From assembly GCF_034531395.1 (NCBI RefSeq), contig NZ_JARVCO010000002.1, positions 372,001 to 436,000 on the forward strand: a DNA stretch of 64,000 nt, written 5' to 3'. A program made the position numbers and the translations under genes. The DNA comes from Pontiella agarivorans (GTDB taxonomy: Bacteria; Verrucomicrobiota; Kiritimatiellia; Kiritimatiellales; Pontiellaceae). The notes beneath the pieces were generated by a model, which saw nothing but the letters and a program-made list of their open reading frames with translations, searched no databases and had not been told where the DNA came from. Each line of letters opens with the position of its first letter. Position 1 is the stretch's first letter. This document shows positions 1-64,000 of the stretch, piece after piece.

Positions 1-1
1 G

Positions 2-817
2 GTGGATTCAAAACTTATTCCGAAGGATTGGGCGGCCCGTCGTGTCATGGCAGCTCCGCCGGCAGGCGAAGCGACCTATTATTCCCTTACGGCGGTGGCC
101 CAGGGATTGGCTCGTTACGAGGATATGACGCGCGTGACGCTGAGCGGTGAGCCTGTGCTGACCATTGCCCGGCGGGATCGGGTGATGGAAAAGGATGAAT
201 TCTATAAACCGCTGTGCGATTACCTCAGCAAGAACGAGCCTTGGAAAAATAACGATTTCGATGTCAATATTCTGAATATTCCCCGCAATACGCGAATCCC
301 CGCGGGCGAAACCACGTTTGAAATCAAGCAGTTCGACCGGAAAACGTCAAAAGGCTATAGCGTGGCCTATGTCTCGGTGATGGTGGATGGCATGGAGGAA
401 GTCGAAGTGCCTGTGGGGATCGAAATTCAGTTTCTCAGCGAGGTGTGGGTGGTGGCGAGAAATCTCGAGCGCGGACACATTCTTACTGAATCCGACTTGC
501 GCAGTGAAATGCACGCGATCGACTCCAACGGAAATTATTTATCGAGTCAGGAACAGGTGACCGGGTATGAAGTTTCCCGTGCACTAACTGCCGGAGACCT
601 GCTCCGCAGCAATGCGGTAAGTAAGCCGCTGTGCGTCAAACGAGGTGACTGGGTGGCGATTAATGCGCTCAGCAAAAATTTACATGTCACCTTGCGCGGG
701 AAGGCGATGGCGAATGGCCGTCTGGGCGACCGCATTATGTGTGTTAACGAACGTTCCCAACGTCAGGTACTGGTTGAATTAACCGGTTCGGGCAACGGGG
801 TATTGGTCCGATTGTAG
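2..817 (+). CDS. flgA: Flagellar P-ring assembly protein FlgA (5'-partial)
   Basis: FlgA is the periplasmic chaperone for P-ring subunit FlgI. The 271 residues visible end in the SAF/beta-clip region typical of FlgA: 'RGHILTESDL' at about residues 155-165, then a C-terminal beta-rich stretch ending 'GVLVRL'. No signal peptide is visible although FlgA is exported, so the real start is almost certainly upstream of the window and the GTG at position 2 is not a start. The stop lies 8 bp before flgH, consistent with one operon flgA-H-I-J-N-K. Confidence 0.85.
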   Translation: MDSKLIPKDWAARRVMAAPPAGEATYYSLTAVAQGLARYEDMTRVTLSGEPVLTIARRDRVMEKDEFYKPLCDYLSKNEPWKNNDFDVNILNIPRNTRIPAGETTFEIKQFDRKTSKGYSVAYVSVMVDGMEEVEVPVGIEIQFLSEVWVVARNLERGHILTESDLRSEMHAIDSNGNYLSSQEQVTGYEVSRALTAGDLLRSNAVSKPLCVKRGDWVAINALSKNLHVTLRGKAMANGRLGDRIMCVNERSQRQVLVELTGSGNGVLVRL

Positions 818-825
818 GAGGTGTT

Positions 826-1416
826 ATGAAACGAATTATTGCATGTGTGCTCTGTCTGGCAACGGCGGCAATGGCTGAAGAAGGCGGGTTGGCTAAGCGG
901 ATGTATGCCGACCGTACTGCGCGTCAGGTCGGCGATCTGGTGACCGTTGCAATTGAGGAGCAATCTTCCGTTCAGAAAGATGCTTCCGACGATCGCAGCA
1001 AGTCTGCAGATGGGAATATGTCGTTCAATTTTCCGGGGATGGAAGCCAATGGAAAAGCCATGTGGGATGCGCTCAGATTGCCGGAATGGTCTGTAGGGGC
1101 CTCCAAAAATTATTCCGCTTCCGGAGGCAAAGCGAGTTCCGATGCTTTTTCTGCATCGATTACGGTGCACATCACTGAAAAGCTGCCGAACGGGAACTTA
1201 ATGATTATGGGGGACCGTAAGGTGAATATCGATGGCGATATTATTCTGTTTACCCTCAGCGGAATGATTCGGCCTGACGATATTAACCGCTCGAATACCG
1301 TACTTTCTTCACGGATTGCCGGGGCAGCGATTACCTATGAAACCGTGGGTGAGTTTGGCAAAAGCCAACGCAAAGGGCTGTTTTCACGTACGCTGGATTG
1401 GATTATCCCGTTTTAG
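826..1416 (+). CDS. flgH: Flagellar L-ring protein FlgH
   Basis: FlgH forms the outer-membrane L ring of the basal body. The 196-residue product has the family's central 'RQVGDLVTVAIEE' segment and the C-terminal 'MIRPDDINRSNTVLSS' and 'GFLS/GLFSRTLDWIIPF'-type ending. The start has an AGGAGG ribosome site (ggaggtgtt). The N-terminus (MKRIIACVLCLATAAMA, then EE) reads as a signal-peptidase-I peptide. The usual lipobox cysteine of FlgH is not evident at a plausible distance, so this protein may not be lipidated. It lies 6 bp before flgI. Confidence 0.93.
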   Translation: MKRIIACVLCLATAAMAEEGGLAKRMYADRTARQVGDLVTVAIEEQSSVQKDASDDRSKSADGNMSFNFPGMEANGKAMWDALRLPEWSVGASKNYSASGGKASSDAFSASITVHITEKLPNGNLMIMGDRKVNIDGDIILFTLSGMIRPDDINRSNTVLSSRIAGAAITYETVGEFGKSQRKGLFSRTLDWIIPF

Positions 1417-1422
1417 GAACTG

Positions 1423-2571
1423 ATGAAAATGAAAACGCAAAAAAATAGTAACCGGCTGCTTTCAATATGTTGCGTAGCCTTGTTTCTGTTGGCCCTCCCG
1501 GTGAGTGCCCAGCTTGGTGCGGCGCAGGTTCGGCTCAAAGACCTGGTTCGGATTCAAGGAGTTGAACGGATTGATCTCGTTGGATATGGAGTGGTGGTTG
1601 GTCTGAATAAGACCGGGGACAAGGATATCGAACTGGCCAAGCGGACGGTATCAAACTTGATGAAAAACTTTAATATATTCATCGATTCAAGTGATATCAG
1701 CAGTAAAAACGTGGCGGTTGTCATGGTTACGGCGTCCGTCGAGCCGTTTCATCGCAGAGGCGACCGGGTGGGTATTCAGGTGGCTTCCATGGGCGATGCC
1801 ACATCGTTGCAGGGGGGGATTTTGTTAATGACTCCTCTGTTGGATCCTGACGGAAAAACCTACGCCATAGCGCAAGGCGCACTGGTTGTTGGTGGTTATA
1901 GCGCCGGCGTAGGCGGTCCGGGGGGCTCCACAGAAACAAAAAATTTCCCGACGGTCGGCCGTATCCCCAATGGAGCAACCTTGAAATTTGACCACGATGT
2001 TGAATTCATCAAAGAGGGGAAACTTGAGCTTGTGCTGCGTCAGCCGGATTTCACGACGGCACAGCGTATTGCCGAAGTGGTTTCTTCGGTTTCCCACAAC
2101 GGATCCGTTGCCGAGGATGCCGGAACGGTACGGATCACGATCCCGAAAGATGTTCTGGAGGTCGGACTGACCAGCCAATTTATATCAACCATTGAATCGT
2201 TGCGGGTTACCCCCGATCGCCGCGCACGGGTGGTGGTTAATGAGCGAACCGGAACGGTGGTATTGGGCGGCGAAGTTATGATCAGCACAGCGATCGTGGC
2301 ACATGGTAATCTGACGGTACGCGTGGGTTCCACTCAAGGCGTGTCCCAGCCCGGCGCCTTTTCTCGAGTGGGTGAAACGGCAGTTATTGAGGATGTGCAG
2401 ACCGAGGTGGTAGACGAACCGGCCAAAATTATGGTCGTGCCTCGCACCACCAGCGTGCAGGAACTCGCCGATGTGCTGAATCAACTGGGAGCGTCGCCGC
2501 GCGATTTGATCTCAATTCTTGATGCGCTGCAGAATCTCGGCGCATTACAGATGGAACTCATAACTCTTTAG
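1423..2571 (+). CDS. flgI: Flagellar P-ring protein FlgI
   Basis: FlgI builds the periplasmic P ring around the rod. The 382-residue length fits the family. A signal peptide is visible in the first 30 residues (hydrophobic core, then 'PVSAQ'). Diagnostic blocks follow: 'VRLKDLVRIQGVERIDLVGYGVVVGL' start region, 'RRGDRVGIQVASMGDATSLQGG', 'RVVVNERTGTVVLGGEV' and the C-terminal 'ASPRDLISILDALQNLGAL'. ATG at 1429 is an alternative start two codons in. It sits between flgH and the flgJ-like gene with gaps of 6 and 8 bp. Confidence 0.95.
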   Translation: MKMKTQKNSNRLLSICCVALFLLALPVSAQLGAAQVRLKDLVRIQGVERIDLVGYGVVVGLNKTGDKDIELAKRTVSNLMKNFNIFIDSSDISSKNVAVVMVTASVEPFHRRGDRVGIQVASMGDATSLQGGILLMTPLLDPDGKTYAIAQGALVVGGYSAGVGGPGGSTETKNFPTVGRIPNGATLKFDHDVEFIKEGKLELVLRQPDFTTAQRIAEVVSSVSHNGSVAEDAGTVRITIPKDVLEVGLTSQFISTIESLRVTPDRRARVVVNERTGTVVLGGEVMISTAIVAHGNLTVRVGSTQGVSQPGAFSRVGETAVIEDVQTEVVDEPAKIMVVPRTTSVQELADVLNQLGASPRDLISILDALQNLGALQMELITL

Positions 2572-2579
2572 GTGCAGCG

Positions 2580-2846
2580 ATGAACGTATCCGCCATTTCA
2601 ATGAACGAGACCAACGCCGCCGATTTTCAGGCGCAGCAGAAACTGAAAGAAGCGTGTGACGGCGTGGAAGGGCTGTTTCTGAAAATTCTGCTCAAAGAAG
2701 GTATGCAGGGTATGCTCGAAAGTGCCGAAGGGCATTCGGGGTCGGCCCTGAGTTATGCTTTGGAGCAAACCGCCGACGAAATTGCCCGTAACAGCGATAC
2801 GGGTATTGCCGAGAACATCTATGCACAGCTTTCAGCCAACCTGTAA
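2580..2846 (+). CDS. flgJ: Rod-binding protein, FlgJ N-terminal type
   Basis: This 88-residue protein matches only the N-terminal rod-binding half of FlgJ: 'KLKEACDGVEGLFLKILLKEGM' followed by a C-terminal helix with 'LSYALEQTADEIA'. The muramidase domain present in enterobacterial FlgJ is absent, as is common outside the gamma-proteobacteria. It probably caps the growing rod in the periplasm. A separate peptidoglycan hydrolase would be needed elsewhere. It sits directly between flgI and a FlgN-like gene. Confidence 0.85.
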   Translation: MNVSAISMNETNAADFQAQQKLKEACDGVEGLFLKILLKEGMQGMLESAEGHSGSALSYALEQTADEIARNSDTGIAENIYAQLSANL

Positions 2847-2864
2847 AAAAAGCGGAGAATTTCA

Positions 2865-3245
2865 ATGAATGATACTTGTTTGATGGGCAGAATTAAAGCA
2901 CTTGAGGCTTCAGCAAGAGAGCTGCAGGACAGTTTGCTTTCGCGCGATACGGAATGTATTTGGAGCAATCTTTCCAAACAGGAGGAATCGCTTGAAGCGC
3001 TTAACCGCGTTCAGCGGGAAGCTGGGGATGGGTTGAAGGAGGAAGTTCATAATAATCCCGAAATCCGTCATCTGCTCAAGCGAAGCCTGACCGTTGTGCA
3101 GGCCAATCGGGCGTTGACGCAGCGATTCCTGGACGTGGTTGGACAGACGCTGTCGCGTCTGAGTGGCGGTGAGCCCCCGACCTATACCGGCTATGGAACT
3201 GCCGCGGTCCGCAGAGCTCCTATACTCGTGAGTCAACAAGGATAA
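2865..3245 (+). CDS. flgN: FlgN-family flagellar export chaperone
   Basis: The 126-residue product is predicted largely helical (long heptad-like stretches from about residue 10 to 100), as in FlgN, the cytoplasmic chaperone for hook-associated proteins FlgK and FlgL. Sequence identity to FlgN is not diagnostic by eye. The call rests on size, helical character and position 5 bp before flgK. The ribosome site is 'agcggag'. Confidence 0.7.
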   Translation: MNDTCLMGRIKALEASARELQDSLLSRDTECIWSNLSKQEESLEALNRVQREAGDGLKEEVHNNPEIRHLLKRSLTVVQANRALTQRFLDVVGQTLSRLSGGEPPTYTGYGTAAVRRAPILVSQQG

Positions 3246-3250
3246 ATCGC

Positions 3251-4639
3251 ATGTCTGGATTGAACGATCTTCTCCAACTCAGCGGCACCGGACTGCGTGC
3301 CTATCAAAATCAAATCAACGTTTTCAGCAATAACATTGCGAATGTCAGCACGAGTGGTTACAGCCGTCGTTCGCTCGATCTTGAAACAGGTATTCCTGAT
3401 GATGGATTGGGCACGGGGGTTCAGTCCGGCGAGGTGTCGCGGCTCTACAATATTATGGGCCGCAATGCGCTTTTGCAGGAGTTGCCGAACGCCGGTTATC
3501 ATACTGAAATGTCGACGTATCTTTCGGATCTGGAATCGCTGATCGGCGGGGGAACCGGTGGTTTGGATCAGGCCCTTAATGATTTTGAAACGGCACTGCA
3601 GGATGCGATTGCTTCGCCGGAGGATTTAGCCGCACGCACCGTATTGCTGCAAAGTGCTTCTTCACTGGCGTCTGGATTGAATCAGCTCGATAGTGCGCTG
3701 GAGAAGGTGGACAGCCTGTGGGGTACCACGGCCGATACCGTCGATGAACTCAACGGATTGACGGCTCAGCTGCAGGATTTAAATCGAAACATCACCCGTG
3801 CCGAATCGGCGGGACGATCGGTTCCGGACCTGCTTGATCAGCGCGATCAGCTTGTGCAGGAATTGGCTGCTCAGGCCAATGTGGCCGTTTCGCCGGACTA
3901 CCGCATTACGCTGGGTGGGCAGGAGCTGGTCTCTGCCGACGGACTCAATCGACAGGAGCTGACGGTGGATACCGCTAATGCTTTTTCTGTGAACGGGACA
4001 GATATAACGTCATCGGTGACCGGCGGAAAATTGGCTGCACGGGTAGCTGCGGCAGATACAGCAACGGCATTGAAAAATCAGATCAATACCCTGGCCGAAA
4101 CCCTCATTTCTGAGACCAATTCCGTTTTTGATACGGCTTATAATCTGAAGGGTGAACGTCCGGCGGATCTGGGCTACACCTTTTTTACCGGGACGGATGC
4201 AAGCGATATTGCCGTGGATACAAATCTTTACGACCCCGCCAATCCCATGGGGGCTCATCCTGAACGGGTGGCCCTTGCGGCAACACGCGCAAGTGACGGT
4301 CCGCCGCCGGTTCCCAACGCAGGTGACAATACAGCGGGTCTGTCGCTTTTTGCTACATTGGACGGATCACTCAGCGCACTGAACGATCAATCATTATCGG
4401 GGTTCTTGACGCAGATTGAAACCACGCTCGGTGGCGCGGTGAACGAAGAGACGCAACTGGCGGCCGGCAGTGCAAGTGTTGTCGAAATGTTCGACAATCA
4501 GATGCTCTCCGTCTCCGGCGTCAACCTTGATGAAGAACTCTTGAATCTGATGAGTGCGCAGAAAGCCTACGAAGCCTGCGCACGTGTGATGTCAACGGCA
4601 AGCAGCCTGCTAGACACCCTTATAACTCTCGGACGTTAA
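3251..4639 (+). CDS. flgK: Flagellar hook-associated protein FlgK
   Basis: FlgK (HAP1) joins hook to filament. The 462-residue protein has the N-terminal flagellar rod/hook signature ('SGTGLRAYQNQINVFSNNIANVSTSGYSRR', the ANVxTxGY motif at about residues 31-38) and the C-terminal coiled coil 'GVNLDEELLNLMSAQKAYEACARVM' that packs against it. Both ends are intact. The partner flgL does not follow in this window. Instead a short lysine-rich ORF begins 16 bp downstream. Confidence 0.95.
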   Translation: MSGLNDLLQLSGTGLRAYQNQINVFSNNIANVSTSGYSRRSLDLETGIPDDGLGTGVQSGEVSRLYNIMGRNALLQELPNAGYHTEMSTYLSDLESLIGGGTGGLDQALNDFETALQDAIASPEDLAARTVLLQSASSLASGLNQLDSALEKVDSLWGTTADTVDELNGLTAQLQDLNRNITRAESAGRSVPDLLDQRDQLVQELAAQANVAVSPDYRITLGGQELVSADGLNRQELTVDTANAFSVNGTDITSSVTGGKLAARVAAADTATALKNQINTLAETLISETNSVFDTAYNLKGERPADLGYTFFTGTDASDIAVDTNLYDPANPMGAHPERVALAATRASDGPPPVPNAGDNTAGLSLFATLDGSLSALNDQSLSGFLTQIETTLGGAVNEETQLAAGSASVVEMFDNQMLSVSGVNLDEELLNLMSAQKAYEACARVMSTASSLLDTLITLGR

Positions 4640-4655
4640 CCCAAGGAAAAAAGTG

Positions 4656-4793
4656 ATGAAGAAGAAGTCTAAACAGAAAGCAAAGCGGGCCAACAAACCG
4701 GCTAAAGCTCCCGTTAAGGGCAACCTCGAAGCATTATCCGATTATTTCGATTCCTACCTTACGGCTTTAGCGGTTGTGACAGCCCGGCATTAG
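4656..4793 (+). CDS. Small lysine-rich hypothetical protein
   Basis: A 45-residue ORF starts with ATG after a strong ribosome site (aaggaaaaaag, 16 bp past flgK). The first 25 residues are very basic (MKKKSKQKAKRANK...). The second half is mixed (LEALSDYFDSYLTALAVVTARH). I do not recognise a family. It could be a genuine small protein co-transcribed with the flagellar genes or the 5' remnant of a longer gene. A 7-bp palindrome at 4800-4814 follows the stop. Confidence 0.5.
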   Translation: MKKKSKQKAKRANKPAKAPVKGNLEALSDYFDSYLTALAVVTARH

Positions 4794-5208
4794 GCGAGGA
4801 TACTACCGTAGTATTTCGTGAGCGGAAAACGGGGAACGCGGATGGAAGCGGGCGGTGCTCCGTGCTGGATATGGAGTATCTCCGGTAGGGATTGTGCGGC
4901 TGGTTCTCTGTATTTTGAGATTTTGTCTCGCATAGGTGAAAGTTCTGTTGGAAGAGCTGAAGTCCGCAACGGGGTGCTTTAATTTGCCCTTACAGCAAGG
5001 GGAGGTCATGCTCGCAAATTTAACCGTCTTTCAGTCGGTTTTTCATCCAGCTCGGTTCTGTTTAGGAAAGTAACCTTTAAAGAGGTAGATCCTGTTTTGG
5101 GCATCCGGGGTTAACGGAGCCTATGCGACTTCGCCAACAAACTTCTAGCGATGACTTGCATAAATAGAACAAGTTGTCTGTTGCAATATCCGGTTTGTTC
5201 AGTATTTT
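4794..5208. other. 415-bp intergenic region between the flagellar operon and the polysaccharide regulators
   Basis: No convincing gene is present. It contains a perfect palindrome (ATACTAC-C-GTAGTAT, 4800-4814) just past the small ORF. Near the right end GAACAA (5167-5172) is mirrored by TTGTTC (5195-5200), and GTTCA (5197-5201) is mirrored by TGAAC (5210-5214) across the start of the next gene. The latter could be an operator for the regulator at 5209, but this is inference. Confidence 0.45.
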
Positions 5209-5715
5209 TTGAACATCATGAATGATGGGGCTGCGATAATTCCGGAATTGGATGAATTGGAGAGCGAGATTATTGCTCTTTTTGTCCGGGTGGCGGATAT
5301 GCTGAATCTGCCGCGTTCGGTGGGGGAGATTTACGGTCTTCTTTTTATTTCCACGGATCCGCTCTGTCTCGATGATTGCCGGGTGCGTCTCAACATCAGT
5401 AAAGGTTCCACCAGCCAGGGACTCAAAATTCTACGTTCATTCGGGGCGATCCGGGCGGTATATATTCCGGGAGACCGGAAAGACTATTATGTGGCCGAGA
5501 CCTCGTTACGGAAAATCGCGGCGGGTTTCGCGAAGGAGCAGATTCAACCGCATGTGGCGAGCGGGGAGGACCGTCTGCTCCGCATTCGCGAGCTGCTGGA
5601 TGACTGTGAATCGGGCAATAAAGCTGAGCTGACGGAAAAAGTGGAATTGCTGGAAAACTGGCAGTACCGGGCCGGAAAAACACTGCCGCTGCTTCTGAAA
5701 CTGATCGGGAAATAA
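5209..5715 (+). CDS. GbsR/MarR-family transcriptional regulator
   Basis: The 168-residue product matches the GbsR/MarR (COG1510) winged-helix family: 'DMLNLPRSVGEIYGLLFIS' leading into a helix-turn-helix 'CRVRLNISKGSTSQGLKILRSFGAIRAVYIPGDRKDYYVAE' at about residues 35-100, then a helical C-terminus. It starts at TTG 5209 or, more conventionally, ATG 5218. Neither has a clear ribosome site. It ends 3 bp before the antiterminator gene, so the two are probably co-transcribed and act as the regulatory head of the polysaccharide locus. The ligand is unknown. A short inverted repeat overlapping the start suggests autoregulation. Confidence 0.85.
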   Translation: MNIMNDGAAIIPELDELESEIIALFVRVADMLNLPRSVGEIYGLLFISTDPLCLDDCRVRLNISKGSTSQGLKILRSFGAIRAVYIPGDRKDYYVAETSLRKIAAGFAKEQIQPHVASGEDRLLRIRELLDDCESGNKAELTEKVELLENWQYRAGKTLPLLLKLIGK

Positions 5716-5718
5716 GGC

Positions 5719-6261
5719 ATGGTATTCAATTTTCCAGAGGGTCAGCACTGGTTCGCGGTGCGTTCCAAACCGAAAAAGGAGCGGGTTGCGGCATCGACGA
5801 TTGCGGCACAGCAGAGGTTGGAGGTTTTCTGTCCGCTGATCCGTTTTCGGCGCAAAACAAAGCGCGGGGCGGTTTGGTTTCAGGAAGCAATGTTCCCGGG
5901 GTATTTTTTTGTTCGTTTTGATATGGCCGAGAAGAAGCGCGCCATTGCGTATTCGACCGGTGTGTTGACGATTCCTCTTTTCAATGAGCGCTATGTGCCG
6001 ATTCCGGATGAGGTCATTCATTCGATCCGCAGAGATCTGGATGAGGACGGTTCGGTTGATGCCGCCGCTCCGCTGGAAGTGGGCGAGGAAACCACGATTC
6101 TGGACGGTTCCATGCGCGGGCTGAAAGTGACCGTGATTAAAGTGATGCCGGCGGAAGACCGGGTTGCGGTGCTGCTGGAAATGCTGGGTACCATGGTGGA
6201 AGCGGAGTTTGCGACTCATGAGCTTGAGCGGCGTAATAAACTCCGGCTGAACACGGAATAG
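5719..6261 (+). CDS. NusG/RfaH/UpxY-type transcription antiterminator
   Basis: The 180-residue protein has the NusG N-terminal (NGN) fold signature: 'HWFAVRSKPKKERVA' at the start, 'FCPLIRFRRKTKRGAVWFQEAMFPGYFFVRFD' at about residues 35-70, and a C-terminal KOW-like region 'EVGEETTILDGSMRGLKVTVIKV'. A specialised NusG paralogue at the head of a polysaccharide locus is the arrangement known for RfaH and for UpxY of Bacteroides. It likely rides with RNA polymerase to prevent premature termination in the long operon that begins with glmS. An ops-like sequence lies 90 bp downstream of its stop. It is too divergent and misplaced to be the housekeeping nusG. Confidence 0.88.
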   Translation: MVFNFPEGQHWFAVRSKPKKERVAASTIAAQQRLEVFCPLIRFRRKTKRGAVWFQEAMFPGYFFVRFDMAEKKRAIAYSTGVLTIPLFNERYVPIPDEVIHSIRRDLDEDGSVDAAAPLEVGEETTILDGSMRGLKVTVIKVMPAEDRVAVLLEMLGTMVEAEFATHELERRNKLRLNTE

Positions 6262-6275
6262 GGGTTTGGCCGGAA

Positions 6276-6296
6276 AATATCCAATGTCTGGATATT
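6276..6296. repeat. Palindrome AATATCCA-N5-TGGATATT
   Basis: A perfect inverted repeat 15 bp past the antiterminator stop. The core ATCCAATGTCTGGAT resembles the TTTCCA-N5-TGGAAA palindromes found in other gaps of this window. As RNA it would form an 8-bp stem with a 5-nt loop. Confidence 0.6.
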
Positions 6297-6350
6297 TCCA
6301 AAAAACAGAAAAATAGAGAGAAGGTTTCGGTTTTATACCGAACGACCGAG

Positions 6351-6362
6351 GGCGGCAGCGTA
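6351..6362 (+). promoter_or_regulatory. ops-like element in the glmS leader
   Basis: GGCGGCAGCGTA matches the enterobacterial ops element (GGCGGTAGCGTG), the pause and recruitment site for RfaH, at 10 of 12 positions. It lies downstream of an RfaH/UpxY-like gene and 103 bp before glmS. It is followed by a compact hairpin ACGCTT-TTA-AAGCGT (6373-6387) and a second stem CCGGAA (6392-6397)/TTCCGG (6413-6418). The match could be chance, but the context makes it worth testing. Confidence 0.5.
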
Positions 6363-6464
6363 CAAATTTTGCACGCTTTTAAAGCGTATTTCCGGAATCT
6401 GATCCTATAGGGTTCCGGGTATTGGAAGTTTTTTTAAGAAACCGAGAAGACGAGGGAATAAAGC

Positions 6465-8303
6465 ATGTGCGGAATTGTTGGATATTTTGGAAAACGCAAA
6501 GCCGCCGATATTCTGGTGGACGGGCTTCGTCGCCTGGAATATCGGGGATACGACTCGGCCGGAGTGGCCTGTCTCTATGACGGTCGTATTGATGTGGTAA
6601 AAAATCCGGGAAAAATCGCTGATTTGCGCACGAAGGTTTTTACGCAGCCGAGCGAGACGATCTCTTCTTCGCATTTGGGCATCGGCCACACCCGTTGGGC
6701 GACGCATGGACCGCCGAATGAAATCAATGCTCACCCGCATGTTGATGCTTCCGGGCGTTTTGCACTGGTGCACAACGGGATCATTGAAAACTACAAGGAT
6801 ATCCGGAAGGTGCTGGAGCAACAGGGGATTACCTGTGTGTCCGATACGGATTCCGAGGTGCTGGTTCAGCTGGTGGCTTTTCTTTATAAAGGGAATCTCG
6901 AAGATGCCGTCAGTGAAGCCTTGCAGCAGGTGAAGGGAACCTACGGGATTGTGGTGATTACCGACCATGAGCCGGATAAGCTGGTGGTGGCCCGCTGCGG
7001 CAGCCCGATTGTCATTGGTCTGGGTCGCGATGAAACGCTGGTGGCAAGCGATGCTTCAGCAATTATTCCGCACACCCGGGATGCGGTTTATCTTGAAGAT
7101 TTTGATATGGCGGTGATCACCGACCAGGGCATGGAAATGTGTAATGTGCACCGGGCTCCGGTCAGCCGGGAAGTCACTGCAATGGACTGGGATGAGGGGG
7201 CGGCCGAAAAGGGCGAATTTGAGCACTTCATGCTGAAGGAAATGTTTGAACAGCCTCAGGCGATCCGTAATACCATCCGTGGCCGGCTTGATTTTGAAAT
7301 GGGTACGGCGGTGCTGTCCGGTCTTGATTTTTCGGAACGGGACGCCGCGCAGATTAATCGCGTTCTCGTGGTGGGCTGCGGTACTTCGATGCATGCCGGA
7401 ATGGTCGGTGAATATGCCATTGAGGAAATGGCCGGAGTGAATGCCGAAGTGGAGCAGGCTGCGGAATTCCGCTATCGAAATCCGATCATTACTCCGAATG
7501 ATCTGGTGATTGCCATCAGTCAGTCGGGCGAAACGGCCGACACGTTGGCTGCTGTACGGGAAGCCCGGCAGAAGGGGGCGCTGGTGGCGGGGATTTGTAA
7601 TGTGGTGGGGTCAACCATTGCCCGCGAAACCGGACGCGGCGTTTATCTGCATGCGGGGCCGGAAATCGGGGTGGCTTCGACCAAAGCCTTTACGTGTCAG
7701 GTTTCAGTGATGCTGATGATGGCGCTGAAGATTGCGCGAACACGCCGCCTGGCCGGTCATGCCGGCACACAGTTTGCGCGCTGGATTCAGCGTATGCCGG
7801 AACTGGTTGAACAGGTGCTGAAACAAAACGATGTCATCAAAGCCGTGGCCCGGAAGTATGCAAAATGCGATCACGCCTTCTTTATCGGTCGCGGTTACCT
7901 GTTCCCGGTTGCACTGGAAGGCGCGCTGAAACTCAAAGAAATCAGCTATGTTCATGCCGAAGGATATCACGCGGCCGAACTCAAGCACGGACCGATTGCC
8001 CTGCTGGAAGAGAATACGCCGGTGATTGCGCTGCTGAATAATATTCCCGGCAAAGATAAGACCATGGGCAATGCGGAAGAGTGTAAGGCGCGTAATGCGC
8101 CGGTGATCGCGGTGGTCAGCGAAGGCGACGAAGCTGTTGCCGAAGGTTTTGACGATGTGATTGTGGTGCCGGATTGTCCGCCGGCCATCTGTCCGATTCC
8201 TACGGTGGTGGCGTTGCAACTGCTTGCGTATCATATTGCTGCTGCGCGGGGTTGTGAAATTGATCAGCCGCGTAATCTGGCTAAATCTGTAACGGTGGAA
8301 TAA
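6465..8303 (+). CDS. glmS: Glutamine--fructose-6-phosphate aminotransferase (isomerizing)
   Basis: GlmS makes glucosamine-6-phosphate, the entry to UDP-GlcNAc and amino sugars for envelope and exopolysaccharide. The 612-residue protein has the N-terminal nucleophile Cys2 (MCGIVGYFG), the glutaminase signature 'HTRWATHG', two SIS domains (starting near residues 302 and 473), and the canonical end 'PRNLAKSVTVE' with the active-site lysine at 607. No glmS ribozyme is evident upstream. As first gene after the antiterminator leader and 4 bp before cysQ, it probably opens the precursor-supply operon. Confidence 0.97.
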   Translation: MCGIVGYFGKRKAADILVDGLRRLEYRGYDSAGVACLYDGRIDVVKNPGKIADLRTKVFTQPSETISSSHLGIGHTRWATHGPPNEINAHPHVDASGRFALVHNGIIENYKDIRKVLEQQGITCVSDTDSEVLVQLVAFLYKGNLEDAVSEALQQVKGTYGIVVITDHEPDKLVVARCGSPIVIGLGRDETLVASDASAIIPHTRDAVYLEDFDMAVITDQGMEMCNVHRAPVSREVTAMDWDEGAAEKGEFEHFMLKEMFEQPQAIRNTIRGRLDFEMGTAVLSGLDFSERDAAQINRVLVVGCGTSMHAGMVGEYAIEEMAGVNAEVEQAAEFRYRNPIITPNDLVIAISQSGETADTLAAVREARQKGALVAGICNVVGSTIARETGRGVYLHAGPEIGVASTKAFTCQVSVMLMMALKIARTRRLAGHAGTQFARWIQRMPELVEQVLKQNDVIKAVARKYAKCDHAFFIGRGYLFPVALEGALKLKEISYVHAEGYHAAELKHGPIALLEENTPVIALLNNIPGKDKTMGNAEECKARNAPVIAVVSEGDEAVAEGFDDVIVVPDCPPAICPIPTVVALQLLAYHIAAARGCEIDQPRNLAKSVTVE

Positions 8304-8307
8304 AAAA

Positions 8308-9153
8308 ATGATGATGGAAACAGCTGTAAAAGCCGCGCTCGAAGCGGGCGATGCCATTCTGGAAATCTATGCCCGCGACTTTGAGGTGGAGTTCAAGGCG
8401 GATGAATCTCCGCTGACAGAAGCCGATAAAAAGTCGCATGAAATTATTGTTCAGGCTTTGGAGACCACGCCCTGTCCGGTGTTGTCGGAAGAGAGTAAAG
8501 CGATAGATTATGCGGTGCGCAAAAGCTGGGGAACGTACTGGCTGGTGGATCCGATCGACGGCACCAAGGAGTTCATTAAAAAGAACGGTGAATTCACGGT
8601 AAACATTGCGCTGGTGGAAAACGGGGTCCCGGTGATGGGGGTCGTATATGTTCCGGTTGAAGGCTCGCTGTATCTGGGGAGCAAGCAGGGTGCTTTTAAA
8701 GCCGTGAAGGGCGAGCATTTCCAGAGTCTGGAAGAACTGCTTGAAAAACTTCCGGATCCTGTGAATTTCCAGACTTTGAAAGTGAGCGGTGCACCGGAAG
8801 GACCGCTGAAAGTCGTGGCCTCGAAATCGCATTGTAATGATGAAACGCTGCAGTTTATTTCCGAGCTGGAAGAGGAGTACGGCGCGGCGGAGCGTGTTTC
8901 GCGCGGCAGTTCGCTGAAACTCTGCATGGTGGCCGAAGGAGTGGCGGATATTTATCCGCGGATTGCTCCGACGTGTGAGTGGGATACGGCTGCGGCGCAT
9001 GCGGTGGTTACCGCTGCGGGCGGGCGCGTTTTTGAATACCGCGATGGCCTTTCCGCTGCTGCATATAAAACCGGATCGGATTCGGTTTCCGATGTTCTGT
9101 ACAATAAAGAAAACCTGCTGAACCCGTTTTTTGTGGTCAGCGGCCTGAACTGA
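8308..9153 (+). CDS. cysQ: 3'(2'),5'-bisphosphate nucleotidase CysQ
   Basis: CysQ hydrolyses 3'-phosphoadenosine 5'-phosphate (PAP), the by-product of sulfotransferases. The 281-residue protein belongs to the inositol-monophosphatase superfamily: the Li+-sensitive metal motif DPIDGT lies at residues 81-86 and 'CEWDTAAAHAVVTAAGG' near residue 230. ATG 8311 is an alternative start. It is 4 bp after glmS and 4 bp before a sulfate-type permease. With cysD, cysNC and the sulfotransferase nearby, its job is probably to clear PAP produced during polysaccharide sulfation. Confidence 0.93.
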   Translation: MMMETAVKAALEAGDAILEIYARDFEVEFKADESPLTEADKKSHEIIVQALETTPCPVLSEESKAIDYAVRKSWGTYWLVDPIDGTKEFIKKNGEFTVNIALVENGVPVMGVVYVPVEGSLYLGSKQGAFKAVKGEHFQSLEELLEKLPDPVNFQTLKVSGAPEGPLKVVASKSHCNDETLQFISELEEEYGAAERVSRGSSLKLCMVAEGVADIYPRIAPTCEWDTAAAHAVVTAAGGRVFEYRDGLSAAAYKTGSDSVSDVLYNKENLLNPFFVVSGLN

Positions 9154-9157
9154 TTTT

Positions 9158-10942
9158 ATGGGCTTTGCCGAGTTATCCTGGGAGGCGTGGTTTACGCTGG
9201 GAACGATTCTGCTGATGCTGATCGGGCTGGGAGGAACCCGGATTCCGCCGGATTTTATTTTTCTGGGGGCTCTGGGGGCGTTGCTGGTGAGCGGTGTGCT
9301 CGAAACTGCACAGGCGCTGAACGGTTTCAGTTCGAGCGGCATGATTACGGTGGGCGTCCTTTATATTGTGGTGGCCGGCCTGAAGGAAACCGGCGGGCTG
9401 AACTGGATTGGAAACGGACTGCTGGGCCGGCCGAAAAATGCAAAACGCGGACTGTTGCGGCTGATGCTTCCGGTGACGGGTTTAAGTGCATTCCTGAACA
9501 ATACACCGGTGGTGGCCATGTTTATTCCGGTGGTTGGAAGTTGGTGCCGGAAGATGAAATTCAGTCCGTCGCATTTTTTGATTCCGCTGAGTTTTGCTTC
9601 GATTTTCGGCGGGCTTTGCACGCTGATCGGAACCAGCACCAACTTGGTGCTGAACGGGTTGTATCAGGACCGGTTCGGTCATGGCGGGCTTTCCTTTTTT
9701 GAAGTGAGTAAAATTGGGGTTCCCTGTGCGGTAGTCGGTTTTATTTTTGTTTTTCTGTTTGCCCGCCGGCTGCTGCCGGAACGAAAGCCGGCATCGGCCG
9801 TGTTTGAAAATCCGAGGGAATATACGCTGGAGCTTACGGTTACGGCCGGCGGTTCATTTGATGGAAAAAGCATTGAATCAGCCGGTCTGCGTAATCTGTC
9901 GAACTGCTTTCTGGCTGAGCTGGTGCGCAAAGGCGAGGTGAAGAGTGCTGTTCCGCCGGATTTTGTTCTGCAGGGGGGCGATCATCTTATTTTTGTGGGC
10001 ATGATTGATTCCGTGAAAGAGCTGCGCGATCTGAACGGTCTGGAGCCGGCCGCAGAGATTCTTTTTGATTTAAAGGGTTCCGATCAGGAGCGTTGTCTGG
10101 TTGAAGTCGTGGTTTCGAATACCTGTCCTTTGCTTGGAAAAAGTATTCGGGACGGCAATTTCCGTAAGCATTACAATGCGGTGGTGATTGCGGTTGCGCG
10201 CAACGGTGAGCGGGTGCACGGAAAAATCGGGGATATTGTACTGCGTCCCGGCGACACGCTGCTGGTTGAATCGCATGCCGGCTTTATTCCGCGCCAGCGC
10301 GATTCGCATGATTTTCTGCTGGTCGGTCAGGTGGAGGATTCCCTGCCGATCCGGCACAAAAAAGGACCGTTGGCGATCGGGATTCTCGTGTTGATGGTGC
10401 TGCTGGCGAGCACTTCGGTTTTGAGCATGCTGAAGGCCTCGGTGCTGGCGGCGCTGCTGATGATTGCCTCGGGTTGCTGTTCGATGGGAGCTGCGCGCAA
10501 GAGTATTGAGTGGCAGGTGCTGCTGGTGATTGGTTCCGCATTGGGTATTGCTTCGGCCATGGCCACGACCGGTCTGGCTGAATGTCTGGCACAGGGATTG
10601 ATTGCGTTGGCGCCGGGAAAACCGCTGGCTTCGCTGGCGCTGGTTTATCTCGGGACGGTGCTGTTCACGCTGCTGATTACCAATAATGCGGCGGCGGCGC
10701 TGATTTTCCCGGTGGCTATGGAGACGGCGGGGTCGCTGGGTGTCAGTTATATGCCGTTTCTGATGACCATCATGATGGCGGCTTCGGCCAGTTTTATTAC
10801 CCCGATGGGCTACCAGACCAATCTGATGGTCTACGGTCCGGGGGGCTATAAATTTACCGACTACGGACGGTTGGGGATTCCTTTAACGGTTTTGATGGCC
10901 CTGATTACCATTGTGCTGACTCCGATAATATGGCCGTTTTAA
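9158..10942 (+). CDS. SLC13-family permease with TrkA-C domains (likely sulfate uptake)
   Basis: The 594-residue inner-membrane protein has two hydrophobic halves (about residues 1-205 and 410-594) separated by a hydrophilic centre. The centre carries two RCK/TrkA-C-like modules ('AGLRNLSNCFLAELVRKGE', 'GGDHLIFVG', then 'IRPGDTLLV'-type repeats). Transport signatures of the DASS/SLC13 family are seen as 'GLSAFLNNTPVVAMFIPVV' and, in the second half, 'LLITNNAAAALIFPVA'. Such proteins transport dicarboxylates or sulfate. The position between cysQ and cysD points to sulfate. That substrate is inference from context. Confidence 0.85.
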   Translation: MGFAELSWEAWFTLGTILLMLIGLGGTRIPPDFIFLGALGALLVSGVLETAQALNGFSSSGMITVGVLYIVVAGLKETGGLNWIGNGLLGRPKNAKRGLLRLMLPVTGLSAFLNNTPVVAMFIPVVGSWCRKMKFSPSHFLIPLSFASIFGGLCTLIGTSTNLVLNGLYQDRFGHGGLSFFEVSKIGVPCAVVGFIFVFLFARRLLPERKPASAVFENPREYTLELTVTAGGSFDGKSIESAGLRNLSNCFLAELVRKGEVKSAVPPDFVLQGGDHLIFVGMIDSVKELRDLNGLEPAAEILFDLKGSDQERCLVEVVVSNTCPLLGKSIRDGNFRKHYNAVVIAVARNGERVHGKIGDIVLRPGDTLLVESHAGFIPRQRDSHDFLLVGQVEDSLPIRHKKGPLAIGILVLMVLLASTSVLSMLKASVLAALLMIASGCCSMGAARKSIEWQVLLVIGSALGIASAMATTGLAECLAQGLIALAPGKPLASLALVYLGTVLFTLLITNNAAAALIFPVAMETAGSLGVSYMPFLMTIMMAASASFITPMGYQTNLMVYGPGGYKFTDYGRLGIPLTVLMALITIVLTPIIWPF

Positions 10943-10947
10943 AAGGG

Positions 10948-11055
10948 GAATGTTTAAATGCTTAATAAATGGCGCGCATATTACATAAATAAAATGAGTA
11001 TTTATTATAGACATAAATGTTAAATGCCGATAGGAATACTCATCTTTAAACATTC
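10948..11055 (+). promoter_or_regulatory. Nested inverted repeats in the cysD leader
   Basis: The 137-bp AT-rich gap before cysD contains an 11-bp perfect inverted repeat, GAATGTTTAAA (10948-10958) with TTTAAACATTC (11045-11055). Inside it is a 9-bp perfect inverted repeat, ATGAGTATT (10994-11002) with AATACTCAT (11035-11043). On the right the arms are separated by one base; on the left 35 nt intervene. This could fold as a two-tier RNA leader or be an operator pair. It does not match a riboswitch I recognise. Confidence 0.5.
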
Positions 11056-11079
11056 AACGACGTAATCCTGGAGAAATAA

Positions 11080-11982
11080 ATGAGCGATTATAATCTGTCG
11101 CACCTGAAACAGCTTGAGGCGGAAAGTATTCATATTATCCGCGAAGTAGCGGCTGAATTTGACAATCCGGTCATGCTTTATTCGATCGGAAAAGACTCTT
11201 CGGTCATGCTGCATCTGGCGCACAAAGCGTTTGCCCCGGGCAAAATTCCTTTTCCGCTGATGCATGTGGATACCCAGTGGAAGTTTCAGGAGATGTACAA
11301 ATTCCGGTCTCTGATGGCCGAGAAATATCAGGTGGATATCAAAGTTTGGATCAATCCGGATGGAAAAGATCAGGTCAGCCCGTTTTCGCATGGTTCTGAA
11401 AAACACACGCAGATCATGAAAACCGACGGCCTGAAACAGGCGTTGGATCACTATAAATTTGATGCCGCATTCGGCGGGGCACGTCGCGACGAGGAAAAGA
11501 GCCGGGCGAAGGAACGGGTGTACAGTTTCCGGAACGAGTTTCACCAGTGGGATCCGAAAAACCAGCGGCCGGAACTCTGGAATCTCTACAACGCCAAAAT
11601 CAATAAAGGGGAGTCGATCCGTGTTTTCCCGTTGTCGAACTGGACGGAGCTGGATATCTGGCTCTATCTGCTGCGTGAAGATATTCCGATTGTCCCGCTG
11701 TACTACGCGGCCGAACGACCGGTGGTGGAGCGCGACGGTACGTTGATTATGGTGGACGATGACCGCATGCCGCTCAAAGAAGGTGAAACGCCGATGCAGA
11801 AAAAAGTGCGTTTCCGGACGCTCGGTTGTTATCCGCTCACCGGGGCCGTGGAATCCAATGCCGAAACGGTGGAGGAAATTGTGCAGGAAATGCTGCTGAC
11901 AACCACCTCTGAACGGCAGGGCCGCGTGATTGACGGCGACAACTCCTCGATGGAAGACAAGAAGAAGGACGGGTATTTTTAA
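11080..11982 (+). CDS. cysD: Sulfate adenylyltransferase subunit 2
   Basis: CysD with CysN forms ATP sulfurylase, making adenosine 5'-phosphosulfate (APS) from sulfate and ATP in the cytoplasm. The 300-residue protein has the PP-loop motif SIGKDS at residues 35-40 and the family blocks '[12 protein letters not shown]', '[16 protein letters not shown]' and '[12 protein letters not shown]'. A clear ribosome site (ctggagaaataa) precedes ATG 11080. The stop TAA overlaps the cysN ATG by one base, indicating translational coupling. Confidence 0.97.
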
Positions 11983-13940
11983 TGAGCGAGCCAACCTACA
12001 AAATTCAGGAAGAAGATCTGATTCGGGGCGATATTTCCGAATACCTGAACCGGCATGAAACCAAGGACCTTTTGCGTATTCTGACCTGCGGGTCGGTGGA
12101 CGACGGTAAATCCACGCTGATCGGTCGGCTGCTGTATGACAGCCATATGATCTACGAGGATCAGCTGGAAAAGGTCGCGAAGGATTCCAAGGTTTACGGT
12201 ACTACCGATGAGGAGTTTGATCCGGCATTGCTCACCGACGGTCTGAAAGCGGAGCGCGAGCAGGGGATCACTATCGACGTCGCCTATCGTTATTTTTCAA
12301 CCGATAAACGTAAATTCATTATTTCGGATTGTCCGGGGCATGAGCAGTATACGCGTAATATGGCAACGGGGGCTTCGACCTGCAACCTGGCCACAATTCT
12401 GATCGATGCGCGTTATGGCGTGATTACGCAGACCAAACGGCACAGTTTTATCTGTTCATTGCTCGGCATTAAACACGTGGTCGTTGCGGTCAATAAGATG
12501 GACCTTGTGGATTGGTCGGAAGAAAAATACAACGAGATTGTCAAAGACTACAATGCGTTTGTTGCGCGCCTCGGTTTCTCCGACATTCACTTTATTCCGA
12601 TGTCTGCCCTTAAAGGCGATAACGTGGTGGAGCACAGTGAAAACCTGTCGTGGTACGATGGGCCGACCTTTCTGCACCATTTGGAAAATGTAAATATTTC
12701 AACCGACCGCAACCTGATCGATATGCGTTTCCCGGTGCAGTATGTGCTGCGGCCGAATCTTGATTTCCGTGGATTCAGTGGAACGATGGCATCCGGTGTT
12801 GTACGTGTCGGCGACGAAGTTGCGAGCCTGCCGTCGCGGCAGACCTCGAAAATTAAAGCGATTTACGGTCCCGACGGACAGATTGATGAGGCGTTTGCCG
12901 ACCAGGCCATTACAGTTACGCTGGAAGATGAAATTGATGTTTCGCGCGGCAACATGCTGGTGCCGGTGAACAATGTTCCGCACATCGGAAATGAGTTTGA
13001 AGCAATGGTGGTCTGGATGCACGAAGGTGCGGCGAAATCGGGTAAAAGTTATCTGATCAAACATACCTCTTCGATGGTTCCGGGCGTTTTGTCCAGTATC
13101 CGCTATAAAGTGGATGTGAATACGATGAAGCGCGATAAGAACGAAGAAGAGGTTACTTCGCTTGAGCTCAATGAAATCGGGCGCTGTCACATTACACTGC
13201 ATCGGCCGATCGCGTTTGATCCGTACGAAAAGAACCGCACCACGGGGGCGTTCATTGTGGTGGATCGTCTTACCAATGTGACGATCGGTGCGGGCATGAT
13301 TGTTGACCGTATTGTTTCTAAACCGGGACATAAAAAGGCCCCGGTCAGCCAGAATATTGTGAAAAGCGAGAGTCTGGTCAGTGCGGCGGATCGTGCGAAT
13401 CTGTTGAAGCAGAAGGGATCGACGATCTGGCTTACGGGACTGAGCGGTTCCGGGAAATCGACGATTGCACAGCAGCTGGAGAAGGAACTGATTGAGCAGG
13501 GGCATCTCTGCTATATTCTCGATGGCGATAACGTGCGCCACGGTCTGAACCGGGACCTCGGTTTCTCGATGGAGGACCGTAAAGAGAATATTCGCCGTAT
13601 TGCTGAAGTGGCTGCGCTGATGAACGATGCCGGTGTGATTGTGATTACATCGTTTATCTCCCCTTATATTTCTGACCGCGCCGCGGCGCGTGAGGTGATT
13701 GGTGACGACTCGTTTATTGAGGTCTTTGTGGATACGCCGCTTGAAGTCTGTGAACAGCGCGATCCGAAGGGGCTGTACAAAAAAGCCCGCTCCGGAGAAA
13801 TTCAGCAGTTCACCGGTATCAGTGATCCGTATGAAGCTCCGGAATCTCCGGAAATCACCATTGCCACCGCAAGCGTCGAACCTGATGCTGCCGCGGGACT
13901 GATTATCGGTGATCTGGCGAGCCGTGGAATTCTTGGCTGA
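11982..13940 (+). CDS. cysNC: Fused sulfate adenylyltransferase subunit 1 / APS kinase (CysN-CysC)
   Basis: One 652-residue polypeptide joins the GTPase subunit of ATP sulfurylase to APS kinase, so sulfate is taken to PAPS by CysD plus this protein. The CysN half has the GTPase P-loop GSVDDGKST (37-45), '[12 protein letters not shown]' and 'NKMDLVDW'. The CysC half (about 470-652) has its own P-loop GLSGSGKST (about 486-494), '[16 protein letters not shown]' and '[14 protein letters not shown]'. No PAPS reductase gene follows, so the product is probably used for sulfation. The same fusion is known from other bacteria, including rhizobial NodQ, which serves Nod-factor sulfation. Confidence 0.97.
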
Positions 13941-13952
13941 TCAAAAACAGAC

Positions 13953-13970
13953 TTTCCAAACCCTGGAAAA
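13953..13970. repeat. Intergenic palindrome TTTCCA-N5-TGGAAA
   Basis: A perfect 6-bp-arm palindrome (TTTCCAAACCCTGGAAA) lies in the 46-bp gap between cysNC and rfbD, 16 bp before the rfbD ATG. It is one of eight related copies in gaps of this window. Confidence 0.7.
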
Positions 13971-13986
13971 TACGTAGCATCGCCCG

Positions 13987-14868
13987 ATGCAAAAAATTCT
14001 TATAACCGGAGCAGGGGGGCAGCTCGGAAGCGACTGCCTCAGAACCTTCAGTAATGCCGGCGAAGTGGTCGGACTGGATCTGCCGGAGGTGGATCTTTCC
14101 GATCGCGACGCGTGTCGGGCGGCATTGGACCGGATCAAACCCGGAATTGTGGTTAACTGCGCAGCCTTTACGGCGGTTGATGTCTGTGAAACAGATCCAT
14201 CCTGCTGGAAAGGAAACCGTGATCTGCCGAAAAATCTCGCCGAGTGGTGCGGTGCTAACGGCGCATTTCTGGCGCATGTTTCAACGGATTATGTGTTTCC
14301 CGGAGATAAACCGCTTTTCCAGGCTCTGGAAGAATCGGAGAGGCCGAATCCGATTTCCGAGTATGGCCGTTCGAAGCTGGCCGGTGAGCAGGCTGTTACG
14401 GAAGCGACGGATCGGTTTGCGATTCTGCGTACCGCCTGGCTCTATGGTGCAAACGGGAATAATTTCCTGAAAACCATGTTGCGGCTGACGCTGCAGCATC
14501 CTGGAAAAACGTTTAAGGTGGTGAACGATCAATATGGATCGCCGACGTGGTCCATGACGCTGGCGAAACAGATCCGTGCGGTTGTTGACGCGGAGGCAAC
14601 CGGTATCTTCCACGCTTCGTCTGAAGGGTATTGCACGTGGTATGATCTGGCCTCTTCTTTTCTGGATCAATTGAACATTGAACACCATTTTGTTCCCTGC
14701 ACGAGCGATGAATTTCCAACGCCCACTAAACGCCCTCAGAATTCCATTTTAGAAAACGGGCATGCCAAAGCGTTGGGGCTGAATATATTCAAGGATTGGA
14801 AAACCGAGTTGGATGAATTTGTTCGTATGCACGGAGAAACCGTAATAGAGGAGATCAGGGCTTTATGA
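13987..14868 (+). CDS. rfbD: dTDP-4-dehydrorhamnose reductase
   Basis: RfbD catalyses the last step of dTDP-L-rhamnose synthesis. The 293-residue SDR protein has the NAD(P)-binding glycine motif GAGGQLG at residues 7-13, '[10 protein letters not shown]', '[10 protein letters not shown]' and the catalytic YxxxK ('YGRSK'). No conventional ribosome site is obvious upstream. The stop overlaps the start of rfbB by 4 bp (ATGA), so rfbD-B-A-C form one unit. Confidence 0.95.
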
Positions 14869-15917
14869 AAAGGGTTATTGTAACCGGCGGGGCCGGATTT
14901 ATCGGCTCAGCCGTATGTAGGCATCTTGTAAAAGACAAAGGCTGTCAGGTACTGAATCTGGATAAACTGACCTATGCCGGCGTTCCCGAATCACTGAAGG
15001 AAATCGAGGAGAGTTCGCTCTACAGTTTTTCCCGGATGGATGTCTGCGATAAAGAGGGAGTAGCGGCGCTGTTTGCTGATTTTGAGCCGGATGCGGTTAT
15101 GCATCTTGCGGCTGAATCGCACGTTGACCGTTCGATTGACGGACCGGCGGCGTTTATGGAAACCAATATCATGGGCACCTATGCCATGCTCGAGTGTGCG
15201 CGGGAATATTGGAACGGACTTTCCAATGAACGGAAAACCGGGTTTCGATTTCATCATATTTCCACGGACGAAGTGTATGGTTCGCTCGGCGCGGAGGGCC
15301 TGTTTGAAGAGACGACGCCGTACGATCCGCGGTCACCGTATTCGGCCAGTAAAGCGTCGAGCGATCATTTGGTAAAGGCCTGGTTTCATACCTATGGTCT
15401 GCCGGTGGTGATTACCAACTGCTCCAACAACTACGGGCCGTATCATTTCCCGGAAAAGCTGATTCCGCTCATTATTCTGAATGCGCTCGACGGAAAGGAA
15501 CTTCCCATCTATGGGAAAGGCGACAACATCCGTGACTGGCTTTATGTGGAAGACCACGCGCGTGCACTGGTCACTGTTGTTGAAAAGGGGACGCCGGGCG
15601 AAACCTATAATGTCGGTGGCCGGAACGAGCGCACCAACCTCGAAGTCGTTGAAACCATCTGCAGTATTCTTGATGAGTTGCGGCCGAAACCGGAAGGCGG
15701 TTACAGCGATCAGATCACCTTCGTTAAAGACCGTCCGGGACATGACGCCCGGTACGCCATTGATGCAACAAAACTGGAAAATGAGTTGGGCTGGAAGGCG
15801 CAGGAGAACTTTGAAACGGGCATTAAAAAGACGGTCCAGTGGTATCTGGACAATGACTGGTGGTGGCGGCCGATTCGTGAAGGCCGTTATTCCGGTGAAC
15901 GTCTGGGGAAAGGATAA
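14865..15917 (+). CDS. rfbB: dTDP-glucose 4,6-dehydratase
   Basis: RfbB converts dTDP-glucose to dTDP-4-keto-6-deoxyglucose. The 350-residue extended SDR has GGAGFIG near the N-terminus, '[15 protein letters not shown]', 'STDEVYGSL' and the catalytic '[15 protein letters not shown]' followed by '[17 protein letters not shown]', all diagnostic of RfbB/RmlB. It overlaps rfbD by 4 bp and lies 6 bp before rfbA. Confidence 0.97.
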
Positions 15918-15923
15918 GCGGTT

Positions 15924-16796
15924 ATGAAAGGTATTATTCTCGCCGGAGGATCCGGCACACGGCTTTACCCGCTGACCCAGGTGGTCAGTAAACAGATGCT
16001 GCCGGTGTATGATAAGCCGATGATTTATTATCCGCTTTCAACACTGATGCTGGCGGGCATCCGTGAAATTCTGATCATCAGTACACCGCACGACCTTCCC
16101 TTTTTTGAAAAACTGCTGGGCGACGGTTCGCAGATCGGAATGCAATTGTCCTATGCCGAGCAGCCGAGCCCCGACGGGCTGGCGCAGGCTTTCATTATCG
16201 GGAAAGAATTTATCGGCGATGATTCCGTGGCGCTGGTGCTCGGCGACAATATTTTTTACGGGCATGGATTTCAGAAGATGCTTGAAGGTGCCGCTTTACG
16301 AGATAACGGGGCCACCATTTTTGCGTATCAGGTGGTTGACCCGGAACGTTACGGCATTGTGGAATTCGATGCTTCAGGAAAGGCACTGTCATTGGAGGAA
16401 AAACCGGAAAAGCCAAAGTCGAATTTTGCGATTCCGGGGCTCTACTTCTATGACAACCGCGTGGTTGAAATTGCTTCAACAATGAAACCCTCGGCGCGCG
16501 GTGAACTGGAGATTACGGACGTTAACAAGACCTACCTCGAATGGGGCGAACTGAATGTGCAGAATCTGGGCCGCGGATTTGCCTGGCTGGATACGGGCAC
16601 ACACGATGCCATGCATGAGGCCTCGAATTATGTCGAAACCATCGAAAAACGTCAGGGCCTGAAAATTTCCTGTATTGAGGAGATTGCATACCGGCTGGGC
16701 TATATCGATGAAAAGCAGCTTGTAGCAATCGGGCAGACGATGGCGAAGAATCCGTACGGGCAGTACTTACTCCGTTTGGCTGAAGGAGAGATCTGA
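15924..16796 (+). CDS. rfbA: Glucose-1-phosphate thymidylyltransferase
   Basis: RfbA activates glucose-1-phosphate with dTTP, the first committed step to dTDP-rhamnose. The 290-residue protein has the nucleotidyltransferase signature [11 protein letters not shown] at residues 8-18, '[16 protein letters not shown]', '[11 protein letters not shown]' and the C-terminal '[17 protein letters not shown]', as in RmlA. Length and motifs are standard. It overlaps rfbC by one base. Confidence 0.97.
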
Positions 16797-17335
16797 TGGA
16801 AGTTGTGGAGCTGGCTCTTGAGGGGCTGAAGTTGGTGAAGCCCCGCCGTTTCCCGGATGCGCGCGGTTTTTTTCAGCAGACCTATCACTATGAGCAGTAT
16901 GCCGCCGCGGGGATCGAATCCCGTTTTGTACAGGATAACTGGTCGCGGTCAACGGCCGGTGTGTTGCGCGGTCTTCATTATCAATACCGTAACCCGCAGG
17001 CTAAACTGGTTTCAGTCATGCGTGGAGAGGTGTTCGATGTGGCGGTTGATATGCGGAAGAATTCTCCAACCTTTGGAAAATGGGAAGGCGTGTTGCTTAA
17101 CGAAGAAAACGGTCATCAGCTTTTTGTGCCCCGCGGATTCGCCCATGGATTCTATGTGCTGAGCGATACGGTCGATTTTATGTACAAATGTGATGATTTT
17201 TATGCTCCCGGCGATGAATACGGGGTTATCTGGAACGACCCGGATATTGGCATTGAATGGCCGGACGGAGCGGAAAAACTAATTTCTGATAAAGATAAAG
17301 TTCTGCCTGGCATGGCAGATGCACTAGCTTTCTGA
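16796..17335 (+). CDS. rfbC: dTDP-4-dehydrorhamnose 3,5-epimerase
   Basis: RfbC epimerises dTDP-4-keto-6-deoxyglucose at C3 and C5. The 179-residue cupin protein has 'DARGFFQQTY', 'QDNWSRSTAGVLRGLHYQ' (catalytic His in the LRGLH motif), 'VAVDMRKNSPTFGKW' and 'FVPRGFAHGFYVLSD'. It completes the set rfbD-B-A-C, so the cell can make dTDP-L-rhamnose from glucose-1-phosphate using genes of this locus alone. Confidence 0.97.
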   Translation: MEVVELALEGLKLVKPRRFPDARGFFQQTYHYEQYAAAGIESRFVQDNWSRSTAGVLRGLHYQYRNPQAKLVSVMRGEVFDVAVDMRKNSPTFGKWEGVLLNEENGHQLFVPRGFAHGFYVLSDTVDFMYKCDDFYAPGDEYGVIWNDPDIGIEWPDGAEKLISDKDKVLPGMADALAF

Positions 17336-17358
17336 TTGTTTAAAAGGAGTTGTAACCC

Positions 17359-18411
17359 ATGAAAAAAGCGTTGATTACCGGGATTACCGGACAGGACGGA
17401 TCATATCTGACGGAACTGTTGATTGAAAAAGGATACGAAGTTCACGGGATCATCCGCCGCGCGAGTTCGTTTAATACCCACCGGATTGATCATCTTTATG
17501 AAGATCAGCTCGAAGGCAACCCCCGGATGATTCTCCACTACGGAGACCTGACCGACTCATCCAACCTCAACCGCATCATTGAAAAGGTCGAGCCGGCGGA
17601 AATCTATAACCTGGCCGCGCAGTCGCATGTGCAGGTGTCCTTCGAAGTTCCTGAATATACGGCCGAATGCGATGCCATCGGAACGCTGCGGCTGCTCGAT
17701 GCGATTCGCGAAACCGGTGTTCCGGCGCGTTTTTATCAGGCCTCGACGTCTGAACTTTACGGAAAAGTGATGGAAGTTCCGCAGACGGAAACCACCCCGT
17801 TTTATCCGCGCTCGCCTTACGCCGTGGCCAAGCAGTACGGATTCTGGATTGTGAAGAACTATCGGGAATCCTACGGCCTGCATGCGAGCAATGGCATTTT
17901 GTTCAACCATGAATCACCGCGCCGCGGCGAAACTTTTGTAACCCGCAAAATTACAATGGCCGTGGCCCGCATTTCGCGTGGGTTGCAGAAGTGTCTCTAT
18001 ATGGGCAACATCAATGCATTTCGTGACTGGGGTTATGCACCGGATTACGTTCAGATGATGTGGATGATGCTGCAGCAGGATACGCCGGATGATTATGTGG
18101 TGGCGACCAACGAAATGCATACTGTCCGTGAATTCATTGAAAAATCATTTGCCTGCGTCGATATCGAAATCGAATGGGAAGGCGAAGGGGTCAAGGAAGT
18201 CGGAAAGAACAAAGCAACCGGCGATGTCATTGTCCGCATGGATGAACGGTACTACCGTCCGTGCGAAGTGGATCAGCTGCTCGGCAACCCGGAAAAAGCC
18301 AAGAAACAGCTGGGCTGGGAACCGACCGTGAAGTTTGAAGAGCTTGTGAAGATTATGACAGAAGGCGATCTGCGTCTGCTGGATAATCCGAACTACGAAA
18401 TCGGCTTTTAG
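17359..18411 (+). CDS. gmd: GDP-mannose 4,6-dehydratase
   Basis: Gmd makes GDP-4-keto-6-deoxymannose, the first step of GDP-L-fucose synthesis. The 350-residue protein has '[23 protein letters not shown]' region at residues 7-29, '[14 protein letters not shown]', '[12 protein letters not shown]', 'STSELYGKV' and the catalytic '[13 protein letters not shown]', followed by '[16 protein letters not shown]'. A good ribosome site (aaaaggagttg) precedes the ATG. Its partner fcl is separated from it by an inserted four-helix-bundle cassette. Confidence 0.97.
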
Positions 18412-18418
18412 CCTGTTT

Positions 18419-18846
18419 CAGTTTGAAGTTAGGAGTGTGTAGTTTGAGGGAGGATCTGCGTGACAGATTATCAGGATTTAGTTGTTTGGCAGAGGTCTGT
18501 CGCTTTTGTGACGGGAGTTTATGAGCTTACAGCGGCCTTTCCTGAAGATGAAAAATTTGGGCTTACGAATCAGATGCGCCGAGCTGCAGTCAGTATTCCG
18601 TCAAACATTGCAGAAGGTAGTGCTCGTCATCATTCGAAAGATTTCATTCACTTTCTGCGTATAGCAGATGGTTCTGCTGCAGAGCTTCAAACTCAACTCT
18701 TAATTTCTCGTAACCTGGGTTTTATAGACAACACGAAAATTAACCTGAATGAACTTCATGAAATCAGAAAAATGTTGTCTGGGCTTATTAAATCGTTGAG
18801 AAATTGAATTATGAATCTTCAAACTACTGACTCCAAACTTCAAACT
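18419..18846. mobile_element. Inverted-repeat-bounded cassette carrying a four-helix-bundle gene
   Basis: The gene at 18460 is bracketed by imperfect 30-bp inverted repeats. The left arm is 18420-18449 and the right arm 18817-18846, identical at 26 of 30 positions when one is reverse-complemented; both share AGTTTGAAGTT and GTAGTTTGA. The whole unit is about 428 bp and splits the usually adjacent pair gmd-fcl. Four-helix-bundle (S23) genes are known as intervening sequences in 23S rRNA genes, also with stem-forming ends. No transposase is encoded. Mobility is inferred. Confidence 0.6.
18460..18807 (+). CDS. Four-helix-bundle protein (S23/IVP family)
   Basis: The 115-residue protein matches the four-helix-bundle family first seen as the 23S rRNA intervening-sequence protein: 'DLVVWQRSVAFVTGVYELT', 'QMRRAAVSIPSNIAEGSARH' and 'FLRIADGSAAELQTQLLISRNLGFI'. 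The start is GTG 18460 with the ribosome site gggagg at the inner edge of the left inverted repeat. Biochemical function is not established for the family. It lies between gmd and fcl but is unrelated to fucose synthesis. A decayed second copy is at 39021. Confidence 0.9.
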   Translation: MTDYQDLVVWQRSVAFVTGVYELTAAFPEDEKFGLTNQMRRAAVSIPSNIAEGSARHHSKDFIHFLRIADGSAAELQTQLLISRNLGFIDNTKINLNELHEIRKMLSGLIKSLRN

Positions 18847-19821
18847 TCTGGGATTGCAAAAGGTTCCAGAATCTACGTTGCCGGTCATCGCGGACTGGTA
18901 GGATCGGGAATCTGGCGTGCACTGGAACGCCATGGCTATTCCAACCTGATCGGCAAAACGCATGATGAACTGGATCTGATCAGTCAGCAGGCCGTGAATG
19001 ATTTCTTCGCGGCTGAAAAACCGGAATATGTCGTGCTGGTCGCCGCCAAAGTCGGCGGCATTGTGGCCAACAGTACTTATCGCGGGCAGTTCATCTATGA
19101 AAACATGATGATCGAGATGAACGTGATTCATGCGGCAAAAGAGCACGGAGTGAAAAAACTGCTGTTCCTCGGCTCCAGTTGCATCTATCCCAAAATGGCG
19201 CCGCAGCCCATGCTGGAAGAACATCTGCTGACCGGGCCGCTGGAGCCGACCAACGAGCCCTATGCCATTGCCAAGATTGCAGGCATTCGTTTGTGCGATG
19301 CCTATAACCGTCAGTACGGCACCGATTTTATTTCAGCCATGCCCACGAATATGTACGGACCCGGCGATAATTATCATCCACAGAATTCCCACGTACTGCC
19401 GGCCTTTATCCGCCGTTTTCACGAAGCGAAAGAGCAGGGAGTGGAAAAGGTCGAATGCTGGGGAAGCGGTTCTCCGTTGCGCGAATTTTTATACAGCGAT
19501 GATCTCGCCGAAGCCTGCGTGTTTCTGCTGGAAAACACGAGCTATGCCGACGTGGCCTTTGAAGACGAAACCGGCACCGTACAGTCGCACGTGAATGTCG
19601 GTTCCGGAAAAGAAGTAACCATCAAAGAACTCGCTGAAACGGTTGCCGCAGTCGTGGGCTATGAAGGCATCATCGAATGGGATGCCTCCAAACCGGACGG
19701 AACGCCGCGCAAACTGATGGATTCGTCCAAACTTCGGAAACTGGGCTGGGAACCGAAAATTGAATTGCGCGAAGGTATTGTCCGTGCTTATGCGGATTTT
19801 AAAGAACGTTGCTGTACCTGA
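18811..19821 (+). CDS. fcl: GDP-L-fucose synthase
   Basis: Fcl epimerises and reduces GDP-4-keto-6-deoxymannose to GDP-L-fucose. The SDR body is intact: '[19 protein letters not shown]' from residue 21, '[14 protein letters not shown]', '[15 protein letters not shown]', '[20 protein letters not shown]'. The first 17 or so residues ([16 protein letters not shown]) are not part of the family; they are translated from the right inverted-repeat arm of the neighbouring cassette, which now supplies the only ATG near the start. Translation could instead start at TTG 18856. It lies 3 bp after the four-helix-bundle gene. Confidence 0.95.
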
Positions 19822-19827
19822 TTTTTT

Positions 19828-19875
19828 ACGGTAAGAATTCTTCTTGCCGTGAAGTGCGGCGGCCCGGCACCGCAC
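19828..19875. terminator. Two consecutive hairpins downstream of fcl
   Basis: Seven bases past fcl is a 10-bp stem (ACGGTAAGAA, loop TTC, TTCTTGCCGT; 19828-19850) preceded by a T-run, so it has the layout of an intrinsic terminator for minus-strand transcripts. A second stem GTGCGG/CCGCAC (19854-19875) follows. Neither has a T-tract on the plus-strand side, so plus-strand termination is doubtful. Confidence 0.35.
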
Positions 19876-19905
19876 AATAGTGTGCTACCTCGAGCCGCAA
19901 ACTGA

Positions 19906-19922
19906 CTTCCAAGGTCTGGAAG
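19906..19922. repeat. Intergenic palindrome CTTCCA-N5-TGGAAG
   Basis: A perfect palindrome (CTTCCAAGGTCTGGAAG) in the gap between fcl and the sulfotransferase gene, 109 bp before the latter's ATG. It belongs to the TTTCCA-N5-TGGAAA group. Confidence 0.65.
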
Positions 19923-20030
19923 AGGGTAAAAGTTTATGAAATAGGAACCCAATGGGATATTTTTTGCGACCGGCGATGTCGGGCCGCGGCAGCTGAAAGC
20001 AGGAATTTTCCCGGAAAACGTATATTGAAG

Positions 20031-20855
20031 ATGCCGAAGCTTATATTTGTTGTGGGCTCTCCGCGATCGGGGACCAGTTATGTTGCTCGCGCGCTGGCGC
20101 TGGCAGACAACGCGGCCTGTTTGGAAGATACCGGTCTTTTCAGTCACTTGGGTGCCCGTTCAGATATTCATCTCTTTCAGCGTCTCATGTATCCGACGGG
20201 CGTTTTTCCCTACTCGTGGATCTACTGTAAAGGAAGAGGCTTTGCGGACCGGCTGTTCCGGAACAACCGGCTGGAACATGCTCTGAAAAATATGCTGCAG
20301 GCGTGCGGTAATGTGGTGGAGACTGCTGCGGCGGAACACAACGGCGAACCCGAGCTTGATCCGGTTGCGGAGAGCAGTCTGCAGAAACTCAGCGAAACCC
20401 TTTCGGATGCCGAGCAGATATTTGGTTTCGGGAAATTGGCGGAATCCTTTTTCGAGGAATTTGCAAAGAGAAAAAACTGCTCCATGGTTATTGAGAAAAC
20501 GGCGGAACATCTGCGTGTTCTTCCGGTGATTCATGCCCTGTTTCCTGAAGCCCGTGTCGTACTTGTTCGTCGTGATAAAAGGCAGTGCATTGCGTCTTAC
20601 TTTAAAACTTACGGGGCAGGAACCGGCGTGTACCGTTTTATTCCACAGCGCGTTAAAGAAGCGGTGCTCTGGAATCGGCTGGTCCGTGATGAGGGACGCG
20701 AGCGCTGGGCCGTTGAACAACCCTGGGTAACCGCTGTTGAATTCAACGCGGTTATGGATCATCCGGTTGAACAGCTTACCCGGCTGTCAGCCGGTGTGGG
20801 GCTGACGCTTCCGAGAGAAAAGCTGACTCACTTCCTTGGGAAAACAGCTGCATAG
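20031..20855 (+). CDS. PAPS-dependent sulfotransferase
   Basis: This 274-residue cytoplasmic protein has the two PAPS-binding signatures of sulfotransferases: the 5'-phosphosulfate loop GSPRSGTSY at residues 9-17 and a 3'-phosphate-binding segment 'VVLVRRDKRQCIASYF' near residues 174-189. The middle third is family-variable and should set acceptor specificity, which cannot be read here. ATG 20031 is preferred to the in-frame TTG 20025. With PAPS-forming genes upstream and no reductive sulfate genes nearby, it probably sulfates a sugar of the polysaccharide or its lipid-linked repeat. Confidence 0.88.
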   Translation: MPKLIFVVGSPRSGTSYVARALALADNAACLEDTGLFSHLGARSDIHLFQRLMYPTGVFPYSWIYCKGRGFADRLFRNNRLEHALKNMLQACGNVVETAAAEHNGEPELDPVAESSLQKLSETLSDAEQIFGFGKLAESFFEEFAKRKNCSMVIEKTAEHLRVLPVIHALFPEARVVLVRRDKRQCIASYFKTYGAGTGVYRFIPQRVKEAVLWNRLVRDEGRERWAVEQPWVTAVEFNAVMDHPVEQLTRLSAGVGLTLPREKLTHFLGKTAA

Positions 20856-21192
20856 GCAGCATCCCTTGGCGGGATAAAGATGCCTCGACGGAATGCCGGG
20901 TGTACATGAGGAGCAGAGAGGCAGACAGAATGGGGCCTGTGCTCATGTTCCGCGTATCCGGAGCCGAAGCTCAGTTTTTCGGGACTGGAAAAGCAGCGTT
21001 TTCAGAAAAAGCTTTGGGTTGTGAGGGGTGAGCTAATCCTGATGGGTTAAAATTGAGAGAGCGTATAGGCATAAAAGGAATAGTAAAAAATACTAACAAA
21101 TACTTATTTAAAATAATGTTTAAATAATTCTTCTTATTTGGTTATGCTGAGGCACATGCAAAAACATGTGTGAGCTGAATAAGGAGAAGGAA
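20856..21192. other. 337-bp intergenic region, AT-rich on the right
   Basis: No gene is seen. The left part has a weak hairpin (GCATCCC...GATGC near 20866-20892). The right 130 bp are strongly AT-rich and probably hold the promoter for the secreted-protein/ligase operon. They include a perfect palindrome TTATTT-A-AAATAA (21104-21116) and a small dyad ACATG-CAAAAA-CATGT just before the ribosome site. Confidence 0.4.
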
Positions 21193-21945
21193 ATGAAAAG
21201 ATGGAGTTGGTTGGTATTTGGTTTATTAAGTGTTTCAGTACGTGCTGGAACAATCGTGTTGCACAACGGGGGGAGCGAGGTGCACACAACCGGTGATCAA
21301 ATTGACGAGGCCGATCACCATGGTCTGTCAACAAATGTTGTAGAGATCGCGGGACTGAATCTATTCATACAATCGGGGGCGACGAATCAGAATGTAAACG
21401 CGTTAGCCTCCAGTATGGGTATAGACAGCGATGGGGGGGCTGACGACACCGACCGCTTTGAATTCGGGGAGCATATGATTTTCTCTTTTGATCAGAAGGT
21501 GGAAATCACAAAGCTTGATATGGTCGGGTTTGAATCGAATTCAACGTTCATCGTTGATGTGGATGGTCAGGCACCCTTTAGCATTACATATGAGGATCTG
21601 GAGAATAAAACATCCCAGTTTTTCACGACGAATATTGTTGTTGAAGCCCACACGGACATTCTCGTCTCTGTCGGTAACACCAATAGCGTAATCGGACTGC
21701 AGAGCATTGATTTGGATGTGCTCGAGGGAAGCGGTAATCTTTTCCTTCGTCTGGAAACTTCCAATGACTGGATAAATATTGCCGCGGAATTCGATGGGCC
21801 GGTCACAACCAATTATGTGCTGCAGTCGAGCACAAACCTGGCTTCCAATGTCTGGAATGGGGTGAGCACTTCGTTCCGTTCCGATACAAACTGGAGTTTT
21901 AACACAACCCGATCCACCGAATATTTCCGAGTTATTGAACAATAG
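21193..21945 (+). CDS. Secreted protein of unknown function
   Basis: The preferred start is ATG 21193, after the ribosome site aaggagaagg. This gives about 250 residues with a signal peptide (MKRWSWLVFGLLSVSVRAG). The middle carries an acidic block 'GIDSDGGADDTDRFEFGE' followed by 'FSFDQKVEITKLDMVGF', a pattern shared with the PEP-CTERM protein at 23286. The C-terminus ('YVLQSSTNLASNVWNGVS...STEYFRVIEQ') resembles the short beta-rich end domain common on exported proteins of Verrucomicrobia and Kiritimatiellota. No enzyme motif is seen. It lies 66 bp upstream of the exported ligase. Confidence 0.7.
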   Translation: MKRWSWLVFGLLSVSVRAGTIVLHNGGSEVHTTGDQIDEADHHGLSTNVVEIAGLNLFIQSGATNQNVNALASSMGIDSDGGADDTDRFEFGEHMIFSFDQKVEITKLDMVGFESNSTFIVDVDGQAPFSITYEDLENKTSQFFTTNIVVEAHTDILVSVGNTNSVIGLQSIDLDVLEGSGNLFLRLETSNDWINIAAEFDGPVTTNYVLQSSTNLASNVWNGVSTSFRSDTNWSFNTTRSTEYFRVIEQ

Positions 21946-22011
21946 AATCGTGGATAAGAACGCCCGCCTGTATCCGGGAAACGAGTGTTGAGCAAGTAAC
22001 GGATTTTCAAT

Positions 22012-23289
22012 ATGGCCCCGCTGCTGCAGTCTCTCAAAAAAATGATATGCCTTGGCCTTCTGCTGATTATTCCGCCATCCGTTGAGGCGGTGCCGGAAGA
22101 AATCAGAGTTCAGGCGGGGCATCTCAAAGCGATTCTGGCCCAGGCGGACGAAGCCTATTATAACCGGGATGAGTCGATCATGGGGGATGAGGCCTATGAC
22201 GTATTGCGCGGTCGGTATGAGCAGCTGGTTGCCGACTTTCCGGAACTGGCCGATACGCCCGGTGTCGGGGCGACGGGTGAGCAGAGCAAGATCCGGCACC
22301 GAAAGCCCGTGCTCAGTCTCAAAAAGGCCTACTCCGATGATCAGGTGGCCCGGTTCATCAAAGCCGCTGGAACGGAAGCGCTTTTTTGTATTGAGCCGAA
22401 AATCGATGGTATGAGCTTAGTGCTTCATTATCAAAACGGGATTCTGGTTCGGGCATTGACACGGGGCGACGGTGAAAAAGGGTCGGATGTAACGCGGGCG
22501 GTGATGGCTGCCGGTTGTGTCCCGACCGGTCTGAAAGGAACGGTGTCGGATTTATCACTGCGAGGAGAGCTGTTTTTTACGCATGCTGCTTTTGAAAAAC
22601 TGAATAGTCGGAGAGTAAAGGAAGGGCAGGCCGCGCTGAAGAGTGCCCGTAACTCAGCCTCCGGAACCATGCGGCTTTCCGACTATGCCGAAATTGCGCG
22701 GCGGGGGCTCAGTTTTAGCATTTTTGAATGGATCGCAAGTGATGAGCTCACGCCCGCGACTCACCAGGAGGCGCTGGAGCTGTTGTGGGAACTTGGTTTT
22801 TCAACCGTCGAATCGACTACAGTTTCTGCTGATCGGGTATTCGAAGAAATCACAACACTGAACGGTCGCCGTTCAATTTTACCCTATGAAACCGATGGCA
22901 TCGTCATTCGAATAAACAATCGGGCTCGTTTTCAGGAAATGGGGGAAACCGCCCGCTATCCCCGAGGTGCATTAGCCCGGAAATACAAAAGCAAGCCGAT
23001 GATTACCCAGCTGCTGCGCGTTGAATGGTCACAGGGTGAAACCGGAAAATGGACACCGGTTGCGCACTTTGAACCCATTGAGATGGAGGGCGCAACCATC
23101 CGGTCCGCCACACTGCACAACGAAGATTATCTGCACGCATTGGATGTGCGGATCGGCGACTGGATCCAGGTCATCCGCGCCGGCGGAACGGTCCCTGAAA
23201 TTATCGGAATCTGTACCGATCGCCGCACAGGAAAAGAAACGCCGGTACCGGCAAAGCCAACAGTTAAAAAAAGCGGAAGAATAGAATGA
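22012..23289 (+). CDS. Exported LigB-like NAD+-dependent DNA ligase (short form)
   Basis: The 425-residue product begins with a signal-peptide-like segment (KKMICLGLLLIIPPSVEA, then VPEE). It then has domain Ia ('YYNRDESIMGDEAYDVL'), the adenylation domain with nucleophile Lys130 in KIDG (130-133), 'TRGDGEKGSDV', 'RNSASGTMR', motif IV 'ETDGIVIRINN' (Arg where Lys is usual), and an OB fold ending 'TLHNEDYLHALDVRIGDWIQVIRAGGTVPEI'. It stops just before the zinc finger, so Zn, HhH and BRCT parts of LigA are absent. E. coli LigB also starts with a signal-like peptide and lacks BRCT. ATG 22045 is an alternative start. The stop overlaps the next ATG (ATGA), so the two are coupled. Confidence 0.85.
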   Translation: MAPLLQSLKKMICLGLLLIIPPSVEAVPEEIRVQAGHLKAILAQADEAYYNRDESIMGDEAYDVLRGRYEQLVADFPELADTPGVGATGEQSKIRHRKPVLSLKKAYSDDQVARFIKAAGTEALFCIEPKIDGMSLVLHYQNGILVRALTRGDGEKGSDVTRAVMAAGCVPTGLKGTVSDLSLRGELFFTHAAFEKLNSRRVKEGQAALKSARNSASGTMRLSDYAEIARRGLSFSIFEWIASDELTPATHQEALELLWELGFSTVESTTVSADRVFEEITTLNGRRSILPYETDGIVIRINNRARFQEMGETARYPRGALARKYKSKPMITQLLRVEWSQGETGKWTPVAHFEPIEMEGATIRSATLHNEDYLHALDVRIGDWIQVIRAGGTVPEIIGICTDRRTGKETPVPAKPTVKKSGRIE

Positions 23290-23867
23290 AGAGCTCAGGA
23301 ATAGTATATCTCAGTCTGATGATGGCACTTCCAATGATGGGAAAATCGGATGTCGTTTTCGACCTTTTGGGGAACAGTGCAATCTATTCTGTTCTGGATG
23401 GACAAAGTACCGCTTCGGTTACAAATGGCAGCTTGATCGCCACACTCTCTTCCTCAGAGGGGACGCTTAACCGTACGGCATCCGGGTTCGGAATGAATGG
23501 CCCGGGTAGTGACGACACAGACGCGCTCAATTTAGATCAATACATCGATATCACCTTCGACCAAACCGTACGCTTTAAAAATGTGAATGTATCGTCCTGG
23601 GGATCCGGTAGTTCCGCCGAAATCCGTTTAGGCAGCAACGATGTTTACACTGCGATGGGAACGATAAGCACCACGGGCAATGCCCCCTTCGATTTCCGAA
23701 TTTCCGGAGGACAAACCGTACGCATTTATGCCACGGGAGAAACAACACCGACCAACGGATTTTCTTTTGATGGTTTTAGCGTCGAAGCCATCCCCGAACC
23801 CGCCGTTATAAGTTTTATCGCACTCATCAGTCTAGGTAGTCTCGCCATCCGAAGAATGTTTAACTGA
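23286..23867 (+). CDS. PEP-CTERM-anchored exported protein
   Basis: The 193-residue protein has a signal peptide (first 20 residues) and a classic PEP-CTERM tail: PEP at 170-172, a hydrophobic segment, and RR at 189-190, three residues from the end. Such tails are processed by an exosortase and are typical of exopolysaccharide producers. No exosortase gene is in the window. The central part shares the pattern 'DDTD...ITFDQTV' with the secreted protein at 21193. It is translationally coupled to the ligase gene by a 4-bp overlap. Confidence 0.85.
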   Translation: MKSSGIVYLSLMMALPMMGKSDVVFDLLGNSAIYSVLDGQSTASVTNGSLIATLSSSEGTLNRTASGFGMNGPGSDDTDALNLDQYIDITFDQTVRFKNVNVSSWGSGSSAEIRLGSNDVYTAMGTISTTGNAPFDFRISGGQTVRIYATGETTPTNGFSFDGFSVEAIPEPAVISFIALISLGSLAIRRMFN

Positions 23868-23953
23868 GCCCGTATTCTTCTGGAAGCTACGCAGAAGCCA
23901 TCACCGGAAACCGATTGCTTTACAAGCGGCCAGCGTGCATAACGAAAAAATAG

Positions 23954-23986
23954 GACTGACACCTAGACCCTAGACTGACACCTAGA
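23954..23986. repeat. Two direct copies of GACTGACACCTAGA
   Basis: A 14-bp sequence occurs at 23954-23967 and again at 23973-23986, in the gap where base composition changes from GC-richer to AT-richer. It may mark an old junction or insertion footprint. Confidence 0.55.
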
Positions 23987-24029
23987 GGTACCTAAATTTT
24001 TAACAACGAATACATTTCGAAAACTTATT

Positions 24030-25424
24030 ATGCATGAATTACAAAAAGTTATAGATGGCGGCTATTGTATCGGGTGTGGTGCCTGTTCATATGCCGGTAA
24101 GAATAGTATTGAACTCGTAGAAGATGAATATCGAAGATATCAAGGTCGAATAAAGCCGGAATCACAGGATCAGGATTTGGATGCGGCATTGGCTGTTTGT
24201 CCATTTTCGAATCATGCTCTTAATGAAAGTGAAATTAGCAGGCGGGTATTCAGTCATGATGATGGATCTACTGACGAGGTTATAGGTTACAACCGTTCGC
24301 TATATGCAGGATTTGTGAGTGAAGGAGACTACAGGGAGAGGTGTAATTCCGGAGGCATGATTACATGGATGCTGATCCAGTTGCTTGAGAAGGGGATAGT
24401 AGATGCAGTAATTCATGTAAAAAAGTCGAGTCGGCATGGAACTTTATTTGAGTATGGAATTTCCAAAAACTGTGACGATGTTTTGAATTCCGCAAAATCA
24501 AGATATTATCCTGTCGAGATTTCGAGGGTTATGGAAACTGTTAGAAGTATTGATGGTAGATATGTTTTTGTTGGTCTTCCATGTTTCATTAAGTCTGTAA
24601 GGAATCTTGCAAAAATTGATTCGTTGATTAATGACAGAATCATACTGTACATAGGATTAGTTTGTGGGCATTTAAAATCGAAGACGTTTGCCAATCTGTT
24701 TGCGTGGCAGGCCGGTGTTCCTGAGGGTCAATTATCTGATATAGATTTTCGCGTAAAAATGGAAGGACGAACGGCAAATGCTTATGGTGTGAAGATTACT
24801 GATGAAAATGGTGAAGAAACTCTTCTGCAATCGAAAGACTGTTATGGCGTGAGTTGGGGGCATAATTTTTTCAAATACGAGGCATGTGACTATTGTGATG
24901 ATGTGTTTGCAGAGACGGCTGATGTTGTCGTGGGAGATGCTTGGTTGCCGGGATATGTTTATGACTCTAAGGGGAACAGTATTGTGGTTATTCGAAATGA
25001 AATATTTGATAATTTAATTAACTCTGGAATGCATTCAGGACAGTTAGCCCTTGATGTGTTGACGGCGAAAGAGGTGAGGGAGTCTCAGGCAGGTGGGATT
25101 CGTCATCGTAGGGGGGGGTTGAGTTATAGACTATACCTCAAGAAGAAGAGGGGTAGTTGGGTGCCTGATAAGCGGGTTGATCCTGAGAACACAAAGTTGT
25201 CTTTTGGTCGAAAAATGATATTTCGGTACCGAATGCACTTACGTGTACTTGGATATAAGGCTTGGGATAAGGCGATAGAATCCGATGATTTCAAAGTGTT
25301 TGTTCGTAAAACAAAATTACATTTAAAGATTTATGACCGAATGGTCAGGTTAAATAAAAAGTATGAGAGTATTCTATTTAGTAAAAATCTTGCCTCTGAT
25401 AAGGATGGTGTTTTGAAAGAGTGA
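24030..25424 (+). CDS. Coenzyme F420 hydrogenase/dehydrogenase beta-subunit-like protein
   Basis: The 464-residue protein has an N-terminal ferredoxin-like cluster (CIGCGAC at about residues 14-20, another 'CPF' near 58) and the FrhB/FdhB catalytic region ('YRERCNSGGMITWMLIQLLEKGIVDAV', 'SRYYPVEISRVME', 'VFVGLPCFIKSVRNL', 'CDYCDDVFAETADVVVGDAW'). Stand-alone members are often found in capsule and O-antigen loci next to pyruvyltransferases; a redox step on a sugar is suspected but not proven. A pyruvyltransferase-family gene follows directly here. It begins the AT-richer block. Confidence 0.85.
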   Translation: MHELQKVIDGGYCIGCGACSYAGKNSIELVEDEYRRYQGRIKPESQDQDLDAALAVCPFSNHALNESEISRRVFSHDDGSTDEVIGYNRSLYAGFVSEGDYRERCNSGGMITWMLIQLLEKGIVDAVIHVKKSSRHGTLFEYGISKNCDDVLNSAKSRYYPVEISRVMETVRSIDGRYVFVGLPCFIKSVRNLAKIDSLINDRIILYIGLVCGHLKSKTFANLFAWQAGVPEGQLSDIDFRVKMEGRTANAYGVKITDENGEETLLQSKDCYGVSWGHNFFKYEACDYCDDVFAETADVVVGDAWLPGYVYDSKGNSIVVIRNEIFDNLINSGMHSGQLALDVLTAKEVRESQAGGIRHRRGGLSYRLYLKKKRGSWVPDKRVDPENTKLSFGRKMIFRYRMHLRVLGYKAWDKAIESDDFKVFVRKTKLHLKIYDRMVRLNKKYESILFSKNLASDKDGVLKE

Positions 25425-25479
25425 GTTTTGTTTGATATTTTGTTAAGCGTATTGGAGCTTTATTTCTAGAGGGTATTAT

Positions 25480-26721
25480 ATGTCTCACATTGTTATCATT
25501 AATCAGCCCATAAATAATCGCGGGGATCAGGCTGCCCACAAGTCATTCGTGGAACTTTTGCGCCAGAGGGGACACCGAATCACCGTTCTATTTTTTGGTC
25601 ATGCGAAGTATTATGCACATTTCTATCAGGGTGTTGAAGGAGTAGAATATCTATGCATACCCTCTCGGTTTGGGCAGTTGCGAATTCAAAAAAAGATAGA
25701 GAAAAAAACAGCGCTAAACGCAGTGTTTAACTTGGTGTCTCCGATGATGCGTCAGGGGGCTCGAATTTTGCATGATGCGGATTTCGTTGTTTGTGCGCCG
25801 GGTGGAGTTTGCATGGGAGCATATCAGAGCTGGAGGCATGTGAACTTGATGCTACTCGCACTAAGAGTTAACCCTTTTGTCTCGATTTGGGGACGATCTA
25901 TCGGCCCATTTCCCGCGCAAACAAAGTGCCAGAAGAGGTTTGCTAAGATATCGTTGTCTATTCTTCGACGAGTAGATTTTATTTCACTCCGAGATAAAAA
26001 AAGTCAAGGTATCTCAACGGAACTTGATGTATCGTTCACCCCAACCATTGATACTGCGTTTGCTACCGTGCCTGAGGTGGGGCTTCCTGTGGAGCTGAAA
26101 TATCTAAAAGATAAGCAATATTGGGTTTTTGTTCCGAATAAACTATATGCGTGGCATCCAGATTTTAAGGACATTGAACCTGAGCGAATGGATCAATTAT
26201 ATATATCTATTATGGACTATATTGATCGACTGGGTATGAAGATAGTGATGCTTCCTCAGCTATTTCATTGTGGAGATAAGGGCGATGTTCACTACTTTTA
26301 TCAACTTGCTGAGCGTGTGTCTTTGAAAAATGAAATAGAGGTTATTGATGAGGTGTATGATAGTGATGTTCAGCAAGCAATCATTCGTAACGCAGATGGA
26401 CTTGTTGGGGCTAGATATCATTCCATCGTATTTGCAATTAACAATCTTACTCCGTTTGTATGTTTGTCATATGAACACAAAATGCATGAAACACTGGGGC
26501 TTTTAAATTTAAAAGGGTCTTCTGTAGAACTTCGCGAAGCGCTCAATAGTGAAGAGAGTATGAGGAGTATTTTTGATTTAATGAACTCGATCCATGCCGA
26601 CCAAGGAGGCTGTAAGGCACAGTTGTCTAAGAAAAGAGATGAGGCGCAGCAAATTGTAAAAAACGCATATGAACAATTTGAGATGTATATTCAATCTGAG
26701 GTGAGCGGAGATAAACATTGA
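25480..26721 (+). CDS. Polysaccharide pyruvyl transferase family protein
   Basis: The 413-residue cytoplasmic protein resembles the PS_pyruv_trans family, which adds ketal-linked pyruvate to polysaccharide sugars: 'NNRGDQAAHKSFVELLRQRGH' at the start, 'APGGVCMGAYQSWRHVNL', 'SIWGRSIGPFP', 'ISLRDKKSQ', and 'GLVGARYHSIVFAINNLTPFVCLSYEHKM' near the end. It would add negative charge to the polymer in addition to sulfate. It overlaps the next gene through TTGA. Confidence 0.85.
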   Translation: MSHIVIINQPINNRGDQAAHKSFVELLRQRGHRITVLFFGHAKYYAHFYQGVEGVEYLCIPSRFGQLRIQKKIEKKTALNAVFNLVSPMMRQGARILHDADFVVCAPGGVCMGAYQSWRHVNLMLLALRVNPFVSIWGRSIGPFPAQTKCQKRFAKISLSILRRVDFISLRDKKSQGISTELDVSFTPTIDTAFATVPEVGLPVELKYLKDKQYWVFVPNKLYAWHPDFKDIEPERMDQLYISIMDYIDRLGMKIVMLPQLFHCGDKGDVHYFYQLAERVSLKNEIEVIDEVYDSDVQQAIIRNADGLVGARYHSIVFAINNLTPFVCLSYEHKMHETLGLLNLKGSSVELREALNSEESMRSIFDLMNSIHADQGGCKAQLSKKRDEAQQIVKNAYEQFEMYIQSEVSGDKH

Positions 26722-28241
26722 CTCTGAGTCGTCTTTTTTCCAACAGCTTTTTTTCGATATTGGCAAAGTTGTTCAATGCGCTCGTACAGGTCATCTGTCT
26801 TCCTGTGCTTCTTAGAGTTTTCGGGAAAGAAGATTACGGGCTAATCGTAATCGCAACAACCTTGAATACCTTTATAGCGATCATTCAGTTCGGTCTTCCA
26901 ACTGGCATACCTAAATTTGTGGCTGAATGGTTGGCTAAAAAGGAATATAATGAATTGGAATCATCGGTACGAACGATTGTTAGTTTCTATATACTCTTGG
27001 GCGTGATCAATGGACTTATCCTGATTACTGTCGCCATCTTTGGAATTAGTCTCTTCAATGTATCCTCTAATCAGGTTCAGATATTACGGTTGCTGTTAAT
27101 GATTACAGCCATTACGTCTTTGTTGTCCATGCCTGCAACTGTCTTAGATCAATTGTTAACAGGAGCGCATGAACTTGCGTTTGTTTCGAAGATGCAGATG
27201 GTTAAAAATTTATCGCAGGGAATTCTTGTTGCGCTCGTTTATTTCAGGTCTGAATGGTTTACAGTTCCAATGTTTTATGGGATTCAATGCGGACTGTTTT
27301 TTCTTATGTTGCCCGGAAAGGTTTGGTGTTGGAGTAAACATGCGGATCTTAAAGTATTACTGCCAGGCTTGAATGTCAGGTCAGTGTTGCCATTATTGAA
27401 ATATTGCATTTCGGTGTTTGCCTTCTTTATGTTTATGATGATTGCAAAGAAACTTACACCGGTTGTTTTAGCAGTTCGTGTTAATGAAAATGTTGGCCTA
27501 GTATTAAGTGAGTTTCAAATCATTAACTATATACACATGTTTTTAATGATGATTGCAGGATCATTTACTGCAGCGTTGGTGCCCTTCATTTCCGGGGCAA
27601 CGGCTTCAGGTGATTCTAAGATGTATCAAAACACAATGGTGCAGGGGACTAAATATATATGGGCTTTTGGAGCTTTGTGTGGTTTCGGGATTATAATGCT
27701 TTCCAGAGAGGTTATTGCTGTATACGTAGGTGTAGAGTATATGCATCTCTCGCTCTGGCTTACCGTGCATATTTTTGCTTCCCTATATAATCTGTATAAT
27801 CCGGCTATGTCTTCTGTCGTTTTGTCATCAGGAATACTGATGCCGTTGGTGATTGTCACAGCACTAGGAGCCATCGTTTCTATACTATGCTGCTGGTGGT
27901 TAGCTCCTGTTTATGGTGTCGGCAGTGTCTCGATTGCTTTACTGGCGAATAATGTCATTTCCTTTTTAATCATGAATTTCTGGTACTATCCAAAGTATTT
28001 TCATTTAAAACCGTTTGCTCAGTTTTTTCAGGTTTTTCTCCCTCCACTCTTTGCGGGAGTGGTGATGGTTTGGCTTGGTCAATACATAATGCAAGTTATT
28101 GGAATTACAGGTGATTGGATGCGTATAGGGTTTGGCGCTGCAATCGGAGCAATAGTATACACGAGTTTAATATTAATTCTCTATATCCATCCTGCTGAGG
28201 TGAAGAATTTGATATTCAGACTAAAACCTTCAAGCGCCTAA
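26718..28241 (+). CDS. Wzx-type polysaccharide flippase
   Basis: The 507-residue integral membrane protein has about 12-14 hydrophobic segments and the MOP/Wzx family start 'FNALVQVICLPVLLRVFGKEDYGLIVIATTLNTFIAIIQFG', including the conserved FGxxDYG-like turn. It should flip undecaprenyl-linked repeat units to the periplasm. The start is TTG 26718, overlapping the preceding stop by 4 bp. It is the only flippase in the window. Confidence 0.88.
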   Translation: MTLSRLFSNSFFSILAKLFNALVQVICLPVLLRVFGKEDYGLIVIATTLNTFIAIIQFGLPTGIPKFVAEWLAKKEYNELESSVRTIVSFYILLGVINGLILITVAIFGISLFNVSSNQVQILRLLLMITAITSLLSMPATVLDQLLTGAHELAFVSKMQMVKNLSQGILVALVYFRSEWFTVPMFYGIQCGLFFLMLPGKVWCWSKHADLKVLLPGLNVRSVLPLLKYCISVFAFFMFMMIAKKLTPVVLAVRVNENVGLVLSEFQIINYIHMFLMMIAGSFTAALVPFISGATASGDSKMYQNTMVQGTKYIWAFGALCGFGIIMLSREVIAVYVGVEYMHLSLWLTVHIFASLYNLYNPAMSSVVLSSGILMPLVIVTALGAIVSILCCWWLAPVYGVGSVSIALLANNVISFLIMNFWYYPKYFHLKPFAQFFQVFLPPLFAGVVMVWLGQYIMQVIGITGDWMRIGFGAAIGAIVYTSLILILYIHPAEVKNLIFRLKPSSA

Positions 28242-28254
28242 CTCTTCTGGGATC

Positions 28255-29187
28255 ATGCATAATAAATTGATATACGTTGTTGTCGTTACGTACAATGGAG
28301 AGAAGTGGATTCGGGAAGCGTTGAACACTCTGAGTGAGAGCGCGCTACAGGTATCATCGATCATCATTGATAATGCTTCATCGGATTCGACAGTCGAGAT
28401 CATATCGAGTGAGTTTCCTGAAATGAATCTTATTACACTAGATGAGAATCTTGGCTTCGGCAAGGCCAATAATGTGGGTATTCGCTATGCTTTAGATGCA
28501 GGTGCAGACTACGTTTTTCTTATGAATCAGGATGTATATATTAAGCCTGATACGATGGATGTGTTATTGAATACTTCTATGAAAAATTCTGATTATTCCA
28601 TTATCAGTCCTATTCATCTTGATGGAAGAGGAGCGTCTCTGGATCATAATTTTTCTGTCCATATTACACCTCCGAAAGCTTCCGTTGACCTGATTTCCTT
28701 TCTCTATCTTAAGTCAAATGAAGAGCAGGTATATCAAGTTTCCTATGTTAATGCAGCGGCATGGTTTATGCCGAAAGAAACATTGCTTAGAATAGGGGGG
28801 TTTGATCCGCTTTTTTCCCATTATGGCGAGGATGAGCATTATGCTGCGCGTCTGAATTTTCATGACGAGAAGATGGGGGTAACTCCTCTGACGAGCATTC
28901 GGCATGATCGTATTCAGTTCGGTAATGTCACCAGATATAAGAAAGGATTATATTATCGGCAGTTACTCATGGGGATAATGGATGTTACGAAAGCGCCGAA
29001 AGAATTGTTTGCTTGGTTCTGCAAGCAAACTGCAAAAAATATTTTCCTTGTAACAGTCTATTTCTTAACGATGCGCTTTGCCAAGGCAGTGGAATTTCAT
29101 TGCTCATATCTTAAAATTATAGGTAAATGGCCCGCTATTTCCAAAAGCAGGGCAATTAATAAGCGGGAGGGCCCTTCCTGGCTTTAA
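28255..29187 (+). CDS. Family 2 glycosyltransferase
   Basis: The 310-residue GT-A enzyme has 'VVVVTYNGEKWIREAL' at the N-terminus, 'IIIDNASSDSTVEI', 'NLGFGKANNVGIRYAL' and 'VFLMNQDVYIKP' (DxD-equivalent QDV), then 'GFDPLFSHYGEDEHYAARL'. This layout resembles WcaA/RfbN-type rhamnosyltransferases, but the donor is not certain. It transfers a sugar on the cytoplasmic face of the membrane. Confidence 0.87.
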   Translation: MHNKLIYVVVVTYNGEKWIREALNTLSESALQVSSIIIDNASSDSTVEIISSEFPEMNLITLDENLGFGKANNVGIRYALDAGADYVFLMNQDVYIKPDTMDVLLNTSMKNSDYSIISPIHLDGRGASLDHNFSVHITPPKASVDLISFLYLKSNEEQVYQVSYVNAAAWFMPKETLLRIGGFDPLFSHYGEDEHYAARLNFHDEKMGVTPLTSIRHDRIQFGNVTRYKKGLYYRQLLMGIMDVTKAPKELFAWFCKQTAKNIFLVTVYFLTMRFAKAVEFHCSYLKIIGKWPAISKSRAINKREGPSWL

Positions 29188-29235
29188 GAAAGCTCCAACG
29201 ATGAGTTTGGGCATGGCGATTAAGAACTTATTATT

Positions 29236-30747
29236 ATGATTATACAGGAAGCAAAATCTATCATGCTGGCACTTGCCATCATGGGCTTGGGATTGGCCGC
29301 ATCGTTTTTCGTAAATCCCATAATGGTCTGGGGGGTTGTATTTGTATTGGCGGTTGGAATAAATGTTTTAGGTTCTCCGCAAACCCTTCTCAAAACCTAC
29401 ATCATCTGGTCGGCTGTATCTCCCCTGATATTGTTAATCATATCCGGGCCGTTTGCGTTTATCGATGAAGCTCTCGTACTCGGGTGTGTTATTGTACTGG
29501 TTGGAAATTTTACGATAAGAAGACAGTTCCCGTTTAAAAATAAAGCCATGCTGACCACGCTGGGATTGCTTTATTTTACCACGTTTGTATCCCTTGTTTT
29601 TAACCGGTCTCCGTTATTCCCGTTTGCCAATGCGATTCTGACCTATTTTTCATTTCCTGTTGTTTTTATATTTGCGTACTGGTTTAGATCTGAAAAGTTG
29701 ATAAAATGGTTTCTGTTCATGGCTGGATTCTTCCTTTTTGTTCAGATTGCACTCAACGCAGGGTGGAAATTAGGTGTTAATCTGCTGCCAAATAAGCATG
29801 CATTTGTAGGCAACTTCCAGGATATGGACCACGGCAGTCTGGACAGCGCCCAATGGGTAGGTTATGCCATGATCTGGATTTTGATCCTGTTTTTGGCAAT
29901 GGCAAGGCACCTCCAGAAAAAATGGAGATATTTAGCCTATTTTGGTGCTCTAATTTCGATCATTCAGTTCCGGTATACTTTTACAAACCATGCCTATCTG
30001 TATCTCATTTTATGTGTGGGTTGCTTTATCGTTGTTATTTCGCGGAACTTTGGATCAATTTTTCGCCATGCATCAGTGGTCGGTTTGGTCTTGATTGCTT
30101 TCTATACCCTCAGTGAATCATTTGATACGGCTAGTCAGGAGAACTATGGTGCTAGAACTAATTTTTCGAAAGAGAACTTGATTTTCCGTTTTAATAAGTT
30201 TGTTCATGCTCCAAAAATGCAGCTGATCCATAAGGTGTCCGTGGAATGGGTGGAAACCAATCCATCGCGTTGGATCATCGGGATGGGGGCTGGTAATGGC
30301 ACGTCATCCGTCGGTATGGCTCGAGTCAGCCCTGGAGCATATGAGCTGTTGGCAGACTATTATTTAACGCAGACGGGGGTTGATGAGCGTCATGGGCAAA
30401 GTATTATGGAATCGACATATTCAGGGTTGGTTTCGCTTTGGAGTGAGGTAGGTATTGTCGGATATCTGCTGTTTCAGATTCTATGTCTGATTCCTTTTCT
30501 TCGGGTATGGAAGCTGGTGCGACGGGGAAGTTATTGGAACCGCTATCAACGAATTTTGGCCGAGTCGTTCGTTCCGGCCATGTTGCTCTATTTTATCAGC
30601 TCCTTTTTAACGGATGCCTACTATCTTGATTTCTGGATCGTGACCATGTGGACATGGGCTGGTCTGGTTTATGATCCTTTACCGAGAGAGGATGATCCGG
30701 TTTCATCGGACGGCGAGAAAATTTCAGATGTTGCTTTAGCGGTCTAG
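29236..30747 (+). CDS. O-antigen polymerase (Wzy)-like membrane protein
   Basis: The 503-residue protein has about ten or more hydrophobic segments and a large periplasmic loop around residues 300-395. In that loop is 'WIIGMGAGNG' and 'HGQSIMESTYSGLVSLWSEVGIVGYLLFQ', the layout of Wzy/O-antigen-ligase proteins. Located among glycosyltransferases and downstream of a Wzx, it is best explained as the repeat-unit polymerase. It abuts the next gene with no gap. Confidence 0.78.
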   Translation: MIIQEAKSIMLALAIMGLGLAASFFVNPIMVWGVVFVLAVGINVLGSPQTLLKTYIIWSAVSPLILLIISGPFAFIDEALVLGCVIVLVGNFTIRRQFPFKNKAMLTTLGLLYFTTFVSLVFNRSPLFPFANAILTYFSFPVVFIFAYWFRSEKLIKWFLFMAGFFLFVQIALNAGWKLGVNLLPNKHAFVGNFQDMDHGSLDSAQWVGYAMIWILILFLAMARHLQKKWRYLAYFGALISIIQFRYTFTNHAYLYLILCVGCFIVVISRNFGSIFRHASVVGLVLIAFYTLSESFDTASQENYGARTNFSKENLIFRFNKFVHAPKMQLIHKVSVEWVETNPSRWIIGMGAGNGTSSVGMARVSPGAYELLADYYLTQTGVDERHGQSIMESTYSGLVSLWSEVGIVGYLLFQILCLIPFLRVWKLVRRGSYWNRYQRILAESFVPAMLLYFISSFLTDAYYLDFWIVTMWTWAGLVYDPLPREDDPVSSDGEKISDVALAV

Positions 30748-31917
30748 ATGAAAAAAATCCTTTACTTTGAAAATACAGGAAACGGCACCGGCTCGAGCAA
30801 AAGTTTGAAAGCTATACTCAGCTTGCTTGATCGTCAGGTTTATGAAGTCGTTCTGTGGTTCGGCGATAAAGGTAATAGGGAATTATGGTCTGGGGAAAAT
30901 GTTCATGAATCCAGGGTTGGATGGATCGGGAACTACGATTTTTTTCCCGCCTCTTTTTCCTGTATCTGGCTGAAGCATTTCATTGGTTTTCTCATTAAGT
31001 CGGTACGAGACAGCATCTCAGTTCCTTTGAAACTTAAAGAGTTTAGTCCTGATATCATTCATATTAATTCCGGCTCGTGTCTCATTCTCGGGATTATAGG
31101 AAAATGGATGGGGATACCGGTAGTATGGCATATCCGGGAATTGATATGTCCTAACTGGCTTGGGCGAATTCAGGACTTTATCTATGCTCGAACCGCATCG
31201 GTCATTATTACAATCTCAGATGCTGTAATGGAAAGACTGCCGTATTCCTGCGAACATGGAAATGTCGTGCGTCTATATAATGCCATAGGCAGACTGGAAG
31301 TGCCGGATGAGGAGCGGGTTTCCTCATTCCGCAATCGGTGGAATATTCCGAAGGGTCATTTGATTGTTCTGCTTCTGGGTCATGTATCAAAGGTTAAGGG
31401 ATATGAATTTATGGCAGATGTTGCAGATGCATTACGGCAGGAAAATATCTATTTTATTTTAGCAGGGCGCGATGATTCTCGTTCATCTGATCGAATATTC
31501 TCCATAAAAGAGCGTTGGCAGTTGCATGTAGAAGAGGGGCGTGCATGTTTTTGCGGGCAAGTGGATCCTGCATTAGCAATTAACGTGGCAGATTTGATTA
31601 TTTGTCCTAATCTTGTGCCGGAACCTTTGGGTCGAACTGTAGTGGAAGCCTATCGGTTCGATACACCGGTGATGGCGATGAACATGCCTGCCTTTACTGA
31701 AACCATACGACATGGCGAGAGCGGGTGGTTACTTAATGAAGATCCTCAGGTTTGGGCGGATCAGCTTAGGACGGTATCCGCCAATCGAGACGTCCTGAAA
31801 GCATACCGGTCAGGCATCAGGGCAATGAATGAAATATTCGACGATGAGAAATATATGAAGACACTGGATGAAATTTATTCCGGTCTTGTTGGAGGAAGCG
31901 AAAGCGATGATTGTTGA
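30748..31917 (+). CDS. Family 4 (GT-B) glycosyltransferase
   Basis: The 389-residue enzyme has an N-terminal GTP/glycan-acceptor half ('ENTGNGTGSSKSLKAIL', 'IHINSGSCLILGIIGKWMGIPVVWHIRE') and a C-terminal GT4 half ('VVLLLGHVSKVKGYEFMADVA', 'FCGQVDPALAINVADLIICPNLVPEPLGRTVVEAYRFDTPVMA'), including the EPxGRxxxEA nucleotide-sugar motif. It begins directly at the stop of the polymerase gene and overlaps the next gene by 11 bp. Confidence 0.87.
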   Translation: MKKILYFENTGNGTGSSKSLKAILSLLDRQVYEVVLWFGDKGNRELWSGENVHESRVGWIGNYDFFPASFSCIWLKHFIGFLIKSVRDSISVPLKLKEFSPDIIHINSGSCLILGIIGKWMGIPVVWHIRELICPNWLGRIQDFIYARTASVIITISDAVMERLPYSCEHGNVVRLYNAIGRLEVPDEERVSSFRNRWNIPKGHLIVLLLGHVSKVKGYEFMADVADALRQENIYFILAGRDDSRSSDRIFSIKERWQLHVEEGRACFCGQVDPALAINVADLIICPNLVPEPLGRTVVEAYRFDTPVMAMNMPAFTETIRHGESGWLLNEDPQVWADQLRTVSANRDVLKAYRSGIRAMNEIFDDEKYMKTLDEIYSGLVGGSESDDC

Positions 31918-32848
31918 ATCTGTGAAAAAAAATCCCTTAGTCAGTATAATTGTCCCAGTGCATAACCGTCCGTCTGAACTTGAACGAGCCATTAAGAGTA
32001 TACTGAACCAGACCTTTTCCGATTTTGAAATTATCGTTGTTGATGACTGTTCGACCGACTCTACACCCGGCGTAATTCAAACCTTGGAGGATTTGGACGA
32101 TAGGGTGTCGGGTTATCGTAACGAAAAGAACGGAGGTGGAGCATATACGCGTAACGAGGGGGCTCGCAGGGCCAGAGGGGAGCTGCTGGCATTCCTTGAT
32201 TCTGATGATGAATGGGTTCCTGAAAAACTGGAACGCCAGATTGCGTATATGAAAAACTGTGATGGTCATGCGGTGTTGGCATCATATTATTTGGTAGTCG
32301 AAACAAACGGGCGTGTTCATAAACGTGGTCCGGGGATTATACCAACAGGACACATTCGGGAAAGCCTGCTCAAAGGTGTGTGCAATGCCGTTACATCTGT
32401 TGTGCTGATCAAAAAGGAACATTTTGACCGTGTTGGAGGATTTAGCGGCGACCTCCAGAGCATGCAGGATTATGACTTATGGATAAAACTGTCAGAATTC
32501 TATACGTGTGAGTGTATTCCTGAGTATTTAACCATTATGCATACAGATGCCGATGTGAGGATTTCGATTAGCCCGCAATACCGGATTGCAGGAATCAATA
32601 TGTTTCTGGATAAGTGGGCAGAAACGATTTCCCGTGAGATAGGTGAAAAATACGTTGACGATATACGAAATCATCATATGGACTCCGTATACTATCACGT
32701 GGCTATCAGTGGTCTACGGATAGGTGAGCGGGAGCCGTTCTGGACCTGGATTCGGCATGTCCGATCCCATGGGGTTAGGAATAAGCGGAATCTGTTGCTT
32801 GCTATTGGATTTTACATTTTATCTTTTTTGAAATCAACCAAGGTCTGA
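31907..32848 (+). CDS. Family 2 glycosyltransferase
   Basis: The start ATG 31907 is chosen because a strong ribosome site (ggaggaagcg) precedes it, giving 313 residues; an upstream in-frame ATG at 31868 lies inside the previous gene. The GT-A signature is clear: 'VSIIVPVHNRPSELERAIKSILNQTFSDFEIIVVDDCSTDSTP' region at residues 11-53 and 'LLAFLDSDDEWVPEKLERQ' with DSDD for metal binding. The final hydrophobic stretch (LLLAIGFYILSFL) could be membrane-associated. Confidence 0.88.
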   Translation: MIVESVKKNPLVSIIVPVHNRPSELERAIKSILNQTFSDFEIIVVDDCSTDSTPGVIQTLEDLDDRVSGYRNEKNGGGAYTRNEGARRARGELLAFLDSDDEWVPEKLERQIAYMKNCDGHAVLASYYLVVETNGRVHKRGPGIIPTGHIRESLLKGVCNAVTSVVLIKKEHFDRVGGFSGDLQSMQDYDLWIKLSEFYTCECIPEYLTIMHTDADVRISISPQYRIAGINMFLDKWAETISREIGEKYVDDIRNHHMDSVYYHVAISGLRIGEREPFWTWIRHVRSHGVRNKRNLLLAIGFYILSFLKSTKV

Positions 32849-32877
32849 TGCTTGTATAAATTCGTTCGGGTAAGAAC

Positions 32878-33699
32878 ATGATTAATATTGCTGTATTAAT
32901 GACGTGCTATAATCGTCGGGAAACCACCCTTCGATGTTTGGAACGGCTGTATGAGCAGAAGCTTCCTGATAACGTTTCCTATAATGTGTATCTGGTAGAT
33001 GATGGGTGTATGGATGGGACAGGTGATGCTGTAAGGGAATACTATCCGGATATCAATGTGATTCAGGGGGATGGAACTCTGTTCTGGTGCAATGGAATGA
33101 GATTGGCTTGGTCGCATGCTGCTGAAAAAGATTATGATTTTTATCTATGGTTAAACGATGACTCGATGTTGTTAGACGGTGCTTTAAATAAACTGCTTGA
33201 TACCTATGCAATGTCTGAGGATACAGCACTTATTATAGGTTCGTGTAGGGATCCTGAAACGGGGCTTCATTCTTATGGAGGTCAGGGACGCATTGGATTG
33301 CATCCTGCAAAACTTAGAAAAATCGAACCGGGTGCAGAACCAGTTCTGTGCGATACGTTTCAGGGAAATATAGTTCTGATTTCCCAAAAAGCATTTAAAA
33401 GGATTGGGATAATGCGTTCCTTTAAGCATGCCATGGGTGATACGGATTATGGATATCTGGCAGGGAAAGCGGGTTGTTCTCTTTTGATAGCTCCCGGTTA
33501 CATTGGTGAATGCAACTTTAACATAACAGAAAATATGTCGCAGGGTTCTGAACTTTCATTGATGCAGAGGTGGCATTTGCTTAAGAAACGTATGCCTCCG
33601 ATTGATTGGTTCCGATTATTGTGGGCGCATTCGGGACTGTTATCTTTGGTCTACTGGCCACGGCCTTATCTCAGAGTACTCTTAGGGTTGAATCGATGA
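32878..33699 (+). CDS. Family 2 glycosyltransferase
   Basis: The 273-residue GT-A enzyme begins 'NIAVLMTCYNRRETTLRCLERLY' and has 'VYLVDDGCMDGTGDAV', 'FWCNGMRLAWSHAAEKDYDFYLWLNDDSML' (NDD metal site) and 'FQGNIVLISQKAFKRIG'. Members with 'GNGGMRLAW'-like blocks are common in capsule loci. Donor and linkage are unknown. It overlaps the next gene by 4 bp (ATGA). Confidence 0.87.
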   Translation: MINIAVLMTCYNRRETTLRCLERLYEQKLPDNVSYNVYLVDDGCMDGTGDAVREYYPDINVIQGDGTLFWCNGMRLAWSHAAEKDYDFYLWLNDDSMLLDGALNKLLDTYAMSEDTALIIGSCRDPETGLHSYGGQGRIGLHPAKLRKIEPGAEPVLCDTFQGNIVLISQKAFKRIGIMRSFKHAMGDTDYGYLAGKAGCSLLIAPGYIGECNFNITENMSQGSELSLMQRWHLLKKRMPPIDWFRLLWAHSGLLSLVYWPRPYLRVLLGLNR

Positions 33700-34829
33700 A
33701 GAGTGTTGTTGTATATACCCGGGTGACGGCAGATTACCGATTGTCCTTTTATAAAGAACTGAATGAAATTCTTAAAGGAAAGGGGGTCTCACTGAAGGTT
33801 TGTTCAGGGGAGAGTAGAGCGCATGAATCACTGAGGAGTTGTGTGGAGAAACTGCCGTTTGGTATGAAGCTTCATAATCAATACATAGGGAAACTTTGCT
33901 GGACCATTGGGCTGAAGTCACACGCTAAAAATGCTGATGTTTTTATTTCGGAGCAGGCCAGTTCGTTGATTCAAACATACTTCATTTTCGCTTTTAAAAA
34001 GTTCTTCGGGGTTCGCCATACAGCTTTCTGGGGGCATGGGGAGAATCTTAACACGGAAAATCCCCAATGGTTTAGAAGTGCTTGGAAGAGGTATTGGCTA
34101 ACAAAAGTTGACTGGTGGTTCGCTTACACCATGGAAACCAAACGATTACTTGTTGAATCTGGATTCCCTTCACATTCAATAACCGATGTTCAGAACTCTA
34201 TCGACACATCTGAATTAAAAGATGCGCTGAGCACGGAGTCTGCAGAGAGTATTGCAGTGCGGTTCGAGGAAATTTTCGGTGCTCCTCGATTAGAAGGTCA
34301 GAGGGTAGGGATTTTCTGTGCTCGATTGGTTCCTCTGAAATGGATACCTTTTCTGTTACGAAGTATCGAAATTATGCATGAAAAAATGCCGGACTTTAGA
34401 ATGCTTATTATAGGAGATGGGGTAGATCGTGATCTGGTTAAATCGTTTTGTATAACGAATTCGTGGTGTAAATGGTTGGGTGCGGTGCATGGTGTAGAAA
34501 GAGTCAAATATTTTGCAATCGCAGATATTTTTATTAACCCAGGGATGACAGGTCTGGCTGTGGTTGACGCATTTTCTGCAGGTATTCCTTATGCAACGAC
34601 AAATAATAATATACACAGTCCCGAGATTTCGTATCTTGAAAATGGGATAAATGGTATTATGACTGATCCTTCTGAAGAGGCATTTGCGGAAGCTGTTTTC
34701 TCTGTATTAAACACATCGAAACTGAAGAAAATGAAAAAACATGCTAAAGAAAGTGGTAAGAATTATACCGTGGAACACATGGCGAAGCGCTATGCAGAAG
34801 GTGTAGTTGCTCTGTTGGAGAAAAAATGA
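33696..34829 (+). CDS. Family 4 (GT-B) glycosyltransferase
   Basis: The preferred start ATG 33696 overlaps the preceding stop (ATGA), giving 377 residues; an upstream in-frame ATG at 33606 lies inside the previous gene. The N-terminal half has 'VVVYTRVTADYRLSFYKELNEIL' and 'HTAFWGHGENLN'; the C-terminal half has 'GIFCARLVPLKWIPFLLRSIEIM', 'IIGDGVDRDLV', 'ADIFINPGMTGLAVVDAFSAGIPYAT', a GT4 pattern with the usual EPFG position changed to 'PGMTGLAVVDAF'. It overlaps the next gene by 4 bp. Confidence 0.85.
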   Translation: MKSVVVYTRVTADYRLSFYKELNEILKGKGVSLKVCSGESRAHESLRSCVEKLPFGMKLHNQYIGKLCWTIGLKSHAKNADVFISEQASSLIQTYFIFAFKKFFGVRHTAFWGHGENLNTENPQWFRSAWKRYWLTKVDWWFAYTMETKRLLVESGFPSHSITDVQNSIDTSELKDALSTESAESIAVRFEEIFGAPRLEGQRVGIFCARLVPLKWIPFLLRSIEIMHEKMPDFRMLIIGDGVDRDLVKSFCITNSWCKWLGAVHGVERVKYFAIADIFINPGMTGLAVVDAFSAGIPYATTNNNIHSPEISYLENGINGIMTDPSEEAFAEAVFSVLNTSKLKKMKKHAKESGKNYTVEHMAKRYAEGVVALLEKK

Positions 34830-35590
34830 ACGCGGTAGTTGTTATACCCCTTTATAAGGAAGAGCCCTCGGAGGATGAAATGCTGTCGCTTAGACAATGT
34901 TTTTCTGTGCTGGGAAACCATGATATTGTTTTTTTAGCCCCTGAGGGATTATCCTTAAATAAATATATGGATATTGGTTCTCCCGCTCGGGTCGAGTCGT
35001 TCGACTCAGGCTACTTCGACTCTATTGATGATTATAACCGTTTATTGAGGTCAGAATGTTTTTATGCCGCTTTTGTTAAATACCAATATATGCTTATCTA
35101 TCAGTTGGATTGCTATGTATTTCGTGACGAATTGCTTGATTGGTGTAGCTATGGGCTTTCATATGTCGGGCCTCCTTGGTTGAATTATGACTTTCTTAAA
35201 GAAAGCAATAACCCTCTCAAGTATATCCCCGGAATTGGTTCATTTCTTGCATCTGTTGGAAATGGGGGGTTCTCATTAAGAAATGTACAACTTCATAGAG
35301 ATCTGGCCCGTAAGTATGCGCTACTATCAAAAGTGATGAGGGTGAATGAAGATCTATTTTGGTGCAGTATAGTCTCGAGGTTGGAAAAGAAATATCGTTT
35401 GCCGAGTGTAGAAATGGCGCTCAATTTTGCCTTTGAATTAGAGCCGCGTTGGTCTTTTAAGCAATGCAATTCACGACTCCCATTTGGATGTCATGCGTGG
35501 AAGAAATATGATGCAGGTTTCTGGGCAGCACATATTCCTGTTAATGGTGTTCTACATGCAGACGAGCAGTGTCACTTTTGCGATGTGTGA
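34826..35590 (+). CDS. DUF5672-type putative glycosyltransferase
   Basis: The 254-residue protein matches the DUF5672 pattern: 'AVVVIPLYKEEPSEDEMLSLRQCFSVLGNHDIVFLAPEGL', 'YNRLLRSECFYAAFVKYQYMLIYQLDCYVF' (DCYVF as the likely metal/donor site), 'YVGPPW', 'GNGGFSLRNVQ' and 'NEDLFWC'. The fold is GT-A-like; activity is not established. It sits in the assembly block with 4-bp coupling to the preceding gene. Confidence 0.75.
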   Translation: MNAVVVIPLYKEEPSEDEMLSLRQCFSVLGNHDIVFLAPEGLSLNKYMDIGSPARVESFDSGYFDSIDDYNRLLRSECFYAAFVKYQYMLIYQLDCYVFRDELLDWCSYGLSYVGPPWLNYDFLKESNNPLKYIPGIGSFLASVGNGGFSLRNVQLHRDLARKYALLSKVMRVNEDLFWCSIVSRLEKKYRLPSVEMALNFAFELEPRWSFKQCNSRLPFGCHAWKKYDAGFWAAHIPVNGVLHADEQCHFCDV

Positions 35591-35632
35591 CACTAATAAC
35601 TCTCCTTTATTCCGATTTCGAGCCATATATCA

Positions 35633-36529
35633 ATGCACTTTTCGGTAATAACGCCCTGTTTAAACCAAATAGAGTATTTGAAGCGGTGTATAGCTTCTAT
35701 TCATGATCAGGTTGTTCCTGGAACTGTTTCTGTTCACCATCACATTCAGGACGGTGGGTCTTCAGATGGTACGATCAAGTTTCTTGAAAGTGAGATTAAT
35801 AAAAATGCGGTGATGGAAGGCTATCGGCTGTCTTTTTCATCAGGAAAAGACCGCGGGATGTATGATGCTTTAAACCAAGGTATTGATTTTCTGTGTGCGG
35901 AGATGGAGGATGAATCTGGCATTTTTGCATGGCTGAACTGCGATGAACAATATCTGCCAGATACTCTTGTCGAGGTAGCTCATGCTTTCGAACAAAATTC
36001 AAGTTCTGATTTCCTCTGTGGAAATACACTCAATTTAGATGATAAATATCAGTTACTCACATTCAAAAAAAATCCTCTTTTGCGAGAAAGGTATGTGCAG
36101 GCTGACTTTTTGTATGTTCAGAGTGCTGCCTCATTTTTTCGGGATAAGATTTTCAGGAATGGTTTGCGATTTGGAGACCGATGGAAGGTCGTCGAAGACT
36201 CGGATTTTTTTCTTACGCTTTTGAGACACGGGTTCAGGCCTTCACGTTTGAATAAGTATCTCGCGATTTTGGTGATGACGGGCAATACGCTGAGTGAGAG
36301 CGAAACGGGATTGGTCGAGTTAGATGCTTGGCGCGCCACGATGCCTCTCAGTAGTCGTTTGTTTCGGATTCCTTTGAACATCTGCCGTTATCTTGAAAAA
36401 TGGATGCATGGAGGATACTGCGAAAAATTCCCACTTACATATTCTGTGTATACTCAAAAAACTCTAGATACGCGTGAAGAAATCACTGCTTATAACGGAA
36501 CTTTCCGGTTTACGTGGGGAGTGAAATAG
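35633..36529 (+). CDS. Family 2 glycosyltransferase
   Basis: The 298-residue enzyme has 'FSVITPCLNQIEYLKRCIASIHDQ' and 'HIQDGGSSDGTIKFLES' near the start, 'DRGMYDALNQGIDFLCAEME' and 'FAWLNCDEQYLPDTLVEV' (CDE as the DxD equivalent). These are typical of WcaA/WcaE-like transferases. It ends one base before the next gene. Confidence 0.87.
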   Translation: MHFSVITPCLNQIEYLKRCIASIHDQVVPGTVSVHHHIQDGGSSDGTIKFLESEINKNAVMEGYRLSFSSGKDRGMYDALNQGIDFLCAEMEDESGIFAWLNCDEQYLPDTLVEVAHAFEQNSSSDFLCGNTLNLDDKYQLLTFKKNPLLRERYVQADFLYVQSAASFFRDKIFRNGLRFGDRWKVVEDSDFFLTLLRHGFRPSRLNKYLAILVMTGNTLSESETGLVELDAWRATMPLSSRLFRIPLNICRYLEKWMHGGYCEKFPLTYSVYTQKTLDTREEITAYNGTFRFTWGVK

Positions 36530-36530
36530 C

Positions 36531-37643
36531 GTGTCTTCTCGTCCGCAGTTAGTTGTTGTGGGGCAAAGTCCTCCTCCTTACAACGGCCAGACCACTATGA
36601 TTGATCTAATGGTGCACGGCATTGAAGATAAATATGAACTTCAATTCATCCGAATGGCATTCAGCGATTCTGTTTCGGAAGCGGGAAAATTTCGGTTGGG
36701 AAAAGTATGGCACTTATTGTCTCTCATAGTTAAAACTTGGAGGGCTTTGGGAATTCGCCGGAACAAGTATCTGTATTATCCACCGGGATCCGCGAACCTG
36801 CTTCCGATTATCCGGGACATCATTTTCCTCCTTCTGGTCCGCCCTTTCTGCAAAGGCTTGGTTTTGCAGTTTCATTCCGGCGGATTGGGAAATTATGCCG
36901 ATAGGCATCCGGTTATCGGTTTTTTCATGCGTTTGGCTTACGGACGTATGAATGCTGGTATAGTGCAGGGCGAGTCATGTCCGGATGATCCATCGGCGTT
37001 TAAGGCCCGGGAACGGTTTGTTGTTCCTCACGGTATGGATATTCGTGGCGTTGGAGCAGTCGGAGTCCCAGAGGAAAAGGAACGGGAGTTAAGGATCCTG
37101 TTTGTCGGTATTCATACAACAGACAAAGGGGTGTTTACGCTGGCTGAAACGGCAAAAATCCTGAAGAAACGTAATGTCGCTTTTAAAATAGCCATGGTCG
37201 GCCGTTGGTATACCGAGTCTGAAGAATTAAAATTCCTACAGTATGTCGAGCAGTATGACTTAAATAATGAAATATCTATGAAAGGTGTTCTCGTTAATGA
37301 TGAACTGTGGGCGATGTATGAATGGGCTGACATATTCTTCTTTCCTACATTTGGAGAGACATTCGGTTTGGTTCAATTAGAGGCTATGGCCCATGGTTTG
37401 CCAGTTGTTGCGTCTGAGTGTTCCGGCCCGATGGACGTTATAGCGGATGGGGAAACCGGCTTTTTATGTGGCATTGATCAGCCGACTGAGTTTGCGGATA
37501 AACTGGCATTGCTGTATCAGCAACCGAAATTAATTAGGCGTTTGGGAGCGAAGGCTAAAGAGCGTTACAATGAATATTACCGGGAAAAGCATTTCAGAGA
37601 TCGCATCAACGCGGTATTTCAGCATGTATTAGCGAGAGACTGA
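36531..37643 (+). CDS. Family 4 (GT-B) glycosyltransferase
   Basis: The 370-residue protein starts at GTG 36531. It has 'VVVGQSPPPYNGQTTMIDLMV' (the PPxxGG-like acceptor loop of GT4), 'RILFVGIHTTDKGVFTLAETAKIL', 'FKIAMVGRWYTE', and 'ADIFFFPTFGETFGLVQLEAMAHGLPVVASECSGPMDVI' with the ETFGLVxxEA donor motif. It is the last intact gene of the AT-richer block; a decayed IS begins 90 bp downstream. Confidence 0.88.
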   Translation: MSSRPQLVVVGQSPPPYNGQTTMIDLMVHGIEDKYELQFIRMAFSDSVSEAGKFRLGKVWHLLSLIVKTWRALGIRRNKYLYYPPGSANLLPIIRDIIFLLLVRPFCKGLVLQFHSGGLGNYADRHPVIGFFMRLAYGRMNAGIVQGESCPDDPSAFKARERFVVPHGMDIRGVGAVGVPEEKERELRILFVGIHTTDKGVFTLAETAKILKKRNVAFKIAMVGRWYTESEELKFLQYVEQYDLNNEISMKGVLVNDELWAMYEWADIFFFPTFGETFGLVQLEAMAHGLPVVASECSGPMDVIADGETGFLCGIDQPTEFADKLALLYQQPKLIRRLGAKAKERYNEYYREKHFRDRINAVFQHVLARD

Positions 37644-37733
37644 AGGTAGAGGACGGGAGGCGGAGGACTTAGGAGAAGGTAAGGGATTTCGGGAGTGATG
37701 GAGAATGGGTGTATGTAGTGATGCAAAGTGGGT

Positions 37734-38782
37734 TGACCTGCCCCCAGACATTGGACAGAACCTAGTGAGAGTCCTGCCGGGTTAGGTTTTCTTTCTCTGG
37801 ATGCAACGCATCCTCTTCCTCTCCCCCTAGGGGGGGGGGGGGGCTCGCCGCAAACTCTGCCGGCGCCAAATAATTTAACGAACTGTGTGGTTGAACCTGA
37901 TTATAGTCAGCTCTCCATGCTTCGATGGGTTCCCGTGCTTCAGGGACATTGATGAACCAATGCTCATTCAAACATTCATCCCGAAGTTTGCCATTAAAAC
38001 TTTCTACATATCCATTCTGCTGAGGTTTGCCGGGTTCAATAAAATCCAAAGGAACATCCATTTCGTATGCCCATTGGTCAAGTACATGGCCTCTGAACTC
38101 CGGGCCGTTATCCATGATCAGGCGGCCGGGCTTGCCGCGAAGATCAATCAGACTATCAAGAACACGGACAACCCGTCTCCCGTTAAGAGAAGTATCCGTC
38201 TCAATCCAAAGACATTCCCGAGTGTAGTCATCAAGAATATTAAGCATACGTATTTTTCGCCCCTGCACGGTGGCATCATGCACACAGTCCATACTCCATC
38301 GTTCATTCGCCCTGATAGGTGCCGAAGGCTTCTCCTTGCGCTTATAAGCCGTTTTACACTTTTTGCGTTTAGGAACCTGCAAGCCTTCTTCCCGATAGAT
38401 CGGTTCGATTCGCTTATGGTTATCAAGCCATCTATCCCGCCGAAGCAGTACGATCAGCCGTCGGTAGCCCCAGCGTTTGCGTTCCCTGGCTTTTTCTCTC
38501 AAGGCAGCCCTGAGACGGGGATCATTCTTTGGGACCGAGAGCTTCTTGCAAGGCTAAGCAGCCCGCAGATATGCGAACGGCTGACCGAATACTTTCATGA
38601 GCATAGTCAGCCATCTCGCGCTTGGCTGGGGGCGTTACCACTTTTTTGAGTTAACGTCCTTCAGAATCTGGATGTCCAGGGCCTGCTCAGCCACAAGCCG
38701 CTTCAGTCTTGAGTTCTCTTTACGGGTTATTTACCACGGAAAATTCTCATTTAAACCTTTCCAGTTTTATGGGATCAGGTCA
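37734..38782 (-). mobile_element. Decayed IS3-family insertion sequence
   Basis: The left end starts TGACCTGCCCCC (37734) and the right end reads CAGGTCA (38776-38782), with partial matches between the inner sequences, as expected for terminal inverted repeats. Between them are minus-strand fragments of orfA and a frameshifted orfB. The span of about 1.05 kb is short for the family, so most of orfA has been lost. No exact target duplication is visible. Confidence 0.7.
37762..38732 (-). pseudogene. IS3-family transposase remnants (orfA end and frameshifted orfB)
   Basis: The intact part (37762-38502, 246 residues) has the rve/DDE core: '[10 protein letters not shown]' (first D), '[12 protein letters not shown]' (second D) and '[19 protein letters not shown]' (E). 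Upstream, the N-terminal part of orfB lies in another frame, ending near 38523, and the C-terminal end of orfA ('ENSRLKRLVAEQALDIQILKDV') is at about 38641-38730. A run of 14 G (37830-37843) lies near the 3' end of orfB. Loss of an intact start and a frameshift make it non-functional unless rescued by frameshifting. Confidence 0.75.
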
Positions 38783-39020
38783 GGGTTTGGTGCATGTGTC
38801 TTGATGTTGCACTTGCCTTTTAAAATGAGCACATGAATGTACAAAAATACAGGTATGAGGTATCGAGAAAGACGTGTTGAGAAGACGCTTACGGAGCTTT
38901 TTCGTCATTGATGAGGCTACTTGCTTTGGCCTTTATTCGCCATATTTGGCTCAAATATGGCGGTATGGGCATGGTATTTCGTTGAATAAGTGTGTGGTTG
39001 AGGGTAGTTCTTTCTGTGCA
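38783..39020. other. Non-coding scar between the IS and the four-helix-bundle remnant
   Basis: No gene is recognised. The last bases before 39021 (39000-39020) may contain the degraded N-terminus of the four-helix-bundle gene, since a 'VW' and hydrophobic residues characteristic of its first helix appear in a different frame. Confidence 0.35.
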
Positions 39021-39374
39021 ATGACCAAAGACGGATCTATGTACAGGAGCTATGGTTTTCTGGATCAGCTTCAGCGGGCTTCTGTGTCTGTTATGAACAA
39101 TATTGCAGAGGGTTTTGGACGCGTCAGCAACAAAGATTTTGTCAAGTTTCTGTTTATCTCAAGAGGATCCGTAGGAGAAGTACGGTCAATGCTTTATTTG
39201 GCATTGGATATGGCTTATATCACAAATGAACAGTTGGATGATGTTTATGTTCTGTGTGTGCGGGAATCCCAATTGTGCTGGGGATTGATTAAGCATCTAC
39301 AGAAAACGAGCGGATGGAAACCCGGCATACAGATCATGCTCATCTCCTTGATTCCGCAACTGGCCCGGTTTTAA
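39021..39374 (+). pseudogene. Four-helix-bundle protein, N-terminally truncated copy
   Basis: From ATG 39021 the frame encodes 'MTKDGSMYRSYGFLDQLQRASVSVMNNIAEGFGRVSNKDFVKFLF' and 'SRGSVGEVRSMLYLALDMAYI', a good match to helices 2-4 of the S23 family. The first helix with its VWQ motif is missing or frameshifted upstream. It is more like the 'KDGS..RDYGLRDQI' subgroup than the copy at 18460, so it is not a recent duplicate. Inverted-repeat arms like those of 18419-18846 are not seen around it. Confidence 0.65.
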
Positions 39375-39421
39375 CATTTAACGCTTTAACAAGCAGCTTC
39401 GCTGCGTCTATCGGAGTTCTT

Positions 39422-41902
39422 ATGATAAATTTTCTGGTTAAATGGGCAAAGTGGTTTGTTCCGATCCTCGGAAGCATTCTGCTTTTTGGGTTCGTGCATG
39501 TGTTTCAGCAGGTCGGCGGATTCATTTTTCCGGGCTGGAGCATGGCGGTTTTCGGATTGTTTTTCGGGGTAACATTGCTGGGTTATCTGCTGCAGCTGAA
39601 TGTACTGAACCGTATCGGCGGGATTGCCGTGGTGTTCCTGGCGGTCGTGATTGTGGCCGGAACCTTGTTGCCGAAGCAGACGATTCAGTCTTATCCGGAA
39701 AGAACGTCGCAGAAAGTTTCTGAAGATTTTGATGCGGCATGGAAAGCCATCTACGGAAAAAATCTGTTTGAGGAGTTCAGCCTGCATAACAATCTGATGG
39801 CGTATCTGGATAGTCTGGCTGATTTTGATGTGCATCGTGCCGGTCAGATCGGACTTTTTTTCCTCTTCGGCATCGCACTGGGCATCTGTTTTCTTTTTCC
39901 GGTTGACCCTATTCATCGGCCGGAATTTCTGGGCCGTATTCTGCTGCTGTTGCTGTGTGGCTTTCTGTGGGCCCTGCAGACGGAACTGCTTCAGTCGTTA
40001 TCGCCGACGCGGGATGTTACCTTTATTGGTTTTCTGGAAAGCCTGATCGGGGTATCGGGCGGGGTGGTTCTGTTTGCGCTGTTTGATGTTGCGTATGTGA
40101 GTCGTAAAAAGGCGCTGGAAGACCGGCGGTTTAATATTCTCGGGGTCGGTATTGATGCGGTGAATATGCAGGATTGCCTAGAACTCTTTGAGGAAATTAT
40201 TGGGAAGGACATAAATTTGGAGTGCGGTAGCTTGATACCGCTTTCAGATACAGCCGAAAGCAGTTTCCTCTACCCGAGTCAGGAGGAAACGGGGACATTA
40301 GAGTTGCCCGATGGGCAACAGTTTGAAGTTGGCAGTCAGGAGTCGGGTGCTAAAACTTCAAACCCCAAACCCCAAACTCCAAACTACTTGAAGTTATCAT
40401 CCGGTCTGCAGACCAAACTGCCTGCCATGACGACGGCGATGGGGGTAGCGGGGATTGTGGAATCGCGGCGTCGTCAGAAATTACAACGGATTCTGAATGA
40501 ATCGGTGTTGAATACGCCGGACGGCATGCCGTTGGTTTGGCTGGGTAAGCTGTATGGGCAGCGCCGGATTGAGCGGGTCTATGGTCCTGATTTGCTGCGC
40601 GATGCCTGTGCGTATGGCGAGGATAAAGGCTGGCGTCATTATTTCTGGGGGGCTGCGCCGGGGATCGTGGAAAAACTGAAAGAGGTGCTGGAGATCAAAC
40701 ATCCGAAGATTGAAATCGCCGGCATCTGCTGTCCGCCATTCCGCCCGCTGACAAAAGAGGAAGAGGACGCATTAGTTGAAGAGGTGAATGCTTCGAATAC
40801 GGATATTTTCTGGATTGGGATCAGCACGCCGAAGCAGCTCTATTTTATGGATCATATCCGCGATCGACTGAAGTGTAAAATTATCTGCCCGGTAGGCTAT
40901 GCGTTTGATGTGAATGCCGGAGTGGAAAAGGATGCGCCGGACTGGATTAAATATGCGGGACTGCAGTGGCTGCATCGGGGGATCAAGCAACCGCGTCTGT
41001 GGAAGCGGTATCTGCCGGACAATCCCATGTTTATTCTCAAGGTGTTTGCCCAGATGCTGCATCTGAAGCGGTTTCCTATGTTTATGCATGAACGACCGGT
41101 GGAGCCCTATCAGGATGCTGAGGGATATGACCGTTTTCCGGCGGGCTGTGTTTCGCTGTCGGCCATGACGATGGAGAGTGCCCGTGACCGGGTGGCCAAC
41201 TGGGTGGAAACCGGGCAGAAGCATTATGTGAATATCTGTACGGCCGACACCGTGGTGCAGTGTTATGACCGGCCGGATATGGCGAAGATTGTGAAGAATG
41301 CCGGTATGGCGACGACCGATGGTATGCCGCTGGTGTGGCTGGCGCGGCATTTCGGTTTTAAGGATGCGACGCGGGTTTACGGACCGGACCTGATGCTGGA
41401 GCTGTGCAGATTGAGTGAAGAAAAAGGATACAGCCATTATTTTTACGGGGCGACGGATGAGGTGTTGGCTGAACTTAAAATCAATCTGTTGAAAAAATTT
41501 CCAAAACTGAAAATCGCGGGCATGTATTCGCCTCCGTTCCGACCGTTGGAGGAATCGGAAAAAACGGAAGTGGCCGAAAGAATTAATGCGGCAAAACCGG
41601 ATATCGTTTGGTGCGGGCTGGGTACACCGAAACAGGATTATTGGGTGTCGGAATTCCGGCCAAAATTGAATTGCGCGGCAATTTTAGCTGTGGGGGCCGC
41701 GTTTAATTTTCATGCGGGCCACGTGAAGCAGGCGCCGCGCTGGATGATGAAATGCGGACTGGAGTGGCTGTTCCGGCTGGTGACTGAGCCGAAGCGCCTG
41801 TGGCGACGGTATATCATTGGCAACCCTCGGTTTGTTTTTCAGACGTTGAAGCAATGGGTTAGGGCAAAACACATCCTGAAGCGGATGGCTTTGAGTGAGT
41901 AG
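39422..41902 (+). CDS. VanZ-like / GT26-GT26 (WecG/TagA) triple-domain fusion
   Basis: Start ATG 39422 follows cggag and gives 826 residues. Residues 1-215 have several membrane segments and a VanZ-like core ('ALQTELLQSLSPTRDVTFIGFLESLIGVSGG'). Two WecG/TagA/CpsF domains follow. The first (about 237-545) has DGMPLVW at 367 and 'RVYGPDLLRDAC'; it is interrupted at about 260-336 by a low-complexity insert containing 'AKTSNPKPQTPNYLK'. The second (about 570-820) has 'TTDGMPLVW' with Asp633, 'GLGTPKQDYWVSEF' and 'GLEWLFRLVTEPKRLWRRY'. Both keep the catalytic Asp region. GT26 enzymes add ManNAcA or ManNAc-type sugars to lipid-linked acceptors. Confidence 0.88.
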   Translation: MINFLVKWAKWFVPILGSILLFGFVHVFQQVGGFIFPGWSMAVFGLFFGVTLLGYLLQLNVLNRIGGIAVVFLAVVIVAGTLLPKQTIQSYPERTSQKVSEDFDAAWKAIYGKNLFEEFSLHNNLMAYLDSLADFDVHRAGQIGLFFLFGIALGICFLFPVDPIHRPEFLGRILLLLLCGFLWALQTELLQSLSPTRDVTFIGFLESLIGVSGGVVLFALFDVAYVSRKKALEDRRFNILGVGIDAVNMQDCLELFEEIIGKDINLECGSLIPLSDTAESSFLYPSQEETGTLELPDGQQFEVGSQESGAKTSNPKPQTPNYLKLSSGLQTKLPAMTTAMGVAGIVESRRRQKLQRILNESVLNTPDGMPLVWLGKLYGQRRIERVYGPDLLRDACAYGEDKGWRHYFWGAAPGIVEKLKEVLEIKHPKIEIAGICCPPFRPLTKEEEDALVEEVNASNTDIFWIGISTPKQLYFMDHIRDRLKCKIICPVGYAFDVNAGVEKDAPDWIKYAGLQWLHRGIKQPRLWKRYLPDNPMFILKVFAQMLHLKRFPMFMHERPVEPYQDAEGYDRFPAGCVSLSAMTMESARDRVANWVETGQKHYVNICTADTVVQCYDRPDMAKIVKNAGMATTDGMPLVWLARHFGFKDATRVYGPDLMLELCRLSEEKGYSHYFYGATDEVLAELKINLLKKFPKLKIAGMYSPPFRPLEESEKTEVAERINAAKPDIVWCGLGTPKQDYWVSEFRPKLNCAAILAVGAAFNFHAGHVKQAPRWMMKCGLEWLFRLVTEPKRLWRRYIIGNPRFVFQTLKQWVRAKHILKRMALSE
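40319..40393. repeat. In-frame AGTTTG/CAAACT inverted-repeat insert inside the first GT26 domain
   Basis: CAGTTTGAAGTT at 40319-40330 is mirrored by CTTCAAAC- and CCAAACT-type repeats to 40393. The arms resemble those of the cassette at 18419-18846 but have almost nothing between them. The insert is translated in frame and interrupts a conserved domain. Confidence 0.6.
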
Positions 41903-41930
41903 GTAAGGTGGTTGGCCGGAGTATAATGGG

Positions 41931-44270
41931 ATGAGGGTGACGGACTGGATTAGGGTATTGCTGGGAGGTGTGGTGAGTAGCATCGCGGCGATATCAAATG
42001 CCGAGTATCGGGTATTGGACCGGATGACGCACTTTGAACATATTCCCATTCTTGAGTCCGATGTGCGAACGTATGAGTTCAGTTCGTTTAAACGGATTGC
42101 TGAAGCGGCGGATAAAAACAGCTGGCTTTATGAGAGAAACGGCGAGCGCGTGATGTTTCATGATGAAGGGCCGGGATGTGTTACCCGGCTCTGGGTAACA
42201 GGGGTTGATGACCAGACGTCTCGGATCAATTTCTATTTTGATGGAGAAAGTGAGGCTTCATTCTCGGTTACTCCTTATGAGTTATACGAATCGGGAATGT
42301 TTCCTTATCCCATAGTGGCCGGGCCGAATGAGTCTGCCGGAGGGCGCGTTTCGTATGTGCCGATCCCATACGAAAAGTCGTTGATGATTACCGACGTCGG
42401 GGCCGATGCTGTACGCTACTACAATATCACGTATGAAAACTATGCCGAAGGCACGGAGGTTGAAAGCTGGACAGCTGAGACTTCTTATCTGCAACTCGCG
42501 GAACAGCTGGCTGCTGTTGGGCGTGACCCTAAGCCTGTAACAGGAAACGAGTATTTAACCGGTAGCGGTGATCTTGCGAATGGTCATGCCCTGTTGCTGT
42601 TGGATACGTATGGGAGCGGAGTGGTCCAGAGTGTGGAATTTGATTTCGATGCGGTTCCTGCCGAGGTTCTGAAGTCCTGTACGATCAGTATGGAATTTGA
42701 TGGGATGAAAACCGTTGATCAAATTCCTCTGGGAGAGTTTTTCGGTTCAGCAGTAGGCGAGGTCGATGTCTTGAGCCAGCCGATCGGTATGCGCACCAAT
42801 GGAAATTGGTATTGTTACTTCCCGATGCCCTTCTGGGAGTCGGCCAGGATACAGATAACGAATAATTCTGATGTGGCCCTTTCAAATTTTGTTCACGAGG
42901 TTGCAGTTAATTCGGATGGACCGGCCAGAGAAACGGCCGGGTATTTTCATGCTAGATATCGTGAGGCGGCTTATTCTGCAGATGCAGATGATCTCGTGCT
43001 GTTCGATGAGTCAGGGTGTTCCGGAAAATTTGTCGGTCTGTCTCTGTATATGGAGGGTGAAGGAAACGGGTTCCGCGGCATGCTCTATCTTGAAGGGGAT
43101 GCGCGGGTTTACGTTGACGGCGCAGAACATCCATTTATTCACGGAACCGGAAATGAAGACTGGTTTAACGGGGCATACTATTACAATGATTATTCTGACA
43201 AGGGTGCCAATCAGGCGGAAGAAATCTTCTGTATGCCCTATCATGGGCTTCCTGCTAAATATCACTGCCACGGTGCCGAAAGCTGGACGCAGGCGTATCG
43301 TTTCAATATCTCTGATCCGATCAACTGGACGTCCTCGTTGCTGTTCACCATTGAGCATGGTCAGTATCCGGCTTATGAGGGAGGGTATTATTCCTGTGTT
43401 ACGTACAGCTACCAAAGACCCGGTGCAGCATCATTTCCGATAGCAGTAATTTCCGCAGCGAATGCGTATGATTATTTTTATACCTGTGATGGAGTTCCGG
43501 CCACGAATACCGCAAAATTTATTACTCCCCGTGCTGAAGAGAATGCGCCGGAGATCACGTTGGTCGGATACAGTAATGTGACAGCCTCTGCGTTTTCTGT
43601 TTCTATTCCTCCGGAGAATGAGGGGGTCATTCTTCAATTGGTATCGGACTTCAGCTCGTCAACGAATACAGCAACGGTCAGTATGGGCGATAGAGTTGTT
43701 GGACGATGGTGTCAGTTGGATCTGAATTATACCAATTCACCATTTGGGTGGGGAATTAACGAGGTATTTCTGCCCGTGGAAGTCACCGGAAATAAGAACC
43801 GGCTGGACTTATCCATATCTTACTCTGCACCGGCCACCGAATATCGGATTAAGGTTATACCGCTTTCCAATCCATTGGAACCCGGTGCTCTGTATCAGGA
43901 GTGGATTCAGCAATTCTCCGGATTGCGGAGTTTTACGAATTATACCGACAATCCTGATGCAGACGCATTTGATAATTTTACTGAGTATGTTTTTGGAGGG
44001 AATCCGGAGGGGCATGATCAGCATCTGGATACCATCGGTTCATTCAGGAAAACAGCTGAAGGACTGGTGGAGTTTTCCTATCCTAAGCGAATTGACGAAA
44101 ATCTGGTTTATTCTGTGCAGATCTGTACCAATCTTGCTTCCGGGAGTTGGAGTATCCATAAACCGCTTTCGACTGATGAAGGTGTTGGAGAGCATGGATT
44201 CAGTATGGTGACGAATCAAATGCCGGGAGCGCATCTGGGATTTTTCCGCCTGTTGGTGGAGGAGCGATAA
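41931..44270 (+). CDS. Secreted DUF2961 protein (glycoside hydrolase family 172-like)
   Basis: The 779-residue product has a signal peptide (first 23 residues or so) and a DUF2961 catalytic region. Blocks include 'MFHDEGPGCVTRLWVTG' near residues 81-97, 'YVPIPYEKSLMI' and 'FIHGTGNEDWFNGAYYYNDY' near 402-421, with the conserved Glu in GNEDWF. DUF2961 enzymes now form GH172, which includes furanosidases acting on fructose- and arabinofuranose-containing glycans. The C-terminal 125 residues ('SFTNYTDNPDADAFDNFTEYVFGGNPEG...GFFRLLVEER') form an end domain frequent in this bacterial group. Its placement within the synthesis locus suggests trimming of the secreted polymer, by inference. Confidence 0.82.
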   Translation: MRVTDWIRVLLGGVVSSIAAISNAEYRVLDRMTHFEHIPILESDVRTYEFSSFKRIAEAADKNSWLYERNGERVMFHDEGPGCVTRLWVTGVDDQTSRINFYFDGESEASFSVTPYELYESGMFPYPIVAGPNESAGGRVSYVPIPYEKSLMITDVGADAVRYYNITYENYAEGTEVESWTAETSYLQLAEQLAAVGRDPKPVTGNEYLTGSGDLANGHALLLLDTYGSGVVQSVEFDFDAVPAEVLKSCTISMEFDGMKTVDQIPLGEFFGSAVGEVDVLSQPIGMRTNGNWYCYFPMPFWESARIQITNNSDVALSNFVHEVAVNSDGPARETAGYFHARYREAAYSADADDLVLFDESGCSGKFVGLSLYMEGEGNGFRGMLYLEGDARVYVDGAEHPFIHGTGNEDWFNGAYYYNDYSDKGANQAEEIFCMPYHGLPAKYHCHGAESWTQAYRFNISDPINWTSSLLFTIEHGQYPAYEGGYYSCVTYSYQRPGAASFPIAVISAANAYDYFYTCDGVPATNTAKFITPRAEENAPEITLVGYSNVTASAFSVSIPPENEGVILQLVSDFSSSTNTATVSMGDRVVGRWCQLDLNYTNSPFGWGINEVFLPVEVTGNKNRLDLSISYSAPATEYRIKVIPLSNPLEPGALYQEWIQQFSGLRSFTNYTDNPDADAFDNFTEYVFGGNPEGHDQHLDTIGSFRKTAEGLVEFSYPKRIDENLVYSVQICTNLASGSWSIHKPLSTDEGVGEHGFSMVTNQMPGAHLGFFRLLVEER

Positions 44271-44308
44271 TCCGATAAAAGACGCTGTTGTGTTTCTGAA
44301 TAATGATG

Positions 44309-44342
44309 AGCCTTGGAATCAAATGATTCCGGGGCTTTTTTG
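44309..44342 (+). terminator. Intrinsic terminator after the DUF2961 gene
   Basis: A 12-bp stem (44309-44320 with 44325-44336, two G-U pairs, 4-nt loop) is followed by a run of T at 44336-44341. This is a textbook Rho-independent terminator 39 bp past the stop and separates this gene from the following membrane-protein operon. Confidence 0.85.
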
Positions 44343-44377
44343 TTTACAGGGTTATTGCATGAAATTAGCGTGTACCG

Positions 44378-46075
44378 GTGTTTATTAACCGTACAAAGCT
44401 GATCCTCCTGTTAAGTGCTGTTGCGCTGTTTGCGGTGTATTTTCTGACGGCGCCGCAGAACCATTCCGAGGCGGAGGATGTGTATGATTTTGCGTGCTGG
44501 GTGGAACAGGGGACGTTCGCGGATCAGGCGGGGGTGAACCGGGTGTTGGCGCTTCCAATGTTTGGATGGACATACCGTATCGCGCAACTGGCGGGATATT
44601 CGGGGCGCGCGTTTCCGTTTATGATTTTCCTGAACCGAATGCTGGCGGTCGGGTGTGTGGTGCTGTTTTGGAAAATGCTGTGGGCGGCATTTTCCGGCAA
44701 AGCGCATGGGGGGGCAGGCGTCAGAGTGGGCAAACAAGCATCGGAAGATGAAGATGTTGAAACCGTCAAACTTCCAACTCCAAACGTCAAGCTCCCAGCA
44801 GCCTTGCTGCTGGCTTTCAGTTACGGTTTCTGGCGTTATGCGAACGAGGCGGAAACCTATATTCTTGCGGCTTTCTTAGTGCTTGGGGCCTGGTGCTTTT
44901 GTTTAGGGGATAAGGTGTGGTGGTGTATTGCAGTATCGGCCTTGGGCTGCCTGGTACATCTGTTGAATGCCGTTCCGCTGTTGCTGATTATTCCGCTGTA
45001 TTATCTGCTTTCCAGCGATTGGAAAAAAGCGCTGCTGCACGGTGTCGCCACGGGGCTCCTGGTTTTGGCGGGCTATTTGATCTGTTCGCCGTGGCTGGAT
45101 TTTTCGGAGCTGGGTGCGCAGCATCATGCGGCGGAGGGCGGGCTGGGGCTGAAGAACGGTCTGCGGGGAATGATTGCTTTCGGGCAATGTGTGCTTTCGG
45201 CTAATTTTCTTTTCGGGTTTGAGGAGTTTAGGGAAATGCTGTCGGACTTCTTCCCGTCGCGGATGTTGGGAGAAGAATTTTATATGGCCTCAAAGATGCC
45301 GGGGTGGATTCCGGTTGCCGGAGTGGCGACGTTGTCGTTGTTTGCAGTTTGTGGTTTGTGGTTGGGGTGTGAGTGGGCCTTGGGCTTTAGGCGCTGGGCT
45401 ACGGAAAAGGAGGGGGTTAATCGAGGCTCTGAGATTGAAGCTAAAAAGGGGGATAAGCCGCTACTCGCTAACTCCAAACTTTCTGCTTCAAACCTCAAAC
45501 CGCTGACTTTGTCAGCGATCGTCTGGTTTTTACTTTATGGGGTGGCGGTGATCCGTACGGAGGCGGGGAGTCCGGAGCTGTGGATTATGGCGCTGATTCC
45601 ATGCTGGCTTCTGTTTTCATCCCTTCTGCGTGGACGCGTGGGTTGGATTTTAGTCTTTTGTCTGTTCGCTCATAATCTGATTGCAGGGATGCTTCCTGTA
45701 CGCTCTGAACGATCGGATTATCATGCACAGAAGAGTAAATGGCTGCTGGAACATACGACGCGGGAGGATCTGATCCTGACCAGTTATGAGCCGATCCTTA
45801 TTTTTTACCTTAATTATTTTGCCGACGCGGAAGTGCGGGTTTCGAGCAGCGATTCCTTTGAAGAGTTGGATGAAAGACTTGGTTTGATAGAAGGCAATGC
45901 CTATGCTGTGGATACATTTTTTCAGCCGTTGGAATCGATGAAATGCCGATCACCGGAAATGTATGACCGTATGGTAAAGATCGGGAAGCGGATGCGCGCA
46001 CGGTTTGAGTTGGTGAAAAAGGATGAATTCGGCGGGATCTATCAATACATGGGAGACAGGGAGAGTAATGAGTAA
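44378..46075 (+). CDS. GT-C-like integral membrane protein
   Basis: The 565-residue protein starts at GTG 44378. About ten or more hydrophobic segments are visible. After the first comes 'NHSEAEDVYDFACWVEQG', an acidic loop in the position of the catalytic loop of GT-C glycosyltransferases. 'FSYGFWRYANEAETYILAAFL' resembles the DUF2723/PMT region. It probably uses a polyprenyl-phosphate sugar donor. Two in-frame low-complexity inserts (44763-44796 and 45467-45506) encode 'KLPTPNVKLP' and 'NSKLSASNLKPLT'. It overlaps the next gene by 8 bp. Confidence 0.7.
   Translation: MFINRTKLILLLSAVALFAVYFLTAPQNHSEAEDVYDFACWVEQGTFADQAGVNRVLALPMFGWTYRIAQLAGYSGRAFPFMIFLNRMLAVGCVVLFWKMLWAAFSGKAHGGAGVRVGKQASEDEDVETVKLPTPNVKLPAALLLAFSYGFWRYANEAETYILAAFLVLGAWCFCLGDKVWWCIAVSALGCLVHLLNAVPLLLIIPLYYLLSSDWKKALLHGVATGLLVLAGYLICSPWLDFSELGAQHHAAEGGLGLKNGLRGMIAFGQCVLSANFLFGFEEFREMLSDFFPSRMLGEEFYMASKMPGWIPVAGVATLSLFAVCGLWLGCEWALGFRRWATEKEGVNRGSEIEAKKGDKPLLANSKLSASNLKPLTLSAIVWFLLYGVAVIRTEAGSPELWIMALIPCWLLFSSLLRGRVGWILVFCLFAHNLIAGMLPVRSERSDYHAQKSKWLLEHTTREDLILTSYEPILIFYLNYFADAEVRVSSSDSFEELDERLGLIEGNAYAVDTFFQPLESMKCRSPEMYDRMVKIGKRMRARFELVKKDEFGGIYQYMGDRESNE
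44763..44796. repeat. In-frame CAAACT-type micro-repeat in the GT-C-like gene
   Basis: The sequence reads CCGTCAAACTTCCAACTCCAAACGTC and onward, a match in style to the right arm at 18817-18846. It encodes 'VKLPTPNVKLP' in frame within a hydrophilic loop. Confidence 0.5.
45467..45506. repeat. Second in-frame CAAACT-type micro-repeat in the GT-C-like gene
   Basis: CTAACTCCAAACTTTCTGC then TTCAAACCTCAAACCGCTGAC lies in frame. A G/T-rich counterpart (GCAGTTTGTGGTTTGTGG, from about 45344) lies upstream, so this may be another inverted-repeat pair, with about 120 bp between arms. Confidence 0.5.
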
Positions 46076-47042
46076 GATTCTGATAACCGGTGGGGCCGGT
46101 TTTGTAGGACGGCATTTTATACAGCGACTGCTGCCGGAAGGGCATGAAATTCATTGCGTTGATCTTCTGGAACCGCTGAGCGGTGCAATCGATCCGAAAG
46201 ACTGGCCGCTTTTCCAGCCTTTGGAATTCGAGAATTTCCATTTCTATGCGGAGGATTGTCGGGACTGGTTCAAAAATCATCAGGATACAGATTTTGACTA
46301 TGCCTATCATCTGGCCGCCATGGTGGGCGGACGGGCTATGATTGAAAATAATCCGTTGGCTGTGGCGGACGATCTGTCGATCGACGCGGAATATTGGCAG
46401 TGGGCGGCTAAAACAAACCCCGGAAAAACCATTGTTTTCAGCTCCAGTGCGGCGTATCCGGTTCATCTGCAGCGGCCGGATCATTATGTGTTGCTTAAGG
46501 AGGATATGATTTCGTTCGACGAGCATCTGGGAATGCCGGATATGACGTATGGCTGGGCGAAACTGACGCATGAATATTGTGCGCGGTTGGCTTATGAGAA
46601 GCATGATCTGAAGTCGGTGAGCTACCGCCCGTTTTCCGGGTACGGTGAGGATCAGGATGACACCTATCCGTTTCCCAGCATTTGTAAACGGGTGTTGGAA
46701 AACAGAGGGGCACCCGAAATCGGGGTTTGGGGGACGGGCCGTCAGATGCGGGATTTTATTCATATTGACGACTGTGTGACGGGAGTCCTGAAAACCATGG
46801 ATCAGATCGATGACGGTTCGGCGATCAATCTTTCAACCGGGATATTTACCAGCTTTGTGGATTTTGTAAAAACAGCTTCGGATATTCTGGGTTTTAATCC
46901 TGAAGTAAAAGGCACCAGCAATACCCCTGAAGGGGTGTTTGCGCGGGGGGGCGATACGGCCCTGCAGAATAAACTGGGGTTTGAATATTCTCTGTCTTTT
47001 CGGGAAGGCATTGAGCGGGCATTGAACTGTTTTTCGAAATGA
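46068..47042 (+). CDS. NAD-dependent sugar epimerase/dehydratase
   Basis: ATG 46068 is chosen because the family N-terminus 'KILITGGAGFVGRHFIQRL' begins there, giving 324 residues. The extended SDR protein has GGAGFVG, 'YHLAAMVGGRAMIENNP', 'VFSSSAAYPVHLQ', the catalytic 'YGWAKLTHEY', and 'GTGRQMRDFIHIDDCV'. Overall it resembles GDP-mannose epimerase or UDP-sugar epimerase types. The substrate cannot be fixed. It overlaps its neighbours by 8 and 4 bp. Confidence 0.85.
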   Translation: MSKILITGGAGFVGRHFIQRLLPEGHEIHCVDLLEPLSGAIDPKDWPLFQPLEFENFHFYAEDCRDWFKNHQDTDFDYAYHLAAMVGGRAMIENNPLAVADDLSIDAEYWQWAAKTNPGKTIVFSSSAAYPVHLQRPDHYVLLKEDMISFDEHLGMPDMTYGWAKLTHEYCARLAYEKHDLKSVSYRPFSGYGEDQDDTYPFPSICKRVLENRGAPEIGVWGTGRQMRDFIHIDDCVTGVLKTMDQIDDGSAINLSTGIFTSFVDFVKTASDILGFNPEVKGTSNTPEGVFARGGDTALQNKLGFEYSLSFREGIERALNCFSK

Positions 47043-49219
47043 GTGCGTTGGTCTTAATTATTTTAACCGTACTGACGTTCCTGCTCTACGGCGTGATGGG
47101 GCAGGATAAGAGTCTGTTGCTGGGGCCCGTTTTTGTGGTCGGACTGTTTGCGGTGGCGGCGGCGCTGCTGCGGGGTGCCGCGGAGGCATTCCAGCGGAAG
47201 GAGGCCGGCGGAGGTGCTGTGAAACTGCCGGTTTCGTCGAGTCTGTGGATCCTTTTCTTCCTGTGGGGCGCGGCGATGGTGCCGGAGGCGCTGATGACCT
47301 TTGAGGCCAAAATACGGATGCTGTTTTTCGCAACGGTGATCGGTTCGTTTATGGTCTGGGGGCGGGAGTTTACGGCATTCAAGGACAGTCGTATCATGCT
47401 CGGCGGGCTGATTTTTATGGTCATGCTGTTGGCACTTTACGGCATGATTATTCATTTTAAATCGCCGATGTCCATACTCTGGACGGAACGGTATACGGAT
47501 CATTATCTGACTTCTTCAAAACGGCTGGCTTCGACCTATATCTGTCCGAACCATTTTGCGCATTTGATGCAGATGTTGCTGCCGTTCTGTCTGGCGTTGC
47601 TGTTTATTCCCCAGAGCGGGATCTATCTTAAAATTCTGGCGGCGTACAGTTTTGTGGCGATGCTGCCGCCGCTGTTTCTGACGGAGTCGCGGGCGGGCTG
47701 GCTGGGCAGTATCGCCGGGGTCGGGGTTGTGCTTTGTCTGATGGCGCTGCGGAAAAGTAAAAAACTGTTTGCGGGTCTGGTGGTTCTGGTTCCGCTCTGT
47801 TCGGTGCTGTTGCTTGTTGGGGCATGGCGTTATTCGGAGACCTTCCAGCGGCGCATGGAGCCGGTAGTGGAATTTCTGGAGGGGCAGGCCAGCGGAGGAA
47901 TCGGCAGTGATTCGCCGGATTTCCGGCCGCAGACCTGGATGGATACGCTGGATATGATCTCGGCGAATCCAATGACCGGATACGGGCCGGGATCCTATCG
48001 GTATGCCTATCCGGAATTCAGAAAGCGTTTTAAGGGCAAGAGAATACTGACGGGGCATCCGCATAATGAATATCTGGAACTGGCTTCCGAATTCGGACTT
48101 ATCGGTTTTGCGTTGTTTGCATTGGCCTGGCTGTGGGGCGGTATCTGGGTACTGGTGAAATCGCTGCGGGCCGAGGAAACGCGCCATGCCTTTATGGGTT
48201 TTGCGTTTCTCGGGGCGGTGGCCGGTACGATGGTACATTCATTCTTCGATTTCCAAATGCATGTTTTCCCGAATGCGATGATATTGGCCTTGTTGGCGGC
48301 GCTGGCCATAGGGCCGATTGCGGGATCGGACCGCAGATCGAAAAAAGCGCATCGGCGCAGGAAAAAGCGGGCTGAGCACAGTGCTGCGGATGATGGGGCG
48401 GAAACCGGGATTGAAGCTTCGGAAAAAAGGCGGGTTCGGCCTGACTGGCTGTGCGGTGTTTTTCAGGGCGCGCTGGCTTTGGGATTTGTGGTATTGGCGA
48501 TCGCCGCTGTGCCGGTGATGGGATCGGCTTTTTTTAATGCGTCGGGGGCGCAGAAAGTGGAGGGAAAAATTCCGCAGATGCAGTCGCCCGGACAGACTGA
48601 AGCCTATTATCAATTGGCGGTGAAATTATCCCCGGATAACTGGCGGGCCTATCGTGGACTGGGCCGCATTGTTCATGAGCGACGGCGGCATTGTCTGGTC
48701 CCTGAAGAAAAAACCGCGTTGGCGCAGCAGGAAAAAATGTGGTTTGAAAAGGCGGTGCAGTTTAATCCGAAGGATCCGGAATCGCTTGTTGCACTGGGGC
48801 GCACCTTGACATTTCTAAGCCGGTATCGCGGGGTTGGAATGCCGCATAGCAGGCCGCCGGATACCGAACTGGAGTCGAAAGGGTTGAGTTTGATTCAGGA
48901 GGCATGTAATTACCGCAAATTTAATGACGAATACTGGTGGATTCTCGGGGTTGAACTGCGGCGGGCGGGAAAATATGACGCTGCGCTCGATGCATTCCGG
49001 TATATGGAGACGGTGCGGCGGACCCGGTCGTCCCGTACAAATATCCAATGGTTGGAAAAGCGGCTGCGTAACGGGGACGAACCGGCCCCGGATCCAAGGC
49101 CCGTGGACTCGGTAAAGAAAATCGATGTGCAGTCGGTCATTGAACAGTTTTCAACCGCACCCGGTAATACTCAAAAAGATCAGTCGCTTGATGATCTTTT
49201 CGAACTGATGGAACAGTAA
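47039..49219 (+). CDS. O-antigen ligase-like protein with C-terminal TPR region
   Basis: The 726-residue protein has about 12 hydrophobic segments (residues 1-430). It carries the Wzy_C signature 'LTESRAGWLGSIAGVGVVL' and the periplasmic 'NPMTGYGPGSYRYAYPEFRKRF...LTGHPHNEYLELASEFGLIGFALF' with the conserved H-NxYLE-like motif. A basic stretch (KKAHRRRKKR) follows, then one further membrane segment and a TPR-like soluble end ('YYQLAVKLSPDNWRAYRGLGRI', 'AVQFNPKDPESLVALGRTL'). It could transfer the finished polymer to an acceptor, or be a second polymerase. Confidence 0.83.
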   Translation: MSALVLIILTVLTFLLYGVMGQDKSLLLGPVFVVGLFAVAAALLRGAAEAFQRKEAGGGAVKLPVSSSLWILFFLWGAAMVPEALMTFEAKIRMLFFATVIGSFMVWGREFTAFKDSRIMLGGLIFMVMLLALYGMIIHFKSPMSILWTERYTDHYLTSSKRLASTYICPNHFAHLMQMLLPFCLALLFIPQSGIYLKILAAYSFVAMLPPLFLTESRAGWLGSIAGVGVVLCLMALRKSKKLFAGLVVLVPLCSVLLLVGAWRYSETFQRRMEPVVEFLEGQASGGIGSDSPDFRPQTWMDTLDMISANPMTGYGPGSYRYAYPEFRKRFKGKRILTGHPHNEYLELASEFGLIGFALFALAWLWGGIWVLVKSLRAEETRHAFMGFAFLGAVAGTMVHSFFDFQMHVFPNAMILALLAALAIGPIAGSDRRSKKAHRRRKKRAEHSAADDGAETGIEASEKRRVRPDWLCGVFQGALALGFVVLAIAAVPVMGSAFFNASGAQKVEGKIPQMQSPGQTEAYYQLAVKLSPDNWRAYRGLGRIVHERRRHCLVPEEKTALAQQEKMWFEKAVQFNPKDPESLVALGRTLTFLSRYRGVGMPHSRPPDTELESKGLSLIQEACNYRKFNDEYWWILGVELRRAGKYDAALDAFRYMETVRRTRSSRTNIQWLEKRLRNGDEPAPDPRPVDSVKKIDVQSVIEQFSTAPGNTQKDQSLDDLFELMEQ

Positions 49220-49303
49220 GTGCTAAAAAACGATCCCGACAAAGAAAGGGCTAGTATTATTTGCTAGTTTGGTGCACGGTTTTCCATATTAAAGGGAGTT
49301 CAT

Positions 49304-50737
49304 TTGAAGAGTAGTGTTGTTAATGTCGATTCGGCGGGCGTGAAGCCGGCGAACTATTATCGGCGGGCCATATTCAATGCCATGTCCGTGGCGCTGTCTG
49401 ATACGCTGGTTGTAGCGGTTTCTGTGATTATCGCGAAGTTGCTGCTGCTTTGGATCAATGGACTTCCTTTCGCACTCGGTCACAGCTATCTGATTATTCC
49501 GGTATGGCTGCTTATTGCGATGATTTCACGACTCCTGCCCGGTTGGGGCATCGGCGTGGTGGATGAACTTCGACGAATTCAATGCGCTCTTTTCCTCATG
49601 TTTGCGGTGATATTGATTGCCACGTTTTTATCCCAGAAGACATTTGTACAGAGTCGTATTGTCTTCCTGTTCACCTATCTGTTCAGTGCTGTTCTGATTC
49701 CGCTGGGACGGGCGGCCATGCGGGGTTTGGTGATTCGTTGCTCAGAGTGGGGGGTTCCGGTTTCCATTTACGGGGACCGCAGATCGGTGGCCACGGTGAT
49801 TAATGCACTGCGTGCAGAGCCGGGACTGGGCTACATTCCTTCGGCCATATTTTCAGACGAGGTAGCCCAGGGGTCGGTCATCAGCGGGGTTTCGGTTCGG
49901 GGGAATTTGCATAACATCACCAGCCGGGCTCCGGTGGCTATCGTGACCACGGGGATGCAACGCTCCAGACATCAGGTCGTTAAAATTCTTGAAGGGCCGC
50001 TGGGGTATTACCGCCGGGTTATCCTGATTCCGGACCTCGAAGATGCGCCTTCGCTGTGGGTAACTCCCCGCGATTTGCAGGGAATCCTCGGTTTGGAAAT
50101 TACGAAAAATCTCCTGAATCCGTTTGCCCGGTTTTTTAAACGGCTAATGGATCTGCTTCTGGTGTTTGGAACAGCGCCGTTGTGGGGGCCGCTGATGTTT
50201 GTGCTGTATATGCTGATTTGGCTGGAGGATCGGAAAAATCCGATTTTTCTGCAGGAGCGCGTCGGCCGGACAGGGGGCACATTCAGAACGGTAAAGTTCC
50301 GGACGATGGTGCCGAATGCCGAACGGGTACTCGAACGAGCCCTGAAAAAGGATGCGGCGTTGAAGGCGGAGTGGGAGCAGCATTTTAAACTGAAGAGGGA
50401 TCCGCGGATTACAACGGTCGGAAATTTTCTCCGTAAAACCTCGTTGGATGAAATTCCGCAGTTGCTGAATGTGCTTCGCGGAACGATGTCGCTGGTGGGG
50501 CCGCGGCCGTTGCCCAAATACCATTTTGATGAACTGCCCGAACAGGTCCGTTTTCTTCGCGACAAAGTTCAGCCGGGTATTACCGGTCTCTGGCAGGTTT
50601 CCGGTCGCAGTGAAGCCGGTACCGCCGGCATGGAAAAATGGGACCCGTATTATGTGCGGAACTGGTCGATCTGGCTTGATGTCGTGATTATCTTCCGCAC
50701 CTTCAAGGCCGTCTTTAAGCAGGAAGGCGCGTATTAA
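49304..50737 (+). CDS. Polyprenyl-phosphate sugar-phosphotransferase (WcaJ/WbaP type)
   Basis: This initiating enzyme puts the first sugar-1-phosphate on undecaprenyl phosphate. The 477-residue protein starts at TTG 49304 after aaagggagtt. Four N-terminal membrane segments and a Rossmann-like middle are followed by the bac_transf catalytic domain (about 285-477). Motifs seen are 'FKRLMDLLLVFG', 'FLQERVGRTGGTFRTVKFRTM', 'DPRITTVGNFLRKTSLDEIPQLLNVLRGTMSLVGPRPL' and 'PGITGLWQVSGRS'. It marks the downstream end of the assembly genes and meets a convergent gene. Confidence 0.93.
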   Translation: MKSSVVNVDSAGVKPANYYRRAIFNAMSVALSDTLVVAVSVIIAKLLLLWINGLPFALGHSYLIIPVWLLIAMISRLLPGWGIGVVDELRRIQCALFLMFAVILIATFLSQKTFVQSRIVFLFTYLFSAVLIPLGRAAMRGLVIRCSEWGVPVSIYGDRRSVATVINALRAEPGLGYIPSAIFSDEVAQGSVISGVSVRGNLHNITSRAPVAIVTTGMQRSRHQVVKILEGPLGYYRRVILIPDLEDAPSLWVTPRDLQGILGLEITKNLLNPFARFFKRLMDLLLVFGTAPLWGPLMFVLYMLIWLEDRKNPIFLQERVGRTGGTFRTVKFRTMVPNAERVLERALKKDAALKAEWEQHFKLKRDPRITTVGNFLRKTSLDEIPQLLNVLRGTMSLVGPRPLPKYHFDELPEQVRFLRDKVQPGITGLWQVSGRSEAGTAGMEKWDPYYVRNWSIWLDVVIIFRTFKAVFKQEGAY

Positions 50738-50784
50738 CGGCGGTTAGGTGTTGTGACGGTATGGAAAAAACCGGCAACCAACGT

Positions 50785-52707
50785 TTAGCTGTTCTGATAA
50801 TCAATCAGGGTCTGGCGGTAGTCTTCCGGATTGCCGATATCAAAACGCCGACCTTTAATCCGCAACCCCAGAAAGCCCTCTTCCTGTCGCAACCGGTCGA
50901 GACACGAAGTCAGCTGAAAAGCTCCACCCTCGCGGACATTGCGGGAAATGTGATCTTCCAGCAGCTGGAAGATGTGCGGGGTGAGAATATACTGCCCGAA
51001 TATGGCCAGAAAATGGCCTTCGGGGACGCCTTGCGTGTCGAGATGTTTCCGGGCATATTCCACCGACGGTTTTTCCACAAATTCCGTGATTGAAAGCATA
51101 TCGCAGTCGGATTCCCAGATGCCGGTGGCACAGCCGAAGTGTTTGATTTTTTCTTCGGGGGTTTCCCGCAGACCGACGACGCTGCGGCCGGTTTTTTCAT
51201 ACACTTCAATCAACTGCTGAATGCAGGGTTTGTCCGTTTCCGAAGCAAAGAGGTGGTCGCCCAGCATCAGAATAAACGGCTCATTACCCACCCATTCTCT
51301 GGCGGAGTAAACGGCGTGGCCGAAGCCTTCCTGGCCATCCTGAACGATCAACGATACTCTATTGCCAATGTCCATGATGTGCTGCATATAGCGCTGATCT
51401 TCCTGCGGCAGTTTCTGCAGGTGCTCGATCGGAAGTCGCTGGTGAAAAAAGTCTTCGAACAGTTCGCGGTCCGACTCCTGAATCACAATGCCGACCTCGT
51501 CGATTCCGGCGTTCAGTACCTGTTCCACAATCACCATAATGACCGGTTTGGCGCGGCCGTCGCGATCGATGATCGGGAACATCTCTTTTTTCAGCGTTTT
51601 GGAAGAGGGGAAAAGCTGGTCGCCGAAACCGGCTGCGGGGATGAGGGCTTTGCGAAGCTGGTTGACCGAATCAATATCCAGTTTCATACAGGGCATCTGC
51701 AGGTCGCGCTCGATAATTTCAATCACGGTGTTCTGCGCGTCGGAATCTTTCACCAGAAACTGCGCGGTGCCGTCCCCCTGAGAGCCGACGCCTTTCCCCC
51801 CGAGAATGTGTTTTTGAATGGGTTCATAGTTCAGCAGTTTGTGAAGTACGGGTGACGTCAGCTGGGAAGGACAGGCCGGTTGCAGGTGCTCATCAAATTT
51901 CGCCTGGGCTTCGGTCATCAGTTTTCCGACGGTTTCGGCATCTCCCTGCCGGATGGCTTCTGCGGCCCGGGTATTGAGGTCGGAATTAATCGGCCCGAGA
52001 TATTCCTGAACTTTTTCCTGCATTTCATTTTCAGCAAACGGATAGCACTGGTTCAGTTTGGCGAGAATTTCGACCGTATCCTTGTGGGCTTTCAGGTCCA
52101 CAATCACATAGTGCAGCGGGGCGGGAACATTCAGTTCTTCCACATCGAGCCGGTCGCCGTCGAACGTCATTTTAATGGGGCGGTTTCCGTAAGCGCATCC
52201 CTGGTCGAGCCGGCCGCAGCGCGATGGGGTGGTGATCTCGCCGAGATAGGCATATTCCATTTCTCCGCGCACCGTCATCTTCAGGTCATAAATCCGGTTG
52301 AACGCGCGGGCCACGAGTACTGTAATGGCGGCTGATGAGGAGAGTCCTTTCTGAACCGGAAGGTCGGTATGATAGTTGTCAATCTCCAGGCCGCGAACCC
52401 GGTAGTGCGTCAGAATCTGATACGCCACGCCGGCGGCATAGCTTGCAAAACCGCCCTTGACCGCCTCGTTCAGCAACGCTTCGCGCTCCATGGGGAGCTC
52501 TATGGTTTCCGCGCGGCGGCCGTCTTCAAAACAGGCTTTGAGGATCAGTTTGTCCGGATGCGGTTTGGCTTCGGCATAAAGCCCCTGGTTCGTGCCCACA
52601 ATCAGTGCGGTGCCTTTTTCGATGTCTGCATTGACGCGGCGGTAACCGCCGGCCCAGTCGGAGTGCTCGCCGAAAAGGCAGATTCTGCCCGGAACAAAAA
52701 GTTTCAT
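50785..52707 (-). CDS. GHMP sugar kinase / nucleotidyltransferase fusion
   Basis: The 640-residue protein has an N-terminal GHMP kinase ('GRICLFGEHSDWAGGYRR' at 7-24; phosphate-binding 'GLSSSAA' at 121-127; 'GKGVGSQGDG' near 304-313). A GalU-like nucleotidyltransferase begins at about 350 ('ALIPAAGFGDQLFPSSK'). In the second half the hallmark GxGTR reads GFGDQ (360-364), lacking the conserved Thr-Arg, although 'KEMFPI', 'LGDHLF' and 'FVEKP' are retained. The order kinase-then-transferase is opposite to the Bacteroides fucose enzyme Fkp. It could salvage a free sugar to a nucleotide sugar, but the altered motif leaves the second activity open. Confidence 0.8.
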   Translation of the reverse strand: MKLFVPGRICLFGEHSDWAGGYRRVNADIEKGTALIVGTNQGLYAEAKPHPDKLILKACFEDGRRAETIELPMEREALLNEAVKGGFASYAAGVAYQILTHYRVRGLEIDNYHTDLPVQKGLSSSAAITVLVARAFNRIYDLKMTVRGEMEYAYLGEITTPSRCGRLDQGCAYGNRPIKMTFDGDRLDVEELNVPAPLHYVIVDLKAHKDTVEILAKLNQCYPFAENEMQEKVQEYLGPINSDLNTRAAEAIRQGDAETVGKLMTEAQAKFDEHLQPACPSQLTSPVLHKLLNYEPIQKHILGGKGVGSQGDGTAQFLVKDSDAQNTVIEIIERDLQMPCMKLDIDSVNQLRKALIPAAGFGDQLFPSSKTLKKEMFPIIDRDGRAKPVIMVIVEQVLNAGIDEVGIVIQESDRELFEDFFHQRLPIEHLQKLPQEDQRYMQHIMDIGNRVSLIVQDGQEGFGHAVYSAREWVGNEPFILMLGDHLFASETDKPCIQQLIEVYEKTGRSVVGLRETPEEKIKHFGCATGIWESDCDMLSITEFVEKPSVEYARKHLDTQGVPEGHFLAIFGQYILTPHIFQLLEDHISRNVREGGAFQLTSCLDRLRQEEGFLGLRIKGRRFDIGNPEDYRQTLIDYQNS

Positions 52708-52747
52708 ACTATTCCCCTTACTTAAAGGTGTCCATTTAAGCCATGGT

Positions 52748-52764
52748 TTTCCAAGGGTTGGAAG
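52748..52764. repeat. Intergenic palindrome TTTCCA-N5-TGGAAG
   Basis: TTTCCAAGGGTTGGAAG lies in the divergent gap between the kinase-fusion gene (minus) and the deaminase gene (plus), 41 bp and 62 bp from their respective start codons. Confidence 0.65.
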
Positions 52765-52825
52765 TCAAAAGGAGAATGACTATTGGCCGGGGGATGTCTA
52801 GAGTTGCGTCCGATGGGAGAAAGCG

Positions 52826-54073
52826 ATGAGTTTGCTGATAAAAAATATTGAATTGAACGGGGTTTGCACGGATGTGCTGATTCAGGGAAACCGCTTCGCG
52901 TCTATTGCGCCGGAACTTGAGGCGGAAGGGGCAGAAATTCTGGACGCAACAGGTATGGCGATTATTCCGGGGCTGGTGAATATGCACACCCATGCTTCGA
53001 TGACGCTGCTGCGGAGTTATGCCGATGACCTGCATCTGCACGACTGGCTGAATAATCATATCTGGCCGTTGGAAGCAACGATGACCGAGGAGGATATCTA
53101 TCACGGGGCACGGCTGGCTTGTCTGGAAATGATCAAATCCGGAACGACCTGTTTTGCGGATATGTACTGGCACTTCCACGGGGTGGCGCGAGCGGTTGAA
53201 GAAATGGGGCTGCGAGCGGTACTGTCGTCGGTGTTTATTGATTTGAATGATGAAGCTCGGGCGGAAAAGGAACGAAAACTTGCGGAAAAACTGTACGAAG
53301 AATCAAAACGCTATTCCGACCGGATAGGCTTTTCGCTGGGACCGCATGCCATTTACACCGTGTCCGAGGCCTCGTTGAAATGGGCCAAGGCTTTTGCCCG
53401 GGAAAACGGGTTGCTGTTTCATATTCATCTTTCGGAAACTGAAAAAGAAGTGGCGGACTGTCTGGCGGAACATGGGCTGCGGCCGGTCCAATGGCTGGAA
53501 AAAAACGGGTTGCTGGATGAGCAGACGATTGCCGCGCATGTGGTGCATGTGAACGATGAAGAAATTGAGATTCTGGCCCGCCGCGGGGTGCAGGTGGTGC
53601 ATAATCCGGGATCGAATATGAAACTGGCTTCCGGCAGTTTCCCCGTTCAGAAGATGTTGCAGGCCGGGGTGAAGCTTTCGTTGGGCACCGACGGGGCGTC
53701 TTCGAACAATAATCTGTGTATGCTGGAAGAAATGAAACTGGCTGCACTGCAGGCCAAAGTGGTTCATGGCGATCCCACGTTGCTTCCGGCAAAGACGGTG
53801 TTTGATATGGCGACAGGGAACGGGGCCGCGGCACTGGGGCTTGATGCGGGGGAAATTGCAGAAGGCCGACTGGCTGACTGCGTTATGGTGAATTTGGAAA
53901 ATCCGCGCCTCGTGCCCGGCTACGATCTTATTTCGGATATGGTCTACAGTGCAGATTCATCGTGTATTGATACCGTGATCTGCAATGGGCGGGTGTTGAT
54001 GCGGAATGGACGCGTTGATGGCGAGGAAGAGATCATCGCCGAGGCGCGAAAATATAAAAATAGGTTCCAATGA
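52826..54073 (+). CDS. mtaD: 5-methylthioadenosine/S-adenosylhomocysteine deaminase-like amidohydrolase
   Basis: The 415-residue metal-dependent hydrolase has 'GLVNMHTHASMTLLRSYADDLHLHDWL' near residue 52 (HxH metal ligands), 'SGTTCFADMYWH', 'FHIHLSETEKEVADC', 'AAHVVHVNDEEIEIL', 'HNPGSNMKLASG' and 'LGTDGASSNNNLCMLEEMK' (GTDGxxSNN). These are the MtaD/SsnA-like pattern. Likely role is deamination of MTA, SAH or adenosine in methionine-cycle salvage; exact substrate is uncertain. The stop overlaps a palindrome at 54063-54081. Confidence 0.87.
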   Translation: MSLLIKNIELNGVCTDVLIQGNRFASIAPELEAEGAEILDATGMAIIPGLVNMHTHASMTLLRSYADDLHLHDWLNNHIWPLEATMTEEDIYHGARLACLEMIKSGTTCFADMYWHFHGVARAVEEMGLRAVLSSVFIDLNDEARAEKERKLAEKLYEESKRYSDRIGFSLGPHAIYTVSEASLKWAKAFARENGLLFHIHLSETEKEVADCLAEHGLRPVQWLEKNGLLDEQTIAAHVVHVNDEEIEILARRGVQVVHNPGSNMKLASGSFPVQKMLQAGVKLSLGTDGASSNNNLCMLEEMKLAALQAKVVHGDPTLLPAKTVFDMATGNGAAALGLDAGEIAEGRLADCVMVNLENPRLVPGYDLISDMVYSADSSCIDTVICNGRVLMRNGRVDGEEEIIAEARKYKNRFQ

Positions 54074-54081
54074 CTGGATCC
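54063..54081. repeat. Palindrome GGTTCCA-N5-TGGATCC at the mtaD stop
   Basis: A near-perfect dyad (GGTTCCAATGACTGGATCC) overlaps the last codons and stop of the deaminase gene. It is related to the TTTCCA-N5-TGGAAA group. Confidence 0.5.
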
Positions 54082-54092
54082 CGGGAGGAGGA

Positions 54093-54112
54093 TTTTTCCA
54101 GCCATTGGAACC
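54093..54112. repeat. Intergenic palindrome TTTTTCCA-N5-TGGAACC
   Basis: TTTTTCCAGCCATTGGAACC lies 20 bp past the deaminase stop and 33 bp past the end of the small minus-strand gene, so it is downstream of both. Confidence 0.65.
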
Positions 54113-54145
54113 ACGGGAGAATGTCCCTTATTTTAAAAAATCAGA

Positions 54146-54238
54146 TTAATCAAACGCCACGATGACCATCAGACCGATCATGGCGAGTCCTGTCAAAGCC
54201 ATCGAAACTTCCACTGCAACAATTGACCATGTTTTCAT
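54146..54238 (-). CDS. 30-residue single-span membrane peptide
   Basis: On the minus strand ATG 54238 follows a good ribosome site (cgaggg, 8 bp away) and opens a 30-codon frame ending at TAA 54146. The peptide is MKTWSIVAVEVS then a hydrophobic run (MALTGLAMIGLMVIVAF) ending in Asp. The charge and hydrophobicity fit a single inner-membrane helix. No homologue is recognised. It sits alone between convergent and divergent genes. Confidence 0.55.
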   Translation of the reverse strand: MKTWSIVAVEVSMALTGLAMIGLMVIVAFD

Positions 54239-54381
54239 ATCGATTTTCCCTCGTTCAATTTCAATAGGAATAAGCAAATATTGAGCCAACTTTCTGATTA
54301 GTCGTCCTGAACCCCGTTATCAGCCCGGAAAAGTGCCGGGATGCGGTTTCTGTTCGGCCGGAAAATTCCGGAAAATGCGAA

Positions 54382-54398
54382 TTTCCAGTCCTTGGAAA
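54382..54398. repeat. Intergenic palindrome TTTCCA-N5-TGGAAA
   Basis: A near-perfect copy (TTTCCAGTCCTTGGAAA) 88 bp upstream of the ilvD start codon. Confidence 0.7.
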
Positions 54399-54485
54399 CG
54401 GCTTTTCGCGCCAGTGAAATGCGGTTTAATGGGTTGCATGCGCAGAATAGCCTTTTACACTGGGGCCAACCTCGGAGGGCAATGT

Positions 54486-56177
54486 ATGAGCGCAAAAAAA
54501 TTCGGGAAAGACCAGCGGCTGTATTCATCCACCATCGTCGATGGCGTTGAACGGGCTCCAAGCCGGTCGATGCTTCGGGCAGTGGGTTTTTCCGATGCCG
54601 ACTTTAAAAAGCCGCAGATTGGCATTGCGTCGACCTGGAGTATGGTGACGCCGTGCAATATGCACATCAACCGGCTGGCCGATGAAGCGGAAAAGGGCGT
54701 GGCGGTTGCGGGCGGAAAAGCGGTGCAGTTTAATACGATTTCGATTTCCGATGGGATTTCCATGGGGACTGAGGGCATGAAATACTCGCTGGTTTCGCGT
54801 GAAATCATTGCCGATTCCATCGAAGCTGTCACGGCCTGTGAAGGGTTTGACGGGGTGGTGGCGTTCGGCGGGTGCGATAAAAATATGCCGGGCTGTCTGA
54901 TGGCGCTGGCCCGGTTGAACCGTCCTTCGGTCTTTGTTTACGGCGGCAGCATTAAGCCGGGCAGCTATTGCGGAAAGGATATTGATATTGTCTCGGTTTT
55001 CGAGGCGGTTGGGCAGCACGCCAAAGGTGAAATCAGTTCAAAGGTGCTGACCGAAATCGAACGCTGTGCCATTCCCGGGGAGGGGTCGTGCGGCGGCATG
55101 TATACGGCCAATACCATGGCTTCAGCCATCGAGGCGCTGGGAATGGCCCTGCCGAACAGCTCGTCGCGCGTGGCGGCATCGAAGGATAAACGGGAAGAGT
55201 CGCATGCCGCCGGACGGGCGGTGATGCATCTGGTGGAAAAAAATATTAAACCGTCGGATATTCTCACGCGGACCGCATTTCTCAATGCCATTACTGTGGT
55301 GATGGCCCTGGGCGGTTCGACCAATGCGGTCCTGCATCTGCTGGCTATGGCCCGTGCGGCGAAGGTGCGGCTTAAGCTGGCCGATTTTACCGCCATCGGA
55401 AAAAAGGTGCCGGTGCTGGCTGATCTTAAACCGAGCGGAAAATATGTGATGAATGATTTGGCGCAGATCGGCGGCGTGGCCCCGCTGATGGCCCGACTGA
55501 TGCGGGAGGGGCTTATTGATGGAAACTGCATGACTGTGACGGGGAAAACGCTGAAGCAGAATCTTGCGCTGGTGAAGCCCTATCCGAAAAAGCAGGATAT
55601 TATCCGGCCGATGAACCGCCCGATTAAAAAGGACGGTCATCTGGTGATTCTGAAAGGGAATCTCGCGCCCGACGGTGCCGTGGCCAAAATTTCGGGCAAG
55701 GAGGGGCTTTGTTTTGAAGGCAAAGCCGTGGTGTTTAATTCCGAGGAGCAGGCCCTGAAAAAAATTCTCGGCGGTTCGGTCAAAGCCGGGCATGTGGTGG
55801 TGATTCGTTATGAAGGACCGCAGGGCGGTCCGGGTATGCGTGAAATGCTTTCGCCCACGTCGGCCATTATGGGACGGGGACTCGGCAAAGAGGTGGCGTT
55901 GATTACTGATGGGCGGTTCTCAGGCGGAAGCCACGGTTTTGTGATTGGCCATATTACGCCGGAGGCTTATGTGGGCGGTCCATTGGCGCTGGTGAAAAAC
56001 GGGGATGTAATTTCCATCGATGCGTCGAGGCGTTCCATCGAGGTGAAACTGTCCGCTGCGGAGCTGGCCCGCCGTTCCAAAGCCTGGAAACCGCCGCGTC
56101 CGAAACATAAAACCGGGGTGCTGGCGAAATATGCGAAGCTTGTCGGCCCCGCATCCGAAGGGGCGGTAACCGGCTGA
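54486..56177 (+). CDS. ilvD: Dihydroxy-acid dehydratase
   Basis: IlvD catalyses the third step of valine/isoleucine synthesis and carries an Fe-S cluster. ATG 54486 follows cggaggg and gives 563 residues, the usual length; an upstream in-frame ATG at 54333 would add 51 unconserved residues. Diagnostic blocks are '[14 protein letters not shown]', '[26 protein letters not shown]', '[27 protein letters not shown]', '[15 protein letters not shown]' and '[20 protein letters not shown]'. The cluster cysteines are present. Related sugar-acid dehydratases (EDD, XylD) differ in the CDKNMPG block, so IlvD is favoured. Confidence 0.92.
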
Positions 56178-56251
56178 TTTTCAATCTCCGGAACTTCCGG
56201 CTTTTTCCGGGCAGGCTCTTCGCCTACGTTTTGTTCAGGAGATCCGTTATT

Positions 56252-56659
56252 ATGAAAGTTGAAGTTTTTGCATTGTGCGATGCCGCGACCGATAACCACG
56301 GTAAGCTGAACCTGCTCGGCACATTCGATCAGATTTATGCGGCCAAACTGCCGGTGGTGCATCCCGCCTGCGCCATTGCGCTGCGGCTCCGGTTCGATAA
56401 AATGGAAGAGGGCCGGCATTCGGTTCGGCTCCAGCTGGTGAATCCCGACGGAATTCCCGTTTTCCAGACCATGGAAGGGGAGGTGAATCCCCGCATGGGG
56501 TCGGATATCGGATCGGTTGCGGTGAATCTGATCCTTAATTTTCAGAATGTGAAATTCAACGAATTTACTGATTACCAGATTAATCTTTCCATCGATGAAG
56601 TGGCTTTGGCTTCGCTGCCGCTGCGCGTGCGGCAGATGCCGCGGGCGACGCCCGCTTAG
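56252..56659 (+). CDS. Small conserved protein, DUF6941-like
   Basis: ATG 56252 begins the conserved start 'MKVEVFALCDAATDNHGKLNLLGTFDQIYA', giving 135 residues; an upstream ATG at 56231 would add seven residues. The pattern matches a widespread small cytoplasmic family of unknown function (DUF6941). No catalytic motif is visible. It lies 74 bp after ilvD. Confidence 0.75.
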   Translation: MKVEVFALCDAATDNHGKLNLLGTFDQIYAAKLPVVHPACAIALRLRFDKMEEGRHSVRLQLVNPDGIPVFQTMEGEVNPRMGSDIGSVAVNLILNFQNVKFNEFTDYQINLSIDEVALASLPLRVRQMPRATPA

Positions 56660-56662
56660 CTG

Positions 56663-56682
56663 TTTTTCCAGGGATTGGAACC
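56663..56682. repeat. Intergenic palindrome TTTTTCCA-N5-TGGAACC
   Basis: TTTTTCCAGGGATTGGAACC lies 3 bp past the DUF6941-like stop, and 67 bp past the end of the convergent AraC-type gene. Confidence 0.65.
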
Positions 56683-56748
56683 ATGCATCGGGCCGTAATC
56701 GGAAACCTCCGAGCTGATGCCGATCTCCTTTTTTTCGGGGTGCCTTTT

Positions 56749-57621
56749 TTATCCCTGCCGGCGTGCGGCCACGGTGAAGGTTTCGGGGGGGATTCCGTAG
56801 ACCCGTTTGAAGACGCGGGAAAAGTGGTAGGGATCGGAAAAGCCCACTTTTTCTCCGACCTGTTTAACCAGAAGGTCGCCGCTGCTGAGCAGGTCGGCGG
56901 CCTTGCTCATTTTCAGACGGGTAAGCAGCTGCAGCGGCGATTCATCGGCAAAGCGTTTGAACAGGCGGGAGAGATAGGCCTGGTCGATGAAGCAGGCCTC
57001 GGCGGCGTTTCCAATGTTTGGAAGATCGAGGTAGTTGCGCTCAATGAACTGCCGGCAGCGCATATAGGTCTGCCAGGCGGGCGAAAAGGCGGCGTCGGCA
57101 TCCATTGCGGTGTCGTCGGCGGTGAGAATCAGCTGGCGCAGCAGCAGGGCGCAGAGGGCATCGCGGTTTCGGCTTTCTGTGTTTCCGGTGGTGATGAGGT
57201 TTTCAAAAATATTCCGAATACGGAACGGGCGCGAAACAAAGAGGGGGCGCCCGCTGAGAAAGGGCGTGGTTTTCAGCAGTTCTTCCAGTGCACGTCCGGT
57301 GAAATCAACAAAGTGCTTGAGCATAGGGTGCTCGGGATCGGTTTCGATCGTATGCGGGGTTCGGGGGCCATAGCAGTAGATGGCACCGGGGCGCAGCGGA
57401 TACGTTTTACCGTCCATGGTAATGCTGCCGCGGCCGGAAGAGACAAATTCAATGGAGTAGAATTTGAAGCTTTTGCGTTTGATCCGGTAGGTGGGAGCGG
57501 TCTGTTCGCGGCCGCCGCATACAACGATTTCGGCGGCATCTTTTTCGGGCGTTAAGTTAAGGTAATAATATTCTCCAGAGTTGACCTGTGTTGAAATGAA
57601 TGGAGCTGTTGCCTTGTCCAT
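56749..57621 (-). CDS. AraC-family transcriptional regulator
   Basis: ATG 57621 gives 290 residues and a conventional N-terminus; a longer frame to 57780 has an unconserved basic extension. Residues 1-150 form a cupin-like sensor ('SIEFVSSGRGSITMDGKTYPLRPGAIYCYGPRTPHTIE'). The last 100 residues have two helix-turn-helices: 'AAEACFIDQAYLSRLFKRFADESPLQLLTRLKMSKAADLL' and 'VGEKVGFSDPYHFSRVFKRVYGIPPETF'. It lies 85 bp downstream of a sulfatase on the same strand and opposite a fucose operon, so it probably controls both. Confidence 0.9.
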   Translation of the reverse strand: MDKATAPFISTQVNSGEYYYLNLTPEKDAAEIVVCGGREQTAPTYRIKRKSFKFYSIEFVSSGRGSITMDGKTYPLRPGAIYCYGPRTPHTIETDPEHPMLKHFVDFTGRALEELLKTTPFLSGRPLFVSRPFRIRNIFENLITTGNTESRNRDALCALLLRQLILTADDTAMDADAAFSPAWQTYMRCRQFIERNYLDLPNIGNAAEACFIDQAYLSRLFKRFADESPLQLLTRLKMSKAADLLSSGDLLVKQVGEKVGFSDPYHFSRVFKRVYGIPPETFTVAARRQG

Positions 57622-57706
57622 ACTGACCGCCAATTCATGGTTTGATGAAGACCGGTGGAATCCGTTCTGAATATTTTGACGAGAGTAAACCGCCCCATGC
57701 GCTTGT

Positions 57707-59230
57707 TTAATGGGTGTTTTTTTTGTTTTTCTTTTTTTTCGGCGGGGATGCTTTGTTCCAGCTCCGAACGGGATCGTCATAGTCGAGCGGATCGTTCAGC
57801 CGGGTGCTTAATGTCAGCAGTTCGGCGTGGAGTTCTTCGATCTTTGCGGCATATTCGGGGTTGGCGGAAAGGTCGTTCATTTCCATGGGATCGGCCTTCA
57901 TGTTATAGAGCCTGTTTTCATTGATGGTTGGGTAGTGAATGAGTTTCCAACCTTTTTTGCAGATCATGCGCTGCAGCCCTTTATAGGCCCCGTAGATTGC
58001 ATCGTAGTGTTGGGTTTCGGTGCCGTTTAATAAAGGCAGCAGGCTTTTAAATTCGACATATTCGGGAGCGGGAATGCCCGCTACTTCAAGCGCTGTCGGC
58101 ATGACATCCTGCAGGTAGATCGGGGTGTCGTTGCTGGCACCGGGTTTGACATCGGGGCCGACAATAAGGAAAGGCACGCGTACGCTGTGATCGTACATAT
58201 TCTGTTTCCCGATAAAACCGTGGTGGCCGACGGCAAGACCGTGGTCGGCGGTGAAGACAATATAGGTGTTGTCGAGTTGGCGGGTTTCTTTCAGGGCCTG
58301 AAGGACTCTTCCAATCTGGTCGTCCATATGAGAGATCAGGGCGAAGTATTCCTGACGGTGAACCTTGACTGCAAATTCTGTGCGGGGGAAGGGGGCCAAA
58401 GCGGCATCCCTCAATGTTTTTCCGCATCCGATTTCATCTTTGAATTCATATTCAGGACGAAAATTTTCCGGAAGTTTGATGCGGTCGAGCGGATAGCGTT
58501 CGATGTATTCCCTGGGGGCCTGGCGAGGGTCGTGCGCGGCATTAAAGGCCAGATAGATAAAGAACGGTTTATCCTGTTTTGCGGCATCTTCGAGGAATTC
58601 AATGCCGTGGTCGGCAACGACTTCACTCCAGTGTTTTCCGCCTTTCCAGTATCCGCCGTTTGACTTATCCCACGGTTTCCAGCCGTTTTTGTAATCGTTT
58701 TCGTCGGCGGGGCGGAAATAGCCGTAATAGCGGGGTTTGGTTCCGTCATCCGATCCTTTGTTCCAGAAGTCCTCCGGCATACCGCCGCGCGGGTCCACAG
58801 CAACATCGAAAACTTCGTTCGGCGGGACACCCACATGCCATTTTCCGGTCATATAGGTTTTGTAGCCCGCCTTCTTCATTTGCTGCGACCACATGTGCTG
58901 TTCGTCTTTTTCGCGGGACATTTTAAAATCGCTTTCCCCGAGCCAGCAGGCATTCCAGACGGAGCGGCCGGAATTGAGCATGGCACGGCTGGCGGCGCAA
59001 ACGGCTCCGTTGTAAGCGCCCATGTTATACGCATGGGTGAAGCTTGTGCCTCGCTCAACGAGTGTGTCGAGGTGGGGGGTATCGATGTCCAGCATGCCGT
59101 GAGCGCCAATGGTTTCATAGGAAAGATCATCGGCGAAGATGAAGAGGATGTTAGGTTTTTCTGTTGCAGCCTGTGCGATGACGGCGCCCAGTATCACGAG
59201 AATGGCGGAGGGTATAATTTTTTTCATCAA
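57707..59230 (-). CDS. Exported sulfatase (formylglycine-dependent, S1 type)
   Basis: The 507-residue protein has a signal peptide (first 21 residues) and an alkaline-phosphatase-superfamily core. Metal ligands are in 'FIFADDLSY' (Asp34-Asp35), and the modified-cysteine motif CAASR is at 78-82 (C-x-A-S-R, followed by 'AMLNSGRS'). Further blocks are 'MTGKWHVGVPP' and 'YIVFTADHGLAVGHHGFIGKQNMYD'. Such enzymes remove sulfate from glycans in the periplasm or outside. The C-terminus is lysine-rich. Gene context (fucose transport and mutarotase) suggests a sulfated-fucose substrate. An FGE/anSME maturase is not in the window. Confidence 0.92.
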   Translation of the reverse strand: MMKKIIPSAILVILGAVIAQAATEKPNILFIFADDLSYETIGAHGMLDIDTPHLDTLVERGTSFTHAYNMGAYNGAVCAASRAMLNSGRSVWNACWLGESDFKMSREKDEQHMWSQQMKKAGYKTYMTGKWHVGVPPNEVFDVAVDPRGGMPEDFWNKGSDDGTKPRYYGYFRPADENDYKNGWKPWDKSNGGYWKGGKHWSEVVADHGIEFLEDAAKQDKPFFIYLAFNAAHDPRQAPREYIERYPLDRIKLPENFRPEYEFKDEIGCGKTLRDAALAPFPRTEFAVKVHRQEYFALISHMDDQIGRVLQALKETRQLDNTYIVFTADHGLAVGHHGFIGKQNMYDHSVRVPFLIVGPDVKPGASNDTPIYLQDVMPTALEVAGIPAPEYVEFKSLLPLLNGTETQHYDAIYGAYKGLQRMICKKGWKLIHYPTINENRLYNMKADPMEMNDLSANPEYAAKIEELHAELLTLSTRLNDPLDYDDPVRSWNKASPPKKKKNKKNTH

Positions 59231-59680
59231 GGGGTCCTTCCTTGTGGGGATCTGAATGAATCTTTTCTGTATTTTTGCGGAAGCATCCTACTTCAAAAAG
59301 TCGGTTTGTGAATCCTAATATATAAGTAAAAAAATCAGGGGGAATGGATCGGGTTTGATGGCTTCTGACTTTTTCGCATTGATTTAGGCCGCTCTTTATC
59401 AGGGTCAAATATAGATAGGAGGTTCTCTGCAAAGGGAATGGTGCAGAAGTGGAATGTTTGCTGATATTTTCTACCTTTTTTCCGTGATTACTTCCCCGGG
59501 GTTAAATAGGGGCATGTTTTTCTGTTAGCTTGGTTTAAGTCAAAAAAGTCCATTACATGGTCAAGTTGGTGCATTGGCGGAATGGAACTGGAACGATACC
59601 TTATATTCTTTATGCGTACGGTGAATACACTGTGCAACAGTTTGAGTGAGTAACGTTAACCAACCCAGAAGGAGGGCGAT
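59231..59680. other. 450-bp divergent regulatory region between the sulfatase and fucose operons
   Basis: No gene is seen. Both outward promoters must lie here. A CCCCGGGG palindrome is at 59494-59501. AGGGTCAAATA (about 59400) and ATGGTCAAGTT (about 59557) share GGTCAA and could be half-sites of an AraC-type protein, which is weak evidence. A strong ribosome site (agaaggaggg) ends the region. Confidence 0.4.
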
Positions 59681-60724
59681 ATGTCCGAAGAACTGAAAAC
59701 TACGTTTGTGATGGCCGAAGACGGTGTTGATCCGAACATTGTTCCGAAAAAGAAACTCAACAACGGAGAAGAAATGCCGGCCATTGGTATGGGCACGTTC
59801 GGGTCCGACCGTTTCAATAACGTCCAGATTGCCAATGCGGTTGTCGGTGCGGCGGAATACGGCCAGCGTGCGTTCGATTGCGCTTCCGTTTATGGCAACG
59901 AAAAAGAGATCGGTGTTGCGCTGAAGACCATTCAGGACGGCGGCGTTCCGCGTGAGGAGCTTTATATCACGTCCAAAGTCTGGAACGATGCACATGACCG
60001 TGTGGTTGAATCCTGCAAACAGTCGCTCAAAGATCTGCAGCTGGATTATCTGGACCTTTATCTGGTTCACTGGCCGTTCCCGAATTTTCATGCGAAAGGT
60101 GTTTCTGTAGATTCGCGTGATCCGAATGCCAAACCGTACATTCATGAAGATTTCATGAAAACCTGGGCACAGATGGAAGAGCTGGTTGAAATGGGCCTCG
60201 TGAAATCCATCGGGACTTCCAACATGACCCAGGCTAAGATGGAACTGTTGCTGCGCGACTGTAAAATCAAGCCGGTTGTGACAGAGATGGAATTGCACCC
60301 GCACTTCCAGCAGACGGAACTGTTCAATTATTACGTTTCCAAAGAAATTCAGCCGATCGCGTTCTGCCCGATTGGATCGCCGACGCGTCCGGACCGCGAT
60401 AAAACCGAAACGGACACGGTGGATATCGAAGATCCGGTGGTGAAGAAAATTGCCGAACGTCTGGGAGTACATCCCGCTGTGGTCTGCATCAAGTGGGCGG
60501 TTCAGCGCGGCCAGATTCCGATTCCGTTCTCCGTTTTCGAGCCGGAATATCGCAGCAACCTGAAATGCGCGCTGCCGGATTATATGACCATCACGGATGA
60601 AGAGATGGCCGAACTGGCGACGATTGATAAAAACTGCCGCCTGATCAAAGGGCAGGTATTCCTTTGGGAAGGCAGCAAAGGGTGGGAAGACCTTTGGGAC
60701 GAAGACGGCACGATTGCCCAGTAG
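59681..60724 (+). CDS. Aldo/keto reductase
   Basis: The 347-residue NADPH-dependent oxidoreductase has the complete AKR tetrad: Asp66 and Tyr71 in 'FDCASVYGNE', Lys99 in 'ITSKVW' and His130 in 'LVHWPFP'. 'GTSNMTQAKMELLL' and 'EMELHPHFQQTEL' follow. It is first in the operon with fucP and fucU. It could reduce lactaldehyde or oxidise/reduce a fucose intermediate. Which of these cannot be read from sequence. The C-terminal 'LWEGSKGWEDLWDEDG' is an extension. Confidence 0.9.
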   Translation: MSEELKTTFVMAEDGVDPNIVPKKKLNNGEEMPAIGMGTFGSDRFNNVQIANAVVGAAEYGQRAFDCASVYGNEKEIGVALKTIQDGGVPREELYITSKVWNDAHDRVVESCKQSLKDLQLDYLDLYLVHWPFPNFHAKGVSVDSRDPNAKPYIHEDFMKTWAQMEELVEMGLVKSIGTSNMTQAKMELLLRDCKIKPVVTEMELHPHFQQTELFNYYVSKEIQPIAFCPIGSPTRPDRDKTETDTVDIEDPVVKKIAERLGVHPAVVCIKWAVQRGQIPIPFSVFEPEYRSNLKCALPDYMTITDEEMAELATIDKNCRLIKGQVFLWEGSKGWEDLWDEDGTIAQ

Positions 60725-60744
60725 TTTCAATCATTAAAAGAAAA

Positions 60745-60768
60745 GGAACCCGGTTGCGGCCGGGTTCC
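60745..60768 (+). terminator. Strong hairpin between the reductase and fucP
   Basis: A perfect 9-bp stem GGAACCCGG, loop TTGCGG, CCGGGTTCC lies 20 bp past the reductase stop. No clear T-run follows, so it may act as an mRNA-stabilising or attenuating stem rather than a full terminator. Confidence 0.6.
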
Positions 60769-60820
60769 GGCCTGTTTACAGCAGAGGGGTTTGTTGCAGA
60801 CATAAAGGAGAGAGTTAGAG

Positions 60821-62311
60821 ATGAGTGAAGAAAAAAAGATACCTGTGGTTCCGAAAGAATATCTACTGCCGTTTATTCTGACGACCATTTGCTTCTCCCT
60901 GTGGGGATTTGCCAATGATTTTACGAATCCGCTGGTGAAGGTATTCGAGCAGGTTTTTATTATTACAACCGGTCAGGCGTCCTGGCTGCAGTTTGCATTT
61001 TATACCGGATATTTCTGTATGGCCCTGCCGGCCGTTCTTTTTATACGCCGTTTCTCCTACAAGTCGGCCATCATGATCGGCCTGACGCTCTATGCGGGAG
61101 GGGCTTTGATCACGATTCCGGCCAGTTTGACGGCACAGTTTGCACTTTTCTGTCTGGCTTCTTATGTCATCACATACGGCCTCGCATTTCTTGAAACGGC
61201 GTGTAATCCGTACATTCTCGCCATGGGGCCGCCGGAGACCGCAACACAGCGCCTGAATCTGGCCCAGTCCTTCAATCCGATCGGATCGCTGATTGGTATG
61301 ACCGTCGCCTCCATGATTCTGGCGCCGAGTCTGCTGGTTACTGAAATTCGGGGGCAAATCAAAGAAGAGCAGCCGGAGCAGATTCAATATCTGATCACGA
61401 ATGAGGCGGAACTGCCTGCCGGAGCTGTCATCAATGCGGAAGAAACCCAGGTAACTCTGGCCGATGGTTCAGTCGTTGATTTTTATAAGGAGGGCCTGCC
61501 GGACTTTAAGACCACGTCCGGTGCGTTGGACGGGGCGATGCCCAATGTTCTTAAAGCAATGCGCGCTTATGCTCCGGAGGAATTCAAGACGGTTCAGCAG
61601 GCAGACCTTGCCAATGTGCGCGGCCCTTATATGGTCATTGCCGGTATTGTATTTATTTTCCTCTGTATTTTTGCGGTCTCAAAAATGCCCGCATTCAGAA
61701 AAAAAGATCAGGAAAAAGATGCGCCGTTCTGGGAGATTTTCAGTGTGCTTTGTCACCGTGCACGGTTTGTGGAAGGCGTACTGGCACAGTTGTTCTATGT
61801 CGGAGCACAGATCATGTGCTGGACGTTCATTATTCACTACGGCATGGAGCAGGTCGGGCTGAGCCTTTCTGAAGCGCAGGGATACAACATTATCGCTATG
61901 ATTATTTTTGTCAGCAGTCGTTTTATCTGCACCTTCCTGATGCGCTACATTCGCCCCAGTGCCATGCTTCTCACCTTTGCAATCGGCGGGTTCTGTTTTA
62001 CTGCCGGCGCGATCTATCTTCCGGGAATGACGGGACTCTGGTCGCTGGTTATGATTTCAGCATGTATGTCATTAATGTTCCCGACGATATATGGAATCGC
62101 TCTGAACGGCCTGAAGATCGAAGAGGCTAAGCTGGGATCTGCATTCCTTATCATGTCGATTGTCGGTGGAGCCGTGCTGACCAAACTGCAGGGGGCGGTT
62201 ATCACGGACTTTGGTGTTCGGACTTCCTTCTGGCTGCCGGCAGGATGTTTTGTACTCATTGCTCTCTACGGACTGCGCTGTATTCTGGCGCATGATAAGA
62301 GCCGGGTTTAA
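60821..62311 (+). CDS. fucP: L-fucose permease (FucP, MFS)
   Basis: The 496-residue inner-membrane transporter begins 'LPFILTTICFSLWGFANDFTNPLVKVFEQVF' near residue 13, the FucP signature with the proton-coupling Asp in ANDFT. It continues 'GYFCMALPAVLFIRRFSYKSAIMIGL' and 'LAFLETACNPYILAMGPPETATQRLNLAQSFNPIGSLIG'. A hydrophilic insert of about 85 residues (about 180-265) in the central loop is longer than in E. coli FucP (438 residues). L-fucose/H+ symport is expected. It is followed by fucU. Confidence 0.92.
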   Translation: MSEEKKIPVVPKEYLLPFILTTICFSLWGFANDFTNPLVKVFEQVFIITTGQASWLQFAFYTGYFCMALPAVLFIRRFSYKSAIMIGLTLYAGGALITIPASLTAQFALFCLASYVITYGLAFLETACNPYILAMGPPETATQRLNLAQSFNPIGSLIGMTVASMILAPSLLVTEIRGQIKEEQPEQIQYLITNEAELPAGAVINAEETQVTLADGSVVDFYKEGLPDFKTTSGALDGAMPNVLKAMRAYAPEEFKTVQQADLANVRGPYMVIAGIVFIFLCIFAVSKMPAFRKKDQEKDAPFWEIFSVLCHRARFVEGVLAQLFYVGAQIMCWTFIIHYGMEQVGLSLSEAQGYNIIAMIIFVSSRFICTFLMRYIRPSAMLLTFAIGGFCFTAGAIYLPGMTGLWSLVMISACMSLMFPTIYGIALNGLKIEEAKLGSAFLIMSIVGGAVLTKLQGAVITDFGVRTSFWLPAGCFVLIALYGLRCILAHDKSRV

Positions 62312-62398
62312 TTTCCTGCTCCGTTCGATGCAGGCAGCGAATCATGAGGCGGAATAGAAACGTTTCTGTTTATTGAAAATTCACAAAGGAGAAAAATC

Positions 62399-62833
62399 AT
62401 GCTTAAAGGAATTGATCCGATTATCAGCCCTGAACTGTTGAAAATCCTCGCTGAAATGGGGCACGGCGACGAAATTGTGCTGTCCGATGCCCACTTCCCG
62501 GGCCACACCTTCTGCCCGAAAAATGTACTGCGCGGTGATGGTCTGCAGATTCCGGATCTGCTCGAAGGCATCATTCCGCTGTTCGAACTCGACAGCTATG
62601 ATGATCCGCTGATCATGATGGCCGCAGTTGAAGGCGATGAGCTCGATCCGCAGGTGGAAGCCGATTATATGGCCGCCATTAAAAAAGCCGCTCCGGATGC
62701 TCCGGCCCCCAAGCGCATCGGCCGGTTTGAATTTTACGACCGTGCTGAAAAAGCATTTGCCTGCGTCGTTACCGGGACAACCGCCAAATACGGCAACATC
62801 ATTCTGAAAAAGGGTGTAACGCCGATTGGCTGA
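62399..62833 (+). CDS. fucU: L-fucose mutarotase
   Basis: The 144-residue RbsD/FucU protein interconverts fucose anomers. It has '[38 protein letters not shown]' with the catalytic His in MGHGD, and '[27 protein letters not shown]' at the end. A ribosome site (aaaggag) is 9 bp before ATG. It supports fucose as the substrate of the operon. Confidence 0.93.
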
Positions 62834-62839
62834 TTCATG

Positions 62840-62902
62840 AACCACTGAATACACGGAATGCACGGAAAGTGCGGTTCGGTGTATTCAGTGTACTCCGTGG
62901 TT
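62840..62902. repeat. 63-bp imperfect palindromic element filling the fucU-phosphatase gap
   Basis: A 12-bp perfect inverted repeat CACTGAATACAC (62843-62854)/GTGTATTCAGTG (62879-62890) is flanked by AACCAC/GTGGTT and has a small inner stem GCAC-GGAAA-GTGC. It starts 7 bp after the fucU stop and ends 6 bp before the next ATG. Its minus-strand reading encodes TTEYTEYTE, a coding signature of dispersed ACACGGA/TCCGTGT repeats. Confidence 0.65.
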
Positions 62903-62907
62903 TTCAA

Positions 62908-63525
62908 ATGACTGTATATTTTATCCGACACGCACAGAGCGAAGCGAACCTGAAGGATATTCTGGCGTCGCGCCGGGATTTCCCTCTGACTGAAAAGGGT
63001 CGGGCCGATGCTCAGGCCATTGCTGCGGAGTTCCGGGAGATCGCCGAACTCGACCGGGTGGTCAGCTCGCCGTTGCTGCGTGCGCAGCAGACTGCGGAGC
63101 CGATCGCCAAAGCGTTCGGGCTGAAGGTTGAAACGGATGAGCGGATTATTGAACAGGAGCTGGGCGTTTTTTCCGGAATGACGTATGCGCAGCTGGATGA
63201 ACGGCCGGATTATGAGCACGAACGTTCCAAACGCTGGAACTGGGTGCCGGCGGGCGGCGGGGAGTCGTATGAAATGATCGCAGAACGGCTGGAGCCGTTT
63301 TTCCGGTCTCTGGAAAAAAAGCCGGAGGAGCGGGTGCTGTTTGTTACGCATGCCGTGACGATGCGGCTGATTAAAGCGCATCTTGAGCAGACTCTTCCGC
63401 AGTACCCGAATCCGATCGCCAAAAACGGTGAAATCTGGAAAACCGAATTTACAGGCCTGGGAAAGAAACACGAAGTGGAATCCATTTTCCTCGGCGGCAG
63501 TGCGGCCGCCGAATCACGGGCATAA
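62908..63525 (+). CDS. Histidine phosphatase family protein (phosphoglycerate-mutase-like)
   Basis: ATG 62908 gives 205 residues starting 'TVYFIRHAQSEAN', with the RHA catalytic motif at residues 7-9 (His8 nucleophile; RHG is the usual form). 'PLTEKGRADAQAIA', 'VVSSPLLRAQQTAEPIA' and 'VLFVTHAVTMRLIKAHL' (second His) complete the fold. The substrate in this locus may be a sugar phosphate. No ribosome site is obvious, because a palindromic element occupies the upstream gap. Confidence 0.87.
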   Translation: MTVYFIRHAQSEANLKDILASRRDFPLTEKGRADAQAIAAEFREIAELDRVVSSPLLRAQQTAEPIAKAFGLKVETDERIIEQELGVFSGMTYAQLDERPDYEHERSKRWNWVPAGGGESYEMIAERLEPFFRSLEKKPEERVLFVTHAVTMRLIKAHLEQTLPQYPNPIAKNGEIWKTEFTGLGKKHEVESIFLGGSAAAESRA

Positions 63526-63565
63526 GTATAAATGCACTATGCAACAGCAATCAGAGGGTTGAATT

Positions 63566-64000
63566 ATGGCTGAATATATTCTGAGTATCGACGTAGGCAC
63601 ATCAAGCACGAAGACCGTGCTCTTCGATACCGACTTTAATGTGGTGGCAACGGCCCGCAAAAAATATGACACGTCTTATCCGCATGCAGGTTGGGCTGAA
63701 CAGCCGGCGGAACAGTGGTGGGACGCGCTGAAAGAAAATACGACGAATATGCTGGCGGAAAGCCGGGTGAATGCCGCCGACATTATTGCGGTGGGGATTG
63801 ATGCCTTTTCAACCACGGTTGTTCCGGTGGATGACAATGGGAACGCTCTCCGGCCCGGGCTGATCTGGATGGACCGCCGTGCATCTGCTGAAGCGGAATG
63901 GATTCGTGAACATCTGGGGGAAGAACTCTGGGAAATTAACGGCAATGTTTCGGATGCAGGCAACCCGGCACCGAAGATTATGTGGATAAAAAAACATGAG
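63566..64000 (+). CDS. FGGY carbohydrate kinase (3'-partial)
   Basis: The first 145 residues are present. They open with 'YILSIDVGTSSTKTVLFD' (the FGGY ATP-binding loop) and continue 'AGWAEQPAEQWWDAL', 'VGIDAFSTTVVPVDDNGNALRPGLIWMDRRA'. This subgroup includes xylulo-, glucono- and fuculokinases. Position after fucP-fucU suggests a fuculokinase role, which the visible part cannot confirm. The gene runs off the window. Confidence 0.88.
   Translation, partial: MAEYILSIDVGTSSTKTVLFDTDFNVVATARKKYDTSYPHAGWAEQPAEQWWDALKENTTNMLAESRVNAADIIAVGIDAFSTTVVPVDDNGNALRPGLIWMDRRASAEAEWIREHLGEELWEINGNVSDAGNPAPKIMWIKKHE

Follow-up and report, generated by a model that had tools for sequence, protein, structure and literature searches.

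A clade of minimal NAD+-dependent DNA ligases with predicted Sec signal peptides in Pontiella agarivorans and its relatives

NAD+-dependent DNA ligases have been portrayed as large, conserved enzymes of replication (PMC8455567), and in the larger ligases HhH or other clamp domains are held to be indispensable for DNA binding (PMC6144786). Lig E is described as a minimal, leader-bearing accessory ligase that is almost confined to the proteobacteria and lacks conserved synteny (PMC8455567, PMC6144786); it grips DNA via basic residues of its core and needs no extra domains to do so (PMC6144786). Neisseria gonorrhoeae forms less biofilm when it is lost, and its proposed task in that species is the joining of extracellular DNA (PMC10799422, PMC12221376). 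Among the NAD+-dependent enzymes, Escherichia coli LigB has been tied to intracellular oxidative-damage tolerance in a study that does not discuss export (PMC5507437), and a short core chain is found, so far as the structure entries consulted describe it, in the heterodimeric ligase of phage PR1 (PDB 9hu3, 9i5i). A limited search of open-access papers yielded no description of an exported NAD+-dependent ligase.

We analysed a stretch of 64,000 nucleotides from Pontiella agarivorans (hereafter the window), which encodes a candidate for such an enzyme. We think it fairly probable that this protein is a Sec-exported minimal NAD+-dependent ligase whose substrate is nicked DNA in the periplasm or outside the cell, which would make it the product of convergence with Lig E. 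The ligase gene, its predicted parts and the two flanking genes are as follows:

21193 (or 21166)..21945, + strand: secreted protein with a signal peptide, common only to the window and the genomes G025 and G005
22012..23289 including the stop, + strand: predicted exported minimal NAD+-dependent DNA ligase, 425 aa, with Pfam DNA_ligase_aden and DNA_ligase_OB
22012..22089, + strand: predicted Sec signal peptide, residues 1-26, with cleavage between SVEA and VPEE
22090..22287, + strand: Ia (NMN-binding) segment, boundaries approximate, Pfam match below cut-off
22285..22992, + strand: adenylation (nucleotidyltransferase) domain, with K130 in KIDG, R151, E186, R213, R231, D295 and K324
23005..23235, + strand: OB-fold domain, with R389 (E. 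coli R379) kept, E343 in place of R333, and K346 gained
23286..23867, + strand: PEP-CTERM-type secreted protein, 193 aa, with a 4-bp overlap with the ligase gene (ATGA) and the C-terminus IPEPAVISFIALISLGSLAIRRMFN, a motif read by eye because the ORF triggers none of the PEP-CTERM models in Pfam or NCBIfam

Pfam searches placed the adenylation domain of the ligase at residues 92-327 (E 6.7e-59) and the OB fold at residues 332-408 (E 3.8e-25), along with a weak Ia match, under the Pfam cut-off, at residues 47-80, where Y49, D59, Y62 and D63 align to Y22, D32, Y35 and D36 of E. coli LigA. The motif-I lysine is K130, within EPKIDG (KxDG type). With the adenylation and OB domains, the motif-I KxDG and the Ia residues all present, the protein is, judged by its sequence, a member of the NAD+-dependent DNA ligase superfamily. 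Pfam returned no match to Zn, HhH or BRCT domains in the window ligase, nothing was found C-terminal to the OB fold, and the frame stops after this domain in all 22 family members with a full C-terminus. Across 23 sequences, the residues K115, D117, G118, R136, G137, E173, R200, R218, D285, G286, K314 and R379 (E. coli LigA numbering) are invariant, with E113, D138, G139, G172 and R277 almost invariant, as are the Ia residues; among the NMN-contact positions of Ia, Y22 and Y35 are invariant, D32 and D36 nearly invariant, and H23 is mostly Y. Pairwise dN/dS within the family is 0.10-0.20, figures that are only approximate because dS is near or above 1. Intact adenylation chemistry is thus a well-supported prediction, given this complete set of residues under purifying selection. 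A confident AlphaFold2 model of the ligase (mean pLDDT 85, pTM 0.71) matches LigA structures in the PDB, including the nicked-DNA complex 2owo.

The family has lost the otherwise universal R333 and possesses six basic positions specific to it (R66, K105, R200, K210, R323 and K346), one of which adjoins motif V and another of which lies in the OB domain. These gains resemble the binding of DNA by Lig E via basic core residues (PMC6144786), and together with the loss of R333 they may represent an altered grip on DNA following the loss of the HhH clamp. The disappearance of all the C-terminal DNA-binding domains and of R333, with retention of the NAD+-binding and adenylation residues, would also fit a redirected chemistry, namely an exported NAD+-dependent nucleotidyltransferase that transfers AMP to a non-DNA target or splits NAD+ to NMN for scavenging. 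However, an enzyme so changed would be expected to lose its OB/DNA face, whereas the family conserves its OB fold, retains R379 and the OB residues of motif VI type, shows no variation at R218 and R200, and conserves the new basic residues as well. We accordingly regard such a redirection as unlikely.

Turning to the export of the putative nick-sealing enzyme, the N-terminus of the window ligase, MAPLLQSLKKMICLGLLLIIPPSVEA followed by VPEE, has the marks of a typical Sec signal peptide: a basic n-region, a hydrophobic core (KD mean 3.27) and small residues at -3 and -1. Such a leader, in which a short basic part leads into a hydrophobic segment and then a small-x-small site, usually followed by AP, is present at the corresponding position in all 22 family copies that have an N-terminus, one further copy that loses this end at a contig boundary being left out of the count. 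Scored by simple rules and with start sites partly picked by hand, signal peptides were called in 22/22 family members versus one weak call among 60 start choices of about 30 LigA controls. A crude test detected a Shine-Dalgarno-like site ahead of the signal-peptide Met in 12 of the 22 orthologues, with only a weak one in the window gene. Since the OB domain is not followed by an anchor, the enzyme would be expected to be soluble, either periplasmic or secreted. We also considered a lipoprotein and Tat export: in many leaders a Cys lies close to the cleavage site without forming a proper lipobox, and a twin-arginine motif is not consistent among them. Taken together, the leaders provide good support for the prediction that the short ligase is made for Sec export. 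The sequence-only reading, which had described an exported NAD+-dependent ligase with an intact adenylation Lys130, a signal peptide and no Zn, HhH or BRCT domains, is borne out on each of these points across the clade.

A different account of the leader is that the N-terminal hydrophobic segment stays unprocessed and that the protein is a cytoplasmic or membrane-tethered accessory repair ligase. NAD+ is cytoplasmic, and E. coli LigB, an enzyme investigated for its part in repair, which has a similar leader and scores with a signal peptide, has nonetheless been linked to an intracellular function (PMC5507437). Against this, the cleavage site, AxA before AP, is consistent in nearly all members even though the leader sequence itself is divergent, and an unprocessed anchor would need no such site. 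This alternative, too, strikes us as improbable.

The same genome encodes a separate full-length LigA (a 694-aa open frame with 35% identity to the window ligase), so the replicative job is covered. Among 117 relatives, the short ligases show 49-68% identity to the window protein, with the LigA matches lying apart at about 30-38%, and scores against a family profile split cleanly into short frames at 500-700 bits and LigA-type frames at about 280-355 bits. An orthologue of the short ligase is found in 22/43 genomes of the order, and in 16/22 of those with completeness >=90% and contamination <=5%. Outside the order it was detected in a single genome (G409) among 388 sampled across the phylum, and neither 51 relatives of G409 nor the remaining 235 sampled genomes of its class yielded it. 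A contig scan with a single protein query, covering other phyla only very thinly, recovered nothing but a clostridial LigA. Genomes with the short ligase are on the whole larger than those without it (Mann-Whitney p 0.005, uncorrected for relatedness). In a maximum-likelihood tree of the mature core, all 22 members form one clade (99/100 support) that stands apart from the LigA of the phylum, other bacterial LigA, phage ligases and E. coli LigB. By this phylogeny the short ligase is a lineage distinct from LigA. A mobile or viral origin was considered and set aside: tblastn matches on plasmids and phages are all <60% identical, the best of those listed have 34-38% identity and are annotated or full-length LigA-type where checked, and narrow peptide patterns found no relative in viral contigs.

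The family shares with LigA the homologous Ia, adenylation and OB domains and the same catalytic residues; LigA differs in being 670-700 aa long, in having Zn, HhH and BRCT domains and no signal peptide, and in falling outside the clade. The window ligase scores under both curated LigA cut-offs (334 vs 444 bits and 326 vs 369 bits) and its score on the LigB model is 153 bits, where the cut-off is 498. The LigA models fit it better, and the earlier designation "LigB-like" does not hold. Like the family, E. coli LigB is a second NAD+-dependent ligase without BRCT and with a signal-like leader; it differs in that it keeps the HhH region, is about 560 aa long and is very divergent. Its very long branch prevents reliable placement in the tree, though it still lies outside the family. 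The start of E. coli K-12 ligB (L063 3489-5171) scores as a signal peptide by the rule used for the exported family, and on account of this leader LigB may be an unrecognised second exported NAD+-dependent ligase. The sequence-only reading had named LigB as a partial precedent for a signal-like N-terminus.

By analogy of design, Lig E is the closest functional parallel of the exported NAD+ family: it too is an accessory enzyme beside LigA, consisting of a bare core with a periplasmic N-terminal leader, without conserved synteny and with a patchy distribution (PMC8455567, PMC6144786). Lig E, however, uses ATP and belongs to Pfam PF01068/PF14743, whereas the window protein, with its Ia domain, matches only the NAD+ ligase families and neither of these two. 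PF01068 was found in 0/43 genomes of the order; given this absence and the NAD+ type of the enzyme, the exported family is not a Lig E. The same count disposes of Lig E or another ATP-dependent ligase as a stand-in in the genomes that are free of the short ligase.

These observations lead us to propose the following scheme. A second, accessory NAD+-dependent ligase, pared down to Ia, adenylation and OB domains, would leave the cytoplasm by the Sec pathway, and removal of its signal peptide would yield a soluble mature enzyme. K130 would then be adenylated from NAD+, and AMP moved onto the 5' phosphate of nicked double-stranded DNA with closure of the nick, a reaction that would take place in the periplasm or immediately outside the cell. 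It would probably serve to maintain the length of extracellular or incoming DNA, a use already proposed for Lig E in the biofilms of gonococci. In this scheme we infer actual export, access to NAD+ beyond the cytoplasm, nick sealing without HhH, and the biological role. Points that speak against this scheme are the loss of all clamp domains, the failure of ComEC to discriminate carriers (see below) and the lack of a conserved partner gene indicating a role. The evidence suggests that bacteria with the short ligase mend DNA outside the cytoplasm using NAD+. We see roughly even chances for the broader proposition that an extracytoplasmic NAD+-powered ligase arose independently of Lig E, that the export of minimal ligases had at least two origins, and that periplasmic or extracellular DNA repair is general among bacteria and able to use NAD+ from lysed cells or the environment. 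If the nick-sealing reading is true, a core-only exported NAD+ clade would parallel Lig E in the ATP family, and extracytoplasmic DNA sealing would have been invented more than once; the cofactor source of such an enzyme and the effect of ligation on the extracellular DNA of biofilms or on DNA under uptake would become testable. The protein would also be among the smallest NAD+-dependent ligases, and useful for studying nick sealing without the HhH clamp.

The ligase locus of the window is surrounded by clustered nucleotide-sugar and polysaccharide genes, among them one for a sulfotransferase, but this placement in a polysaccharide cluster with the secreted protein is confined to the three closest genomes (the window, G025 and G005). 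That the ligase gene overlaps the PEP-CTERM gene and comes after a secreted-protein gene is as the sequence-only reading gave it; the 4-bp overlap, and a G005 ligase that also adjoins a PEP-CTERM gene, could suggest that ligase, PEP-CTERM protein and exopolysaccharide locus form one surface system. In G025, the nearest relative, however, all that is left of the downstream PEP-CTERM ORF is a fragment broken by a stop and by shifts of frame, beside an intact ligase, and in G005, the next nearest, the gene is a different one located upstream. Elsewhere the contexts are unrelated: in the sister family f2 (L035, L040, L042, L044, L045 and L046) a radical SAM gene (PF04055) comes shortly after the ligase and prfB after that, an order conserved locally, and other loci have a GFO/IDH oxidoreductase, a response regulator, HU and gyrA-side genes among the neighbours. 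In the contexts compared, no neighbour gene is common to the whole ligase family and no PEP-CTERM gene was seen beside the ligase beyond the closest genomes. Exosortase, tried as a correlate, is present in 39/43 genomes of the order, in carriers and non-carriers of the ligase alike, and is therefore non-discriminating. The PEP-CTERM coupling is thus local, and the PEP-CTERM gene is probably not part of the ligase system. The neighbourhood comparison largely refutes the single surface system, to which we give very little credence, and with it the earlier claim of coupling to PEP-CTERM and exopolysaccharide genes; looking for these three genes together elsewhere, as had been proposed, gave a negative result.

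It is also highly improbable that the ligase core is one half of a heterodimer with a separately encoded DNA-binding subunit: the PR1 chain (about 339 aa) is among its sequence and fold matches, but PR1 is, as far as the entries go, a phage enzyme with a partner subunit and about 28% identity, and a partner looked for among the neighbours here did not emerge as a gene common to the family.

Searches for functions associated with the predicted exported ligase gave the following. ComEC is near-universal in the order (39/43 genomes, with or without the ligase), and hence non-discriminating. Matches to TIGR00426 appeared to track the ligase in the genus, pointing to a ComEA/competence link; the four loci fetched encode proteins of about 775 aa, which we take to be the RNA-binding protein Tex, matched through its HhH, and the association was discarded for this reason. 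A search for a paired secreted endonuclease (PF04231) returned no match above the cut-off.

The cluster around the ligase offers some further observations. A Sulfotransfer_3 family sulfotransferase (window 20025-20855), also present in G025, lies beside the ligase, and its presence within the nucleotide-sugar cluster points to a sulfated surface polysaccharide. All three closest genomes have a small extra ORF between the gmd-like and fcl-like genes, of differing families, at these positions:

window 18460-18807; L033 12017-12400; L034 4382-4783: ORFs of the gmd-fcl slot

In the window and G005 the slot holds a four-helix 23S rRNA-intervening-sequence-type protein (PF05635), and in G025 a PDDEXK_3/GxxExxY-type protein (PF13366). 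Finally, a short repeated text, ctagactgacacctaga, occurs at window positions 23950-23995, in the non-coding stretch past the PEP-CTERM gene.
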